Shown here in pieces: positions 1 through 44,006 of a stretch of DNA of 44,006 nt. The position numbers were made by a program, and so were the translations under genes. Each line of letters opens with the position of its first letter. Position 1 is the stretch's first letter. The notes under the pieces are model-generated. The model ran no database searches, was not told the DNA's origin, and saw only the letters and a program-made list of their open reading frames with translations. Source of the DNA: Gammaproteobacteria bacterium (lineage in GTDB: Bacteria > Pseudomonadota > Gammaproteobacteria > Magnimaribacterales > TMED112); NCBI GenBank assembly GCA_002690945.1, contig NZGL01000014.1:1-44006 (forward strand), read 5' to 3'.

Positions 1-84
1 CAACACCGGCACCAACACCGGCACCAACACCGGCACCAACACCGGCACCAACACCGGCACCAACACCGGCACCAACACCGGCAC
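1..84 (+). repeat. 12-bp tandem repeat, seven perfect copies, encoding (TPAP)n
   Basis: The unit CAACACCGGCAC repeats seven times without mismatch and may continue upstream of the window. In the protease frame it reads Thr-Pro-Ala-Pro, a stiff proline linker. The unit is about two-thirds G+C, unlike the AT-rich surroundings. Because 12 bp equals four codons, changes in copy number keep the frame. The perfect nucleotide identity suggests recent slippage expansion. Confidence 0.95.
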
Positions 85-2927
85 CTTCTGGCCTAGCTGT
101 GGGTGGTGACATAGGTGTAAGTGGACCTTTTGCCTTAGATTCAGATGTTAATAGCCCAGATATTACGAATGTAGAAAATGGATTTACTAATAGGGCTCAA
201 TTTGTAGAGGCTAATGCAACAATTCTTGGTTGGATGGGAAATAGCGATGAGTTAGAGGTATTTCAAGTCATAGCTCAGAGTGGTGGATCAGTAGCATTAG
301 AGTTAGAAATAATTAATCATGATGGTGATAGTGGAGATACGACAAATAATACTGATATAGATATCTATGTAATCGATACTGAAGAAAATACTGTTTCTTC
401 TGGAGCAGGTTTAGGAAAAACTGAGACAGCTGAATTACCAGCAGGTAATGGAACAATTTATTATTTACTTATAGATCACTGGAGAGGTTATAACACTGTT
501 CCCTCATCTTATGTGATCACTCAGACACCAAACTTTGCGACCTCAGCTGAGCAAAAAGAAGCTGCCGACAAATCAAATGCTGATTTTAGTTTAGAGAAAA
601 TATTGGTCGTAAAAAAACCAATGCCACCTGAAATGGTTATCGATTTTAATGCAACTGAGAATGAACTTTTACAGTCAATGGGCAATAGGTCAGGAGGATT
701 AGTTGAAATTACTCCTGTAGAACTAAGTGATATAGCAGGCTTACCAGCAGATGAGGGTTATTCTTCTAGATTAAAAGAAGACTTTCCTGATGCTTATAAA
801 AAAGGTAGATGGCAGAAAGCATTATCTATTTTACAGTCACGTGCACCAAGTTTAACGATTGAACCAGATTGGAAAATGTACACTCATGCAGATCCGTTCG
901 TAACCGATCCTAGCTACAATACTTACCAATGGTGGAATTTTGATGTTACTAATTTACCTGAAGGTCTAGATATTATTGGTCAAGAAACCAAACCAATAAA
1001 TGTTGGAGTTATAGACTCAGGAAGCCCAAGCTTAGATGATCCAAGTTTTGCAAGATCCACCTTCCTACCAGATTGGGGTTGGGATATGGAAGATAATGAT
1101 GCTGATCCAATGGACGAAGAATTTTTATTATCAAGCTTTAGTCATGGAATTCATGTTGGTAGTACTATTGCGATGTTAAATGATGGTCTTGATGGTAATG
1201 GAATGGGCGCCAGAATAACACCAATTAGAGTTTGCTATCAAGGTGGCTGTGGGAATACATACGATTCCTATTTGTTTATTAATGGTGACGCTAACCAATC
1301 AAATACCAGCTTTAAACAAAGAGTTGCGGATAATCAAGGTATAGCAGTTGGAGAAGTTACAGAAAATTTACATTCAATAAATATGAGCTATGGTGGCGGC
1401 GGTAGTCAAACATCCCAAGCTTGCGTTAAATTAGCAGAATTATCTGAATCTGGGATATTGGTAGTTTCATCATCAGGTAATAGTGGTATTGGTTCTATTG
1501 GGTATCCTTCATCTTGTCCTACCGTATATTCTATAGGCGCAACTAATGGAACCGATAGAAGGTCGAGTTATTCTTCAACAAATCAATATATAGACTTTGC
1601 TGCACCAGGTGGAGAATATTCAGACTGGAATGCAGATGGAGTTGATGATCTTGTCTATGCCTATGCATATTGGGAAAACTATATTTTAAATAGCAATAAT
1701 GGTAATTATATGATTGGTGCTCAAGGAACCTCAATGGCATCACCTCATGCAGCAGGCATATTAGGGTTAGTTAAATACTATTATGAAGAAGTAGCTAAAC
1801 CTTTTGAAACAAACTCATCATTACCTTCCGTGCTTAAATATACTCAGGTAGATAAAATGCTACGAGCTAATTTACTTACCAATGATGTTAACAAAGAAGC
1901 TAGAGATAATGATCCTGTTGCTAGACCTGGGTGGGATGAGCGCTTAGGCTTTGGAATAATTGATCTAGAAAAAAGTCTTAAATCTATTAATGCTTTCAAT
2001 AGCGGTTATTTTACAAGTTTTGATAATCTTCCGTATTATGAAGGCCCAGCATTAGTAGCTTTAGATGCAGCCAGTTCATATGAAGGTACATTTACTATAA
2101 CTCCTAATGGTGCAGCTGGTGCAGGTTTCAATACAGTTACATATACATACGTGGATGAATTTTTAGATGTAACTGATAATGGTTCTACTTTTACAGTTAA
2201 GAAAGACCCGGATTATTCTTGGGCAGGCTGGGTAAATACACCAATAACGTTTAGCTTCCCAATGGAAGCAGGAGCAGGAGTCCCATATGATGGCTATGAA
2301 TTACTATCAGTAGGCGTTAATGTAATTTTCCATGTAATAGGAAATGCATATGATGTTAATTTCCCTACTCTTAAAGCTCGTCTTCTTGATGATGTTGGAG
2401 CTTTAGTTGCTGAATCTACTTCGTCAGTTACTGATGGAGTGGGAGCTTTTATTTTTGATGAATTAACAGCAGGAACTTATAGACTGGCAATCGGTTCAGA
2501 TATAAATGGAGATAATTCATGGGGTGGTCCTGGAGAAATGTCTGGTTCTAGCGATTTATTTCAGATTACAGACACAAATGTCACTGTTGACATAAACCTT
2601 GCTCCTGAGAAAACAGGAGTTGCTAATAGTGCACCTGTAATAACGTCCAACCCAACAACTGTTGCTTTTGTAGGATCCACTTATATTTATGGTGTACAAG
2701 CCTCAGATGCTGATGATGACGATCTTACATATACAGTTAATGTATATGATTCATCTGGAGATGAAGTTAGCTCTTTCTTATCCTTTGGTGCATTTCCATG
2801 GCCAGCAACAACACTATCAGGAACACCAACTGCAGATGATGTTGGTGTATATACTATAAGAATAGTAGTTACAGATGGTACTGATGCTGCTGTTCAAGAG
2901 TACAGCCTAGAAGTCAAACAAAGTTAA
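3..2927 (+). CDS. Secreted subtilisin-like (S8) serine protease, 5' truncated by window edge
   Basis: The frame is open from base 3, so the real start lies upstream; the GTG at 99 is internal. Numbering from that GTG, the catalytic triad is D306 (VIDSG), H349 (SHGIHVG) and S545 (GTSMASPH), with oxyanion N461 (SSGNSG), all typical of peptidase family S8. Before the catalytic domain there is a (TPAP)n linker, then a beta-rich segment with a DIDIYVID motif that resembles pre-peptidase or PPC-type domains. After it come a segment resembling carboxypeptidase-regulatory/SdrD-B folds (about 750-850) and an Ig/cadherin-like repeat (about 855-942, SDADDDDLTYTV). The composition is extracellular: acidic, rich in Asn, Ser and Thr, with few Cys. 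It probably degrades exported or environmental protein. No C-terminal membrane anchor is visible, and the signal peptide would lie outside the window. It is followed 5 nt later by a DUF3089 hydrolase gene, so the two are probably co-transcribed. Confidence 0.9.
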   Translation, partial: TPAPTPAPTPAPTPAPTPAPTPAPTPAPSGLAVGGDIGVSGPFALDSDVNSPDITNVENGFTNRAQFVEANATILGWMGNSDELEVFQVIAQSGGSVALELEIINHDGDSGDTTNNTDIDIYVIDTEENTVSSGAGLGKTETAELPAGNGTIYYLLIDHWRGYNTVPSSYVITQTPNFATSAEQKEAADKSNADFSLEKILVVKKPMPPEMVIDFNATENELLQSMGNRSGGLVEITPVELSDIAGLPADEGYSSRLKEDFPDAYKKGRWQKALSILQSRAPSLTIEPDWKMYTHADPFVTDPSYNTYQWWNFDVTNLPEGLDIIGQETKPINVGVIDSGSPSLDDPSFARSTFLPDWGWDMEDNDADPMDEEFLLSSFSHGIHVGSTIAMLNDGLDGNGMGARITPIRVCYQGGCGNTYDSYLFINGDANQSNTSFKQRVADNQGIAVGEVTENLHSINMSYGGGGSQTSQACVKLAELSESGILVVSSSGNSGIGSIGYPSSCPTVYSIGATNGTDRRSSYSSTNQYIDFAAPGGEYSDWNADGVDDLVYAYAYWENYILNSNNGNYMIGAQGTSMASPHAAGILGLVKYYYEEVAKPFETNSSLPSVLKYTQVDKMLRANLLTNDVNKEARDNDPVARPGWDERLGFGIIDLEKSLKSINAFNSGYFTSFDNLPYYEGPALVALDAASSYEGTFTITPNGAAGAGFNTVTYTYVDEFLDVTDNGSTFTVKKDPDYSWAGWVNTPITFSFPMEAGAGVPYDGYELLSVGVNVIFHVIGNAYDVNFPTLKARLLDDVGALVAESTSSVTDGVGAFIFDELTAGTYRLAIGSDINGDNSWGGPGEMSGSSDLFQITDTNVTVDINLAPEKTGVANSAPVITSNPTTVAFVGSTYIYGVQASDADDDDLTYTVNVYDSSGDEVSSFLSFGAFPWPATTLSGTPTADDVGVYTIRIVVTDGTDAAVQEYSLEVKQS

Positions 2928-2932
2928 TTCTG

Positions 2933-4039
2933 ATGTCACAAGAAAATGATTCCATTCTGGAAGAATTCTTTAATTCAATTACCCCAGATTATGACTTTGA
3001 TGTAATAAAAACACCTAAAGAACCAGACTATTCAAATGATGATTGTTGGGCAACATTACCTACTTTCTCTTCTGTAGCAGAATTGCTTCCAAAAGAATTG
3101 AATGAAGGGAATAATAATAATGAAGTCGACTGCTTTTTTATTCATCCTACTGGTTTTTTTCTTAAAGATTGGAATTTTGATCTAGCAAAAGATAGTTCAA
3201 CTTTCCAAAGGACGGAGCTAATGCTGGCAACTCAAGCTTCTATCTTTAGCAAGATTTCAAACATTTATGCACCTGAATACAGGCAAGCAACATTCGCTGC
3301 AATTTCTACAAACCAGAAAAATAATAGTGCCCTTTCTTTAGAGTTAGCTTATCAAGATGTAAAAAATTCGCTGTTATATTACATAGAGAACTTGGCAACA
3401 AATAAACCGCTTATTTTAAGCTCACATAGTCAAGGCTCATTACATGCTCAAAGACTTTTATCTGAAGAATGTTTTCGCACCTATTTTAAAAATAATTTAA
3501 TTGCCGCATACCTTATTGGATATCCTCTTGAGCAAGATTATCTTGATTATCATAGCTATAAGGTATCCTTTTCTGACGATCAGATTAAACCAATTATTCA
3601 ATTTCAAACTATAGGTGAGGGCGGAAAAAGACAAAGACTAAAATTTTGGATGTATGATGGCTCTGGCTATTCACTTCAACCTATTAAAAAACTTGCAACA
3701 ACAAATCCAATCTCATGGAATAACTCACTAGATTGGCATGAATCAAAATTTGATTCTTTAGTTATGCCTAAAATTACAGGACCTTCAGTTCTAGTTGACT
3801 ATCATCGTGCTGAGAGTAATGAAAGCCAAATAAAAGAACTGTGGATGCCAAAAAACCAAGAATTTGCTGCAAGAATAGGTGCTGATGGCCATCTTGAAGC
3901 TAAAGGACCAACCATAGATAGAATCATAGCTAAGGATATCGGTTGGAACAAAGACTTACATATATGGGACTATCAAATTTTCTGGAACCACATAAGAAAG
4001 AATGTTAAAAAAAGAATCAATAACTTTTTAGGAAAATAA
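2933..4039 (+). CDS. DUF3089-family alpha/beta hydrolase (lipase-like)
   Basis: This 368-residue protein has the DUF3089 pattern: a beta strand ending in FFIHPTGF (about 68-75), a W-NFDL segment, QASIF and YAPEYRQA (about 112-119), then SSHSQGS with the probable nucleophile S166. These match the DUF3089 order seen in putative lipases and esterases. The substrate is unknown. No signal peptide is visible at the chosen ATG, so it is probably cytoplasmic. It starts 5 nt after the S8 protease stop, and the next gene's ATG follows its stop directly, so the three form a tight operon. The C-terminal part has conserved-looking DYHRAESNE and HIWDYQIFW segments that could supply the acid and base residues, but I could not assign them. 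Confidence 0.75.
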   Translation: MSQENDSILEEFFNSITPDYDFDVIKTPKEPDYSNDDCWATLPTFSSVAELLPKELNEGNNNNEVDCFFIHPTGFFLKDWNFDLAKDSSTFQRTELMLATQASIFSKISNIYAPEYRQATFAAISTNQKNNSALSLELAYQDVKNSLLYYIENLATNKPLILSSHSQGSLHAQRLLSEECFRTYFKNNLIAAYLIGYPLEQDYLDYHSYKVSFSDDQIKPIIQFQTIGEGGKRQRLKFWMYDGSGYSLQPIKKLATTNPISWNNSLDWHESKFDSLVMPKITGPSVLVDYHRAESNESQIKELWMPKNQEFAARIGADGHLEAKGPTIDRIIAKDIGWNKDLHIWDYQIFWNHIRKNVKKRINNFLGK

Positions 4040-5434
4040 ATGAAACTCAATAATATAGAAAAAATTTCATTTGGACTCGGGGGTGGAGTAAATGCAATAA
4101 AGACAGACTTCTTTGTATTCTATTTAGGCGTCTACTATTTAACAATTATCGGTTTAAACCCACTGCTCACAGGTTTTGCCTTATTTATAGCATTAATTTT
4201 TGATGCTATTACAGATCCTTTAATAGGTGCATTTTCAGATCGACTTAAAACTAAATATGGTCGTCGGCATTTATTAATGGCACTATCTTTAATACCAATA
4301 TCATTGAGTTATATTTTGCTTTTTATTCCTGACTCATCATGGGCACAAGATGAATTTAAGCTTTTTCTTTGGTTGCTTTGTTTCACTATATTAACTAGAT
4401 TCTCTGTGACACTTTTTGATATACCTCATAGAGCATTGGCTGCTGAGATACCAGATACATATGAAGACAAAGCAAAAATTATGTCACTAAGGGAAGGTTT
4501 TCAGTCTTTAATTGCTCTTTCTCACTCTTTTATTATCTTGCCTTTATTAAACTTTAATCCTGATTCATCTTCTTGGCTAAACGTTGGGTTTATAGGCGCA
4601 TTTTTAATGTTTTTCTTTGGCACTATGTCAATCATAGGGACAAAAAATCTAATACCTAGCTTAAGAACATGGAGCGAGGACCCTAATTTTATAAATAATT
4701 CAAGGTGGAATAAATTAAGCACAGAATTAAGTTTTGTTTTTAGAAATAAAACTTTATTAATATTTCTTGTGGGTTCTGTATTCATACAGATTGCTTGGGG
4801 TCTTGCGAATAGTTTGACTCTATTAACAAATACTCATTTCTGGGGACTTCAAACATTTCAACTTCAACAATTCATAACTGTGTACTTTTGCTCAACAATT
4901 TTTAGCTGGCTAATAACTCCAAAACTTGTAGAAATATTTGATAAAAAAAATATAGTAATTTTTAGTTTGATAACTATTGGTATATTCCAGTCTCTACCAT
5001 TTTTGCTATTTAAGTTAGGTCTGACTCCTCCGCAAGGAAGCCAAGACCTAATAATATTTTTATCAATCCCGTTATTCTTAACAGGAACCTTCTCCTTAGT
5101 AAGCTTAATGACAAGAGAAGCAATGGTTCCTGATGTTATTGATGCAATACATCTTGAATCAAATATGAGACAAGATGCAACAATAAGTTCGTTGACATCC
5201 TTCTGTGCAAAGTGCATGACAGGATTTGGACAATTTTTTTCTGGATTTATTCTTTGGTTAATTGCTTTTCCTAGAGCAGATGATGAGCCAACATTGATGC
5301 AAGAAGAATTTTTAGCTTTTTTTCAAGGCCCAACGATTTTCATTCTTTTTCTAATCCCTATTTTTATATTCTCTTACTACCCAATAACAAGGAAACAACA
5401 TAGAGAGATCAAAGAAGGCTTAGAGAATTCTTAA
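4040..5434 (+). CDS. GPH/MelB-type sugar:cation symporter-like MFS transporter
   Basis: This is a 464-residue polytopic membrane protein with about 12 hydrophobic segments. The N-terminal half carries the glycoside-pentoside-hexuronide signature: DAITDPLIGAFSDR followed by KYGRRH (about 54-77), where MelB has its cation-site aspartates and the loop 2-3 motif. The start ATG directly abuts the DUF3089 stop (0 nt). In this family the usual substrates are sugars or glycosides, but marine homologues next to hydrolases may carry other small organic molecules. I infer uptake of a product of the upstream secreted or cytoplasmic hydrolases, with no direct support for a specific substrate. The operon appears to end here, because a new -10-like element precedes the next gene. 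Confidence 0.8.
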   Translation: MKLNNIEKISFGLGGGVNAIKTDFFVFYLGVYYLTIIGLNPLLTGFALFIALIFDAITDPLIGAFSDRLKTKYGRRHLLMALSLIPISLSYILLFIPDSSWAQDEFKLFLWLLCFTILTRFSVTLFDIPHRALAAEIPDTYEDKAKIMSLREGFQSLIALSHSFIILPLLNFNPDSSSWLNVGFIGAFLMFFFGTMSIIGTKNLIPSLRTWSEDPNFINNSRWNKLSTELSFVFRNKTLLIFLVGSVFIQIAWGLANSLTLLTNTHFWGLQTFQLQQFITVYFCSTIFSWLITPKLVEIFDKKNIVIFSLITIGIFQSLPFLLFKLGLTPPQGSQDLIIFLSIPLFLTGTFSLVSLMTREAMVPDVIDAIHLESNMRQDATISSLTSFCAKCMTGFGQFFSGFILWLIAFPRADDEPTLMQEEFLAFFQGPTIFILFLIPIFIFSYYPITRKQHREIKEGLENS

Positions 5435-5443
5435 GTTGGAGTT

Positions 5444-5449
5444 TATAAT
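5444..5449 (+). promoter_or_regulatory. Candidate -10 element upstream of nitroreductase gene
   Basis: A perfect TATAAT lies 26 bp before the nitroreductase ATG, in the 41-bp gap after the symporter gene. No good -35 box is found 16-18 bp upstream. The gene has a clear Shine-Dalgarno AAGGG at 5465-5469, 6 nt before the ATG. In AT-rich DNA a lone TATAAT can occur by chance. Confidence 0.35.
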
Positions 5450-5475
5450 TTAAATTCATTAATTAAGGGCTAGCA

Positions 5476-6141
5476 ATGAATGTAAAAGATGCAATAAATA
5501 AAAGACGATCAGTAAGAGCTTTCTTAGATAAAGAAGTAGATATTGAATTAGTAAAAGAAATTTTAGAGACCTCTAAAAGAGCACCATCAGGAGTAAATTC
5601 TCAACCTTGGAAAGTCTATGTCTTAATGGGAGAAGCTAAAAATAATTTAGTTAGAGAAGCATGTGAAAAATTTGATAAAGGTGAAATGGAAAAAGAACTT
5701 TATCAAGTCTATCCAGAAGAAAGACCAGATTGGTATAAATCTAGACAAAGAAGTACAGGCTTTGCTTTGTATGGAGCACTTGGCATTGCTAAAGAGGACA
5801 TGGATAAAAGGATTGCTCAAGCAAAAAAGAATTATCAGTTTTTTGGTGCACCAGTTGGCCTTTTTATAACTGTAAATAAAGCTGTGGGACCAAACGGATG
5901 GGGCCATGTAGGGCATCTTATTCAAAATATATGCCTATCTGCAGTAGGTGAAGGTCTTGGAACTTGTCTTCAAGAAGCATGGGCGGGGCTACCATTATTA
6001 GTAAAAGATCATGTTGAGTATGGCGATGATGAAATACTCTGGTGTGGAATTGCTTTAGGTTATGAAGATTCAGAACACCCAGCGAATAGCTTTACAACTG
6101 AAAGAGAAGAATTGGAGAGTTACGCTAAAATACTAAAATGA
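5476..6141 (+). CDS. Nitroreductase-family FMN oxidoreductase
   Basis: This 221-residue protein has the nitroreductase fold signatures: an N-terminal RRSVRAF FMN-phosphate-binding motif (about 10-16), SKRAPSGVNSQPW (about 34-46) and a C-terminal GLGTCLQEAW / WCGIALGYED block. Members are usually homodimeric flavoproteins that use NAD(P)H to reduce nitro groups, quinones or enones. The physiological substrate here is unknown. The stop overlaps the ATG of the next hydrolase gene (ATGA), so the two are probably translationally coupled. Confidence 0.85.
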   Translation: MNVKDAINKRRSVRAFLDKEVDIELVKEILETSKRAPSGVNSQPWKVYVLMGEAKNNLVREACEKFDKGEMEKELYQVYPEERPDWYKSRQRSTGFALYGALGIAKEDMDKRIAQAKKNYQFFGAPVGLFITVNKAVGPNGWGHVGHLIQNICLSAVGEGLGTCLQEAWAGLPLLVKDHVEYGDDEILWCGIALGYEDSEHPANSFTTEREELESYAKILK

Positions 6142-7046
6142 AAGAATTTAATCTCGCAAGCCAACACGGGAATCTTAGAGGTGTTGTTTGGGATGATGTT
6201 CAGAATCCAATTGGGACAGTTCAAATAGCTCATGGTCTTGCTGAATATCATGGTAGATATATTGAAACAGCAGAGTTTTTAAATGATCTCGGTTATATAG
6301 TTTACTGCAATGATCATTTGGGTCATGGGTTACATATATCAGACGGAAAACTTAAAGGCTATTTCACAGAAAAAGGTGGTTATGATGCGGTTGTAGATCA
6401 GCTTGCCGAAATGAATTTACATATACGAAAAGAAAGTCCATCTGCAAATCATTACATTTTAAGTCATAGTCTTGGAACACCCTTAACTCTTTCTTTATTG
6501 CAAAGAAATATATCCTTTCATGGTGCAGTTCTTAGTGCTCCTTTTAGCCTAAGTCCAGGCCTACTTTTCTTAAATAATCTACTGCTATGGCCGGAATATA
6601 CATTTGCTGATAGAAAATCCATTAGCAAAGAAATGGAGAAACACACTACTTTAAAACACAATTCTTTTTTTAAACCTAATAGAACAACCCATGATTATCT
6701 TTCAACAGATGAAGTTAAAGTAGATGAATATATTGCCGATCCATACTGTGGATTCCCGAAAACAATACAATTATGGAAAGATCTAGCATATGGCTTTAAA
6801 GATCTTTGGACTAAAAAAAGCCTTTCTGATATTGATTTAAAAATTCCCTTTTTAATTTTAACTGGCGATCAAGACCCCATTAATGAAAAAGGAAAACAAG
6901 CCGAAGAGATATCTAACTTATTAATTGATTGTGGGTTTAAATCAGAATTTATTTCATACAAAGGAATGAGGCATGAACCTCTTACAGAAATTCAACGAGA
7001 TATCATATTGAAAAAAATTGGTAATTTTTTTGGTTCTAATTGTTAA
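6138..7046 (+). CDS. Alpha/beta hydrolase, monoacylglycerol lipase / lysophospholipase-like
   Basis: This 302-residue Hydrolase_4 (serine aminopeptidase S33-like) protein has an oxyanion-hole region AHGLAEYHGRY (about 31-41), the DHLGHG motif (about 59-64), the nucleophile elbow SHSLGT with S111, a probable acid in TGDQDP and a histidine in GMRHEPL. These follow the order seen in bacterial monoacylglycerol lipases and PldB-like enzymes. The elbow begins with Ser and not Gly, a common variant. It has no signal peptide and is probably cytoplasmic. It overlaps the nitroreductase gene by 4 nt. Its stop overlaps the end of the convergent M48 peptidase gene by 4 nt, leaving no room for a terminator between them. 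Confidence 0.85.
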   Translation: MKEFNLASQHGNLRGVVWDDVQNPIGTVQIAHGLAEYHGRYIETAEFLNDLGYIVYCNDHLGHGLHISDGKLKGYFTEKGGYDAVVDQLAEMNLHIRKESPSANHYILSHSLGTPLTLSLLQRNISFHGAVLSAPFSLSPGLLFLNNLLLWPEYTFADRKSISKEMEKHTTLKHNSFFKPNRTTHDYLSTDEVKVDEYIADPYCGFPKTIQLWKDLAYGFKDLWTKKSLSDIDLKIPFLILTGDQDPINEKGKQAEEISNLLIDCGFKSEFISYKGMRHEPLTEIQRDIILKKIGNFFGSNC

Positions 7047-8458
7047 CTTCTTCTTCTGCTAGATTGGACGTAAGTTTGAAGTATTAAAATTCTTTCAGTG
7101 ATTATTTCTCTAATTTTAAAATTATTTCTAGCAATTCTTCTAGCTTCTTGTAGATCTCTTAGTGCCTCTTCATATCTTCCTGAATAAAAGAGAAACTCAC
7201 TATTAGTCAAATGATAGCCAAGCATATTATTGCTACTTTTTTGTACGGCACTGAGATCCTTTAATAGATTTATATCTACAGGTCGATAGAACTTTATGTC
7301 TTCTAATAGTTGTTCAGCAGCTAGATAGTTCTCTTCTAAAATATATGCATTTGCTAAATTATAGCTAAGTGGGTAATTCCCTAATGAAACAGCAAGAAGT
7401 TCTTTTGTATAATCTTTACTTTTCCTAACGTTGCCAGAGTCTGTATAAACTTCTGCTTTTGTAGTTTTTATTATTAAGTTGTCTGGGTATTTAGCCTCGA
7501 GCAATTCAAGAATTTCAATTGCTTTTGTAAAGTTTAACTTTTTCTTTTCTATAAGAGCACTAAAATATAAATCTTCATCGGTATCTCCAATTTCTTTTTC
7601 AAAAGCCTTTATAGTTAGATTGTCAGTCATCAAAAACTTCACTCTCTTTTTGATTAATTTAAAATTTAGACTATCAACTTTTCCACCCTCAGATCCTCTT
7701 GCTTTTTCTCGTGATTCTGTAATTCTTCTAGTAGTAATTGGGTGAGTTAAAAGAAATTCTGGGATATTGTCACCACTTAGTCTTCTAAGTTCTTGCATAT
7801 TTTTGAACATTTCTGCCATTTCACTTGCGTCATAGCCAGAATTTTCTAGAGTTACAAAACCCTCTCTATCTGCTTCAGTCTCATATAGTCTCGAGAACCT
7901 CAGTCGTTGAGTAGCAAGCAATCCTTGCCCTCCCAATATAGCTGCTGGACTTCTCGTCGTAACCGCAACAACTATAGAAGCTAATATTGCAGCCATACTG
8001 GCATTACTTCTATCGCTACTTTCTAGAATCTGTCTAGCAAAATGTCTTTGACTTAAATGAGCTAACTCATGAGCTACTACTGATGCAAACTGTGCTTCAT
8101 TATCAGAATGCTTAAATAACCCTGCATTAATACCAATTATTCCTCCAGGAGCAGCAAAAGCATTTAAATTGTTATCTTCAATTAATAGCACTTCAAATGT
8201 TTTTTTATTTACTTTGCTGTTTTCTCCAATTTTATAAATGAATAACTCTGTCCATTCTTGGACAATTGGATCATAGAGAATTTTTGCATCTTTTTTTAGA
8301 TCCCTTAAAAATTGTCTTCCAAGTGCCTGTTCTTCGGTTTCAGAAACAGCTCCACTAAGCCTATCTCCTATAAGTGGCAGCTCAATGGTCTTTTCTTGAG
8401 AAAAAACAATGCTTGTAAATAACAAGCATATAAAAAAATGAATTGTTTTTTTAATCAT
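7043..8458 (-). CDS. bepA: BepA-like periplasmic M48 metalloprotease with TPR tail
   Basis: The N-terminus has a signal peptide (hydrophobic FFICLLFTSIVFS, cleavage likely near residue 20). The zinc motif HELAH has ligands H130 and H134 and catalytic E131, with the third ligand in YETEADREG near 195. A later histidine, H239 in LLTHP, matches the position of the switch histidine described for E. coli BepA (YfgC). The C-terminal 200 residues look helical and repetitive, consistent with TPRs. Its length of 471 is close to the 487 of E. coli. BepA controls the quality of outer-membrane proteins, notably LptD, together with the BAM complex; two BAM lipoproteins (bamC, bamB) are encoded in this window. 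It is divergent from the downstream permease gene across 50 bp and convergent with the lipase-like gene. Confidence 0.85.
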   Translation of the reverse strand: MIKKTIHFFICLLFTSIVFSQEKTIELPLIGDRLSGAVSETEEQALGRQFLRDLKKDAKILYDPIVQEWTELFIYKIGENSKVNKKTFEVLLIEDNNLNAFAAPGGIIGINAGLFKHSDNEAQFASVVAHELAHLSQRHFARQILESSDRSNASMAAILASIVVAVTTRSPAAILGGQGLLATQRLRFSRLYETEADREGFVTLENSGYDASEMAEMFKNMQELRRLSGDNIPEFLLTHPITTRRITESREKARGSEGGKVDSLNFKLIKKRVKFLMTDNLTIKAFEKEIGDTDEDLYFSALIEKKKLNFTKAIEILELLEAKYPDNLIIKTTKAEVYTDSGNVRKSKDYTKELLAVSLGNYPLSYNLANAYILEENYLAAEQLLEDIKFYRPVDINLLKDLSAVQKSSNNMLGYHLTNSEFLFYSGRYEEALRDLQEARRIARNNFKIREIITERILILQTYVQSSRRRS

Positions 8459-8508
8459 AAAGTTAACTATAATTATTTGATAACTATTTTATAAGAAGAT
8501 TCAATAAA

Positions 8509-9531
8509 ATGAGATTAATTAATTTATTTAAGAATCAGCAGTTAATGTTCCTTTTTACAGTATTAGCCGTTGGATTCTCCTCTTTATGGGTGGTTGGGGA
8601 CTTATCTTCATTCATATTAACAAGTATAGTTTTAGCTTTTTTATTTAGGCCAGTACATGTTTATTTTACCAAAATAGGCCTTCCTAAGGGAATAAGTGTA
8701 GTTACTACATTCTTAATTGTAGTTCTGATAGCATTTTTATTTTTATTATTGTTTATTCCTCTTTTCATTAGTGAAGCTCAAAGATATATCACTGAATTAC
8801 CAAGTTTCTCATTCTTGCAAGGACCATTAAGAGATTTTTTAGCACAGATTAATGCTCCGATAGAATCAATTGATGGTGCCCAAAGTCTATTATCTAATAT
8901 AACTGGTTTAGCTGGTGATGCTGTATCATTTGGATTGTCAAGAATACAAGAGACTTGGAATCTTTTTCTAGGCATTACTCTTGTTCCCATCTTTCTCTTT
9001 TTTTGGCTGTGGGACACAGATACACTATCTTCAGGATTTTCAACATTAGTTCCTAAAAAAAGAAAATTTTTAGTTAGAGTCTGGAATGAAACCAATAATA
9101 ATGTTCAGAATTACTTCAAAGGAAAATTTATTGAAGTAGTTGTGGTAGGGGTTGTTGGAAGCATAATGTTCTGGGCACTTGGCTTAGATAGCCCAGTTCT
9201 AATAGGAACAATATTAGGCCTTAGTCAATTTATACCTTTCTTTGGTCCAGTATTCATGACATTCCCTATACTGGCAGTTTCGCTAGCTCAATTTGGTTTC
9301 GATCCATATGTGCTTATAATTTTCTTTGCTTTTGTGGTTCTGCAATTTATAGATGGAAATATATTTTTACCAATTTTAATGTCAGGTGTCGTTAAATTAC
9401 CAGCAGTAGTGGTATTGCTTTCAGTTTTCTTTTTTGGCGCTATTTTTGGAATTTGGGGAATATTTTTTGCCGTACCATTGTCCAGTTTTATAAAATCTAT
9501 TATGGATAACTGGAAATTTGTTGATTCTTAA
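8509..9531 (+). CDS. AI-2E/PerM-family membrane permease
   Basis: This 340-residue membrane protein has about seven to eight hydrophobic segments. An amphipathic central stretch lies after the second or third helix. The C-terminal half shows the family pattern of a glycine-rich GTILGLSQFIPFFGPV segment followed by FIDGNIFLPILMSG and a final IFGIWGIFFAVPL helix. Family members are variously described as AI-2 exporters, Na+/H+ antiporters or PerM permeases, so the substrate cannot be assigned. In E. coli and relatives perM lies next to bepA (yfgC) and near bcp and dapA. The same neighbourhood is preserved here, which supports the PerM label. Confidence 0.8.
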   Translation: MRLINLFKNQQLMFLFTVLAVGFSSLWVVGDLSSFILTSIVLAFLFRPVHVYFTKIGLPKGISVVTTFLIVVLIAFLFLLLFIPLFISEAQRYITELPSFSFLQGPLRDFLAQINAPIESIDGAQSLLSNITGLAGDAVSFGLSRIQETWNLFLGITLVPIFLFFWLWDTDTLSSGFSTLVPKKRKFLVRVWNETNNNVQNYFKGKFIEVVVVGVVGSIMFWALGLDSPVLIGTILGLSQFIPFFGPVFMTFPILAVSLAQFGFDPYVLIIFFAFVVLQFIDGNIFLPILMSGVVKLPAVVVLLSVFFFGAIFGIWGIFFAVPLSSFIKSIMDNWKFVDS

Positions 9532-9989
9532 TCTAAAGAGCAGAGCATCTGATATACATCTTCTACATGACCAGAGACTTTAACTCCTCTCCATTCATTT
9601 ATTATTGCTCCCTCTGGACTAACTAGAAAAGTACTTCTTTCTATTCCCATATATTTTCTTCCATACATAGATTTCTCTTTCATTACTCCATAGGCATTAC
9701 ACATCTCCTCATCAGGATCTGATATTAGTGGAAAATTTAAAGATTCTTTTTCATGGAAACTTTTATGGGATTTGATGGAATCTCTAGAAACTCCTACTAT
9801 CGCACAATTTTTAGCCTTAAATTTTTTACAATAATCCCTGAAACCTTGACTTTCGATGGTGCATCCAGAAGTCTTATCTTTTGGGTAGAAGTATATTACG
9901 AGGTATTTCCCTTTGAAATTATCAAGACTTAAGTGCTCATTATCATCAATTAAGCCTAAAAAATTTGGTGCTTTTGTTTTATCATTCAT
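9528..9989 (-). CDS. bcp: Bcp-type thioredoxin-dependent peroxiredoxin
   Basis: This 153-residue protein has the AhpC/TSA fold pattern YLVIYFYPKDKTSGCT with peroxidatic cysteine C43. The usual resolving cysteine five residues later in E. coli Bcp is Gln48 here. Another cysteine, C54, lies 11 residues after C43, and further Cys are scattered. It could therefore be a 1-Cys or atypical 2-Cys enzyme. Its role is reduction of H2O2 and organic peroxides. Its 3' end overlaps the permease gene by 4 nt in convergent orientation. Its start is only 24 bp from the divergent dapA start, the same divergent bcp/dapA arrangement known in E. coli. Confidence 0.9.
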   Translation of the reverse strand: MNDKTKAPNFLGLIDDNEHLSLDNFKGKYLVIYFYPKDKTSGCTIESQGFRDYCKKFKAKNCAIVGVSRDSIKSHKSFHEKESLNFPLISDPDEEMCNAYGVMKEKSMYGRKYMGIERSTFLVSPEGAIINEWRGVKVSGHVEDVYQMLCSLD

Positions 9990-10013
9990 GAATAGATTAT
10001 AGGAAAAATTATT

Positions 10014-10874
10014 TTGAAAGGAAGTATAGTGGCAATTGTTACCCCAATGAATAAAGAAGGGGCAATTGATTTTGATTCATTTATTAAGTTATTAAAATTT
10101 CATGAAGATTCTGGAACTGATGGAATAGTACTTGTTGGCACGACAGGAGAATCAGCAACATTAAATAAAATAGAACGAGAAGAAATATTTAAATTTGCAA
10201 AGAATGCAACAAATATTCCTTTAATGGCAGGAATAGGAAGCTCATCAACATCAGAGGCATGTGAACTTGCAGATATGGCCTTAAAAAACGACATAAAAGA
10301 GTGTTTAGCTGTAACACCTTATTACAATAAGCCTTCTCAAAAGGGGCTATCCCTTCACTATCAAGAGTTAAGCAAAACAGAAGCTAATATAACCTTATAT
10401 AACGTTCCTGGAAGAACAGGAGTTGACCTTTTGCCTAGTACTGTTCTTAAACTCTCAGAAAAAGAAAATATTACAGGCATAAAAGAAGCTGTAAATACTG
10501 AGAGTAGATTCAAAGATTTATTAGCAATTAAAGCAATGAGATCAGATTTCTTATTGCTGTCTGGGGATGACCCAACATTTGTAAGTTTTATGAAATCTGG
10601 AGCAGACGGCATTATTTCTGTAGCAGCAAACGTGATGCCTAAGCAAATAAAAAAATTGAGCGACTTATGTTTTTCTAAAGAATTTGAAGAAGCAGAAGCA
10701 CTTAACGAAAAATATTTGGATCTTTATGAACTTTTGTTTACTGAAGCAAGTCCAAGCCCTTGTAAATTCTTACTTGAAAAAATGTCGTTACTAGAGAATA
10801 ATCTTAGATTACCTTTACACCCAATCTCAGAGGAATTTAAGGAAGAAATATATGAAGCTTTTAATAAAATTTAA
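10014..10874 (+). CDS. dapA: 4-hydroxy-tetrahydrodipicolinate synthase
   Basis: DapA condenses pyruvate with aspartate semialdehyde, the first committed step to diaminopimelate and lysine. The 286-residue product has GTTGES (42-47), the proton-relay tyrosine Y129 in LYNVPGRTG with R134, and the Schiff-base lysine K157 in ITGIKEAV. These correspond to Y133, R138 and K161 of the E. coli enzyme. The start is a TTG at 10014 with AGGA about 9 nt upstream; it gives MKGSIVAIVTPM, which aligns with the normal N-terminus. The coding end overlaps the bamC start by 23 nt. The dapA-bamC-purC order is conserved in gammaproteobacteria. Confidence 0.96.
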   Translation: MKGSIVAIVTPMNKEGAIDFDSFIKLLKFHEDSGTDGIVLVGTTGESATLNKIEREEIFKFAKNATNIPLMAGIGSSSTSEACELADMALKNDIKECLAVTPYYNKPSQKGLSLHYQELSKTEANITLYNVPGRTGVDLLPSTVLKLSEKENITGIKEAVNTESRFKDLLAIKAMRSDFLLLSGDDPTFVSFMKSGADGIISVAANVMPKQIKKLSDLCFSKEFEEAEALNEKYLDLYELLFTEASPSPCKFLLEKMSLLENNLRLPLHPISEEFKEEIYEAFNKI

Positions 10875-11862
10875 TCTCTTAATTCTAGGAATCTTAGTTT
10901 TAACTAGCTGTTCAGTCACAGAAAATACTGAAAGGCATTGCCCAGAAGAGGGCTGTTTATTAGTAAGGGAAAACCCAAATGACAGATTTGTGGAAGAGTC
11001 AGCTGAATCAAATCTTGAAGAAGAATTTGAAGCACTAGAGGTATCAAATGACTTTCCTTATCCGCCTGAAGGCCAAAGTTATCTCAAAGAGGGCTTAGTA
11101 CCAAGACCAAAGAAAATATTTTCATCTGAAGGCTCAGAAGGCGTAGAAGTAAGAAGATTAGGAGGGATTTATTGGATTTATATGGAGGCTTTGCCATCAA
11201 AGACATGGCCCTTAATAAAAGATTATTTTTTTGATAATGAATATGATCTTATTTCAGAAAACCCGCAAAATGGAAAGATAACAGCAGAGAATTCGAAAGA
11301 TACGATGTTTATTACTCTCGAACATGGAATTAAAAATAATAGTTCTGAAATTTACTTATCTAATGAAGACAATACAAGCAAAGACCAAGAATTTTTTGAA
11401 GATATGGCCTCTTATTTATCAGAAAATCTTCCAGGCTATCAGGGAGATTCAATTGCCGCTCAAGGACTGAATTTAAATAAAAAAGCAAGAATAGTTTACG
11501 TAAAGAAAGAGATAGGAATTGAATTTAAACTTCCATTTGATAGGACGTGGTCAGCAATATCCAGGGCCATTGAAAAAACAGGATATGAAGTTTCTGACAG
11601 GAATAGAGAGCTAAAATATATCCAAATTAAAGTTAAAAAAGAAAATACTGGATGGTTAAATAACCTTTTTTCACCTGCTAACACTGAAAAGTATTGTCCA
11701 GATGGTGGATGTCTGTTTGATGCAGAAGAAAATATCGATGCTGATTATGAATTAATCTTTTCAGAATCAGATAATAATACGTTATTAGAATTTAAGAGAT
11801 TGTCTAATACAGACGTAACAGTTGATCAGCTGGTTGATGAAATAAACGAATCTTTATCATGA
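10852..11862 (+). CDS. bamC: BamC-like outer-membrane assembly lipoprotein
   Basis: The N-terminus is a lipoprotein signal (hydrophobic 4-18) with lipobox LTSC and lipidated C20. The 336-residue length and position between dapA and purC match BamC (NlpB), a BAM-complex accessory lipoprotein. Two weakly similar halves, about 100-185 and 205-335, fit its two helix-grip domains. An unusual feature is a duplicated short motif, NTE-(R/K)-x-CPxxGCL, at residues 25-36 (C30, C35) just after the lipid anchor and again at 277-288 (C282, C287) inside the second domain. I do not know this motif from characterised BamC. The gene overlaps dapA by 23 nt and purC by 4 nt (ATGA). The sequence itself is divergent, so the name rests partly on context. 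Confidence 0.8.
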   Translation: MKLLIKFNLLILGILVLTSCSVTENTERHCPEEGCLLVRENPNDRFVEESAESNLEEEFEALEVSNDFPYPPEGQSYLKEGLVPRPKKIFSSEGSEGVEVRRLGGIYWIYMEALPSKTWPLIKDYFFDNEYDLISENPQNGKITAENSKDTMFITLEHGIKNNSSEIYLSNEDNTSKDQEFFEDMASYLSENLPGYQGDSIAAQGLNLNKKARIVYVKKEIGIEFKLPFDRTWSAISRAIEKTGYEVSDRNRELKYIQIKVKKENTGWLNNLFSPANTEKYCPDGGCLFDAEENIDADYELIFSESDNNTLLEFKRLSNTDVTVDQLVDEINESLS

Positions 11863-12572
11863 TAGAAAACCTTAATCTAATTTCTGAAGGAAAAGCTAAA
11901 TCGCTATATGAAACATCTGAAACATCTGAGTTATTGATGGTTTACAGAGATGATACTTCAGCTTTTGATGGCAAAAAAAAAGAAGCTCTTAAAGGAAAAG
12001 GAGAGATAAATAATAAATTTAATGCTTTTATTATGGAGTATCTTGCAAACAATGGTGTTGAAACTCACTTTCTTAAACTTATTCAAGAAAATAAAAGTCT
12101 AGTTAGAAAGCTTGATATGTTACCAGTTGAATGTGTTGTAAGAAATATTGCCACAGGATCATTATGTAGAAGGTTAGGGGTCGAAGAAGGCATTAAATTT
12201 GAAGACCCGCTTTTCGAATTCTTTTTAAAAGATGATGATCTTGGAGATCCCTTAATAAATGATAACCATATAACTGCTTTTGGCTGGGGAACAGAACAAG
12301 AAATATCTAAAATGAAGGAAATAACATTCAAAATAAATCACCTTCTATGCGAACTATTTAAAAAAGTAGGCCTAATCTTAGTTGACTATAAGGTTGAATA
12401 TGGAAGATCTAATGGATCTCTCATGCTGGGTGATGAATTTACTCCAGATGGTTGCAGAATATGGGATGCTGAAACCGGAGAAAGTCTCGATAAGGATAGA
12501 TTTAGAAAAGATCTTGGAGATGTAGTTGAATCTTATCAAATAGTAGCTCATAAATTAGGTATTTCACTTTAG
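11859..12572 (+). CDS. purC: SAICAR synthetase (phosphoribosylaminoimidazole-succinocarboxamide synthase)
   Basis: PurC joins aspartate to CAIR with ATP in purine synthesis. The 237 residues equal the E. coli length. Motifs are the N-terminal SEGKAKSLY ATP-binding strand, RDDTSAFDGKKK, VRNIATGS (about 93-100) and LVDYKVEYGR near 170-180. The start ATG overlaps the bamC stop (ATGA). A 9-bp tandem duplication at 11910-11927 encodes ETSETSE in a surface loop. An A9 run at 11973-11981 keeps the frame (GKKKEA), a useful internal comparison for the A9 run in iscA. Confidence 0.96.
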   Translation: MIENLNLISEGKAKSLYETSETSELLMVYRDDTSAFDGKKKEALKGKGEINNKFNAFIMEYLANNGVETHFLKLIQENKSLVRKLDMLPVECVVRNIATGSLCRRLGVEEGIKFEDPLFEFFLKDDDLGDPLINDNHITAFGWGTEQEISKMKEITFKINHLLCELFKKVGLILVDYKVEYGRSNGSLMLGDEFTPDGCRIWDAETGESLDKDRFRKDLGDVVESYQIVAHKLGISL

Positions 12573-12575
12573 TTT

Positions 12576-12604
12576 TTTACTATAACCCTCATATCTTCTA
12601 TAAT
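12576..12604 (+). promoter_or_regulatory. Sigma70-type promoter for the isc operon
   Basis: TTTACT (12576-12581), a 17-bp spacer and a perfect TATAAT (12599-12604) lie in the 42-bp purC-iscS gap. The expected transcription start near 12611 is only about 4 nt before the iscS ATG at 12615, so the message may be nearly leaderless. The -10 is inside an 11-bp palindrome, TCTATAATAGA (12597-12607). I do not recognise an IscR box, and no iscR gene precedes iscS. Both promoter boxes are read from sequence; transcription is inferred. Confidence 0.6.
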
Positions 12605-12614
12605 AGAGACCGCT

Positions 12615-13832
12615 ATGAGAACTAAAGCTATATATTTTGATTATGCAGCAACGACTCCTGTTGACCCAAGAGTTGCAAAGAAGATGCATGAATGTTTGTT
12701 GCTAGATGGTAATTTTGGTAACCCTGCTTCAAGATCTCATGAATTTGGTTGGAAAGCTGAAGAAGTTGTTGAAAAAGCAAGATTACAGGTAGCAGACTTA
12801 ATAAATGCAGACTCAAGAGAAATAGTTTGGACTTCTGGAGCTACAGAGTCTGACAATCTCGCTATTAAAGGCGCAGCTAAATTCTATAAAGATAGAGGCA
12901 ACCACATCATTACATCTAAAATAGAGCATAAAGCAGTATTAGATCCGTGTAGACAGCTCGAAAGAGAAGGATTCGAAGTAACTTATCTAGACCCAGATGA
13001 AGATGGAGTTATAACTTTAGAAGCATTAAAAAAACACGTTAAAGAGAACACAATCTTAATTTCATTAATGCATATAAATAATGAACTAGGTTCGATAAAT
13101 GATATCGATAAAATAGGTGATTTTACGCGTGAAAAAAATATTATTTTTCATGTCGACGCAGCTCAGAGCATAGGAAAAATCAACATAGACTTATCTAAAT
13201 CAAATGTTGATCTCATGTCGTTTTCAGCCCATAAATGTTATGGACCTAAAGGTATGGGTGCTTTATATGTAAGAAGAAAACCTAGAGTTAGGTTAGAGGC
13301 ACTGATACATGGTGGAGGACATGAAAGAGGATTCAGATCCGGAACGTTAGCAACTCATCAGATTGTTGGGATGGGAGAAGCCTTTAGCTTAGTCAAAAAA
13401 GAAATGGAAAAAGATAATAAGAAAATAAAAGAGCTTTCAGAATTCTTTTGGGATCAAATATCAGGAATAGAAGAAATAGTACTAAACGGGAACAAGAAAA
13501 ATAAAGTTGCGAACATAACGAATGTCAGCTTTTCATATGTAGAAGGCGAATCACTAATAATGGCACTAAAAGATGTTGCCGTTTCTTCAGGCTCTGCATG
13601 CACATCAGCAAGTCTAGAGCCTTCTTATGTTCTTAGAGCTTTGGGAAGACCGGATGAGTTAGCACATAGCTCAATAAGATTCTCTTTTGGTAGATTTACA
13701 ACCAAAGAAGAAGTTAAAATGGTAGCAGAAACAACTAAGCGGGTGGTTAGACAACTTAGAGAATTGTCACCTTTATGGGATATGCATCTCGATGGGGTTG
13801 ACCTTGAAAAAGTTGAGTGGGCACACCATTAA
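12615..13832 (+). CDS. iscS: Cysteine desulfurase IscS
   Basis: IscS removes sulfur from cysteine using PLP and passes it to IscU and other acceptors. The 405-residue product keeps [12 protein letters not shown] at the N-terminus, [13 protein letters not shown] (about 74-86), the PLP-binding K207 in [12 protein letters not shown], and the persulfide cysteine C329 in [10 protein letters not shown]. It also keeps the group-I C-terminal tail ending in VEWAHH that binds IscU. Length and all motifs match E. coli IscS (404). It heads the cluster; iscU starts 6 nt after its stop. Confidence 0.97.
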
Positions 13833-13838
13833 TAGATT

Positions 13839-14237
13839 ATGGCTTATTCAAGAAAAGTAATAAAAAAGTTTGAGGAGACTCTTAATAATCCATCAGCAAA
13901 TAATGTTGGTAGATTAGATCCAAATTCAGATAGTGTTGGAACAGGCATGGTGGGGGCACCGGCTTGTGGAGATGTAATGAGACTTCAGATTGAAGTAGAT
14001 AGTGAAAATAAAATTACTGACTGTAAATTCAAGACTTATGGTTGTGGTTCTGCAATTGCATCAAGTCAACAAATGATTGAAATGCTGAAAGGAAAGACAC
14101 TAGATGAAGCAAGAAGTATCAAGGATAGAGAAATTGCTAAATTGCTTGAATTGCCACCAATAAAATTGCATTGCAGTGTTCTTGCTGAAGATAGCATAAA
14201 AAAAGCCATTGCAGATTATGAATCCAAGAAAGCATAA
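13839..14237 (+). CDS. iscU: Fe-S cluster scaffold IscU
   Basis: This is the scaffold on which the [2Fe-2S] cluster forms before transfer. It has 132 residues with the three ligand cysteines C43 (GAPACGD), C69 (YGCGS) and C112 (HCS), plus D45. The chaperone-recognition motif LPPIK (105-109) corresponds to E. coli LPPVK, which is bound by HscA, yet hscA and hscB are absent from this operon. The N-terminal HYENPRNVG region of typical IscU is altered to a longer segment containing NNPSANNVG, an insertion of roughly five residues. The 3' end overlaps the iscA start by 20 nt. Confidence 0.96.
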   Translation: MAYSRKVIKKFEETLNNPSANNVGRLDPNSDSVGTGMVGAPACGDVMRLQIEVDSENKITDCKFKTYGCGSAIASSQQMIEMLKGKTLDEARSIKDREIAKLLELPPIKLHCSVLAEDSIKKAIADYESKKA

Positions 14238-14616
14238 GCCTGAAATTCTAAACTTTACACCCAAAGCTTTAGCTCACTTTAAACATAAAGTGTCGCTACA
14301 AGGTAAAGAAAACAAAGTTAAATTAGGTGTGAAGAAGATGGGCTGTAATGGATATTCGTATTATTTTGAGTTCACTAATAAAAGCAACAAATCAGATCAC
14401 AAGCTAATAGTTGATGATGTTCAATTTGTTATACCTATAGATTCATTGGAAATAATAAAAGGTAGTCAAGTTGATTTTATGATAGAAGGCCTAAATCAAG
14501 GCATCAAATTTATAAACCCTAATGCAAGTGCAGTATGTGGATGCGGCGAGAGTTTTACCGTACGAGATGAAGAATCAGAATCTGAAGATGCAGGAATTGC
14601 TCAAAAAAAAAGCTAA
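14218..14616 (+). CDS. iscA: Fe-S carrier IscA with unusual acidic C-terminal extension
   Basis: This A-type Fe-S carrier has the conserved cysteine triad C43 (MGCNG) and C107/C109 (VCGCGESF). I prefer the ATG at 14218 (132 residues), which overlaps iscU by 20 nt, over the in-frame TTG at 14209. Typical IscA ends at CGCGESFxV; here the frame continues for about 18 residues through an acidic, linker-like segment (RDEESESEDAG) to Q-K-K-S and a stop at 14614-14616. The last codons lie in an A9 run. A -1 shift there would continue directly into the ferredoxin frame, giving an IscA-Fdx fusion. ErpA is an alternative A-type name, but the operon position supports IscA. Confidence 0.9.
   Translation: MNPRKHKPEILNFTPKALAHFKHKVSLQGKENKVKLGVKKMGCNGYSYYFEFTNKSNKSDHKLIVDDVQFVIPIDSLEIIKGSQVDFMIEGLNQGIKFINPNASAVCGCGESFTVRDEESESEDAGIAQKKS
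14592..14612 (+). promoter_or_regulatory. Candidate frameshift/slippage site joining iscA and fdx
   Basis: AGGA at 14592-14595 lies 8 nt before the heptamer A AAA AAA (14604-14610), which is in the X XXY YYZ phase for the iscA frame. The whole homopolymer is A9 (14603-14611). A -1 ribosomal slip would enter the fdx frame at codon 14610-14612. This geometry, a Shine-Dalgarno-like element then a poly-A slippery site, resembles the E. coli dnaX site. Transcriptional slippage adding one A would fuse the two frames. Losing one A would put fdx in frame with a TTG at 14597. I saw no obvious downstream hairpin. A homopolymer error in the sequence is the main alternative. Confidence 0.5.
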
Positions 14617-14942
14617 AAATATTACCACATGAGACTATCTGTCCTGATGGGGCAACTATAGATCTAGAAAAAAATGAAACTATTCTAGATGCCTGTTTAC
14701 GTAATGGTATTAATATTGAGCATGTTTGTGAGAAAGCATGCGCTTGCACAACATGCCATATAATTATAAAAGAGGGATTTGATAGTCTTGAAGAAGCTAC
14801 AGATGAAGAAGAAGACCTGCTTGATAAAGCATGGGGACTGCAATCAACATCAAGATTAAGCTGCCAAGTAATGCCGACGGAAGATATAACGGTAATCGAA
14901 ATACCTAAATATACAATTAACCAAGTTTCTGAGTTAACATAA
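14604..14942 (+). CDS. fdx: [2Fe-2S] ferredoxin of the ISC system, without a standard start codon
   Basis: Translating this frame gives a complete adrenodoxin-type ferredoxin. It has KILPHETICPDG at the N-terminus and the cluster motif CEKACACTTC, whose first, third and fourth Cys are ligands. RLSCQ supplies the fourth ligand, followed by EIPKYTIN near the end. The roughly 110 residues match E. coli Fdx (111). From the upstream in-frame stop at 14583-14585 to the conserved LPH there is no ATG, GTG or TTG in frame. Expression must come from iscA by frameshift or slippage, from a rare ATA start at 14619, or the A9 run is miscounted. The coordinate given is the first codon downstream of the possible shift. 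iscX starts 2 nt after the stop. Confidence 0.85.
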   Translation, partial: KKKLKILPHETICPDGATIDLEKNETILDACLRNGINIEHVCEKACACTTCHIIIKEGFDSLEEATDEEEDLLDKAWGLQSTSRLSCQVMPTEDITVIEIPKYTINQVSELT

Positions 14943-14944
14943 CT

Positions 14945-15142
14945 ATGCTTAAGTGGACCGATACTCTTGATATAGCAATTGAGCTATCTGAGAAGTATCC
15001 AGAAAAAGATCCACAGTGGATAAACTTTGTTGAATTGCGAAATTTAGTTACGTCTATTGATGATTTTGATGATGATCATGATAGATGTAATGAAAGAATT
15101 TTAGAGTCCATTCAGCAAAACTGGATAGAGGAGAAAGATTAA
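14945..15142 (+). CDS. iscX: IscX (YfhJ) small acidic ISC protein
   Basis: This 65-residue acidic protein has MLKWTD at the N-terminus, the central IDDFDDD motif and the terminal [12 protein letters not shown] helix, matching E. coli IscX (66 residues). IscX binds IscS and iron and modulates cluster assembly. It lies 2 nt after fdx and 1 nt before ndk, closing the ISC block. Confidence 0.93.
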
Positions 15143-15143
15143 A

Positions 15144-15557
15144 ATGGAAAAAACATTATCAATCATAAAGCCTGACGCTGTATCAAAAAATGTTTTGGGT
15201 AAGGTTTTAGATAGATTTGAAAGCGCAGGGCTGAAAGTGATAGCTATAAAAATGCTTCATCTAGACAGAAATATGGCAGAAGGATTTTATGCAGAGCATA
15301 AAGGCAAGCCATTTTTTGAAAAACTTATTAACTTTATGACTTCTGGTCCAGTTGTTGTGCAAGTCTTATTTGGACAAAACGCTATTAAAACTAATAGAGA
15401 TCTAATGGGAAATACAAATCCAGAGGAAGCTGCTGCAGGAACAATCAGATCAGATTTTGCTGAATCAATTGATGCTAATGCCGTACATGGTTCGGATTCT
15501 CCAGAAAGTGCAGAACGCGAAATTTCTTATTTCTTTACCGAATCTGAAATTTTTTAA
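15144..15557 (+). CDS. ndk: Nucleoside diphosphate kinase
   Basis: Ndk transfers the gamma phosphate of ATP to NDPs. The 137-residue product starts [12 protein letters not shown], and the phosphorylated histidine is H115 in [10 protein letters not shown]. Length and motifs are standard for the family. It follows iscX by one base. In E. coli ndk also lies between the isc genes and ispG-hisS, but with rlmN, pilF and rodZ in between; here ispG follows directly. Confidence 0.97.
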
Positions 15558-15571
15558 ATTAAATTTTAAAA

Positions 15572-16669
15572 TTGAAAGAACAGATCATTCAAAGAAAGAA
15601 AACTAAAAAAATTTGGGTTGGTGACGTTCCTGTAGGTGGAGGTGCTCCAATATCTGTACAGTCTATGACTAATACAGAAACTACAGATACAGAATCTACT
15701 ATAAAGCAAATTAATGACCTAGAAGACGCTGGCGCAGATATTGTTAGAGTTTCAGTACCAACTATGGATGCAGCTGAAGCCTTTAGGGAAATAAAAAGAG
15801 CTAGCAATATACCTTTAGTATCTGATATTCATTTTGATTATAAGATTGCATTAAAAGTACTGGAATATGGTGTTGATTGCGTAAGGATAAATCCAGGCAA
15901 TATTGGTAGCGAAAATAAGATTAAAGATGTGATCACATCAGCCAAAGACAAGGATATACCTATCAGAGTAGGTGTAAATGCAGGATCATTAGAGAAAGAT
16001 CTACAAATGAAGTATGGAGAACCAAATGCCGATGCATTGGTTGAATCAGCTATGAGACATGTAGAAATATTGGTTAAGAACAATTATGAAAATTTCAAGT
16101 TAAGCATTAAGTCTTCAGATATTTTCATGGCAGTAGAGAGCTACGAGAAAATCTCAGAATTAATAGAACAACCGTTACATCTTGGCATTACAGAATCTGG
16201 CTCTTTAAAAACAGGCACAGTCAAATCATCTATAGGACTAGGGCAATTATTGATGCAGGGAATTGGCGACACCATAAGAGTTTCTCTTGCTTCAGACCCT
16301 ATTGATGAAATAAAGGTTGGCTGGGAAATGCTAAAGTCCTTGAAAATTAGATCAAGAGGTGTAAAAATTGTCGCCTGCCCGAGCTGCTCAAGACAAAATT
16401 TTCAGGTAATTGATACGGTAAACAAGCTTGAAAATGAGCTATCAGAGCTAAAAGAAGAAGTAACTCTTGCTGTTATAGGTTGTTATGTTAATGGTCCAGG
16501 CGAGTCAAAAGTTGCAGATGTTGGTGTGACTGGAGCAACACCAAAACATTTAATCTATTTAAATGGAAAGCCTGCTTATAAAGTTGAAACTAAAGACCTA
16601 GAAAAAGCTCTAATAAAAGAGGTAGTAGAAATAGCAGAGAAAAAACGTAATACAATAGTGAAACAATGA
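15572..16669 (+). CDS. ispG: 4-hydroxy-3-methylbut-2-en-1-yl diphosphate synthase (IspG/GcpE)
   Basis: IspG is the [4Fe-4S] enzyme of the sixth MEP-pathway step, converting MEcPP to HMBPP. The 365-residue product has VQSMTNT, the TIM-barrel motifs [12 protein letters not shown] and INPGNIG, and the cluster ligands C269 and C272 (CPSCSRQ) and C304 (GCYVNGPGE), close to C270/C273/C305 of E. coli. The start is a TTG at 15572 with no strong Shine-Dalgarno; it gives [10 protein letters not shown], the normal N-terminal length. The final codons overlap hisS (ATGA). Its place just behind Fe-S assembly genes fits its cluster need. Confidence 0.96.
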
Positions 16670-17892
16670 CTGATTTAAAGACTATAAGAGGAATGCCAGA
16701 TCTATATGGAGAAAATATAGAGGACATTTCTATGGTTGAAAAAGTATGCCAAAAAACTTTTCAAAGTTTTAATTTCCAAGAATTGAGAACTCCAATTCTA
16801 GAAAATAAATCTCTTTTTAATAGATCTGTAGGAGAATCTTCAGAAATCATGCAGAAAGAAGTTTATGAATTTAAAGACAGGAAAGATAATTTGCTATGTT
16901 TAAGGCCTGAAGGTACAGCTGGCTTGGTAAGAGCCTTGATAACCAACGGCTTGGATAATGATGAAATTAAAAAACTTTTCTATTTAGGGCCAATGTTTAG
17001 ATATGAAAGACCACAAAAAGGTCGTAAGAGACAATTTTTTCAAGCTGGAGTTGAGCTTATAGGAGATCAATCGTCAGATGCAGATATAGAAATAATCTTA
17101 ATTGCAAATACGATTCTTGAAAAATTAAAAATTAAATCAGATCTTGAAATAAATTATCTTGGTAACGTAGAAAATCTAAAAAATTATAATGACTACTTGG
17201 AAAAATATCTTTCTGAAACTTCAGATTTACCAGATTATGTAATGAAAAATCCAATTAGGGCTTTAGATTCAAAAGATGAAAATATCAAAAATAAAATGTC
17301 CAAAGCAAAAAGTATTACAGACTTTCTAAATAAAGATCAATCAGATGAATTTTTCAAAATAAAATCTAAGTTAGATGAAATAGGGATTAAATACAAAGAA
17401 AATGTAAAACTTGTACGAGGATTAGACTATTACAATGGCTTAGTATTTGAATTTCTCTCAAGTGATCTTGGAGCGCAAAATGCTATTTTAGGTGGTGGAC
17501 GATATGATGGACTCATTAAAAAGCTTGGCGGCAGAGATCTACCAGCTACTGGTTTTGCTTTAGGTGTTGATAGGCTGGCTGAGGTTGTAAAAGCATCATC
17601 TCAGTCGAAAGATCTTTTTATAGGTTGTGTTGATAAAGAATCACGAACTTATGCGCAAACATTAGGCTACAAAATTAGAAAAGAAAATAGCTCCCTTATA
17701 GTTGAGAATTATCTTGGAAACGCTAGTGTAGCGAAACAATTGAAAAAAGCCGATTCTCAAGGCTTTAAATTTGCTATTATAGTCGGCCAGGACGAGCTTA
17801 AAAATAAAAAAGTTAAATTAAAGAATTTAAAGGAAGATAAGCCTGATCTTGAGTTAAAAGAAAAAGATTTATTGGAGCATTTTGAGTGTTAG
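16666..17892 (+). CDS. hisS: Histidyl-tRNA synthetase
   Basis: This is a class II synthetase of 408 residues (E. coli 424). Seen motifs are the N-terminal IRGMPDL, motif-2 [15 protein letters not shown] (about 106-120), the histidine-binding [10 protein letters not shown] (about 248-257) and motif 3 in [11 protein letters not shown]. The C-terminal anticodon-binding domain is present. It overlaps ispG by 4 nt and the next gene by 7 nt. The ispG-hisS-yfgM-bamB-der order is conserved in gammaproteobacteria. Confidence 0.96.
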
Positions 17893-18488
17893 ATAGAATT
17901 TTAGATTTTTTAAGAAACAGATATTTTATTGGAGCAGTGATTCTAATAATAGTATTTATTATCGTAAATTCTGTTATGGGTTACTACAGTAGCAAGGCAA
18001 ATGAAGCTGAATTTAAAAAATTTGTTGAAATAAATGAAGAATTTTCAGTAGATGAGTCAGACTCTGATACGCTGTTTAATGAACTTGATCTTGATTTTGA
18101 ATCTTATGGATATGAGCTTATTACTAAAACTATACTCGCAAAGAAGGCAGTAGATGAAGGTAATTTTGATTTAGCTCTAAAGCTGTTTATAGAAATGTAT
18201 GAACTCATTCTGGACAAAAACATAAGTAAAGACACTAAGAATATTCTTAAAGAGCAGTATGCTGAAAATATAGTAAGAATTTACATGGAAAAAAATGATT
18301 TTGATGGTGGATCTAATTTTATAAAAGAAAATACTAACGATTCTTTACGTTTTCATGAACTAGCTGGAGACTTTTATAAATTTTTTGAAAAAAATGAAGA
18401 TTCAGTATTTCACTATGATAAAGCTTTAACTTTTGACATTGATGAAGCTCAAAAGAATATAATTAATTTAAAAAAACCTAAGGAATGA
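17886..18488 (+). CDS. YfgM-like membrane-anchored TPR protein
   Basis: This 200-residue protein has one N-terminal membrane helix (about 15-33, GAVILIIVFIIVNSVMG) and a periplasmic helical tail with divergent TPR-like repeats. Sequence conservation is weak; the assignment rests on its position between hisS and bamB and on the shared architecture. E. coli YfgM is an inner-membrane ancillary factor of SecYEG that works with PpiD. The start is a GTG inside the hisS end (7-nt overlap), and no better start precedes the membrane helix. The TPR-like part is rich in Asp and Glu. Confidence 0.7.
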   Translation: MLDRILDFLRNRYFIGAVILIIVFIIVNSVMGYYSSKANEAEFKKFVEINEEFSVDESDSDTLFNELDLDFESYGYELITKTILAKKAVDEGNFDLALKLFIEMYELILDKNISKDTKNILKEQYAENIVRIYMEKNDFDGGSNFIKENTNDSLRFHELAGDFYKFFEKNEDSVFHYDKALTFDIDEAQKNIINLKKPKE

Positions 18489-19666
18489 TGAAAAAAATAA
18501 TTCTCTTATCAGCATTGATATTTTTGGCTAGCTGTCAAACTCTTGGTACCTTGGGTGAAACCTTTCAGTTAATCGAAGAAGATCCAAGGGCACCTATAGA
18601 TCTTGATACAAGTTACGATAGCTTCTCAGATAAAAAATGGTCAAAAGATATCATTACACCAATAATTCAATTAGGTTTTTTTGAAGAAAAGATAAAACCA
18701 AATAAATTCTTTGATATTAGTGGTGGAAAAGTATATTCCATAGATAAAACCAGTTTAAGAGTTTTTGATGCAAGCTCTGGAGCTTTAAGAGATGTGCTTC
18801 CATTAGATAATGACAAAATAATGTCAGGCATAACGATTGGATATAATTCCTATGTCTATTCTGATAATGAAGGAAACTTATTTGTTCATAACTTGAATTC
18901 GGGAGAATTAAAATGGAAAAATGAACTAAGAGATATAATTATATCTGAGGCACTCATAACTCCAAAAAACATATTTGTTCAAACATCTTCAGATGTTTTA
19001 TATGCTTTTGACCTTCAAACAGGAGACCGAGTATGGTCTAAAAAAGCTCAAGCACCATTGCTGTCAATAAGAGGGACATCTTCTCCAGTTTTTTTTGAAG
19101 GATTGGTCTTCGCTAATTTTTCTAATGGTCGCTTGGCAGCAATAAGAGCAACAGATGGAATTCAATTATGGGAAAAACCAATTTCGGTTATAAAGGGCAG
19201 TACTGAATTGGAAAAATTAATGGATTCAGATAGCCCAGCTGTAGCATTTAATGACATTGTTTTTGCAGCTAACTATAATGGCTCATTAACAAGGTTCAAC
19301 ATAAGAGGGGGGGAAAAAGCTTTCTCAGTAGATTTATCCACCTCGAAACCTTTCATTCTTTATAAAGATACCATTATTGCCGTGAATAGTGATGATGAGA
19401 TAGTTGCTTTTGATGCCATTAATGGTTCACAAACTTGGAAAAATTCAAAATATAAATTTAGACGATTAACAGCTCCAACATTATATGATGACTATCTTTA
19501 TTTTGGAGATATAGAAGGTTATTTGCATAAAGTCGATCCTGCAACAGGTGAAATTATTGGTCTTCAACCTACAACACTCACAGCAGTTTCTCAAATTGAA
19601 GCCTTCGCTAATAAATTAATAGTTCAAGATAGTGCAGGTTCAGTTTCGGCCTTTGAACTAAAATAA
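18485..19666 (+). CDS. bamB: BamB outer-membrane assembly lipoprotein (beta-propeller)
   Basis: The lipoprotein signal has lipobox LASC with lipidated C17. The body is a PQQ-type eight-bladed propeller, seen as repeated units such as LYAFDLQTGDRVWS, LAAIRATDGIQLWE, IVAFDAINGSQTW and LHKVDPATGEI. BamB binds BamA and helps outer-membrane protein insertion. Its 393 residues match E. coli BamB (392). Two consecutive ATGs (18485, 18488) are possible starts, the first overlapping the upstream stop. The stop shares one base with the der ATG. Confidence 0.93.
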   Translation: MMKKIILLSALIFLASCQTLGTLGETFQLIEEDPRAPIDLDTSYDSFSDKKWSKDIITPIIQLGFFEEKIKPNKFFDISGGKVYSIDKTSLRVFDASSGALRDVLPLDNDKIMSGITIGYNSYVYSDNEGNLFVHNLNSGELKWKNELRDIIISEALITPKNIFVQTSSDVLYAFDLQTGDRVWSKKAQAPLLSIRGTSSPVFFEGLVFANFSNGRLAAIRATDGIQLWEKPISVIKGSTELEKLMDSDSPAVAFNDIVFAANYNGSLTRFNIRGGEKAFSVDLSTSKPFILYKDTIIAVNSDDEIVAFDAINGSQTWKNSKYKFRRLTAPTLYDDYLYFGDIEGYLHKVDPATGEIIGLQPTTLTAVSQIEAFANKLIVQDSAGSVSAFELK

Positions 19667-20973
19667 TGAACAAAACAGTTGCTCTAGTCGGTAGAACTAA
19701 TGTCGGCAAATCATCTATTTTTAACAAGCTTATAAAAGCAAAATCTTCTATTGTCTCCAGTCAAGAAGGCTTGACTAGAGACATGAAAACAGCTGAACTT
19801 AAATACAATAACAAAACAGTTCAATTAGTTGATACTGGGGGTTTTTATACTTCTAAGGATGATAATTTTGAAGATTTAATACTTATTAAAGCACATGAAG
19901 CAATTGGCACATCAGATCTAATTCTTTTTATTGTTGATAAAAAGTTTGGACTTTCTCCATTCGATAAGCAATTGGCAAACATACTAAGAAAAAGTGGGAA
20001 AGAAGTAACATTAGTAATAAATAAGATTGATGTTAAAACTACCGAAGGGACTGAAGTTTTTCATGAACTAGGATTTGATACAAAATTAGAAATAAGTGCT
20101 GAGCATAATTTAAATATAGATAAGCTAAAACAACTAATTTTTGATGATGTTCCTGATGATGAAGAATTATCTGAAAAGCAAATTCCAAAGATAAGCGTAA
20201 TTGGAAAACCAAACGTTGGTAAGTCTTCAACTGTTAATGCCCTTTTAGATCAAGATAAAATGATTGTTTCAGATATTGCTGGAACAACAATAGATTCCGT
20301 AGATGTAAAAATAAATTATAGATCTAAAGAATATCTTCTCATTGATACTGCAGGAATAAGAAGAAAAAATAAGACTATTGAAAAAGAAGAAAAGTTTTCA
20401 GTTATCAAATCCTTAGATTCGATTGAAAAATCAGATTTAACCTTATTAATGCTTGATGCAACTAATTTTTTGCTAGAACAAGATATGAAGTTAATTGAAA
20501 GAACAAAAGACATTGGCAGGTCAATGGTAGTTGTAGTCAATAAAATAGATTTGATGACAAAAGCAGAGTTAAAAGAAATGCAAGAAAAGATAAATGATGA
20601 AAGCTTACTAGCTGGTTTCCCGTTCGCATTGATTTCAGCTACAGAAAGAAAAGGTTTCAGAACGTTATTTGATTATGTTTATCGTGTTTTAGGTAATTCA
20701 AAGATGAAAATATCTACCAATAAACTAAACAAGATATTAGCAAGTGCTAAAGCATCGAAGTCAATACCATATAAAGGTAAATTCAGGCCAAAGATCAGAT
20801 ACGTTCATCAAGGAGGAAGAAATCCGCATGTATTAACTTTTCATGGCAACTCATTAGAGAAGCTCGAGGGAAGTTATGTAAGGTTTTTAGGCAATTATTT
20901 TCATAAAAAACTTAACTTGTTAGGAACAAATTTAAAGTTAAAGTTTATTAACTCTAAAAACCCTTATAAATAG
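19666..20973 (+). CDS. der: Double-domain ribosome-assembly GTPase Der (EngA)
   Basis: Two tandem Era-like G domains are visible. The first has GRTNVGKS (about 9-16), DTGGF and NKID; the second has GKPNVGKS (about 180), AGTTIDSV, DTAGI and NKID. A C-terminal KH-like domain follows, with a KFRPKIRYVHQGG motif. Der acts in 50S subunit maturation. At 435 residues it is shorter than E. coli Der (490), mainly in the acidic linker and tail. It is the last gene of the long isc-to-der run; no hairpin terminator is visible after it. Confidence 0.96.
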   Translation: MNKTVALVGRTNVGKSSIFNKLIKAKSSIVSSQEGLTRDMKTAELKYNNKTVQLVDTGGFYTSKDDNFEDLILIKAHEAIGTSDLILFIVDKKFGLSPFDKQLANILRKSGKEVTLVINKIDVKTTEGTEVFHELGFDTKLEISAEHNLNIDKLKQLIFDDVPDDEELSEKQIPKISVIGKPNVGKSSTVNALLDQDKMIVSDIAGTTIDSVDVKINYRSKEYLLIDTAGIRRKNKTIEKEEKFSVIKSLDSIEKSDLTLLMLDATNFLLEQDMKLIERTKDIGRSMVVVVNKIDLMTKAELKEMQEKINDESLLAGFPFALISATERKGFRTLFDYVYRVLGNSKMKISTNKLNKILASAKASKSIPYKGKFRPKIRYVHQGGRNPHVLTFHGNSLEKLEGSYVRFLGNYFHKKLNLLGTNLKLKFINSKNPYK

Positions 20974-20996
20974 TAAATTTTCGAGCTTAATTGTTC

Positions 20997-21002
20997 TATA
21001 AT
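20997..21002 (+). promoter_or_regulatory. Candidate -10 element for the sdh-suc operon
   Basis: A perfect TATAAT in the 82-bp der-sdhC gap would start transcription near 21009, upstream of both copies of the duplicated sdhC start region. No convincing -35 is present at 16-18 bp spacing. The surrounding TTCTATAATA also occurs at the isc promoter. Confidence 0.45.
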
Positions 21003-21016
21003 ACATTTGGAAATTA

Positions 21017-21065
21017 CAGGTGGAAAATGACTAGGCCTTACAGTGCAGGTGGAAAATGACTAGGC
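21017..21065 (+). repeat. Duplicated sdhC translation-initiation region (20-nt direct repeat)
   Basis: The 20-nt sequence CAGGTGGAAAATGACTAGGC occurs at 21017-21036 and again at 21046-21065, a 29-nt period. Each copy holds a Shine-Dalgarno AGGTGG, an ATG and the first codons Met-Thr-Arg. The second copy starts sdhC; the first starts a short upstream ORF. Confidence 0.95.
21027..21059 (+). CDS. Upstream ORF / leader peptide MTRPYSAGGK ahead of sdhC
   Basis: The ATG at 21027 follows AGGTGG and encodes ten residues (MTRPYSAGGK), then TGA at 21057-21059. That stop overlaps the sdhC ATG (21056-21058) as ATGA, the geometry of translational coupling. It is out of frame with sdhC (29-nt offset). No known leader family is recognised. 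It may be a functional coupling ORF or a neutral by-product of a 29-bp duplication. Confidence 0.5.
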   Translation: MTRPYSAGGK

Positions 21066-21430
21066 GCCCCACATTCATAAATCTTTTTTTAATAAAACTT
21101 CCAATATCAGCAATTTCTTCAATAAGCCATAGACTCTCAGGCATTGCAATTTTTTTTATAGCTTTACCAACATTTGTTCTGCTTTTTCTTACGGACTATA
21201 TGGTTACTGCTCAAGGAGAATGGGATTTAGATAAGTATAATTTTGAAGTTAAGTTACTGGTATCAGTCTCTTTGGTTGCCCTTACATATCATACCTTAGC
21301 TGGGTTGAGACATATGCTAATAGATTTTTCAAGTTATGGGCATGAATTAGATCAAGCAAGATTATCAGCAATGTTAACTTTTGCATTAACCTTTGTTGTA
21401 TCAATATTTTTATTAATGGAGGTTTGGTAG
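21056..21430 (+). CDS. sdhC: Succinate dehydrogenase cytochrome b556 subunit
   Basis: This membrane anchor of complex II has 124 residues and three hydrophobic helices. SSISHRLSG (about 21-29) carries the quinone-site Ser and Arg equivalents (S22, R26), and the heme b ligand candidate is H79 in LTYHTLAGLRHMLID. The start at 21056 is the second of two duplicated initiation sites. sdhD follows without a gap. It probably heads the operon. Confidence 0.94.
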   Translation: MTRRPTFINLFLIKLPISAISSISHRLSGIAIFFIALPTFVLLFLTDYMVTAQGEWDLDKYNFEVKLLVSVSLVALTYHTLAGLRHMLIDFSSYGHELDQARLSAMLTFALTFVVSIFLLMEVW

Positions 21431-21796
21431 ATGGGCACCTTTTTTTGGTATTTTCAGCGATGTACAGCCGTAATCATTCTTGTTTATGTCTTATTTATAT
21501 TATTTAGTTATATGGCTAAACCATGGGGAATTGATTACAGCCTCTGGTATGCAGATATTAGCAGCTTACCAATGAAAATTTTTACAATAATATTTTTTAT
21601 TTCTAGCATATTGCATGGGATTCAGGGATTAAGAGATGTTGAGGATGACTATTTCACAGAAAGAACATTAGGATTTATATCTGAAACATTAGGAGCGTAC
21701 GCTCTAGTATTCAGAATTATTTTTAGATTTTTTATTGCATTAGTCGTTATTGTTCTTACTTATATATTAGTGTTTAAGTACTTATTAGGTGGATAA
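21431..21796 (+). CDS. sdhD: Succinate dehydrogenase membrane anchor subunit
   Basis: This second membrane anchor has 121 residues and three hydrophobic helices. The motif LHGIQGLRDVEDDY gives heme-ligand candidate H62 and the quinone-site D73-Y74 pair (spacing +11/+12, as H71 with D82-Y83 in E. coli). Overall sequence is divergent, as usual for SdhD, so position supports the call. It abuts sdhC and sdhA with no spacing. Confidence 0.93.
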   Translation: MGTFFWYFQRCTAVIILVYVLFILFSYMAKPWGIDYSLWYADISSLPMKIFTIIFFISSILHGIQGLRDVEDDYFTERTLGFISETLGAYALVFRIIFRFFIALVVIVLTYILVFKYLLGG

Positions 21797-23578
21797 ATGA
21801 AGTTAGGTAATATCGAATTTACAGAACAACAATTTGATGTGGTAATTATAGGTGGTGGTGGTTCTGGGTTAAGAGCATCTCTTGAAATATCAAAATCTGG
21901 CTTAAATGTTGGCGTAGTGTCAAAAGTTTTTCCTACTAGATCTCATACGGTAGCTGCACAGGGCGGAATTACTTGTGCAATAGCAAGCGCTGATCCAAAT
22001 GATGATTGGAGATGGCATATGTTTGATACTGTTAAGGGCTCTGACTATATAGGAGATCAAGATGCAATTGAATATATGTGCTCTGAGGGACCAGAGACTG
22101 TATTTGAACTTGAACATATGGGACTGCCATTCTCAAGGTTTGAAAATGGAAGAATATATCAAAGACCATTTGGTGGGCAGTCAAAAGAATATGGAGAGGG
22201 AGGACAGGCTGCAAGAACATGTGCTGCAGCTGATAGAACCGGGCATGCTCTTTTGCATACCCTCTATCAAGCAAATCTAAAGGCAGGAACAAATTTCTTA
22301 AATGAGTGGTTTGCTGTAGATATAATAAAAAATGATTCTGGTGTAGTTTCTGGTATTAGTTGCTTTGATATGGAGACAGGCGAAGTATCAATAATAAAAT
22401 GTAATGCGATTGTTTTGGCAACGGGGGGAGCAGGACAAGTATATGAACAAAATACTACTTCATTAATTTGCACTGGAGATGGTTTGGGCATGGTATTAAG
22501 AAAGGATTTGCCTTTACAAGATATGGAAATGTGGCAGTTCCACCCAACTGGTCTATATGGTAACGGATCATTGATGACTGAAGGTTGTAGAGGCGAAGGC
22601 GGCTATCTAGTTAATTCAGAAGGCAAAAGGTTCATGCCTGATTATGCTCCTAAGGCAAAAGACTTAGCATCTAGAGATGTAGTCTCGCGATGCATAGTGC
22701 AAGAAATTTTAGCAGGCAGGGGTTGTGGTGATAAAAAGGATCATGTGCTTTTAAAAATTGATCATCTTGGATCAGAAGCCATAATAAAAAAACTCCCTGA
22801 AATAAGAGAAATATCAATGACTTTTGCTAATGTCGATCCTATAGAAAATCCAATACCAGTAGTACCAACTTGTCACTATATGATGGGAGGAATACCCACA
22901 AATATTAATGGCCAAGTAATTACCCAAGATAGCAATGGAAATGATTCTATTGTGAATGGTCTATATTCGATAGGTGAAGCAGCAAATGTCTCAGTACATG
23001 GCGCTAATAGACTCGGAGGCAACTCTTTATTGGATCTAGTAGTTTTTGGGAGAGCAGCAGGCAAGCATATAAATGAAGAACTACCAGAGCAATCTTCTTC
23101 TGAAGTGTCAAATACAAACATTGAAGAATCTTTAGAAACATTGATCAGAATTCAAGAAACAAAGAAAGGCGAGAGTGTCTTTAGTCTTAGATCAGATATG
23201 CAAAACGTTATGCAAAATTATTTTGGAGTTTATAGAAATGAAGATTTAATGAAAGAAGGAATTAAAAAGCTAGAAGACATAACAGAGAGAACAAAAAAAA
23301 TACATTTAAATGATAAGTCAGGCCAATTTAATTCAGAAAAAGTTGAAGTTTTAGAATATTTAAACTTGCTTGATATAGCTAATGCGACGGCATATTCAGC
23401 ACTTGAGAGAAAAGAAAGCAGAGGCGCTCATGCAAGAGAAGATTTCCCAGAAAGAGATGATGAAAATTGGTTGTGTCATTCATTGTTCTTCAAGGATAAA
23501 AATAAAGTTAGCAAAAGAGCTGTTAATTTAAAACCTAAAACAGTTGAAACTTTTAAACCAAAACCGAGGGTTTATTAA
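21797..23578 (+). CDS. sdhA: Succinate dehydrogenase flavoprotein subunit
   Basis: This is the FAD-bearing catalytic subunit that oxidises succinate to fumarate. The 593-residue product has the dinucleotide motif [13 protein letters not shown] (about 16-28), H50 in [11 protein letters not shown] as the covalent FAD site, the substrate-site TEGCRGEGG and HPTG, and the C-terminal [15 protein letters not shown]. Length matches E. coli (588). Confidence 0.97.
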
Positions 23579-24295
23579 ATGACAAAAAAACTTAAATTAA
23601 GTTTATATAGGTTCGACCCAGCAAAGGATAAAAGGCCTTATATGTCAGATTATGAGATTCCATATAGTTCGTCAGGAAATATGATGGTAATTGATGCAAT
23701 CAGGAAAGCTCAGGAACTTGATTCTACTATCACATTCAGAAGATCATGTGGTCAAGGAGTCTGCGGATCAGATGGTGTGAATATGAACGGTCAAAATGGA
23801 TTGGCATGTATTACTCCAGTCTCAAAAGTTATGACCGCAAATAGATTAGAAGTTAGACCACTTCCTGGACTACCAGTCATTAAAGATTTAATTGTAGATA
23901 TGAAGCCTTTTTACGATCAATATGAAAAAGTTAAACCTTTCTTAGACAATGATGAAGAAATTAAAACAGGACATGAAAGACTGCAGAGCCCAAAAGATAG
24001 AGAAAAACTTGATGGTTTATATGAATGCATATTGTGTGCGTGTTGTTCAACTAGCTGTCCTTCCTTCTGGTGGAACCCAGAAAAATTTGTTGGTCCAGCA
24101 GCACTTTTACAGGCATATCGTTTCATTGCTGATACAAGAGACAAGCAAAAAAGAATGAGACTTAAAAAATTAAATGATGCTTTTAGCGTATATAGGTGCC
24201 ACGGTATAATGAACTGTACCTCAGTTTGTCCAAAAGGTTTAAACCCATCAAAAGCAATCAATGAGATCAAAAAGGAGTTAAGAAAAACAGGATAG
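23579..24295 (+). CDS. sdhB: Succinate dehydrogenase iron-sulfur subunit
   Basis: This 238-residue subunit carries three Fe-S centres. The [2Fe-2S] motif is SCGQGVCGSDG with a later GLAC; the [4Fe-4S] motif is CILCACCSTSCP; the third centre uses CHGIMNCTSVCPKGLNP. The usual SCREG loop reads SCGQG here, with Arg changed to Gly next to a ligand. Its stop shares one base with the sucA GTG start, so sdh and suc genes form one unit. Confidence 0.97.
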   Translation: MTKKLKLSLYRFDPAKDKRPYMSDYEIPYSSSGNMMVIDAIRKAQELDSTITFRRSCGQGVCGSDGVNMNGQNGLACITPVSKVMTANRLEVRPLPGLPVIKDLIVDMKPFYDQYEKVKPFLDNDEEIKTGHERLQSPKDREKLDGLYECILCACCSTSCPSFWWNPEKFVGPAALLQAYRFIADTRDKQKRMRLKKLNDAFSVYRCHGIMNCTSVCPKGLNPSKAINEIKKELRKTG

Positions 24296-27087
24296 TGTCT
24301 AAGTCGATAGGGGAGAAATTTAAAGAGAGTTTTAAATATGGTGGAAATTCCGAATATTTAGATCTTATGTATGAAGAATATCTTGAAGATCCATCAAATC
24401 TAAGTCCAGAGTGGAAGAAATACTTTGATTCTATTCAAAATGGTCAGATTGATGTAAGTCATCAGGCGATTAAACAGGAATTTAAAAATACAAAGTACAA
24501 AAATAAAGAAATTCAAATAAAAGTTGGAGACACGACTTCAAAAGCCTCAGATGTCCAAAACCTAATCAATGCTTATCGAAGAAGAGGGCATGAAGTAGCT
24601 AGCTTAGACCCATTGGGATTAAGACCAAAAAAAGAAGTTTCAGATCTTAATATGGGTTTTCATAATCTTTCCCAATCTGATTTAGATTTAAATTTTTCTA
24701 TTTCGAATTTCCAGAATTCAAAAAATCTTAAATTATCTGAAATTATTGAATCGGTTGAGAAGACTTATACATCGACAATAGGCTATGAATTTATGCATAT
24801 TATGGATAGCAAGATCAGAAGATGGTTTCTAAATAAAATTGAAGGTAAATCTACGCCTTATAATTTTTCAGATGAAGAAAAGGAGCATGTATTAAAAAGG
24901 TTAGTTGATTCAGAAGGTTTAGAAAAATTTTTAGCGGCCAAATATCCTGGCGCAAAAAGATTTGGACTTGAAGGCGGAGAATCACTTATACCTTTACTTG
25001 ATACTCTTATTGAAGATCTTGGTTCTTCGGGAGCTAAAGAATTAGTCTTGGGTATGTCTCATAGAGGAAGGTTAAATGTTCTTATTAATGTAATGGGCAA
25101 AAAGCCTAGTCTTTTATTCTCAGAATTTGATGAAAATTTTGAGGAAGACGACGCTCATACTGGAGACGTTAAATATCATTTGGGTTTCTCGTCAAATATT
25201 CTAACCAGTGGGGGTCAGGTTCATGTGACTTTAGGGTCTAATCCGTCACATTTAGAAGCCGTTAACCCAGTTGTATTAGGCTCTGTACGCGCACGACAAG
25301 ATAGAAGAGAAGATAAAAATAATAATCAAGTAGTCCCAATACTGATGCATGGCGATGCATCATTTTCTGCTCAAGGTGTTGTAATGGAGATTTTACAACT
25401 TTCACAGACTAGAGCCTATGGCGTAGGTGGTTCCATACATATAGTCGTAAATAATCAAATAGGTTTTACTACTAGTGTTAAAGAAGATGCTAGGTCAACT
25501 GAATATTGCACAGATGTGGCAAAAATGATTAATGCACCAATAATTCATGTAAATGGTGATGACCCAGAGGCATGTGTTATGGCCGCTAAACTAGCAGTAG
25601 AGTTCAGAAGCACTTTTAAGAAAGATATCATTGTTGACTTTGTATGTTATAGAAGAAGAGGTCACAACGAAACCGATGAACCATTTGCAACGCAACCAGT
25701 TATGTATAAAGAAATAAAATCAAAAGATACAGTAACCAATATATATTCAAATAAATTGATAGAAAAAAAGTCATTAGATGAATCTAAATTTGAAAAATTT
25801 AAAAAAGATTATAGAAAGAATATGGAAAAAGGAGAGACAGTTGCTAAATCCCTAGCAACTGACCCTGATTTATCTCTTCAATTTGATTGGGAACTCTATA
25901 TAGAACCAGACCTAAAAAAATCCTACCCAACTGCAGTTTCAGCTGAAGCCCTTACGGAAAGTATGAAGTATGGCTTTGATTTTGAAGAGGGTTTAAAGAT
26001 GCAAAAACAGGTTGCTAAAGTTTATGAAGAGAGAGCACAAATGTTAGAAGGAAAGATTCCTATGAATTGGGGGTTTGCTGAAATGGCTGCCTATGCGACA
26101 TTATTAAAAGATGAATATCCTGTAAGAATGACAGGACAGGATAGTAGGAGAGGCACTTTCTCACATCGCCACCTTGTAGTTAAAGATCAAGAAACAGGCA
26201 TAGGTTATGTGCCTCTTTCTAAGCTAAATAAAGGAAACAGAAAATTTGAAATTTATGACTCTCTGCTATCAGAGGAAGCAGTATTAGGTTTTGAATATGG
26301 GTATGCATCTACTTGGCCCGAAGGTTTAGTAATTTGGGAGGCTCAATTTGGAGATTTTGTTAATGTCGCTCAAGTAGTTATAGACCAGTTTATAGTTAGT
26401 GGTGAAACTAAGTGGAATCGACTATCTGGCTTAACAATGTTTCTTCCTCATGGCTATGAAGGACAAGGGCCAGAACATAGTAGCTGTAGACTAGAGAGAT
26501 TCCTTCAGTTATGTTCTCATGAAAATATTCAGGTTTGTGTACCAACATTACCCGCACAAATATTTCATTTACTTAGAAGGCAGGTCGTTAGACCTTCAAG
26601 AAAACCCTTAATTGTCCTAACTCCAAAAAGTTTGCTAAGAAACCCATTAGCAACATCTGAAATTAAGGATTTAACAGAAGGCACATTTAAAAATGTTATT
26701 GTTGATGATTCTAATTCAGTATCTAAAAGAGTTATATTTTGCTCTGGAAAGATATATTTTGATTTACTTCAAGAGATATCTAAAAAGAATATTAAAAATA
26801 TTACAGTCGTTAGACTGGAACAACTTTATCCATTCCCTGAAAGTGAATTAATAAATATTACAAAAGGTGTTAAATGTAAGGATTTTTATTGGGTGCAAGA
26901 AGAGCCAGAAAACATGGGAGCATGGCTAATGATTAGACATAAGTTAGAAAAAGTACTTAATGAAACTAAGAAAGGCTACAAGCTGAGTGTTATTGCAAGA
27001 AATTTATCAGCTGCTCCTGCTGGAGGATATCAAAAATATCATCAAAAACGACAAAAAGAGATAGTTACAGAGGCCTTAGAGTTATAG
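24295..27087 (+). CDS. sucA: 2-oxoglutarate dehydrogenase E1 component
   Basis: This is the thiamine-diphosphate decarboxylase of the 2-oxoglutarate dehydrogenase complex, 930 residues (E. coli 933). Seen motifs are the N-terminal [41 protein letters not shown] (about 251-261), [10 protein letters not shown] and the TDP-binding region ending VNNQIGFTT, plus [12 protein letters not shown]. The start is a GTG that overlaps the sdhB stop by one base, and no in-frame ATG lies nearby. Confidence 0.97.
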
Positions 27088-27097
27088 AATATTCAAA

Positions 27098-28342
27098 ATG
27101 ACTGAAGATATAAAATCTCCCCAATTTCCTGAATCAATTTTTGAAGGCACATTATCGAGCTGGCTCAAAAAAGAGGGCGATGAAATAAAACAAGATGAAG
27201 TTTTAGCAGAAATTGAAACCGATAAAGTTGTCATAGAAGTAACAGCTCCATCTGATGGCGTAATGGAAAAAATATTAATAGAGGAAGGGAGCACAATAAA
27301 AAGTTCAGAAGTAATAGGCAGATATAAAAAAGGGAAAAGCGATCCTAGTTCTCCAGCAAAGCCTGAAAGCACACAAAAGGAAACTGAAAAAGCAGAAATG
27401 AAAGTACAAGAAAAGCCTAAAAAAGATAAGACTACGACTGAAAAAGTTGAAACTAAAAAAAGTGCAAAAGAGAAAGGCTTTAGGATGGGACCAGCAGCAA
27501 AGAAATTATTGAATGAAGAAGATATTGATCTGGCTGACGTAGAAACAAGCTCTAAAAGAAATGTAGTAACAAAAAAAGACATACTTGAGGCAGCAAGTAA
27601 AAAGCCCGAACAGAAAGAAAGCCCAGATACAGTCGTAGATGAGAATAATACAAAAAGAGTCCCAATGACAAGATTGCGATCAGTAGTCGCAAAAAGACTT
27701 TTAGAATCACAATTTTCAACAGCTTCACTTACAACATTTAATGAGGTTGACCTATATGAAGTTAAGAAGCTAAGAGAGAAATACCGTGATAGTTTTGAAC
27801 AAAAATTTGGAGTAAAACTTGGATTTATGGGTATGTTCCTTAAGGCTTCAAGTTTGGCCTTGCAAGATATGCCAATTGTTAATGCATCTATAGATGGGAA
27901 TGATATTGTTTACCATGGATCTCAAGATATTGGTGTTGCTGTTTCAACTGAAAAAGGGCTCGTTGTCCCGGTTGTAAGAAACGTACAAGAACTCTCTTTA
28001 GCTGAAATAGAAACTGCTATAAGAGATTATTCCATTAAGGCTAGAGATGGAAAAATTGAAATGTCTGATATAACAGGTGGAACATTTACTGTCTCAAATG
28101 GAGGCGTTTTTGGTTCTTTGCTTTCAACCCCTATTCTAAATCCTCCGCAATCTGCGATTCTAGGTATGCATAAAATACAAGAGAGACCAATGGTAGTTAA
28201 TGGAAATATAGAGGTTAGACCTATGATGTATCTAGCATTAACTTATGACCATAGATTATTAGATGGCAAAGACGCTGTATCTTTTTTAGTAAAAATAAAG
28301 GAGACACTCGAATCACCAGAATCGATGATCCTAGGAGTTTAA
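27098..28342 (+). CDS. sucB: Dihydrolipoyllysine succinyltransferase (E2 of 2-oxoglutarate dehydrogenase)
   Basis: The lipoyl domain has its lipoylated lysine K43 in [12 protein letters not shown] Lys/Glu-rich flexible linker (about 85-125) follows, then an E1/E3-binding domain ([14 protein letters not shown]), and a catalytic domain ending in [12 protein letters not shown], with the active His and Asp about 20-30 residues from the C-terminus. Total 414 residues (E. coli 405), with one lipoyl domain. Confidence 0.97.
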
Positions 28343-29761
28343 ATGGAATATGATGTAATTGTTATTGGAGGAGGTCCTGGAGGCTATGTAGCAGCGATAA
28401 AAGCATCTCAGCTAGGTCTAAAAACGGCTTGCATAGAATTTGATGAGGACAATCAAGGGAAGCAGAGATTGGGCGGCACTTGTTTAAATGTTGGCTGCAT
28501 ACCTTCAAAATCCCTACTTGATTCTTCTTATAAGTATCATCAAATATCAGAAAGTTTTGATGAACATGGGATAAAAGTATCGAAACCCAATTATGATTTA
28601 GCAAAAATGATGGAAAGAAAGAATGAGATTGTAAAAAAACTTACAGGCGGAGTAAGCCATTTATTTTCACACAATAAAGTAGAAGCAATTCATGGAAAAG
28701 GAAAACTACTTAATCAAAATGAAGTTGAAGTTACAGATCTAAAAGGAAAGAAAAAGAAATACCAAGGAAAAAATATTGTTTTAGCGACAGGTTCAAGACC
28801 AATAAATATACCGTCAGTCCCATGGAATGGTACGACAGTAGTTGGAAGTGCTGGAGCTTTAGAATTTACTGAGACACCAAAAAACCTTGGAATAATAGGC
28901 GCGGGTGTTATAGGCCTAGAACTTGGTAGTGTCTGGTCTCGTCTTGGTTCTGAAGTAAGTATTTTTGAAGCTGAAAAAAATTTATTACCAATGTTGGACA
29001 CTGATATGACTAGAACTATCGAAAGAGAATTCAAAAACCAAAATTTAAATATTCATTTAGGTTGTTTTGTAAAAGGATCAAAAAAATATAGAAAAGGTAT
29101 AAACCTTGAAGTAGAAATAGATGGCAAAATTGAGAAAAAATACTTTGACAAAGTAATAGTCGCTGTTGGAAGAAGACCATTTACAGATAATCTCTTAGAT
29201 GAGGGTTGTGGGCTAACTCTTGATGAAAAAGGTTTCGTTCCTGTTGATGACTACTGTCAAACAAATCTTGATAATGTTTATGCTGTTGGAGATCTTGTAA
29301 GAGGTCCAATGCTTGCACATAAAGCAATGGAAGAAGGAGTAATGGTTGCGGAGAGAATTGCTGGTAAAAAAATGGAAGTAAATTATGATTTAGTTCCAAG
29401 TGTTATATACACTCATCCAGAAATAGCATGGGTTGGAAAAACAGAGAAACAATTAAGAGATGAAGGAATTGACTTTAAAAAAGGAAATTTTCCGTTTGCA
29501 GCAAGTGGTAGAGCTTTAGCTGCTGGCGATGCGGTTGGGTCAGTAAAAGTTTTGGCAGACAAAGAAACAGATCAAGTTCTGGGAGTACAGATATTTGGAA
29601 ACTCAGCATCAGAAATATTACAACAAGGTCTTATTGGTATGGAGTTCTCTGCTAGTTCAGAAGATTTTGGCCTTACTATGTTCAGTCACCCTACTGTTTC
29701 GGAAGCTCTGCATGAAGCTGCCTTAGCTGTTAACAAACAAGCAATTCATATAGGAAACTGA
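28343..29761 (+). CDS. lpdA: Dihydrolipoamide dehydrogenase (E3)
   Basis: This FAD disulfide oxidoreductase of 472 residues has GGGPGGYVAA (about 9-18), the redox pair C47/C52 in GGTCLNVGCIPSK, an NAD-binding GAGVIGLELGSVW and the C-terminal pair H449/E454 in HPTVSEALHEA. It reoxidises the lipoyl arm of SucB and possibly of other complexes. It is embedded between sucB and sucC. In E. coli lpd lies elsewhere, but an internal lpd is common in other proteobacteria. Confidence 0.97.
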   Translation: MEYDVIVIGGGPGGYVAAIKASQLGLKTACIEFDEDNQGKQRLGGTCLNVGCIPSKSLLDSSYKYHQISESFDEHGIKVSKPNYDLAKMMERKNEIVKKLTGGVSHLFSHNKVEAIHGKGKLLNQNEVEVTDLKGKKKKYQGKNIVLATGSRPINIPSVPWNGTTVVGSAGALEFTETPKNLGIIGAGVIGLELGSVWSRLGSEVSIFEAEKNLLPMLDTDMTRTIEREFKNQNLNIHLGCFVKGSKKYRKGINLEVEIDGKIEKKYFDKVIVAVGRRPFTDNLLDEGCGLTLDEKGFVPVDDYCQTNLDNVYAVGDLVRGPMLAHKAMEEGVMVAERIAGKKMEVNYDLVPSVIYTHPEIAWVGKTEKQLRDEGIDFKKGNFPFAASGRALAAGDAVGSVKVLADKETDQVLGVQIFGNSASEILQQGLIGMEFSASSEDFGLTMFSHPTVSEALHEAALAVNKQAIHIGN

Positions 29762-30924
29762 TGAATCTTCACGAATATCAAGCGAAAGAATATTTCGAAA
29801 CATATGACTTGCCTGTATCTAGGAGATCAATAATAAAGAAATCTTCTGATATTGATGAAGCTGTTGAATCTATAGATTTCTCTAATGGCTGTGTAGCTAA
29901 AGTTCAATCACATACAGGTGGTAGAGGAAAAGTTGGTGGAGTTAAGCTTTGCAAATCAAAAGTCGAGGTTAAAGAATTCGTTGAACAATGGCTAGGTAAA
30001 AAAATCGTAACTATACAGACTGATTCAGATGGGTTGCCTGTAAATATAATTTCTCTTGAAGAATTAACCGATATAGATAAAGAGCTTTATATGAGTTTTA
30101 TTGTAGATAGAGGAGAAAAGTGTGTATCGATGATAGTTTCTGAAGCTGGAGGAATGAATATTGAAGAAGTAGCAGAAAAAACTCCAGAAAAGATTCTCAA
30201 AGCAAAACTTAATTCAGACTACCTAATAGAAGAAAAAGAAATAAAGGTTTTAGCTAATTCTTTAAATTTTAATTCTGAGCAAACAGATCAATTCAGTAAA
30301 ATTGTTTCAGGTTGCGCAAAATTATTTAGGGATAAAGATTTAAGCCTTTTAGAAATAAATCCATTAGTTATAAAAACCGATGGAAATCTTCATTGCTTAG
30401 ATGCAAAAATAAATGTCGATGAAAATGCTCTTTATAGACAAGAAGATTTATTAGATAAACGTGACCCTACACAAGAAGATCAAAGAGAGTATGAAGCCAA
30501 AGAGAATGATTTAAGTTATGTATCACTAGATGGGAATATTGGCTGCATGGTTAATGGAGCAGGCTTAGCCATGGGAACAATGGACACTATAAAACTCTAT
30601 GATGGTGAGCCAGCAAACTTTTTAGATGTCGGGGGTACAGCAACTAAAGAGCGAGTATCTAAAGCTTTTAAATTGATACTTTCTGACCAGAATGTTAAAG
30701 GCATTTTAATTAACATTTTTGGCGGAATAGTGAGATGCGATCTTATAGCCCAAGGAATTATAGATGCTATAAAAGAAAGAAGCGTATCAGTACCGATAGT
30801 AGTTAGATTGCAAGGCAATAAATCAGAAGAAGGTAAATTAATTCTAAATGATTCTGGTTTAAACCTTATAGGAGAAGATTCGCTTCAAGAGGCATCTAAA
30901 AAAATAGTTGAGCTAGTTAAATGA
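29761..30924 (+). CDS. sucC: Succinyl-CoA synthetase beta subunit
   Basis: This ATP-grasp subunit has 387 residues (E. coli 388). Seen motifs are [12 protein letters not shown] at the start, [15 protein letters not shown] (about 47-61), LEINPLV, and the C-terminal [12 protein letters not shown] and IFGGIVRCD. It shares one base with the lpd stop, and its own stop overlaps sucD (ATGA). Confidence 0.97.
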
Positions 30925-31790
30925 GTGTACTTATAGATAAAACTACCAAAGCAATTTTTCAAGGCTTTACAGGATCTCAAGCAACTATGCATGCTGAGCA
31001 ATGCATAGATTATGGCACAAATGTTGTTGGCGGAGTTACTCCAAATAAAGGAGGACAAGAACATTTAGGTAAGCCAGTATTCAATTCTGTAGAAGAAGCA
31101 ACCAAAGAAACAGCTGCTGATACTTCAGTAATCTTTGTGCCAGCAAAATTTACCAAATCAGCAATTATAGAAGCTGCTGAAGCAGGCATTAATTTAATTA
31201 TCTGTATAACAGAAGGCGTTCCTGTTCTTGATATGGTGGATGTTGTTAATGTTCTTAAGTCTCATCCTGAAGTTAGATTAATAGGGCCTAATTGTCCAGG
31301 GGTAATTTCTCCTGGAAAAGCAAAACTTGGGATAATGCCAGCTTCAATTCATTTAGAAGGAACTGTAGGTATAGTTTCTAGATCAGGGACTCTGACATAT
31401 GAGGCTGTGAAACAAACTACAGATGCAGGCCTAGGTCAAAGTACATGTATTGGTATAGGCGGAGACCCTGTTAATGGAACTTCATTTATAGATGCATTGG
31501 AAATGTTTGAAAACGATTCTCAAACTGAATCAATAGTCATGGTTGGTGAAATAGGTGGAAGCGCAGAAGAAGAAGCAGCTGAATACATTAGAGATAATAT
31601 TAAAAAGCCAGTTGTTTCATACATAGCTGGTGTCACTGCTCCAAAAGGCAAGAGAATGGGGCATGCAGGTGCAATAATTTCTGGAGGCAAAGGAACAGCT
31701 CAAGATAAATTTAAAGCTTTAGAATCTGCTGGTGTAGGGGTTGTAACTGATTTAAATCTGATTGGCTCCAGACTTAAAGAATCTCTTTAA
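30921..31790 (+). CDS. sucD: Succinyl-CoA synthetase alpha subunit
   Basis: The 289-residue subunit binds CoA and carries the phosphorylated histidine H248 in RMGHAGAII (H246 in E. coli). [19 protein letters not shown] and [10 protein letters not shown] are also conserved. It closes the nine-gene TCA operon. The last 39 nt overlap the 3' end of the convergent MATE gene, so no dedicated terminator fits between them. Confidence 0.97.
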
Positions 31791-33128
31791 ATCCTTTTTT
31801 CTATCTTTTAATCTTAAAGTATTTAGTATTGCGCTTACGACAATACCAATAATCATTCCTGTCCACATTCCTTCAGCTTCAGTGGGCAAAAATGTTAAAT
31901 CACTAAAAGAGAGATATACACCTATAGGTATTGCAATAAACCAATAGGAGATAATGAAATTGACCATTGGGCCAAAAGTATCCTTATGTCCTCGCAAAGA
32001 TCCAATAGCTGAGTAACCAATGGCATCAGGTACTTGAAATATTGCAGCATAAGCAAGCAAAGTTAAAGCTACAACAGAAACATTTGGATCGCTTGTATAT
32101 ATGCTGATAAGAAGACTTCCCATTGAGATTATTAAAATAAAATTAGTAATGGCTACAATTAATGAGAATCTAAGAGAAAAGTTAGAAGCATAGTTTGCTT
32201 GGCTATAGTTTTTCTCACCAATTAAATTACCTACTCTTATTGCTGAAGCTAAACCTAGAGATAAAGGAAGCATGAATAATAATCCAACTAAATTTATAGC
32301 TATTGTATGAGCAGCTAATGAATTTGCACCAAAGAACGATATAACTAAAGCTGCGCCACTGAACATGCTCAGCTCAACAAAAATTCCAAAACTTATAGGT
32401 ATTCCAAGCTTAAGTAGTTCAAAAGAACTTTTAAAATCTGGCCAAATAAAATTTCCATAGATTCTTATAGTTTTATACTGTTTCAAAAATAAAGTAAAAA
32501 GCCAAAATGCTATTAAACCCAACCAGCTAACTATAGTTGTCGCATACGCACAACCTACACCTCCAAGATCTAGTTCGAAAATAAAATAATAGTTCAGAGG
32601 TATATTTATAAGAAAGCCTAGAAGTCCTAGAACAAAAACTATTCTGGTTTGTGTAATGCCTTCACTATAACCTCTAAAAACTTGAAATAGAGTAATTGGT
32701 ATTGCAGCAAAAGCTACAATATTTAAGTAGGCTAAGCTTATTGATCTTATTTTCTCCTCTGTGTCTAAAAAATGAAAAACTATTCCAGCATTTGATAAGA
32801 CTAAATAAAAAATAAAGCCCACAAAAAGCCCTGTCCATAAAAACTTTCTTATTTTATTTTTTATTTGTTCAAATTCTTTTGCGCCAAAATGTTGAGCAAT
32901 AATGGGGGCTATTGCAAACATGGCCCCAGCAGTAAGAAAATATACCGGACTATATATTGCAGCCGCTAATCCCACACCAGCAAGATCATCAGAACTGTAA
33001 TAACCAGCCATAATGTAGTCCACTGTTGTCATTCCATACATCACCAGCTGACTACCAAGTATAGGAAGGCCTATTTTGATAAACTTTCCATACTCTTTGG
33101 AAAATTTAATCAAATTAAAAGTGAACAT
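31752..33128 (-). CDS. MATE-family multidrug/Na+ antiporter (NorM-like)
   Basis: This is a 458-residue membrane protein with about 12 hydrophobic helices in two similar halves, typical of MATE exporters. The N-terminal region [27 protein letters not shown] matches the NorM helix-1/2 pattern including the VDYIMAG motif. NorM-type proteins export cationic compounds in exchange for Na+ or H+; the substrate is unknown. The start ATG is at 33126-33128 and the promoter probably lies in the 44-bp divergent region to the acyltransferase gene. The 3' end overlaps sucD by 39 bp. Confidence 0.88.
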
Positions 33129-33148
33129 ATAACAGAATTATTCTAGCT

Positions 33149-33158
33149 TATAATTATA
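33149..33158. promoter_or_regulatory. Symmetric divergent -10 element between MATE and acyltransferase genes
   Basis: TATAATTATA is a perfect 10-bp palindrome that contains TATAAT on both strands (33149-33154 plus; 33158-33153 minus). It lies between two divergently read genes, so one site could serve both. On the plus strand a start near 33161 would put GGAG (33162-33165) at the very 5' end of the message. No clear -35 was found on either side. Confidence 0.45.
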
Positions 33159-33172
33159 CTTGGAGTTTCATT

Positions 33173-33886
33173 ATTAATACTGAACATAGACCCTTTTGGC
33201 TAAAGCAACTGTTTAATTCATTCAGTTCTTTTTACTTGCACCATTTTTTAAAACCAAGATTTAAACATTTTGGAAAAAATGTGATGGTGCTTAACCCGCA
33301 ACACTTAAAAGTATTTGGCGAGAATATATCCATAGATGATTATGCAACATTAATTTGTGCTCAAGATAAAAGGATTGATCTTTCAGCTTGGCAAACAGAT
33401 AAGATTAGTGGAGAAGTTAATTTAGGTAAATACATACTTATTTCACCCGGAACAAGTATCAGGTCTGCAGAAAGTATTACTATCGGGGATTCAACTATGA
33501 TTGCTTCTGATGTAGTAATAACAGATTCAGATTGGCATGGTATATACGACAGAACAGATTATGTTGCCAAACCTTTACCAGTAACAATTGATAAAAATGT
33601 TTGGATAGGCGAAAGATCAATAATTCTTAAAGGAACCGAGATTGGAGAGAATTCTATAATTGGTGCTGGCTCTGTAGTGAGTGGAAAAGTCCCGGCTAAT
33701 GTAGTCTATGCAGGCAATCCAGCAAAAGAGATTCGCAAGTTAGATAAAGAAGAATTTAAGACTAGAGAGAGCCTATTTACTGAATCATCGACATATTTAT
33801 TAGATCTACTATCAATAGAGGAAAATATGCTAAAACCTAACTCTTTTCTAAGTTGGATAAAGTCAATTTTTTGGCCAAAACAATGA
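33173..33886 (+). CDS. Hexapeptide-repeat (LbH, WcaF/maltose-acetyltransferase-like) acyltransferase, probable ATT start
   Basis: This protein has left-handed beta-helix hexapeptide repeats (IGDSTMIASDVVI, IDKNVWIGERSIIL, IGENSIIGAGSVVSG) and the late YAGNPAKEIR motif of acetyltransferases. The first standard in-frame start is TTG at 33236, with no Shine-Dalgarno. The frame is open upstream and encodes NTEHRPFWLKQLFNSFSSFY, which fits the aromatic, basic N-terminus of this family. GGAG at 33162-33165 lies 7 nt before an ATT codon at 33173 (another ATT is at 33170). I therefore propose ATT initiation, giving about 237 residues. The acceptor substrate is unknown. The stop overlaps pdxB (ATGA). 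Confidence 0.75.
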   Translation: MNTEHRPFWLKQLFNSFSSFYLHHFLKPRFKHFGKNVMVLNPQHLKVFGENISIDDYATLICAQDKRIDLSAWQTDKISGEVNLGKYILISPGTSIRSAESITIGDSTMIASDVVITDSDWHGIYDRTDYVAKPLPVTIDKNVWIGERSIILKGTEIGENSIIGAGSVVSGKVPANVVYAGNPAKEIRKLDKEEFKTRESLFTESSTYLLDLLSIEENMLKPNSFLSWIKSIFWPKQ

Positions 33887-34986
33887 AAATCTTTATAGAT
33901 AAAAATATTCCATATGTAGAGCATTTGTTTGCCGATCATATTGATCAGATTGAATATTTCTCCGATGAAGATTTTGAGATTGAGAATATCAAAGAGGATT
34001 CAGTAGTAGTTGTCAGATCTACATATAAAACTCATGGAAAGAAAATTCCAAAAAGTGTTAAGTTTTTATGTTCAGCTTCAACCGGAGAGGATCATATAGA
34101 TAAGAAAGAATTGAACAAGATGAAAATTCCCTATGCGTTTTCTACTGGAGCTAATGCTATTGCTGTGAGGGAGTACATCTTTTCAACTACAGCGCTTATG
34201 TTGCAAGAAAAAAAATTTAATAAAACAGATTCTGCTCTAATTATAGGTTGCGGAAATATAGGTGAAGGGGTATACAAGACTCTTAAATATTTTGGTTTTA
34301 ATATTAGTTCTTATGATCCATATAAATGGAGTACCAATAGTAATGAAGATCTGGAAGGATATTCTCTTATCTCATTGCATGTTCCTTTTACGACACCCTT
34401 AGAGTCAGAGCACTACACTGAAAAACTTTTTTCCTCTTCCAAATTTAAAATGTGTGTAGATGGAGCAATAATTATCAATACATCGAGAGGAGGCGTGGTG
34501 TCTGAAGAAGATTTTCTAGGACTTGATACTGATCAGCATCATATTCGATTGATTTCAGATGTTTTTGCGAATGAACCAAATATAAACAAAGATTTTTTAG
34601 GAAAAAATTTATTTGGGACTCCACATATAGCTGGACACTCTCAGTATGCTCGATACCAAATGACGAAAATGGCATCTGAACATATAGATAATTTTTTAGG
34701 GATGAATGATACTGAGAAAAAGAACATATTAGAAAATAAAATTGTAAATTTTGATAAAAACGTTTTTGATGCAGATATTAAAGAATTTGGCTTGCCGGTT
34801 TCTTTAATGCTCGACACTTATAATCCCAAACTAGATCATTTTAAAAGTACTGATTTCAAAAAGATTCGCGATAATTACAATGATAGAATTGGCTACTCTC
34901 AGATTATCATTAAGGGCTGTGATAATGATGCTGATCGCATCTCTCTTGAGATGCTTGGATTTACAGTCCAAGATAGCCAAAAATAG
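33883..34986 (+). CDS. pdxB: Erythronate-4-phosphate dehydrogenase
   Basis: PdxB oxidises 4-phosphoerythronate in DXP-independent pyridoxal phosphate synthesis, a gammaproteobacterial trait. The start is the ATG at 33883 (MKIFIDKNIPYVEHLF, matching the PdxB N-terminus), which overlaps the previous stop as ATGA; an upstream in-frame ATG at 33853 would add ten unlikely residues. Motifs include GANAIAVREYIFS, the Rossmann GCGNIGEGVYK, INTSRGGVV with the catalytic Arg, and PHIAGHS with the catalytic His. A PdxB-specific C-terminal dimerisation domain ends in FKKIRDNYNDR ... LEMLGF. Confidence 0.93.
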   Translation: MKIFIDKNIPYVEHLFADHIDQIEYFSDEDFEIENIKEDSVVVVRSTYKTHGKKIPKSVKFLCSASTGEDHIDKKELNKMKIPYAFSTGANAIAVREYIFSTTALMLQEKKFNKTDSALIIGCGNIGEGVYKTLKYFGFNISSYDPYKWSTNSNEDLEGYSLISLHVPFTTPLESEHYTEKLFSSSKFKMCVDGAIIINTSRGGVVSEEDFLGLDTDQHHIRLISDVFANEPNINKDFLGKNLFGTPHIAGHSQYARYQMTKMASEHIDNFLGMNDTEKKNILENKIVNFDKNVFDADIKEFGLPVSLMLDTYNPKLDHFKSTDFKKIRDNYNDRIGYSQIIIKGCDNDADRISLEMLGFTVQDSQK

Positions 34987-35003
34987 TACAATTAAACAAA
35001 TAT

Positions 35004-35387
35004 ATGAAAGAAATAAATGACAAACTAACTCAAGAAGAGCTTTATGTTTTGAAGGATAAAGGTACTGAGAGACCATTCTCAGGGGAATTTGATACATTTT
35101 TTGAGGATGGCGTATACAAATGCAAAAATTGTAAAACTGAGTTATTCAAATCTGATTCAAAATATGATGCGGGCTGTGGTTGGCCAAGTTTTTTTGAAGC
35201 AGTTAATGAAGAAGCAATAATATATAAAGAAGATAACTCAATTTTTGGACGTCCAAGAACTGAAATACTATGCGCAAATTGTGAAGGACATTTAGGTCAT
35301 GTTTTTGAAGATGGCCCAAAAGATAAAACAGGACTTAGATATTGTGTAAACTCAATATCGTTAGATTTTGACTCAGAGAATAAGTAA
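35004..35387 (+). CDS. msrB: Peptide methionine-(R)-S-oxide reductase
   Basis: MsrB repairs R-methionine sulfoxide. The 127-residue protein has two zinc CxxC pairs (C40/C43 and C90/C93), the family motif DAGCGWPSF with possible resolving C58, GHLGHVFEDGP, and catalytic C114 in RYCVNS. It lies 17 nt after pdxB and its stop abuts the TTG start of murJ. No msrA is nearby. Confidence 0.96.
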   Translation: MKEINDKLTQEELYVLKDKGTERPFSGEFDTFFEDGVYKCKNCKTELFKSDSKYDAGCGWPSFFEAVNEEAIIYKEDNSIFGRPRTEILCANCEGHLGHVFEDGPKDKTGLRYCVNSISLDFDSENK

Positions 35388-36701
35388 TTGAAAATATCAA
35401 ATTTTTGGAAATCTTCTATAGGTTTCTCATTTTTTACTCTAATTTCACGTGTATTTGGCTACATTAGAGATTTAATTTTCGCAGCAATGCTGGGTGCTAG
35501 TGCAATTCATGATGTTTTTGTCGTAGTATTCAAGATTCCTAATGTTTTCAGGAGCTTCTTTGGTGAAGGTGCACTATCACAGTCCTTAACACCAAGCATT
35601 ATAGAAGCTAGAGAGCATGCAAAAGATTTTCTAAATCAAATCTTTACTATCCTCTTTGTTTCATTAGTTCTATTTGTAAGTTTTGTTTTAATATTTCCTA
35701 ACTTTTTCATCGATATATTTGCTCCTGGTTTTAGCAACGACCCAGAAAAATATTTAGCTGCAACCAACTTTTTACAACTTGTTTTTCCATATATATTTTT
35801 AATTTCATTAGTAGCATTCTTTGGCGCAATTCAGAATTCAAAAAAATATTTTCAATTTGTAGCAGCTACTCCTATTTTGTTTAATTTAACTTTGATAGTT
35901 TTCGCTCTTTATTCAAATGAGTTAACTCTTAGTGTCATCGGATTGTCAGTGCTTGTAGCAGGCTTGCTGCAACTAGTCTTAAATTTTTCAGTTTCAGTCT
36001 ATTTAGGATATATGCCAAACTTTAATTTTTCTTTCAATAAGAAATTATTACGAATTTTCTTTTCAAGATTTCTGCCAGCAATATTTGCAGCAGGGATATA
36101 TCAATTAAATGTACTTGTAGATACGATTTATGCATCATTTCTTGATACAGGAAGCCCCACCTGGCTTTATCTTTCCGATAGATTGATACAATTCCCAATG
36201 GGATTATTTGGAGTTGCAATTGCACTTGTTGCACTGCCTGACCTGACTGAAACAATATTGAAGAAAGACAAAAGTGAATTTAGGAAAGTTTTACAAAAAG
36301 GTTTCTCTTCGACCTTTCTAATAGGCCTATTTAGTGGCATTTTTTATATATTACTATCCACTCAAGTAATTGAGCTTTTATTTATGCGCGGGGAATTTAA
36401 TTCCAATGATGTTCAAATGACAGCATCTAGTTTAGTTGCTTATTCCTACGCTTTACCATTTCTTTTAAGCTCTAAATTTTTTAATAGCGTATTTTTTGCT
36501 GCTTCTAAAACTAAGTTTGTTTTAATAATTGGCTTTATATCACTTTTAACAAACTTGATCTTAAATTACGTATTTATATTTATGTATGATCTGGGGCATG
36601 TTGGTCTTGCTTTAGCGACAACTTGTGCAGCCACTCTATCTTGGCTTATAAGTTTATTATTTATATATAAAATTAATGAAGGGATATCTTATGCAAAATA
36701 A
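35388..36701 (+). CDS. murJ: Lipid II flippase MurJ, short form
   Basis: MurJ flips lipid II across the inner membrane. The N-terminus has the family pattern TLISRVFGYIRDLIFAAMLG and FKIPNVFRSFFGEGALSQ (about 18-68), with the central Arg-rich cavity region and RLIQFPMGLFGVAIA. The protein has 437 residues against 511 in E. coli and ends just after the helix matching the twelfth transmembrane segment (GLALATTCAATLSWLISLLFIY). Helices 13-14, which form part of the lipid-tail groove in the structure, seem absent. No frameshifted remainder is visible because ribF begins at once. The start is a TTG right after the msrB stop. Confidence 0.92.
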   Translation: MKISNFWKSSIGFSFFTLISRVFGYIRDLIFAAMLGASAIHDVFVVVFKIPNVFRSFFGEGALSQSLTPSIIEAREHAKDFLNQIFTILFVSLVLFVSFVLIFPNFFIDIFAPGFSNDPEKYLAATNFLQLVFPYIFLISLVAFFGAIQNSKKYFQFVAATPILFNLTLIVFALYSNELTLSVIGLSVLVAGLLQLVLNFSVSVYLGYMPNFNFSFNKKLLRIFFSRFLPAIFAAGIYQLNVLVDTIYASFLDTGSPTWLYLSDRLIQFPMGLFGVAIALVALPDLTETILKKDKSEFRKVLQKGFSSTFLIGLFSGIFYILLSTQVIELLFMRGEFNSNDVQMTASSLVAYSYALPFLLSSKFFNSVFFAASKTKFVLIIGFISLLTNLILNYVFIFMYDLGHVGLALATTCAATLSWLISLLFIYKINEGISYAK

Positions 36702-37575
36702 ATTTAGCGCAACAATAGGGAACTTTGATGGAATTCATAAGGGTCATATGAAATTAATATCTCATATTCTGTCTTATGCCAAAAAAAATAATATCAAATC
36801 AAAGGTTATTACCTTTAATCCTTATCCTTTTGAGTATTTCAAAAGAGATAAAAAAAGAATACTTGCAAATGAAGATAAAATTAACCTTTTAAATGATCTA
36901 AATATTGATTCAATCGATTCAATAAAATTTGATGAAGTTTTCAGAAGTTTGACTGCTGAAGAATTTTTTCAAAAATATATTCTGAATGCAGAGGTTGGGT
37001 ATTTAATTGTGGGCGAAGACTTTAAATTTGGCATTGATAGAACTGGAGATATCTCTACTTTGAAAGACCTCTGTGTGAAGAATAACATTGTATTGGATAT
37101 TGCTGAAGACGTTCTATATGGAGACGATAAAATTAGTAGCACTCTTATCAGATCTTATTTAGAGAAGGGAGACTTTAGCCATGTATCTGAACTTCTACAA
37201 AGGCCATATAAAATAACAGGAAAAGTTATTTCTGGAAAAAACATTGGCAAAAGAATATCTACTCCAACAGCAAACATAGATATTGATGATGTAGATTTCT
37301 GTTTTAGTGGCGTCTTTCTGTGTAAAACGACCATAAATGAAAAAGATTACTTCTGCATCGCAAATTTCGGTCCTAAACCAACTTTTGATGACTATCGGCA
37401 GTCATTGGAAGCTCATATTTTAGATTTCGATAAAAATATCTATGATGAGATATTAAGTATTGAGTTTTTATGTAAAATTAGAGATCAAATCAAGTTTGAT
37501 TCAATTGATGACCTTAAGAATCAGATTCAAAAGGACAGGGAAAAAGCGGGAAGTCTATTAAAAAATTATGAGTGA
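36691..37575 (+). CDS. ribF: Bifunctional riboflavin kinase / FMN adenylyltransferase
   Basis: RibF makes FMN and FAD. The FAD-synthetase domain has TIGNFDGIHKGH at the N-terminus, VGEDFKFG and SSTLIRSYLEKGD; the C-terminal flavokinase domain has STPTANI and FGPKPTF. I choose ATG 36691 because AAGGG at 36679-36683 lies 7 nt upstream and the protein then begins MQNKFSATIGNFDG; the ATG at 36676 would add five residues. The start overlaps murJ by 11 nt, and the end overlaps ileS by 8 nt. At 294 residues it is slightly short (E. coli 313). Confidence 0.95.
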   Translation: MQNKFSATIGNFDGIHKGHMKLISHILSYAKKNNIKSKVITFNPYPFEYFKRDKKRILANEDKINLLNDLNIDSIDSIKFDEVFRSLTAEEFFQKYILNAEVGYLIVGEDFKFGIDRTGDISTLKDLCVKNNIVLDIAEDVLYGDDKISSTLIRSYLEKGDFSHVSELLQRPYKITGKVISGKNIGKRISTPTANIDIDDVDFCFSGVFLCKTTINEKDYFCIANFGPKPTFDDYRQSLEAHILDFDKNIYDEILSIEFLCKIRDQIKFDSIDDLKNQIQKDREKAGSLLKNYE

Positions 37576-40309
37576 TAAGAAAGACCAAAAATTAAATTTA
37601 CCAAAGACCGAAATTCCAATGAAGGCAAATCTTAATGAAAGAGAGCCTAAGATGTTGGAAGAATGGTCCAAAAGAAATGTCTATCAAAAGATAAGAAAGC
37701 ATAACTCTGAAAAAGAAAAGTTTATTCTTCATGATGGACCACCATATGCAAACGGCAAAATTCATATAGGACATGCGGTAAATAAAGTTCTAAAAGATAT
37801 AGTAATAAGATCAAAATCACTGGAAGGTTTTGATGCTCCTTATGTTCCAGGGTGGGATTGTCATGGGTTACCAATAGAGCTGCAGGTTGAAAAGAAACTA
37901 GGCAAAAAAAGAAGGGAGCTAAGCCAGTCTGAGTTCAGAGCAATGTGTAGAGAATATGCAAAAAAACAAATTGATATCCAAAAAGATGATTTCATTAGAC
38001 TGGGAGTCTTTGGAGACTGGGACAACAGATATGCGAGTTTAGACTATTCTTTTGAGGGAGAAGCAATAAATGGATTCGCTAGAATTTATCATAACGGACA
38101 TGTTGAAAAAGGTTCTAAGCCTGTTCATTGGTGTTTAGAATGCTCTTCTGCTTTAGCGGAGGCTGAAGTGGAGTATATGGATAAAACTTCAAGCTCTATT
38201 GATGTTAAATTTGCATTTACAAAAGATTCAGCCAAAGAATTAAATAAAAGATTAGACAATAAAATCAAAGGTGAAGTGCATGTAGTTATATGGACAACTA
38301 CACCCTGGACAATTCCTGGAAATCAGGCAGTTTGCTTCAAACCAGATATTAGCTATGAAGTCTTAGAAGTTAATGGAGATTTTTTGTTAGTTGCTTCTGA
38401 ACTAAAGGAGCAATGCTCTGAAAGATGGAGCGACAAAAAAGTATCATCTACGAAAATAAAGATAAAAGGTTCAGATCTAGAAGATCTAGTTCTTGAACAT
38501 CCTCTCTTTGACAGGGAGTCCCCACTTTTTGCAGCTGATCATGTTACAACGGAGACCGGAACAGGATTTGTCCATACTGCTCCTGCGCACGGTGTGGATG
38601 ACTATAATATCTGCTCTAAAGAAGGCTTAAAGGTAAATAATCCAGTTCTAGCAAATGGTTGCTATAAAGAAGATGTCAAATATTTCTCTGGTATGCATGT
38701 AAGAAAAGTTGATCCAGAAGTTATATCAAAACTAGAGGAATTTAATGCACTAGTTAATCATGGGAAGTATCTTCATAGCTATCCGCACTGTTGGAGACAT
38801 AAAACTCCACTTACATTTATGGCCACTCCCCAATGGTTTTTTTCAATGACTAAATCTGGTTTATTAGATGGAGCAACTCGAGCACTGGAAGAAATTAAAT
38901 TTATTCCTGAGTGGGGCAAAGAAAGAATGGATATTATGCTTAATGATAGGCCTGATTGGTGTATATCAAGGCAAAGAGATTGGGGCATACCAATACCTCT
39001 TTATTATGATAAAAATACGGGCGAGCCTCATCCTGAGCAAGATAATATTTTCAATGCTGTTTCTGAGTCCATAAAAGATGAGGGTATAGACTCTTGGAAT
39101 TCAATCGATTTAAAACTAAGTGATTCAGAAAATTATGAGAAATCGAAAGATATATTTGATGTGTGGTTTGATTCAGGAATCACTCATTTTTGTGTTGTTG
39201 ATGAATTGTATGGGTCAAATACGCAGTCAGATCTTTATCTTGAAGGTAGTGATCAGCATAGGGGCTGGTTTCAGTCATCTCTTTTAACTTCAATCGCTAT
39301 GAAAGGTATAGCACCTTATAAATCGGTTTTAACTCATGGTTTTGTTGTAGATGAAGAAGGAAAAAAAATGTCTAAATCAATAGGCAATGTTATCACCCCA
39401 CAAGAAGTAATAGATCAGTCTGGTGCAGATATTCTTAGATTTTGGATTGCTTCAACAGACTTTAGAGGGGAAATGGCCTTCTCAAAAGACATACTAAATA
39501 GATCCATCGATGGTTTTAGGCGTACGAGAAATACAATGCGTTTTATGATATCGAATTTATATGATTATTCAGATGATTTTAACGAAAAAGATCTTTTATT
39601 TTTAGACAGGGTAATTCTCAATAAAGCTAAGGAATTACAAGCAGAAATTAGAGCAAACTATGAAAACTATAATCTTCACCTCATTACCTCCAAAATTTTA
39701 AATTTCTGTGTAAATGATCTAGGGGGAATGTATTTAGACGTAATCAAAGACAGGTTGTACACAATGAAAGATGATTCAATAGGGAGAAGGTCAGCTCAGT
39801 TTACAATCAAAAAAGTCTTAACAACATTAATAAAGAATATTTCTCCTATTCTTCCGTTCACCGCTTATGAATTTTATGAACAAATGTTCCCAGGCAAAGG
39901 AGATAAGATTTTTCTAGAAGAATATGAAGATCTAAATAGCTATGCGTCTAATGATGAAATGGGGATATTTAAAGTTCTGGAAGAGCTTAGATCTTCCGTT
40001 TACCAAGAAATAGAGGGTAAAAGACAAAAAGATATATTAAAAAATGCATTGGATGCAGAAATTTCTATTACCCTTACAAAAGAAAAATTTGAATTGTTGG
40101 AACACTTATCCTCTGAGATTCATAAATTTTTTATATCTTCATCTTGCAAGTTAGTTTTAGGGAAAGAAGAAAAAATTCAGGTTTCAAAATCGAAATTTGA
40201 AAAATGTTCAAGATGTTGGCATAGAGTTGAAGGGGTGGAAGCAGGGGGGCATTGCTCTAGATGTGAAGATAATATGAATGGTGAAGGTGAGACAAGGAGT
40301 TTTTTCTAA
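37568..40309 (+). CDS. ileS: Isoleucyl-tRNA synthetase
   Basis: This class I synthetase has 913 residues (E. coli 938). HIGH is at 66-69, KMSKS is at about 600-604, the CP1 editing domain (TTTPWTIPGNQA, HTAPAHGVDDY) is present, and the C-terminal zinc finger CSRCWHR ... HCSRC is intact. This bacterial-type zinc finger and the neighbours ribF, lspA and ispH are the classic gammaproteobacterial arrangement. The stop directly abuts the lspA TTG start. Confidence 0.97.
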   Translation: MSDKKDQKLNLPKTEIPMKANLNEREPKMLEEWSKRNVYQKIRKHNSEKEKFILHDGPPYANGKIHIGHAVNKVLKDIVIRSKSLEGFDAPYVPGWDCHGLPIELQVEKKLGKKRRELSQSEFRAMCREYAKKQIDIQKDDFIRLGVFGDWDNRYASLDYSFEGEAINGFARIYHNGHVEKGSKPVHWCLECSSALAEAEVEYMDKTSSSIDVKFAFTKDSAKELNKRLDNKIKGEVHVVIWTTTPWTIPGNQAVCFKPDISYEVLEVNGDFLLVASELKEQCSERWSDKKVSSTKIKIKGSDLEDLVLEHPLFDRESPLFAADHVTTETGTGFVHTAPAHGVDDYNICSKEGLKVNNPVLANGCYKEDVKYFSGMHVRKVDPEVISKLEEFNALVNHGKYLHSYPHCWRHKTPLTFMATPQWFFSMTKSGLLDGATRALEEIKFIPEWGKERMDIMLNDRPDWCISRQRDWGIPIPLYYDKNTGEPHPEQDNIFNAVSESIKDEGIDSWNSIDLKLSDSENYEKSKDIFDVWFDSGITHFCVVDELYGSNTQSDLYLEGSDQHRGWFQSSLLTSIAMKGIAPYKSVLTHGFVVDEEGKKMSKSIGNVITPQEVIDQSGADILRFWIASTDFRGEMAFSKDILNRSIDGFRRTRNTMRFMISNLYDYSDDFNEKDLLFLDRVILNKAKELQAEIRANYENYNLHLITSKILNFCVNDLGGMYLDVIKDRLYTMKDDSIGRRSAQFTIKKVLTTLIKNISPILPFTAYEFYEQMFPGKGDKIFLEEYEDLNSYASNDEMGIFKVLEELRSSVYQEIEGKRQKDILKNALDAEISITLTKEKFELLEHLSSEIHKFFISSSCKLVLGKEEKIQVSKSKFEKCSRCWHRVEGVEAGGHCSRCEDNMNGEGETRSFF

Positions 40310-40771
40310 TTGAGATATCAGTTTTTAGGTGCTTTTTTAGTTCTTTTATCTATAGACTTAGGAATTAAATACTGCGTAAACACCCAAGAGTACTCTTCTT
40401 TTACCTTAATCCCATCATTTTTGGACTTTTATGTTGTTAAAAATACTGGAGTAGCTTTTAGTTTCCTGAGCTCTTCAAATCTACTTATTCAAACACTATT
40501 AATTTTAATCATAATGGCTGCATTAGCATTTTTACTTTATAGCTTTTTTAATACCAAAGATAAGCTACAAAAGATTGCATTACTGTTAATAATCTCAGGT
40601 GGTTTTGGTAATTTTGTTGAAAGACTAATTTTTGGATCTGTAACAGATTATTTGTATCTTCATCTTGGCAGTATATCTTTATTTATTTTTAACTTTGCTG
40701 ACCTCTTAATAACTATTGGTGCATGTATAATTATCTTTGTTTGGTTGAGTGGAAATGAGCAAAAAGATTAA
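40310..40771 (+). CDS. lspA: Lipoprotein signal peptidase II
   Basis: LspA cuts signal peptides from prolipoproteins after lipidation, so it serves BamB and BamC encoded in this window. The 153-residue membrane protein has four hydrophobic helices, NTGVAFSF, and the catalytic aspartates D113 (SVTDYL) and D131 (FNFADLL). The start is a TTG directly after the ileS stop. The end overlaps ispH by 17 nt. Confidence 0.95.
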   Translation: MRYQFLGAFLVLLSIDLGIKYCVNTQEYSSFTLIPSFLDFYVVKNTGVAFSFLSSSNLLIQTLLILIIMAALAFLLYSFFNTKDKLQKIALLLIISGGFGNFVERLIFGSVTDYLYLHLGSISLFIFNFADLLITIGACIIIFVWLSGNEQKD

Positions 40772-41702
40772 AGAAATTGTTTTAGCAAACCCCAGAGGTT
40801 TTTGTGCTGGCGTTGATAGGGCCATAGATATAGTTGAAAAGTCATTGGAAAAATACGATGAACCTGTATTTGTAAGACATCAAGTTGTTCACAATAAAAG
40901 GGTAGTAGAAAGCTTAGAAAAAAAAGGGGTTAAATTTGTAAAAGAAGTTAATGAAATACCAGATAATGCAGTAGCTATTTTCAGCGCACATGGAGTTAGT
41001 AGTGAAGTTGAAAATGAAGCAAAATCTAGAGATTTCATGTATTTTGATGCAACATGCCCTCTTGTTACTAAAGTCCATCTTGAAGTCCAGAAACATGCAA
41101 GGAAAGGCAGGGATATAGTTCTAATTGGCCATAAAGGTCACCCTGAGGTTGTAGGGACATTAGGGAGACACCCAAAAGATTCAGGCACAAATATATTCTT
41201 AATAGAAACAAAAGAAGATATAGAAAAATTAAAAATAAAGTCAGACTCTTTAGCATATGTGACTCAAACAACATTATCTGTAGATGAAACGACAGAACTC
41301 ATAGAAGTTTTGAAAAGCAGGTTCCCTAATATTATTGGACCAAGTGCAGATGATATCTGTTATGCAACTCAAAATAGACAAGATGCAGTCAAACAACTAT
41401 CTCTTGAATGCGAGGTTGTGCTAGTCATAGGCTCAAAGACAAGTTCAAACTCTAATAGACTTAAGGAATTAGCAGAAAAATGTGGAACAAAATCATTTTT
41501 GATTGACGATAAAACAGACATTAAGATTGATGAGCTTAAATTTGCAACTTCTGTTGGTATTACAGCTGGAGCTTCTGCTCCCGAAGATATAGTTCAAGAG
41601 GTAATTTCTTATTTAGTGCCATTAGGCTATAACCATGTTCGGAATTTATCAGAAAATAAAGAAAGCATGACTTTCAAATTGCCAAGAGAGCTATCCGATT
41701 AA
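40755..41702 (+). CDS. ispH: 4-hydroxy-3-methylbut-2-enyl diphosphate reductase
   Basis: IspH performs the last MEP-pathway step, producing IPP and DMAPP, with a [4Fe-4S] cluster on C17 (RGFCAGV), C101 (DATCPLV) and C202 (DDICYAT). Substrate-site H46, H79 and E131 are present. I chose ATG 40755 over the in-frame GTG at 40749, because it follows GAGTGG and gives the usual short N-terminus. It overlaps lspA by 17 nt and shares one base with dadA. Confidence 0.96.
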   Translation: MSKKIKEIVLANPRGFCAGVDRAIDIVEKSLEKYDEPVFVRHQVVHNKRVVESLEKKGVKFVKEVNEIPDNAVAIFSAHGVSSEVENEAKSRDFMYFDATCPLVTKVHLEVQKHARKGRDIVLIGHKGHPEVVGTLGRHPKDSGTNIFLIETKEDIEKLKIKSDSLAYVTQTTLSVDETTELIEVLKSRFPNIIGPSADDICYATQNRQDAVKQLSLECEVVLVIGSKTSSNSNRLKELAEKCGTKSFLIDDKTDIKIDELKFATSVGITAGASAPEDIVQEVISYLVPLGYNHVRNLSENKESMTFKLPRELSD

Positions 41703-42928
41703 TGAAGATAGCTGTAGTGGGAGCTGGTATTTTAGGAATAAATACAGCTTACTACCTTGCCAAGAAAGGCCATGATGTAGTTGTTTTCGAATCTAAAGAA
41801 CAACCAGGAATGGATACAAGTTATTCAAATGGAGGCCAGATAAGTGCTTCTAGTGCTGAAATGTGGACAAAGTGGGATAACGTAAAAAAAGGTATTGGAT
41901 GGATGTTCAAACAGGATGCACCTCTACTATTTAACCCGACACCAAATTTTTTTGATTTAGCTGACACTTTCTCAAAATACATGTGGATGACAAATTTTTT
42001 CTACACATCTATATCAGGCAAATACAAAATTAATTCTGAGAATGCTTTCGAAATATCAGTAAAGTCCAGAGAGCTATATTTTGAAATTGCTGAGAATGAA
42101 AACATTGATTTTGATTTAGCGAGAAAAGGAGCTATACAGATTTTTGATAAAACTATGGATTTTCAAAAGGCTAAATCAAAAAAAGAGTGGATTGAAAATA
42201 TGGGTTGCGAGTGGAAAGAATTATCAAAAGAAGAAGTTTTTGAATTAGAACCAGCATTAAATAGAAATAAAGTAGTAGCAGGGGCGATATATACGGAATC
42301 AGATGCTTCTGGAGATATACATAAATATTGTGTGAATCTAGGAGATATTTTGGCATCTAAATATGGAGTTTCATTCAGATTTAATGAACAAGTAAAAGAT
42401 ATACATGGGCTAGATGCACCAATTATTTCTACAGATAAGGATGATATGGCCTTTGATAAAGTTGTCATTTGTGCAGGAGTAAAAACACAAGAATTTAGAA
42501 ATAAATTTGGAGATGATTTTAGAATTTACCCGGTAAAAGGATATTCAATTACTGTAGATCTTGATGATGATATTTCAAGAAATGCTGCACCACATGTATC
42601 CATCAAAGATGATCATAATAAAATAGTCTCTTCTAGATTAGGAAATCGCCTGAGAGTGGCTGGAACAGCAGAATTAGCAGGAGAGAACAAAGAAATAAGA
42701 AAAGAAAGAATTACCCCATTAGTAAAGTGGGTAAATGATTGTTTCCCTGAGATTAAGACAGATAACTTTGTGCCATGGGCTGGGTTACGACCAATGACAT
42801 CAGACATGGTGCCAGTAATGAAGGAATCTAAGCGAAAAAATGTATTTTATAATTCTGGTCATGGCCATCTAGGTTGGACAATGGGTGCTTTTGCAGCAAA
42901 GTTTGTTTCAGATCTTATAGAAAGCTAA
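41702..42928 (+). CDS. dadA: DadA-like D-amino acid dehydrogenase (FAD)
   Basis: This 408-residue FAD protein has an N-terminal GAGILGINTAYYLAKKG dinucleotide motif (about 7-23), the DadA-type SYSNGGQIS (about 41-49), PVKGYSIT and a C-terminal GLRPMTSDMVP / NSGHGHLGWTMG block. DadA oxidises D-alanine and other D-amino acids to keto acids and donates electrons to the respiratory chain. Its position just before ampD and an ampG-like gene suggests use of D-amino acids from wall turnover; that link is inference. It shares one base with the ispH stop. Confidence 0.88.
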   Translation: MKIAVVGAGILGINTAYYLAKKGHDVVVFESKEQPGMDTSYSNGGQISASSAEMWTKWDNVKKGIGWMFKQDAPLLFNPTPNFFDLADTFSKYMWMTNFFYTSISGKYKINSENAFEISVKSRELYFEIAENENIDFDLARKGAIQIFDKTMDFQKAKSKKEWIENMGCEWKELSKEEVFELEPALNRNKVVAGAIYTESDASGDIHKYCVNLGDILASKYGVSFRFNEQVKDIHGLDAPIISTDKDDMAFDKVVICAGVKTQEFRNKFGDDFRIYPVKGYSITVDLDDDISRNAAPHVSIKDDHNKIVSSRLGNRLRVAGTAELAGENKEIRKERITPLVKWVNDCFPEIKTDNFVPWAGLRPMTSDMVPVMKESKRKNVFYNSGHGHLGWTMGAFAAKFVSDLIES

Positions 42929-42965
42929 TTCGTATTGTTCTTTTCAACAGTTTAAAATCTAAGTT
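42929..42965 (+). other. Intergenic gap dadA-ampD
   Basis: This 37-bp AT-rich gap holds no hairpin terminator. A TAAAAT at 42953-42958 is the only -10-like element, and no -35 fits at 16-18 bp. ampD may be read from the upstream transcript or from this weak site. Confidence 0.4.
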
Positions 42966-43490
42966 ATGAATTTTGAGATAAAAAATAACCTTATTGATAC
43001 AGCAAAAATTATTAAATCACCAAATCATTCTGAAAGATCATGCGCAATTGATTTGATAGTAATTCATTGCATTAGTTTGCCGGAAGGTAATTTTCTAAAT
43101 TCAAATGTTATGGATCTTTTTCAAAACAAACTCGACTGCAACAAACATCCGTCTTTCAAAAACTTGGAGGACTTAAAGGTTTCTGCCCACCTATTTATTA
43201 GAAGAAATGGAGAAATAATACAATTTGTCCCTTTTGATAAATGTGCTTGGCATGCTGGAGAATCATCATTTAATGATAGGGGTAATTGTAATAACTTCTC
43301 AATAGGTATTGAGCTTGAGGGCACAGTTCAAAAAGAATTTACAGATAAGCAGTATGAAGTATTAAATCCAGTTATTTTAAAATTGAAAGAAGAATACAAA
43401 ATAAATCATGTAGTAGGGCATAGTGACATAGCTCCAGATCGTAAAATTGATCCAGGACCACATTTTGATTGGGAAAGATTGAATGATTAA
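42966..43490 (+). CDS. ampD: 1,6-anhydro-N-acetylmuramyl-L-alanine amidase AmpD
   Basis: This cytoplasmic zinc amidase cuts the peptide from recycled anhydromuropeptides. The 174-residue protein lacks a signal peptide and keeps zinc ligands H34 (VIHCIS), H152 (VGHSDIAP) and D162 (KIDPGPHFDW), with catalytic E116 (IGIELEG) and K160. This matches the E. coli set H34, H154, D164, E116 and K162. A 37-bp gap separates it from dadA; a TAAAAT at 42953-42958 could be a weak -10. The end overlaps the following permease gene by 8 nt. Confidence 0.96.
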   Translation: MNFEIKNNLIDTAKIIKSPNHSERSCAIDLIVIHCISLPEGNFLNSNVMDLFQNKLDCNKHPSFKNLEDLKVSAHLFIRRNGEIIQFVPFDKCAWHAGESSFNDRGNCNNFSIGIELEGTVQKEFTDKQYEVLNPVILKLKEEYKINHVVGHSDIAPDRKIDPGPHFDWERLND

Positions 43491-44006
43491 CAGACTAAAA
43501 AACACACAATTTAATTTTCTTTTTCTAGGCATATCTGCTGCCATGCCAAGTTTTGCATTAGGCCTCCCCTTTGGGTTGTGGTTAACATCGGCCGGTGTAA
43601 GTAAGGAAACTTTAGGCCTAGTAACAGTGTCTTCCTTGGTTGTTGCTTTAAATTTTCTATGGTCTCCTTTTGTAAACAAATTAAAAATACCTATTCTTTA
43701 TAAATTGCTTGGTTTGAGAAGATCATGGCTTCTTCTATCCCAAGTTGTCCTAGGCCTTCTTCTTCTATCACTATCTTTTATAAACCCAAAAGACGAACTT
43801 GCTTTAGTAGTCATCCTAGCTTGTTTGATATATTTCTTTTCTTCGATACAAGATATAACGCTTGATGCATATAGAGTTGAGTACGACAAATATTTTGATG
43901 CTGAAAATTTAGCAACCATCTATCAAATTGGTTATAAAGTCGGAGCATTTCTAATAGGAGCTCAAGTTTATAACTTAATTGGGGCAGATAATTGGTCATT
44001 GATATA
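43483..44006 (+). CDS. ampG: AmpG-like anhydromuropeptide permease, 3' truncated by window end
   Basis: The frame runs open from ATG 43483 to the window edge (174 full codons). It is hydrophobic with repeated membrane helices. The family pattern is seen in GLPFGLWLTSAGVSKETLG (about 27-45), FLWSPFVNKL, RRSWLLLSQ and SSIQDITLDAYRVE, which match AmpG, including the SxQDIxxDA motif. AmpG imports GlcNAc-anhydroMurNAc peptides, the substrate of the AmpD encoded just upstream. The 8-nt overlap with ampD implies coupled translation. Confidence 0.85.
   Translation, partial: MINRLKNTQFNFLFLGISAAMPSFALGLPFGLWLTSAGVSKETLGLVTVSSLVVALNFLWSPFVNKLKIPILYKLLGLRRSWLLLSQVVLGLLLLSLSFINPKDELALVVILACLIYFFSSIQDITLDAYRVEYDKYFDAENLATIYQIGYKVGAFLIGAQVYNLIGADNWSLI

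Follow-up and report, generated by a model that had tools for sequence, protein, structure and literature searches.

How did the translation start site of sdhC come to stand twice at the head of its operon, and what would the upstream copy do? We addressed this question in a 44,006-nt stretch of DNA (contig NZGL01000014.1, hereafter the window) from a TMED112-group gammaproteobacterium. The initial annotation described a perfect 20-nt repeat that places a Shine-Dalgarno (SD) sequence and ATG-ACT-AGG twice, 29 nt apart, and the repeat is exactly as claimed: CAGGTGGAAAATGACTAGGC occurs on the plus strand at positions 21017–21036 (copy 1) and 21046–21065 (copy 2), with 20 of 20 positions identical and 29 nt from start to start. 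In copy 1 the SD-like AGGTGG is followed by ATG ACT AGG, and in copy 2 it precedes the true sdhC start. The 10-codon upstream ORF (uORF) of the annotation is likewise present: a predicted SD-led frame on the plus strand, MTRPYSAGGK*, runs from the first ATG (ATG1, 21027) to 21059. Its TGA (21057–21059) shares the tetranucleotide ATGA (21056–21059) with the sdhC start codon (ATG2, 21056–21058), and the SD of sdhC sits within the uORF.

The gene downstream, sdhC (21056–21430, plus strand; Sdh_cyt PF01127, E 7e-18), encodes the succinate dehydrogenase cytochrome b subunit, and its start is backed by the conserved N-terminus MxRRPTFIN. An in-frame extension of SdhC further upstream is ruled out by an in-frame TAG 24 nt before ATG2. 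ORFs and Pfam matches bear out the claim that the repeat heads a nine-gene TCA cluster in the order SdhC-SdhD-SdhA-SdhB-SucA-SucB-Lpd-SucC-SucD. Specifically, sdhD, sdhA, sdhB, sucA, sucB, lpd, sucC and sucD (21431–31790, plus strand) are tightly packed after sdhC, and the nine genes sdhCDAB-sucAB-lpd-sucCD are co-directional up to 31790, with gaps of 0–10 nt or short overlaps. Relatives of SdhC at 60–91% identity belong to SAR86 cluster bacteria and Gammaproteobacteria MAGs, including TMED112. The genome from which the window comes measures 1.18 Mb and is 79% complete.

Two observations argue that the repeat is not a chance event. In the 665 kb of the window's genome covered by our genome-wide counts of repeats and starts, all other perfect repeats of at least 17 nt spaced 10–100 nt apart have periods divisible by 3, as is expected of in-frame coding repeats; the sdhC repeat, with its period of 29, is the sole exception. 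In addition, the same two copies with the same period are found in two further species, here called G011 (CAJWAI010000050.1; SdhC 91% identical) and G019 (PBXH01000020.1; 89% identical). These genomes were assembled separately from differently named samples, which refutes the concern, raised with the initial annotation, that the duplication is an assembly artefact. Conservation of the uORF together with the repeat, which the annotation had proposed to check in related genomes, extends to two other species of the genus: the uORF reads MTKPYSAGGK* in G011 and MTRPYNTGGK* in G019, and both retain the ATGA overlap.

Of the 203 SAR86 genomes searched, 3 carry the two-copy pattern and 200 do not. 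The window, G011 and G019 form a clade at 100% support in a tree built from SdhC, SdhD and SdhA; because this tree lacks SdhA of G019 and contains some SdhD rows shortened by the ORF rule, its other branches are less certain. Within the three species, dS of sdhC and sdhD is 0.61–1.04; given a single origin in their common ancestor, the arrangement therefore cannot be recent. In a scan of viral contigs, 11 (L118–L128) matched the 19-nt unit, each of them only once, which we read as chance.

The relatives that lack the repeat present a different state of the same locus. Within the set of 21 genomes of the genus, sdhC was found in 16, namely the three clade members and 13 others; a match for sdhC was not found in the other five of the 21, probably owing to assembly gaps. 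An exact TATAAT lies upstream of sdhC in all 16, at 10–12 nt from the ATG in each of the 13 other members and at 53 nt in each of the three clade members. The short distance in the 13 other members is typical of a leaderless or near-leaderless gene; transcription usually starts 6–8 nt after the −10 element, and their leader would be about 2–6 nt. A TATAAT-like box about 10 nt before the start codon, which defines a TA-led gene, is found in all 13, whereas sdhC of the window has its exact TATAAT far upstream and only a degenerate TACAGT nearby. At 14 loci read from other SAR86 families, the matched sdhC start is preceded by TATAAT at a distance of 19 nt or more, which suggests that the compact form is particular to this genus.

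A TATAAT-like signal about 10 nt upstream has been taken as the mark of leaderless genes (Zheng et al. 2011, PMC3160421). The other genus members resemble the leaderless or TA-led genes of that study in the position of TATAAT before the sdhC ATG, whereas the window differs in that its −10 is 53 nt off, with SD–start sites in between, in what would be a derived, SD-led state. In the literature searched, we found no paper linking leaderless genes with SAR86.

The derived state can be decomposed into its parts. In all three clade members, the 53 nt equal 11 + 29 + 13. The 29-nt unit consists of TCTATAATA plus CAGGTGGAAAATGACTAGGC, and the −10 element appears to have been copied with it. A tandem pair of 13-nt units (ATACAGGTGGAAA) follows the −10 and is clearest in G019; in the window, the degenerate first unit (copy 0, ATACATTTGGAAA, plus strand) occupies 21001–21013 and the second unit 21014–21026, and copy 0 is kept as ATACAGGTGGAAA in G011 and as ATACAGTTGGAAA in G019. 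The spacer between the two 20-nt copies (CTTACAGTG, 21037–21045, plus strand) is a probable decayed second −10 region, ancestrally TCTATAATA, with TACAGT at 21039–21044. Specifically, the spacers CTTACAGTG (window and G011) and CCTACAACA (G019) differ from TCTATAATA by transitions only, and 7 of the 9 positions are recoverable from one or the other spacer; column permutation for both properties jointly gives P = 0.006, a guide only, as the comparison was framed after the alignment was seen. When both duplications are built into a reconstructed ancestor of 72 nt, it aligns without gaps to all three species, with 4 differences from G019, 7 from G011 and 8 from the window. We regard the spacer, with good but not complete certainty, as a lost second −10, judging from nine bases.

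We propose that, in the ancestor of the three TMED112-group SAR86 species, a near-leaderless module of 29 nt, TCTATAATA-CAGGTGGAAA-ATGACTAGGC, was tandemly duplicated, and that the 13-nt piece (ATACAGGTGGAAA) was also duplicated, before or after the 29-nt unit, which would have pushed the first ATG downstream. The upstream TATAAT (20997–21002, plus strand) is the predicted −10 of the sdh-suc operon promoter, although no consensus −35 was found with it. It would then drive a transcript that starts at about 21009, by the −10 rule, and whose predicted leader measures about 46 nt. The inner −10 copy would have decayed, to TACAGT in the window and G011 and to TACAAC in G019, and the inner promoter would have been lost.

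TACAGT nevertheless retains four of the six −10 bases, so the inner promoter may survive, in which case the operon would be transcribed in two forms, one with a leader and the uORF, the other near-leaderless with its 5′ end immediately upstream of the sdhC ATG. The apparent copying of the −10 by the duplication, the TA...T kept in the window and G011, and the near-leaderless look of the other genus members all fit such a promoter. However, TACAAC of G019 lacks the final T, and most changes run from A/T to G/C in a window of 34% GC, which looks like loss. Furthermore, a promoter scan gave no plus-strand promoter, although, for lack of a −35, it also passed over the TATAAT that is conserved upstream. 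We consider a working inner promoter improbable.

On a transcript starting near 21009, both SD–start sites would be usable, and variation among the three species indicates how each has fared. At four-fold sites of sdhC and sdhD, 34 of 69 positions (49%) are variable. Against this rate, copy 1 shows few variable positions, 1 of 20 (P about 3e-5), and the part from its SD through its ATG shows none in 13 (P = 1.5e-4); the SD and ATG of copy 1 are conserved far above the neutral rate. Elsewhere, variable sites number 3 of 13 in copy 0, 4 of 9 in the spacer, 0 of 9 in the −10 and 0 of 10 in the 10-nt leader of copy 2, so low variation is concentrated on the promoter box and both SD–start sites. 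The uORF peptide varies at 3 of 10 residues; conservation seems limited to its initiation and stop and does not extend to the residues. These patterns provide evidence that selection probably acts on the new upstream start; homogenisation of the repeats by recombination or slippage could mimic or add to constraint in this comparison of three genomes.

Homogenisation also figures in the view that the repeat is a neutral relic of replication slippage, without effect on expression and kept identical by exchange between its copies. Tandem duplications do arise readily, and the carriers are only three genomes. Short tandem repeats, however, tend to collapse, and this arrangement persists at dS of 0.6–1.0. 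Moreover, neighbouring copies decay unequally, and G011 has a private change in copy 1 that escaped homogenisation. We therefore regard a neutral relic as very improbable.

The 3′ tail of the 16S rRNA, read from genomes of the genus other than the window's own, ends GGATCACCTCCTTA, and AGGTG pairs with its CACCT. The predicted anti-SD duplex has an energy of −7.0 kcal/mol for AGGTGG versus +0.4 kcal/mol for a short leader common to several outgroup species. Furthermore, 29 nt is about one ribosome footprint, so the two SD–start sites may exclude one another.

Other modes of leader control were also considered. The suggestion that the repeat might fold is not supported: the sdhC start site is predicted to be mostly unpaired (0.73–0.81) in all three species, and RNA structure hiding it was rejected, with no consistent fold across the three. 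An Rfam element or attenuator in the leader was likewise rejected, there being no Rfam match and no terminator-like site. For leader-peptide attenuation, the variability of the peptide adds to these two results, as does the lack of a common strong fold. In E. coli, the same operon is reported to be controlled post-transcriptionally by the small RNA RyhB, which acts on sdhCDAB (PMC6191717); the window leader differs in that no Rfam family was found there.

The geometry of translational coupling, as the initial annotation called it, is present in the ATGA overlap, a layout known to couple translation: 13 of 14 tested overlapping pairs, all of full genes, were strictly coupled (Huber et al. 2019, PMC6728339). 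The sdhC locus resembles these termination-reinitiation cases in its ATGA stop-start overlap and in the downstream SD inside the upstream frame, and differs in that the upstream frame is a 10-codon uORF derived from a duplicated gene start rather than a full gene; coupling here is putative. We propose that ribosomes start at ATG1, translate the uORF and terminate on the sdhC ATG, and that the terminating ribosomes could reinitiate at sdhC, aided by the SD inside the uORF.

The overlap itself would follow mechanically from the 29-nt period, since duplication of an ATGA-start gene at a distance of 3n + 2 puts a stop on the second ATG, barring an earlier stop. In the genome-wide count, 116 of 245 starts begin with ATGA, and 13 of the 245 have before them a short ORF that stops on this ATGA, so such an ORF is not rare by itself. 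Besides the sdhC uORF, one SD match of five bases was found among these 13, in a two-codon case at position 92283 of contig C3. There (G000:C3:92283), the SD-led uORF (TTAAGGAGAATGATATGA) brings two ATGs close together.

sdhC may then be translated directly from its own SD in a leader without coupling, ATG1 being a tolerated by-product or a weak decoy. The automatic overlap and the openness of the sdhC SD and ATG agree with this account; the predicted structure does not hide the site, so coupling is not required to open it. But all 13 sites of the copy 1 SD and ATG are unchanged across the three species, in contrast to the adjoining copy 0 and spacer, which drift, and we judge translation without coupling rather unlikely. 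On balance, we think that the duplications probably turned a near-leaderless state into an SD-led leader with an ATGA-coupled uORF, in this lineage specifically.

SD-led leaders and ATGA coupling are known kinds of arrangement; new here is the lineage-specific duplication of promoter and start. More tentatively, and with somewhat less than even confidence, we suggest a stepwise natural switch in a core operon, from near-leaderless to SD-led, uORF-coupled initiation through promoter-start duplication, with the pieces still legible and the uORF start under selection. To our knowledge, what is known of how genes pass from leaderless to SD-led initiation or back comes mostly from genome-wide statistics; at sdhC, a single locus within a single genus displays the two states together with a simple molecular route linking them. 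The locus heads the operon encoding complex II along with part of the TCA cycle, in a marine group that is abundant but uncultured, and its interest comes chiefly from the survival of the other state in sister species.

Further observations come from the same genome. Near-leaderless spacing is enriched genome-wide, which speaks for the proposed ancestral state of sdhC: exact TATAAT stands 5–12 nt before 12 of the 245 starts (taking as start the first ATG in each ORF of 100 codons or more) versus 2.8 ± 1.6 in shuffles, and the peak is sharpest at 6 nt, which suggests that truly leaderless genes exist in this genome. Among the starts forming this peak is that of a peroxiredoxin-like ORF (9528–9989, minus strand), whose ATG follows TATAAT at a distance of exactly 6 nt. 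An iscS-like cysteine desulfurase gene (12615–13832) has TATAAT 10 nt before its ATG, as does an apparent homologue in G007, suggesting a near-leaderless gene whose layout is conserved. Finally, the end of contig G000:C9 (about 49430–49557) and the start of G000:C2 have a tandem coding repeat in common, GAAGCTCCAGTCGAAGAGGAA, and the two may adjoin in the genome, with the break falling in this repeat.
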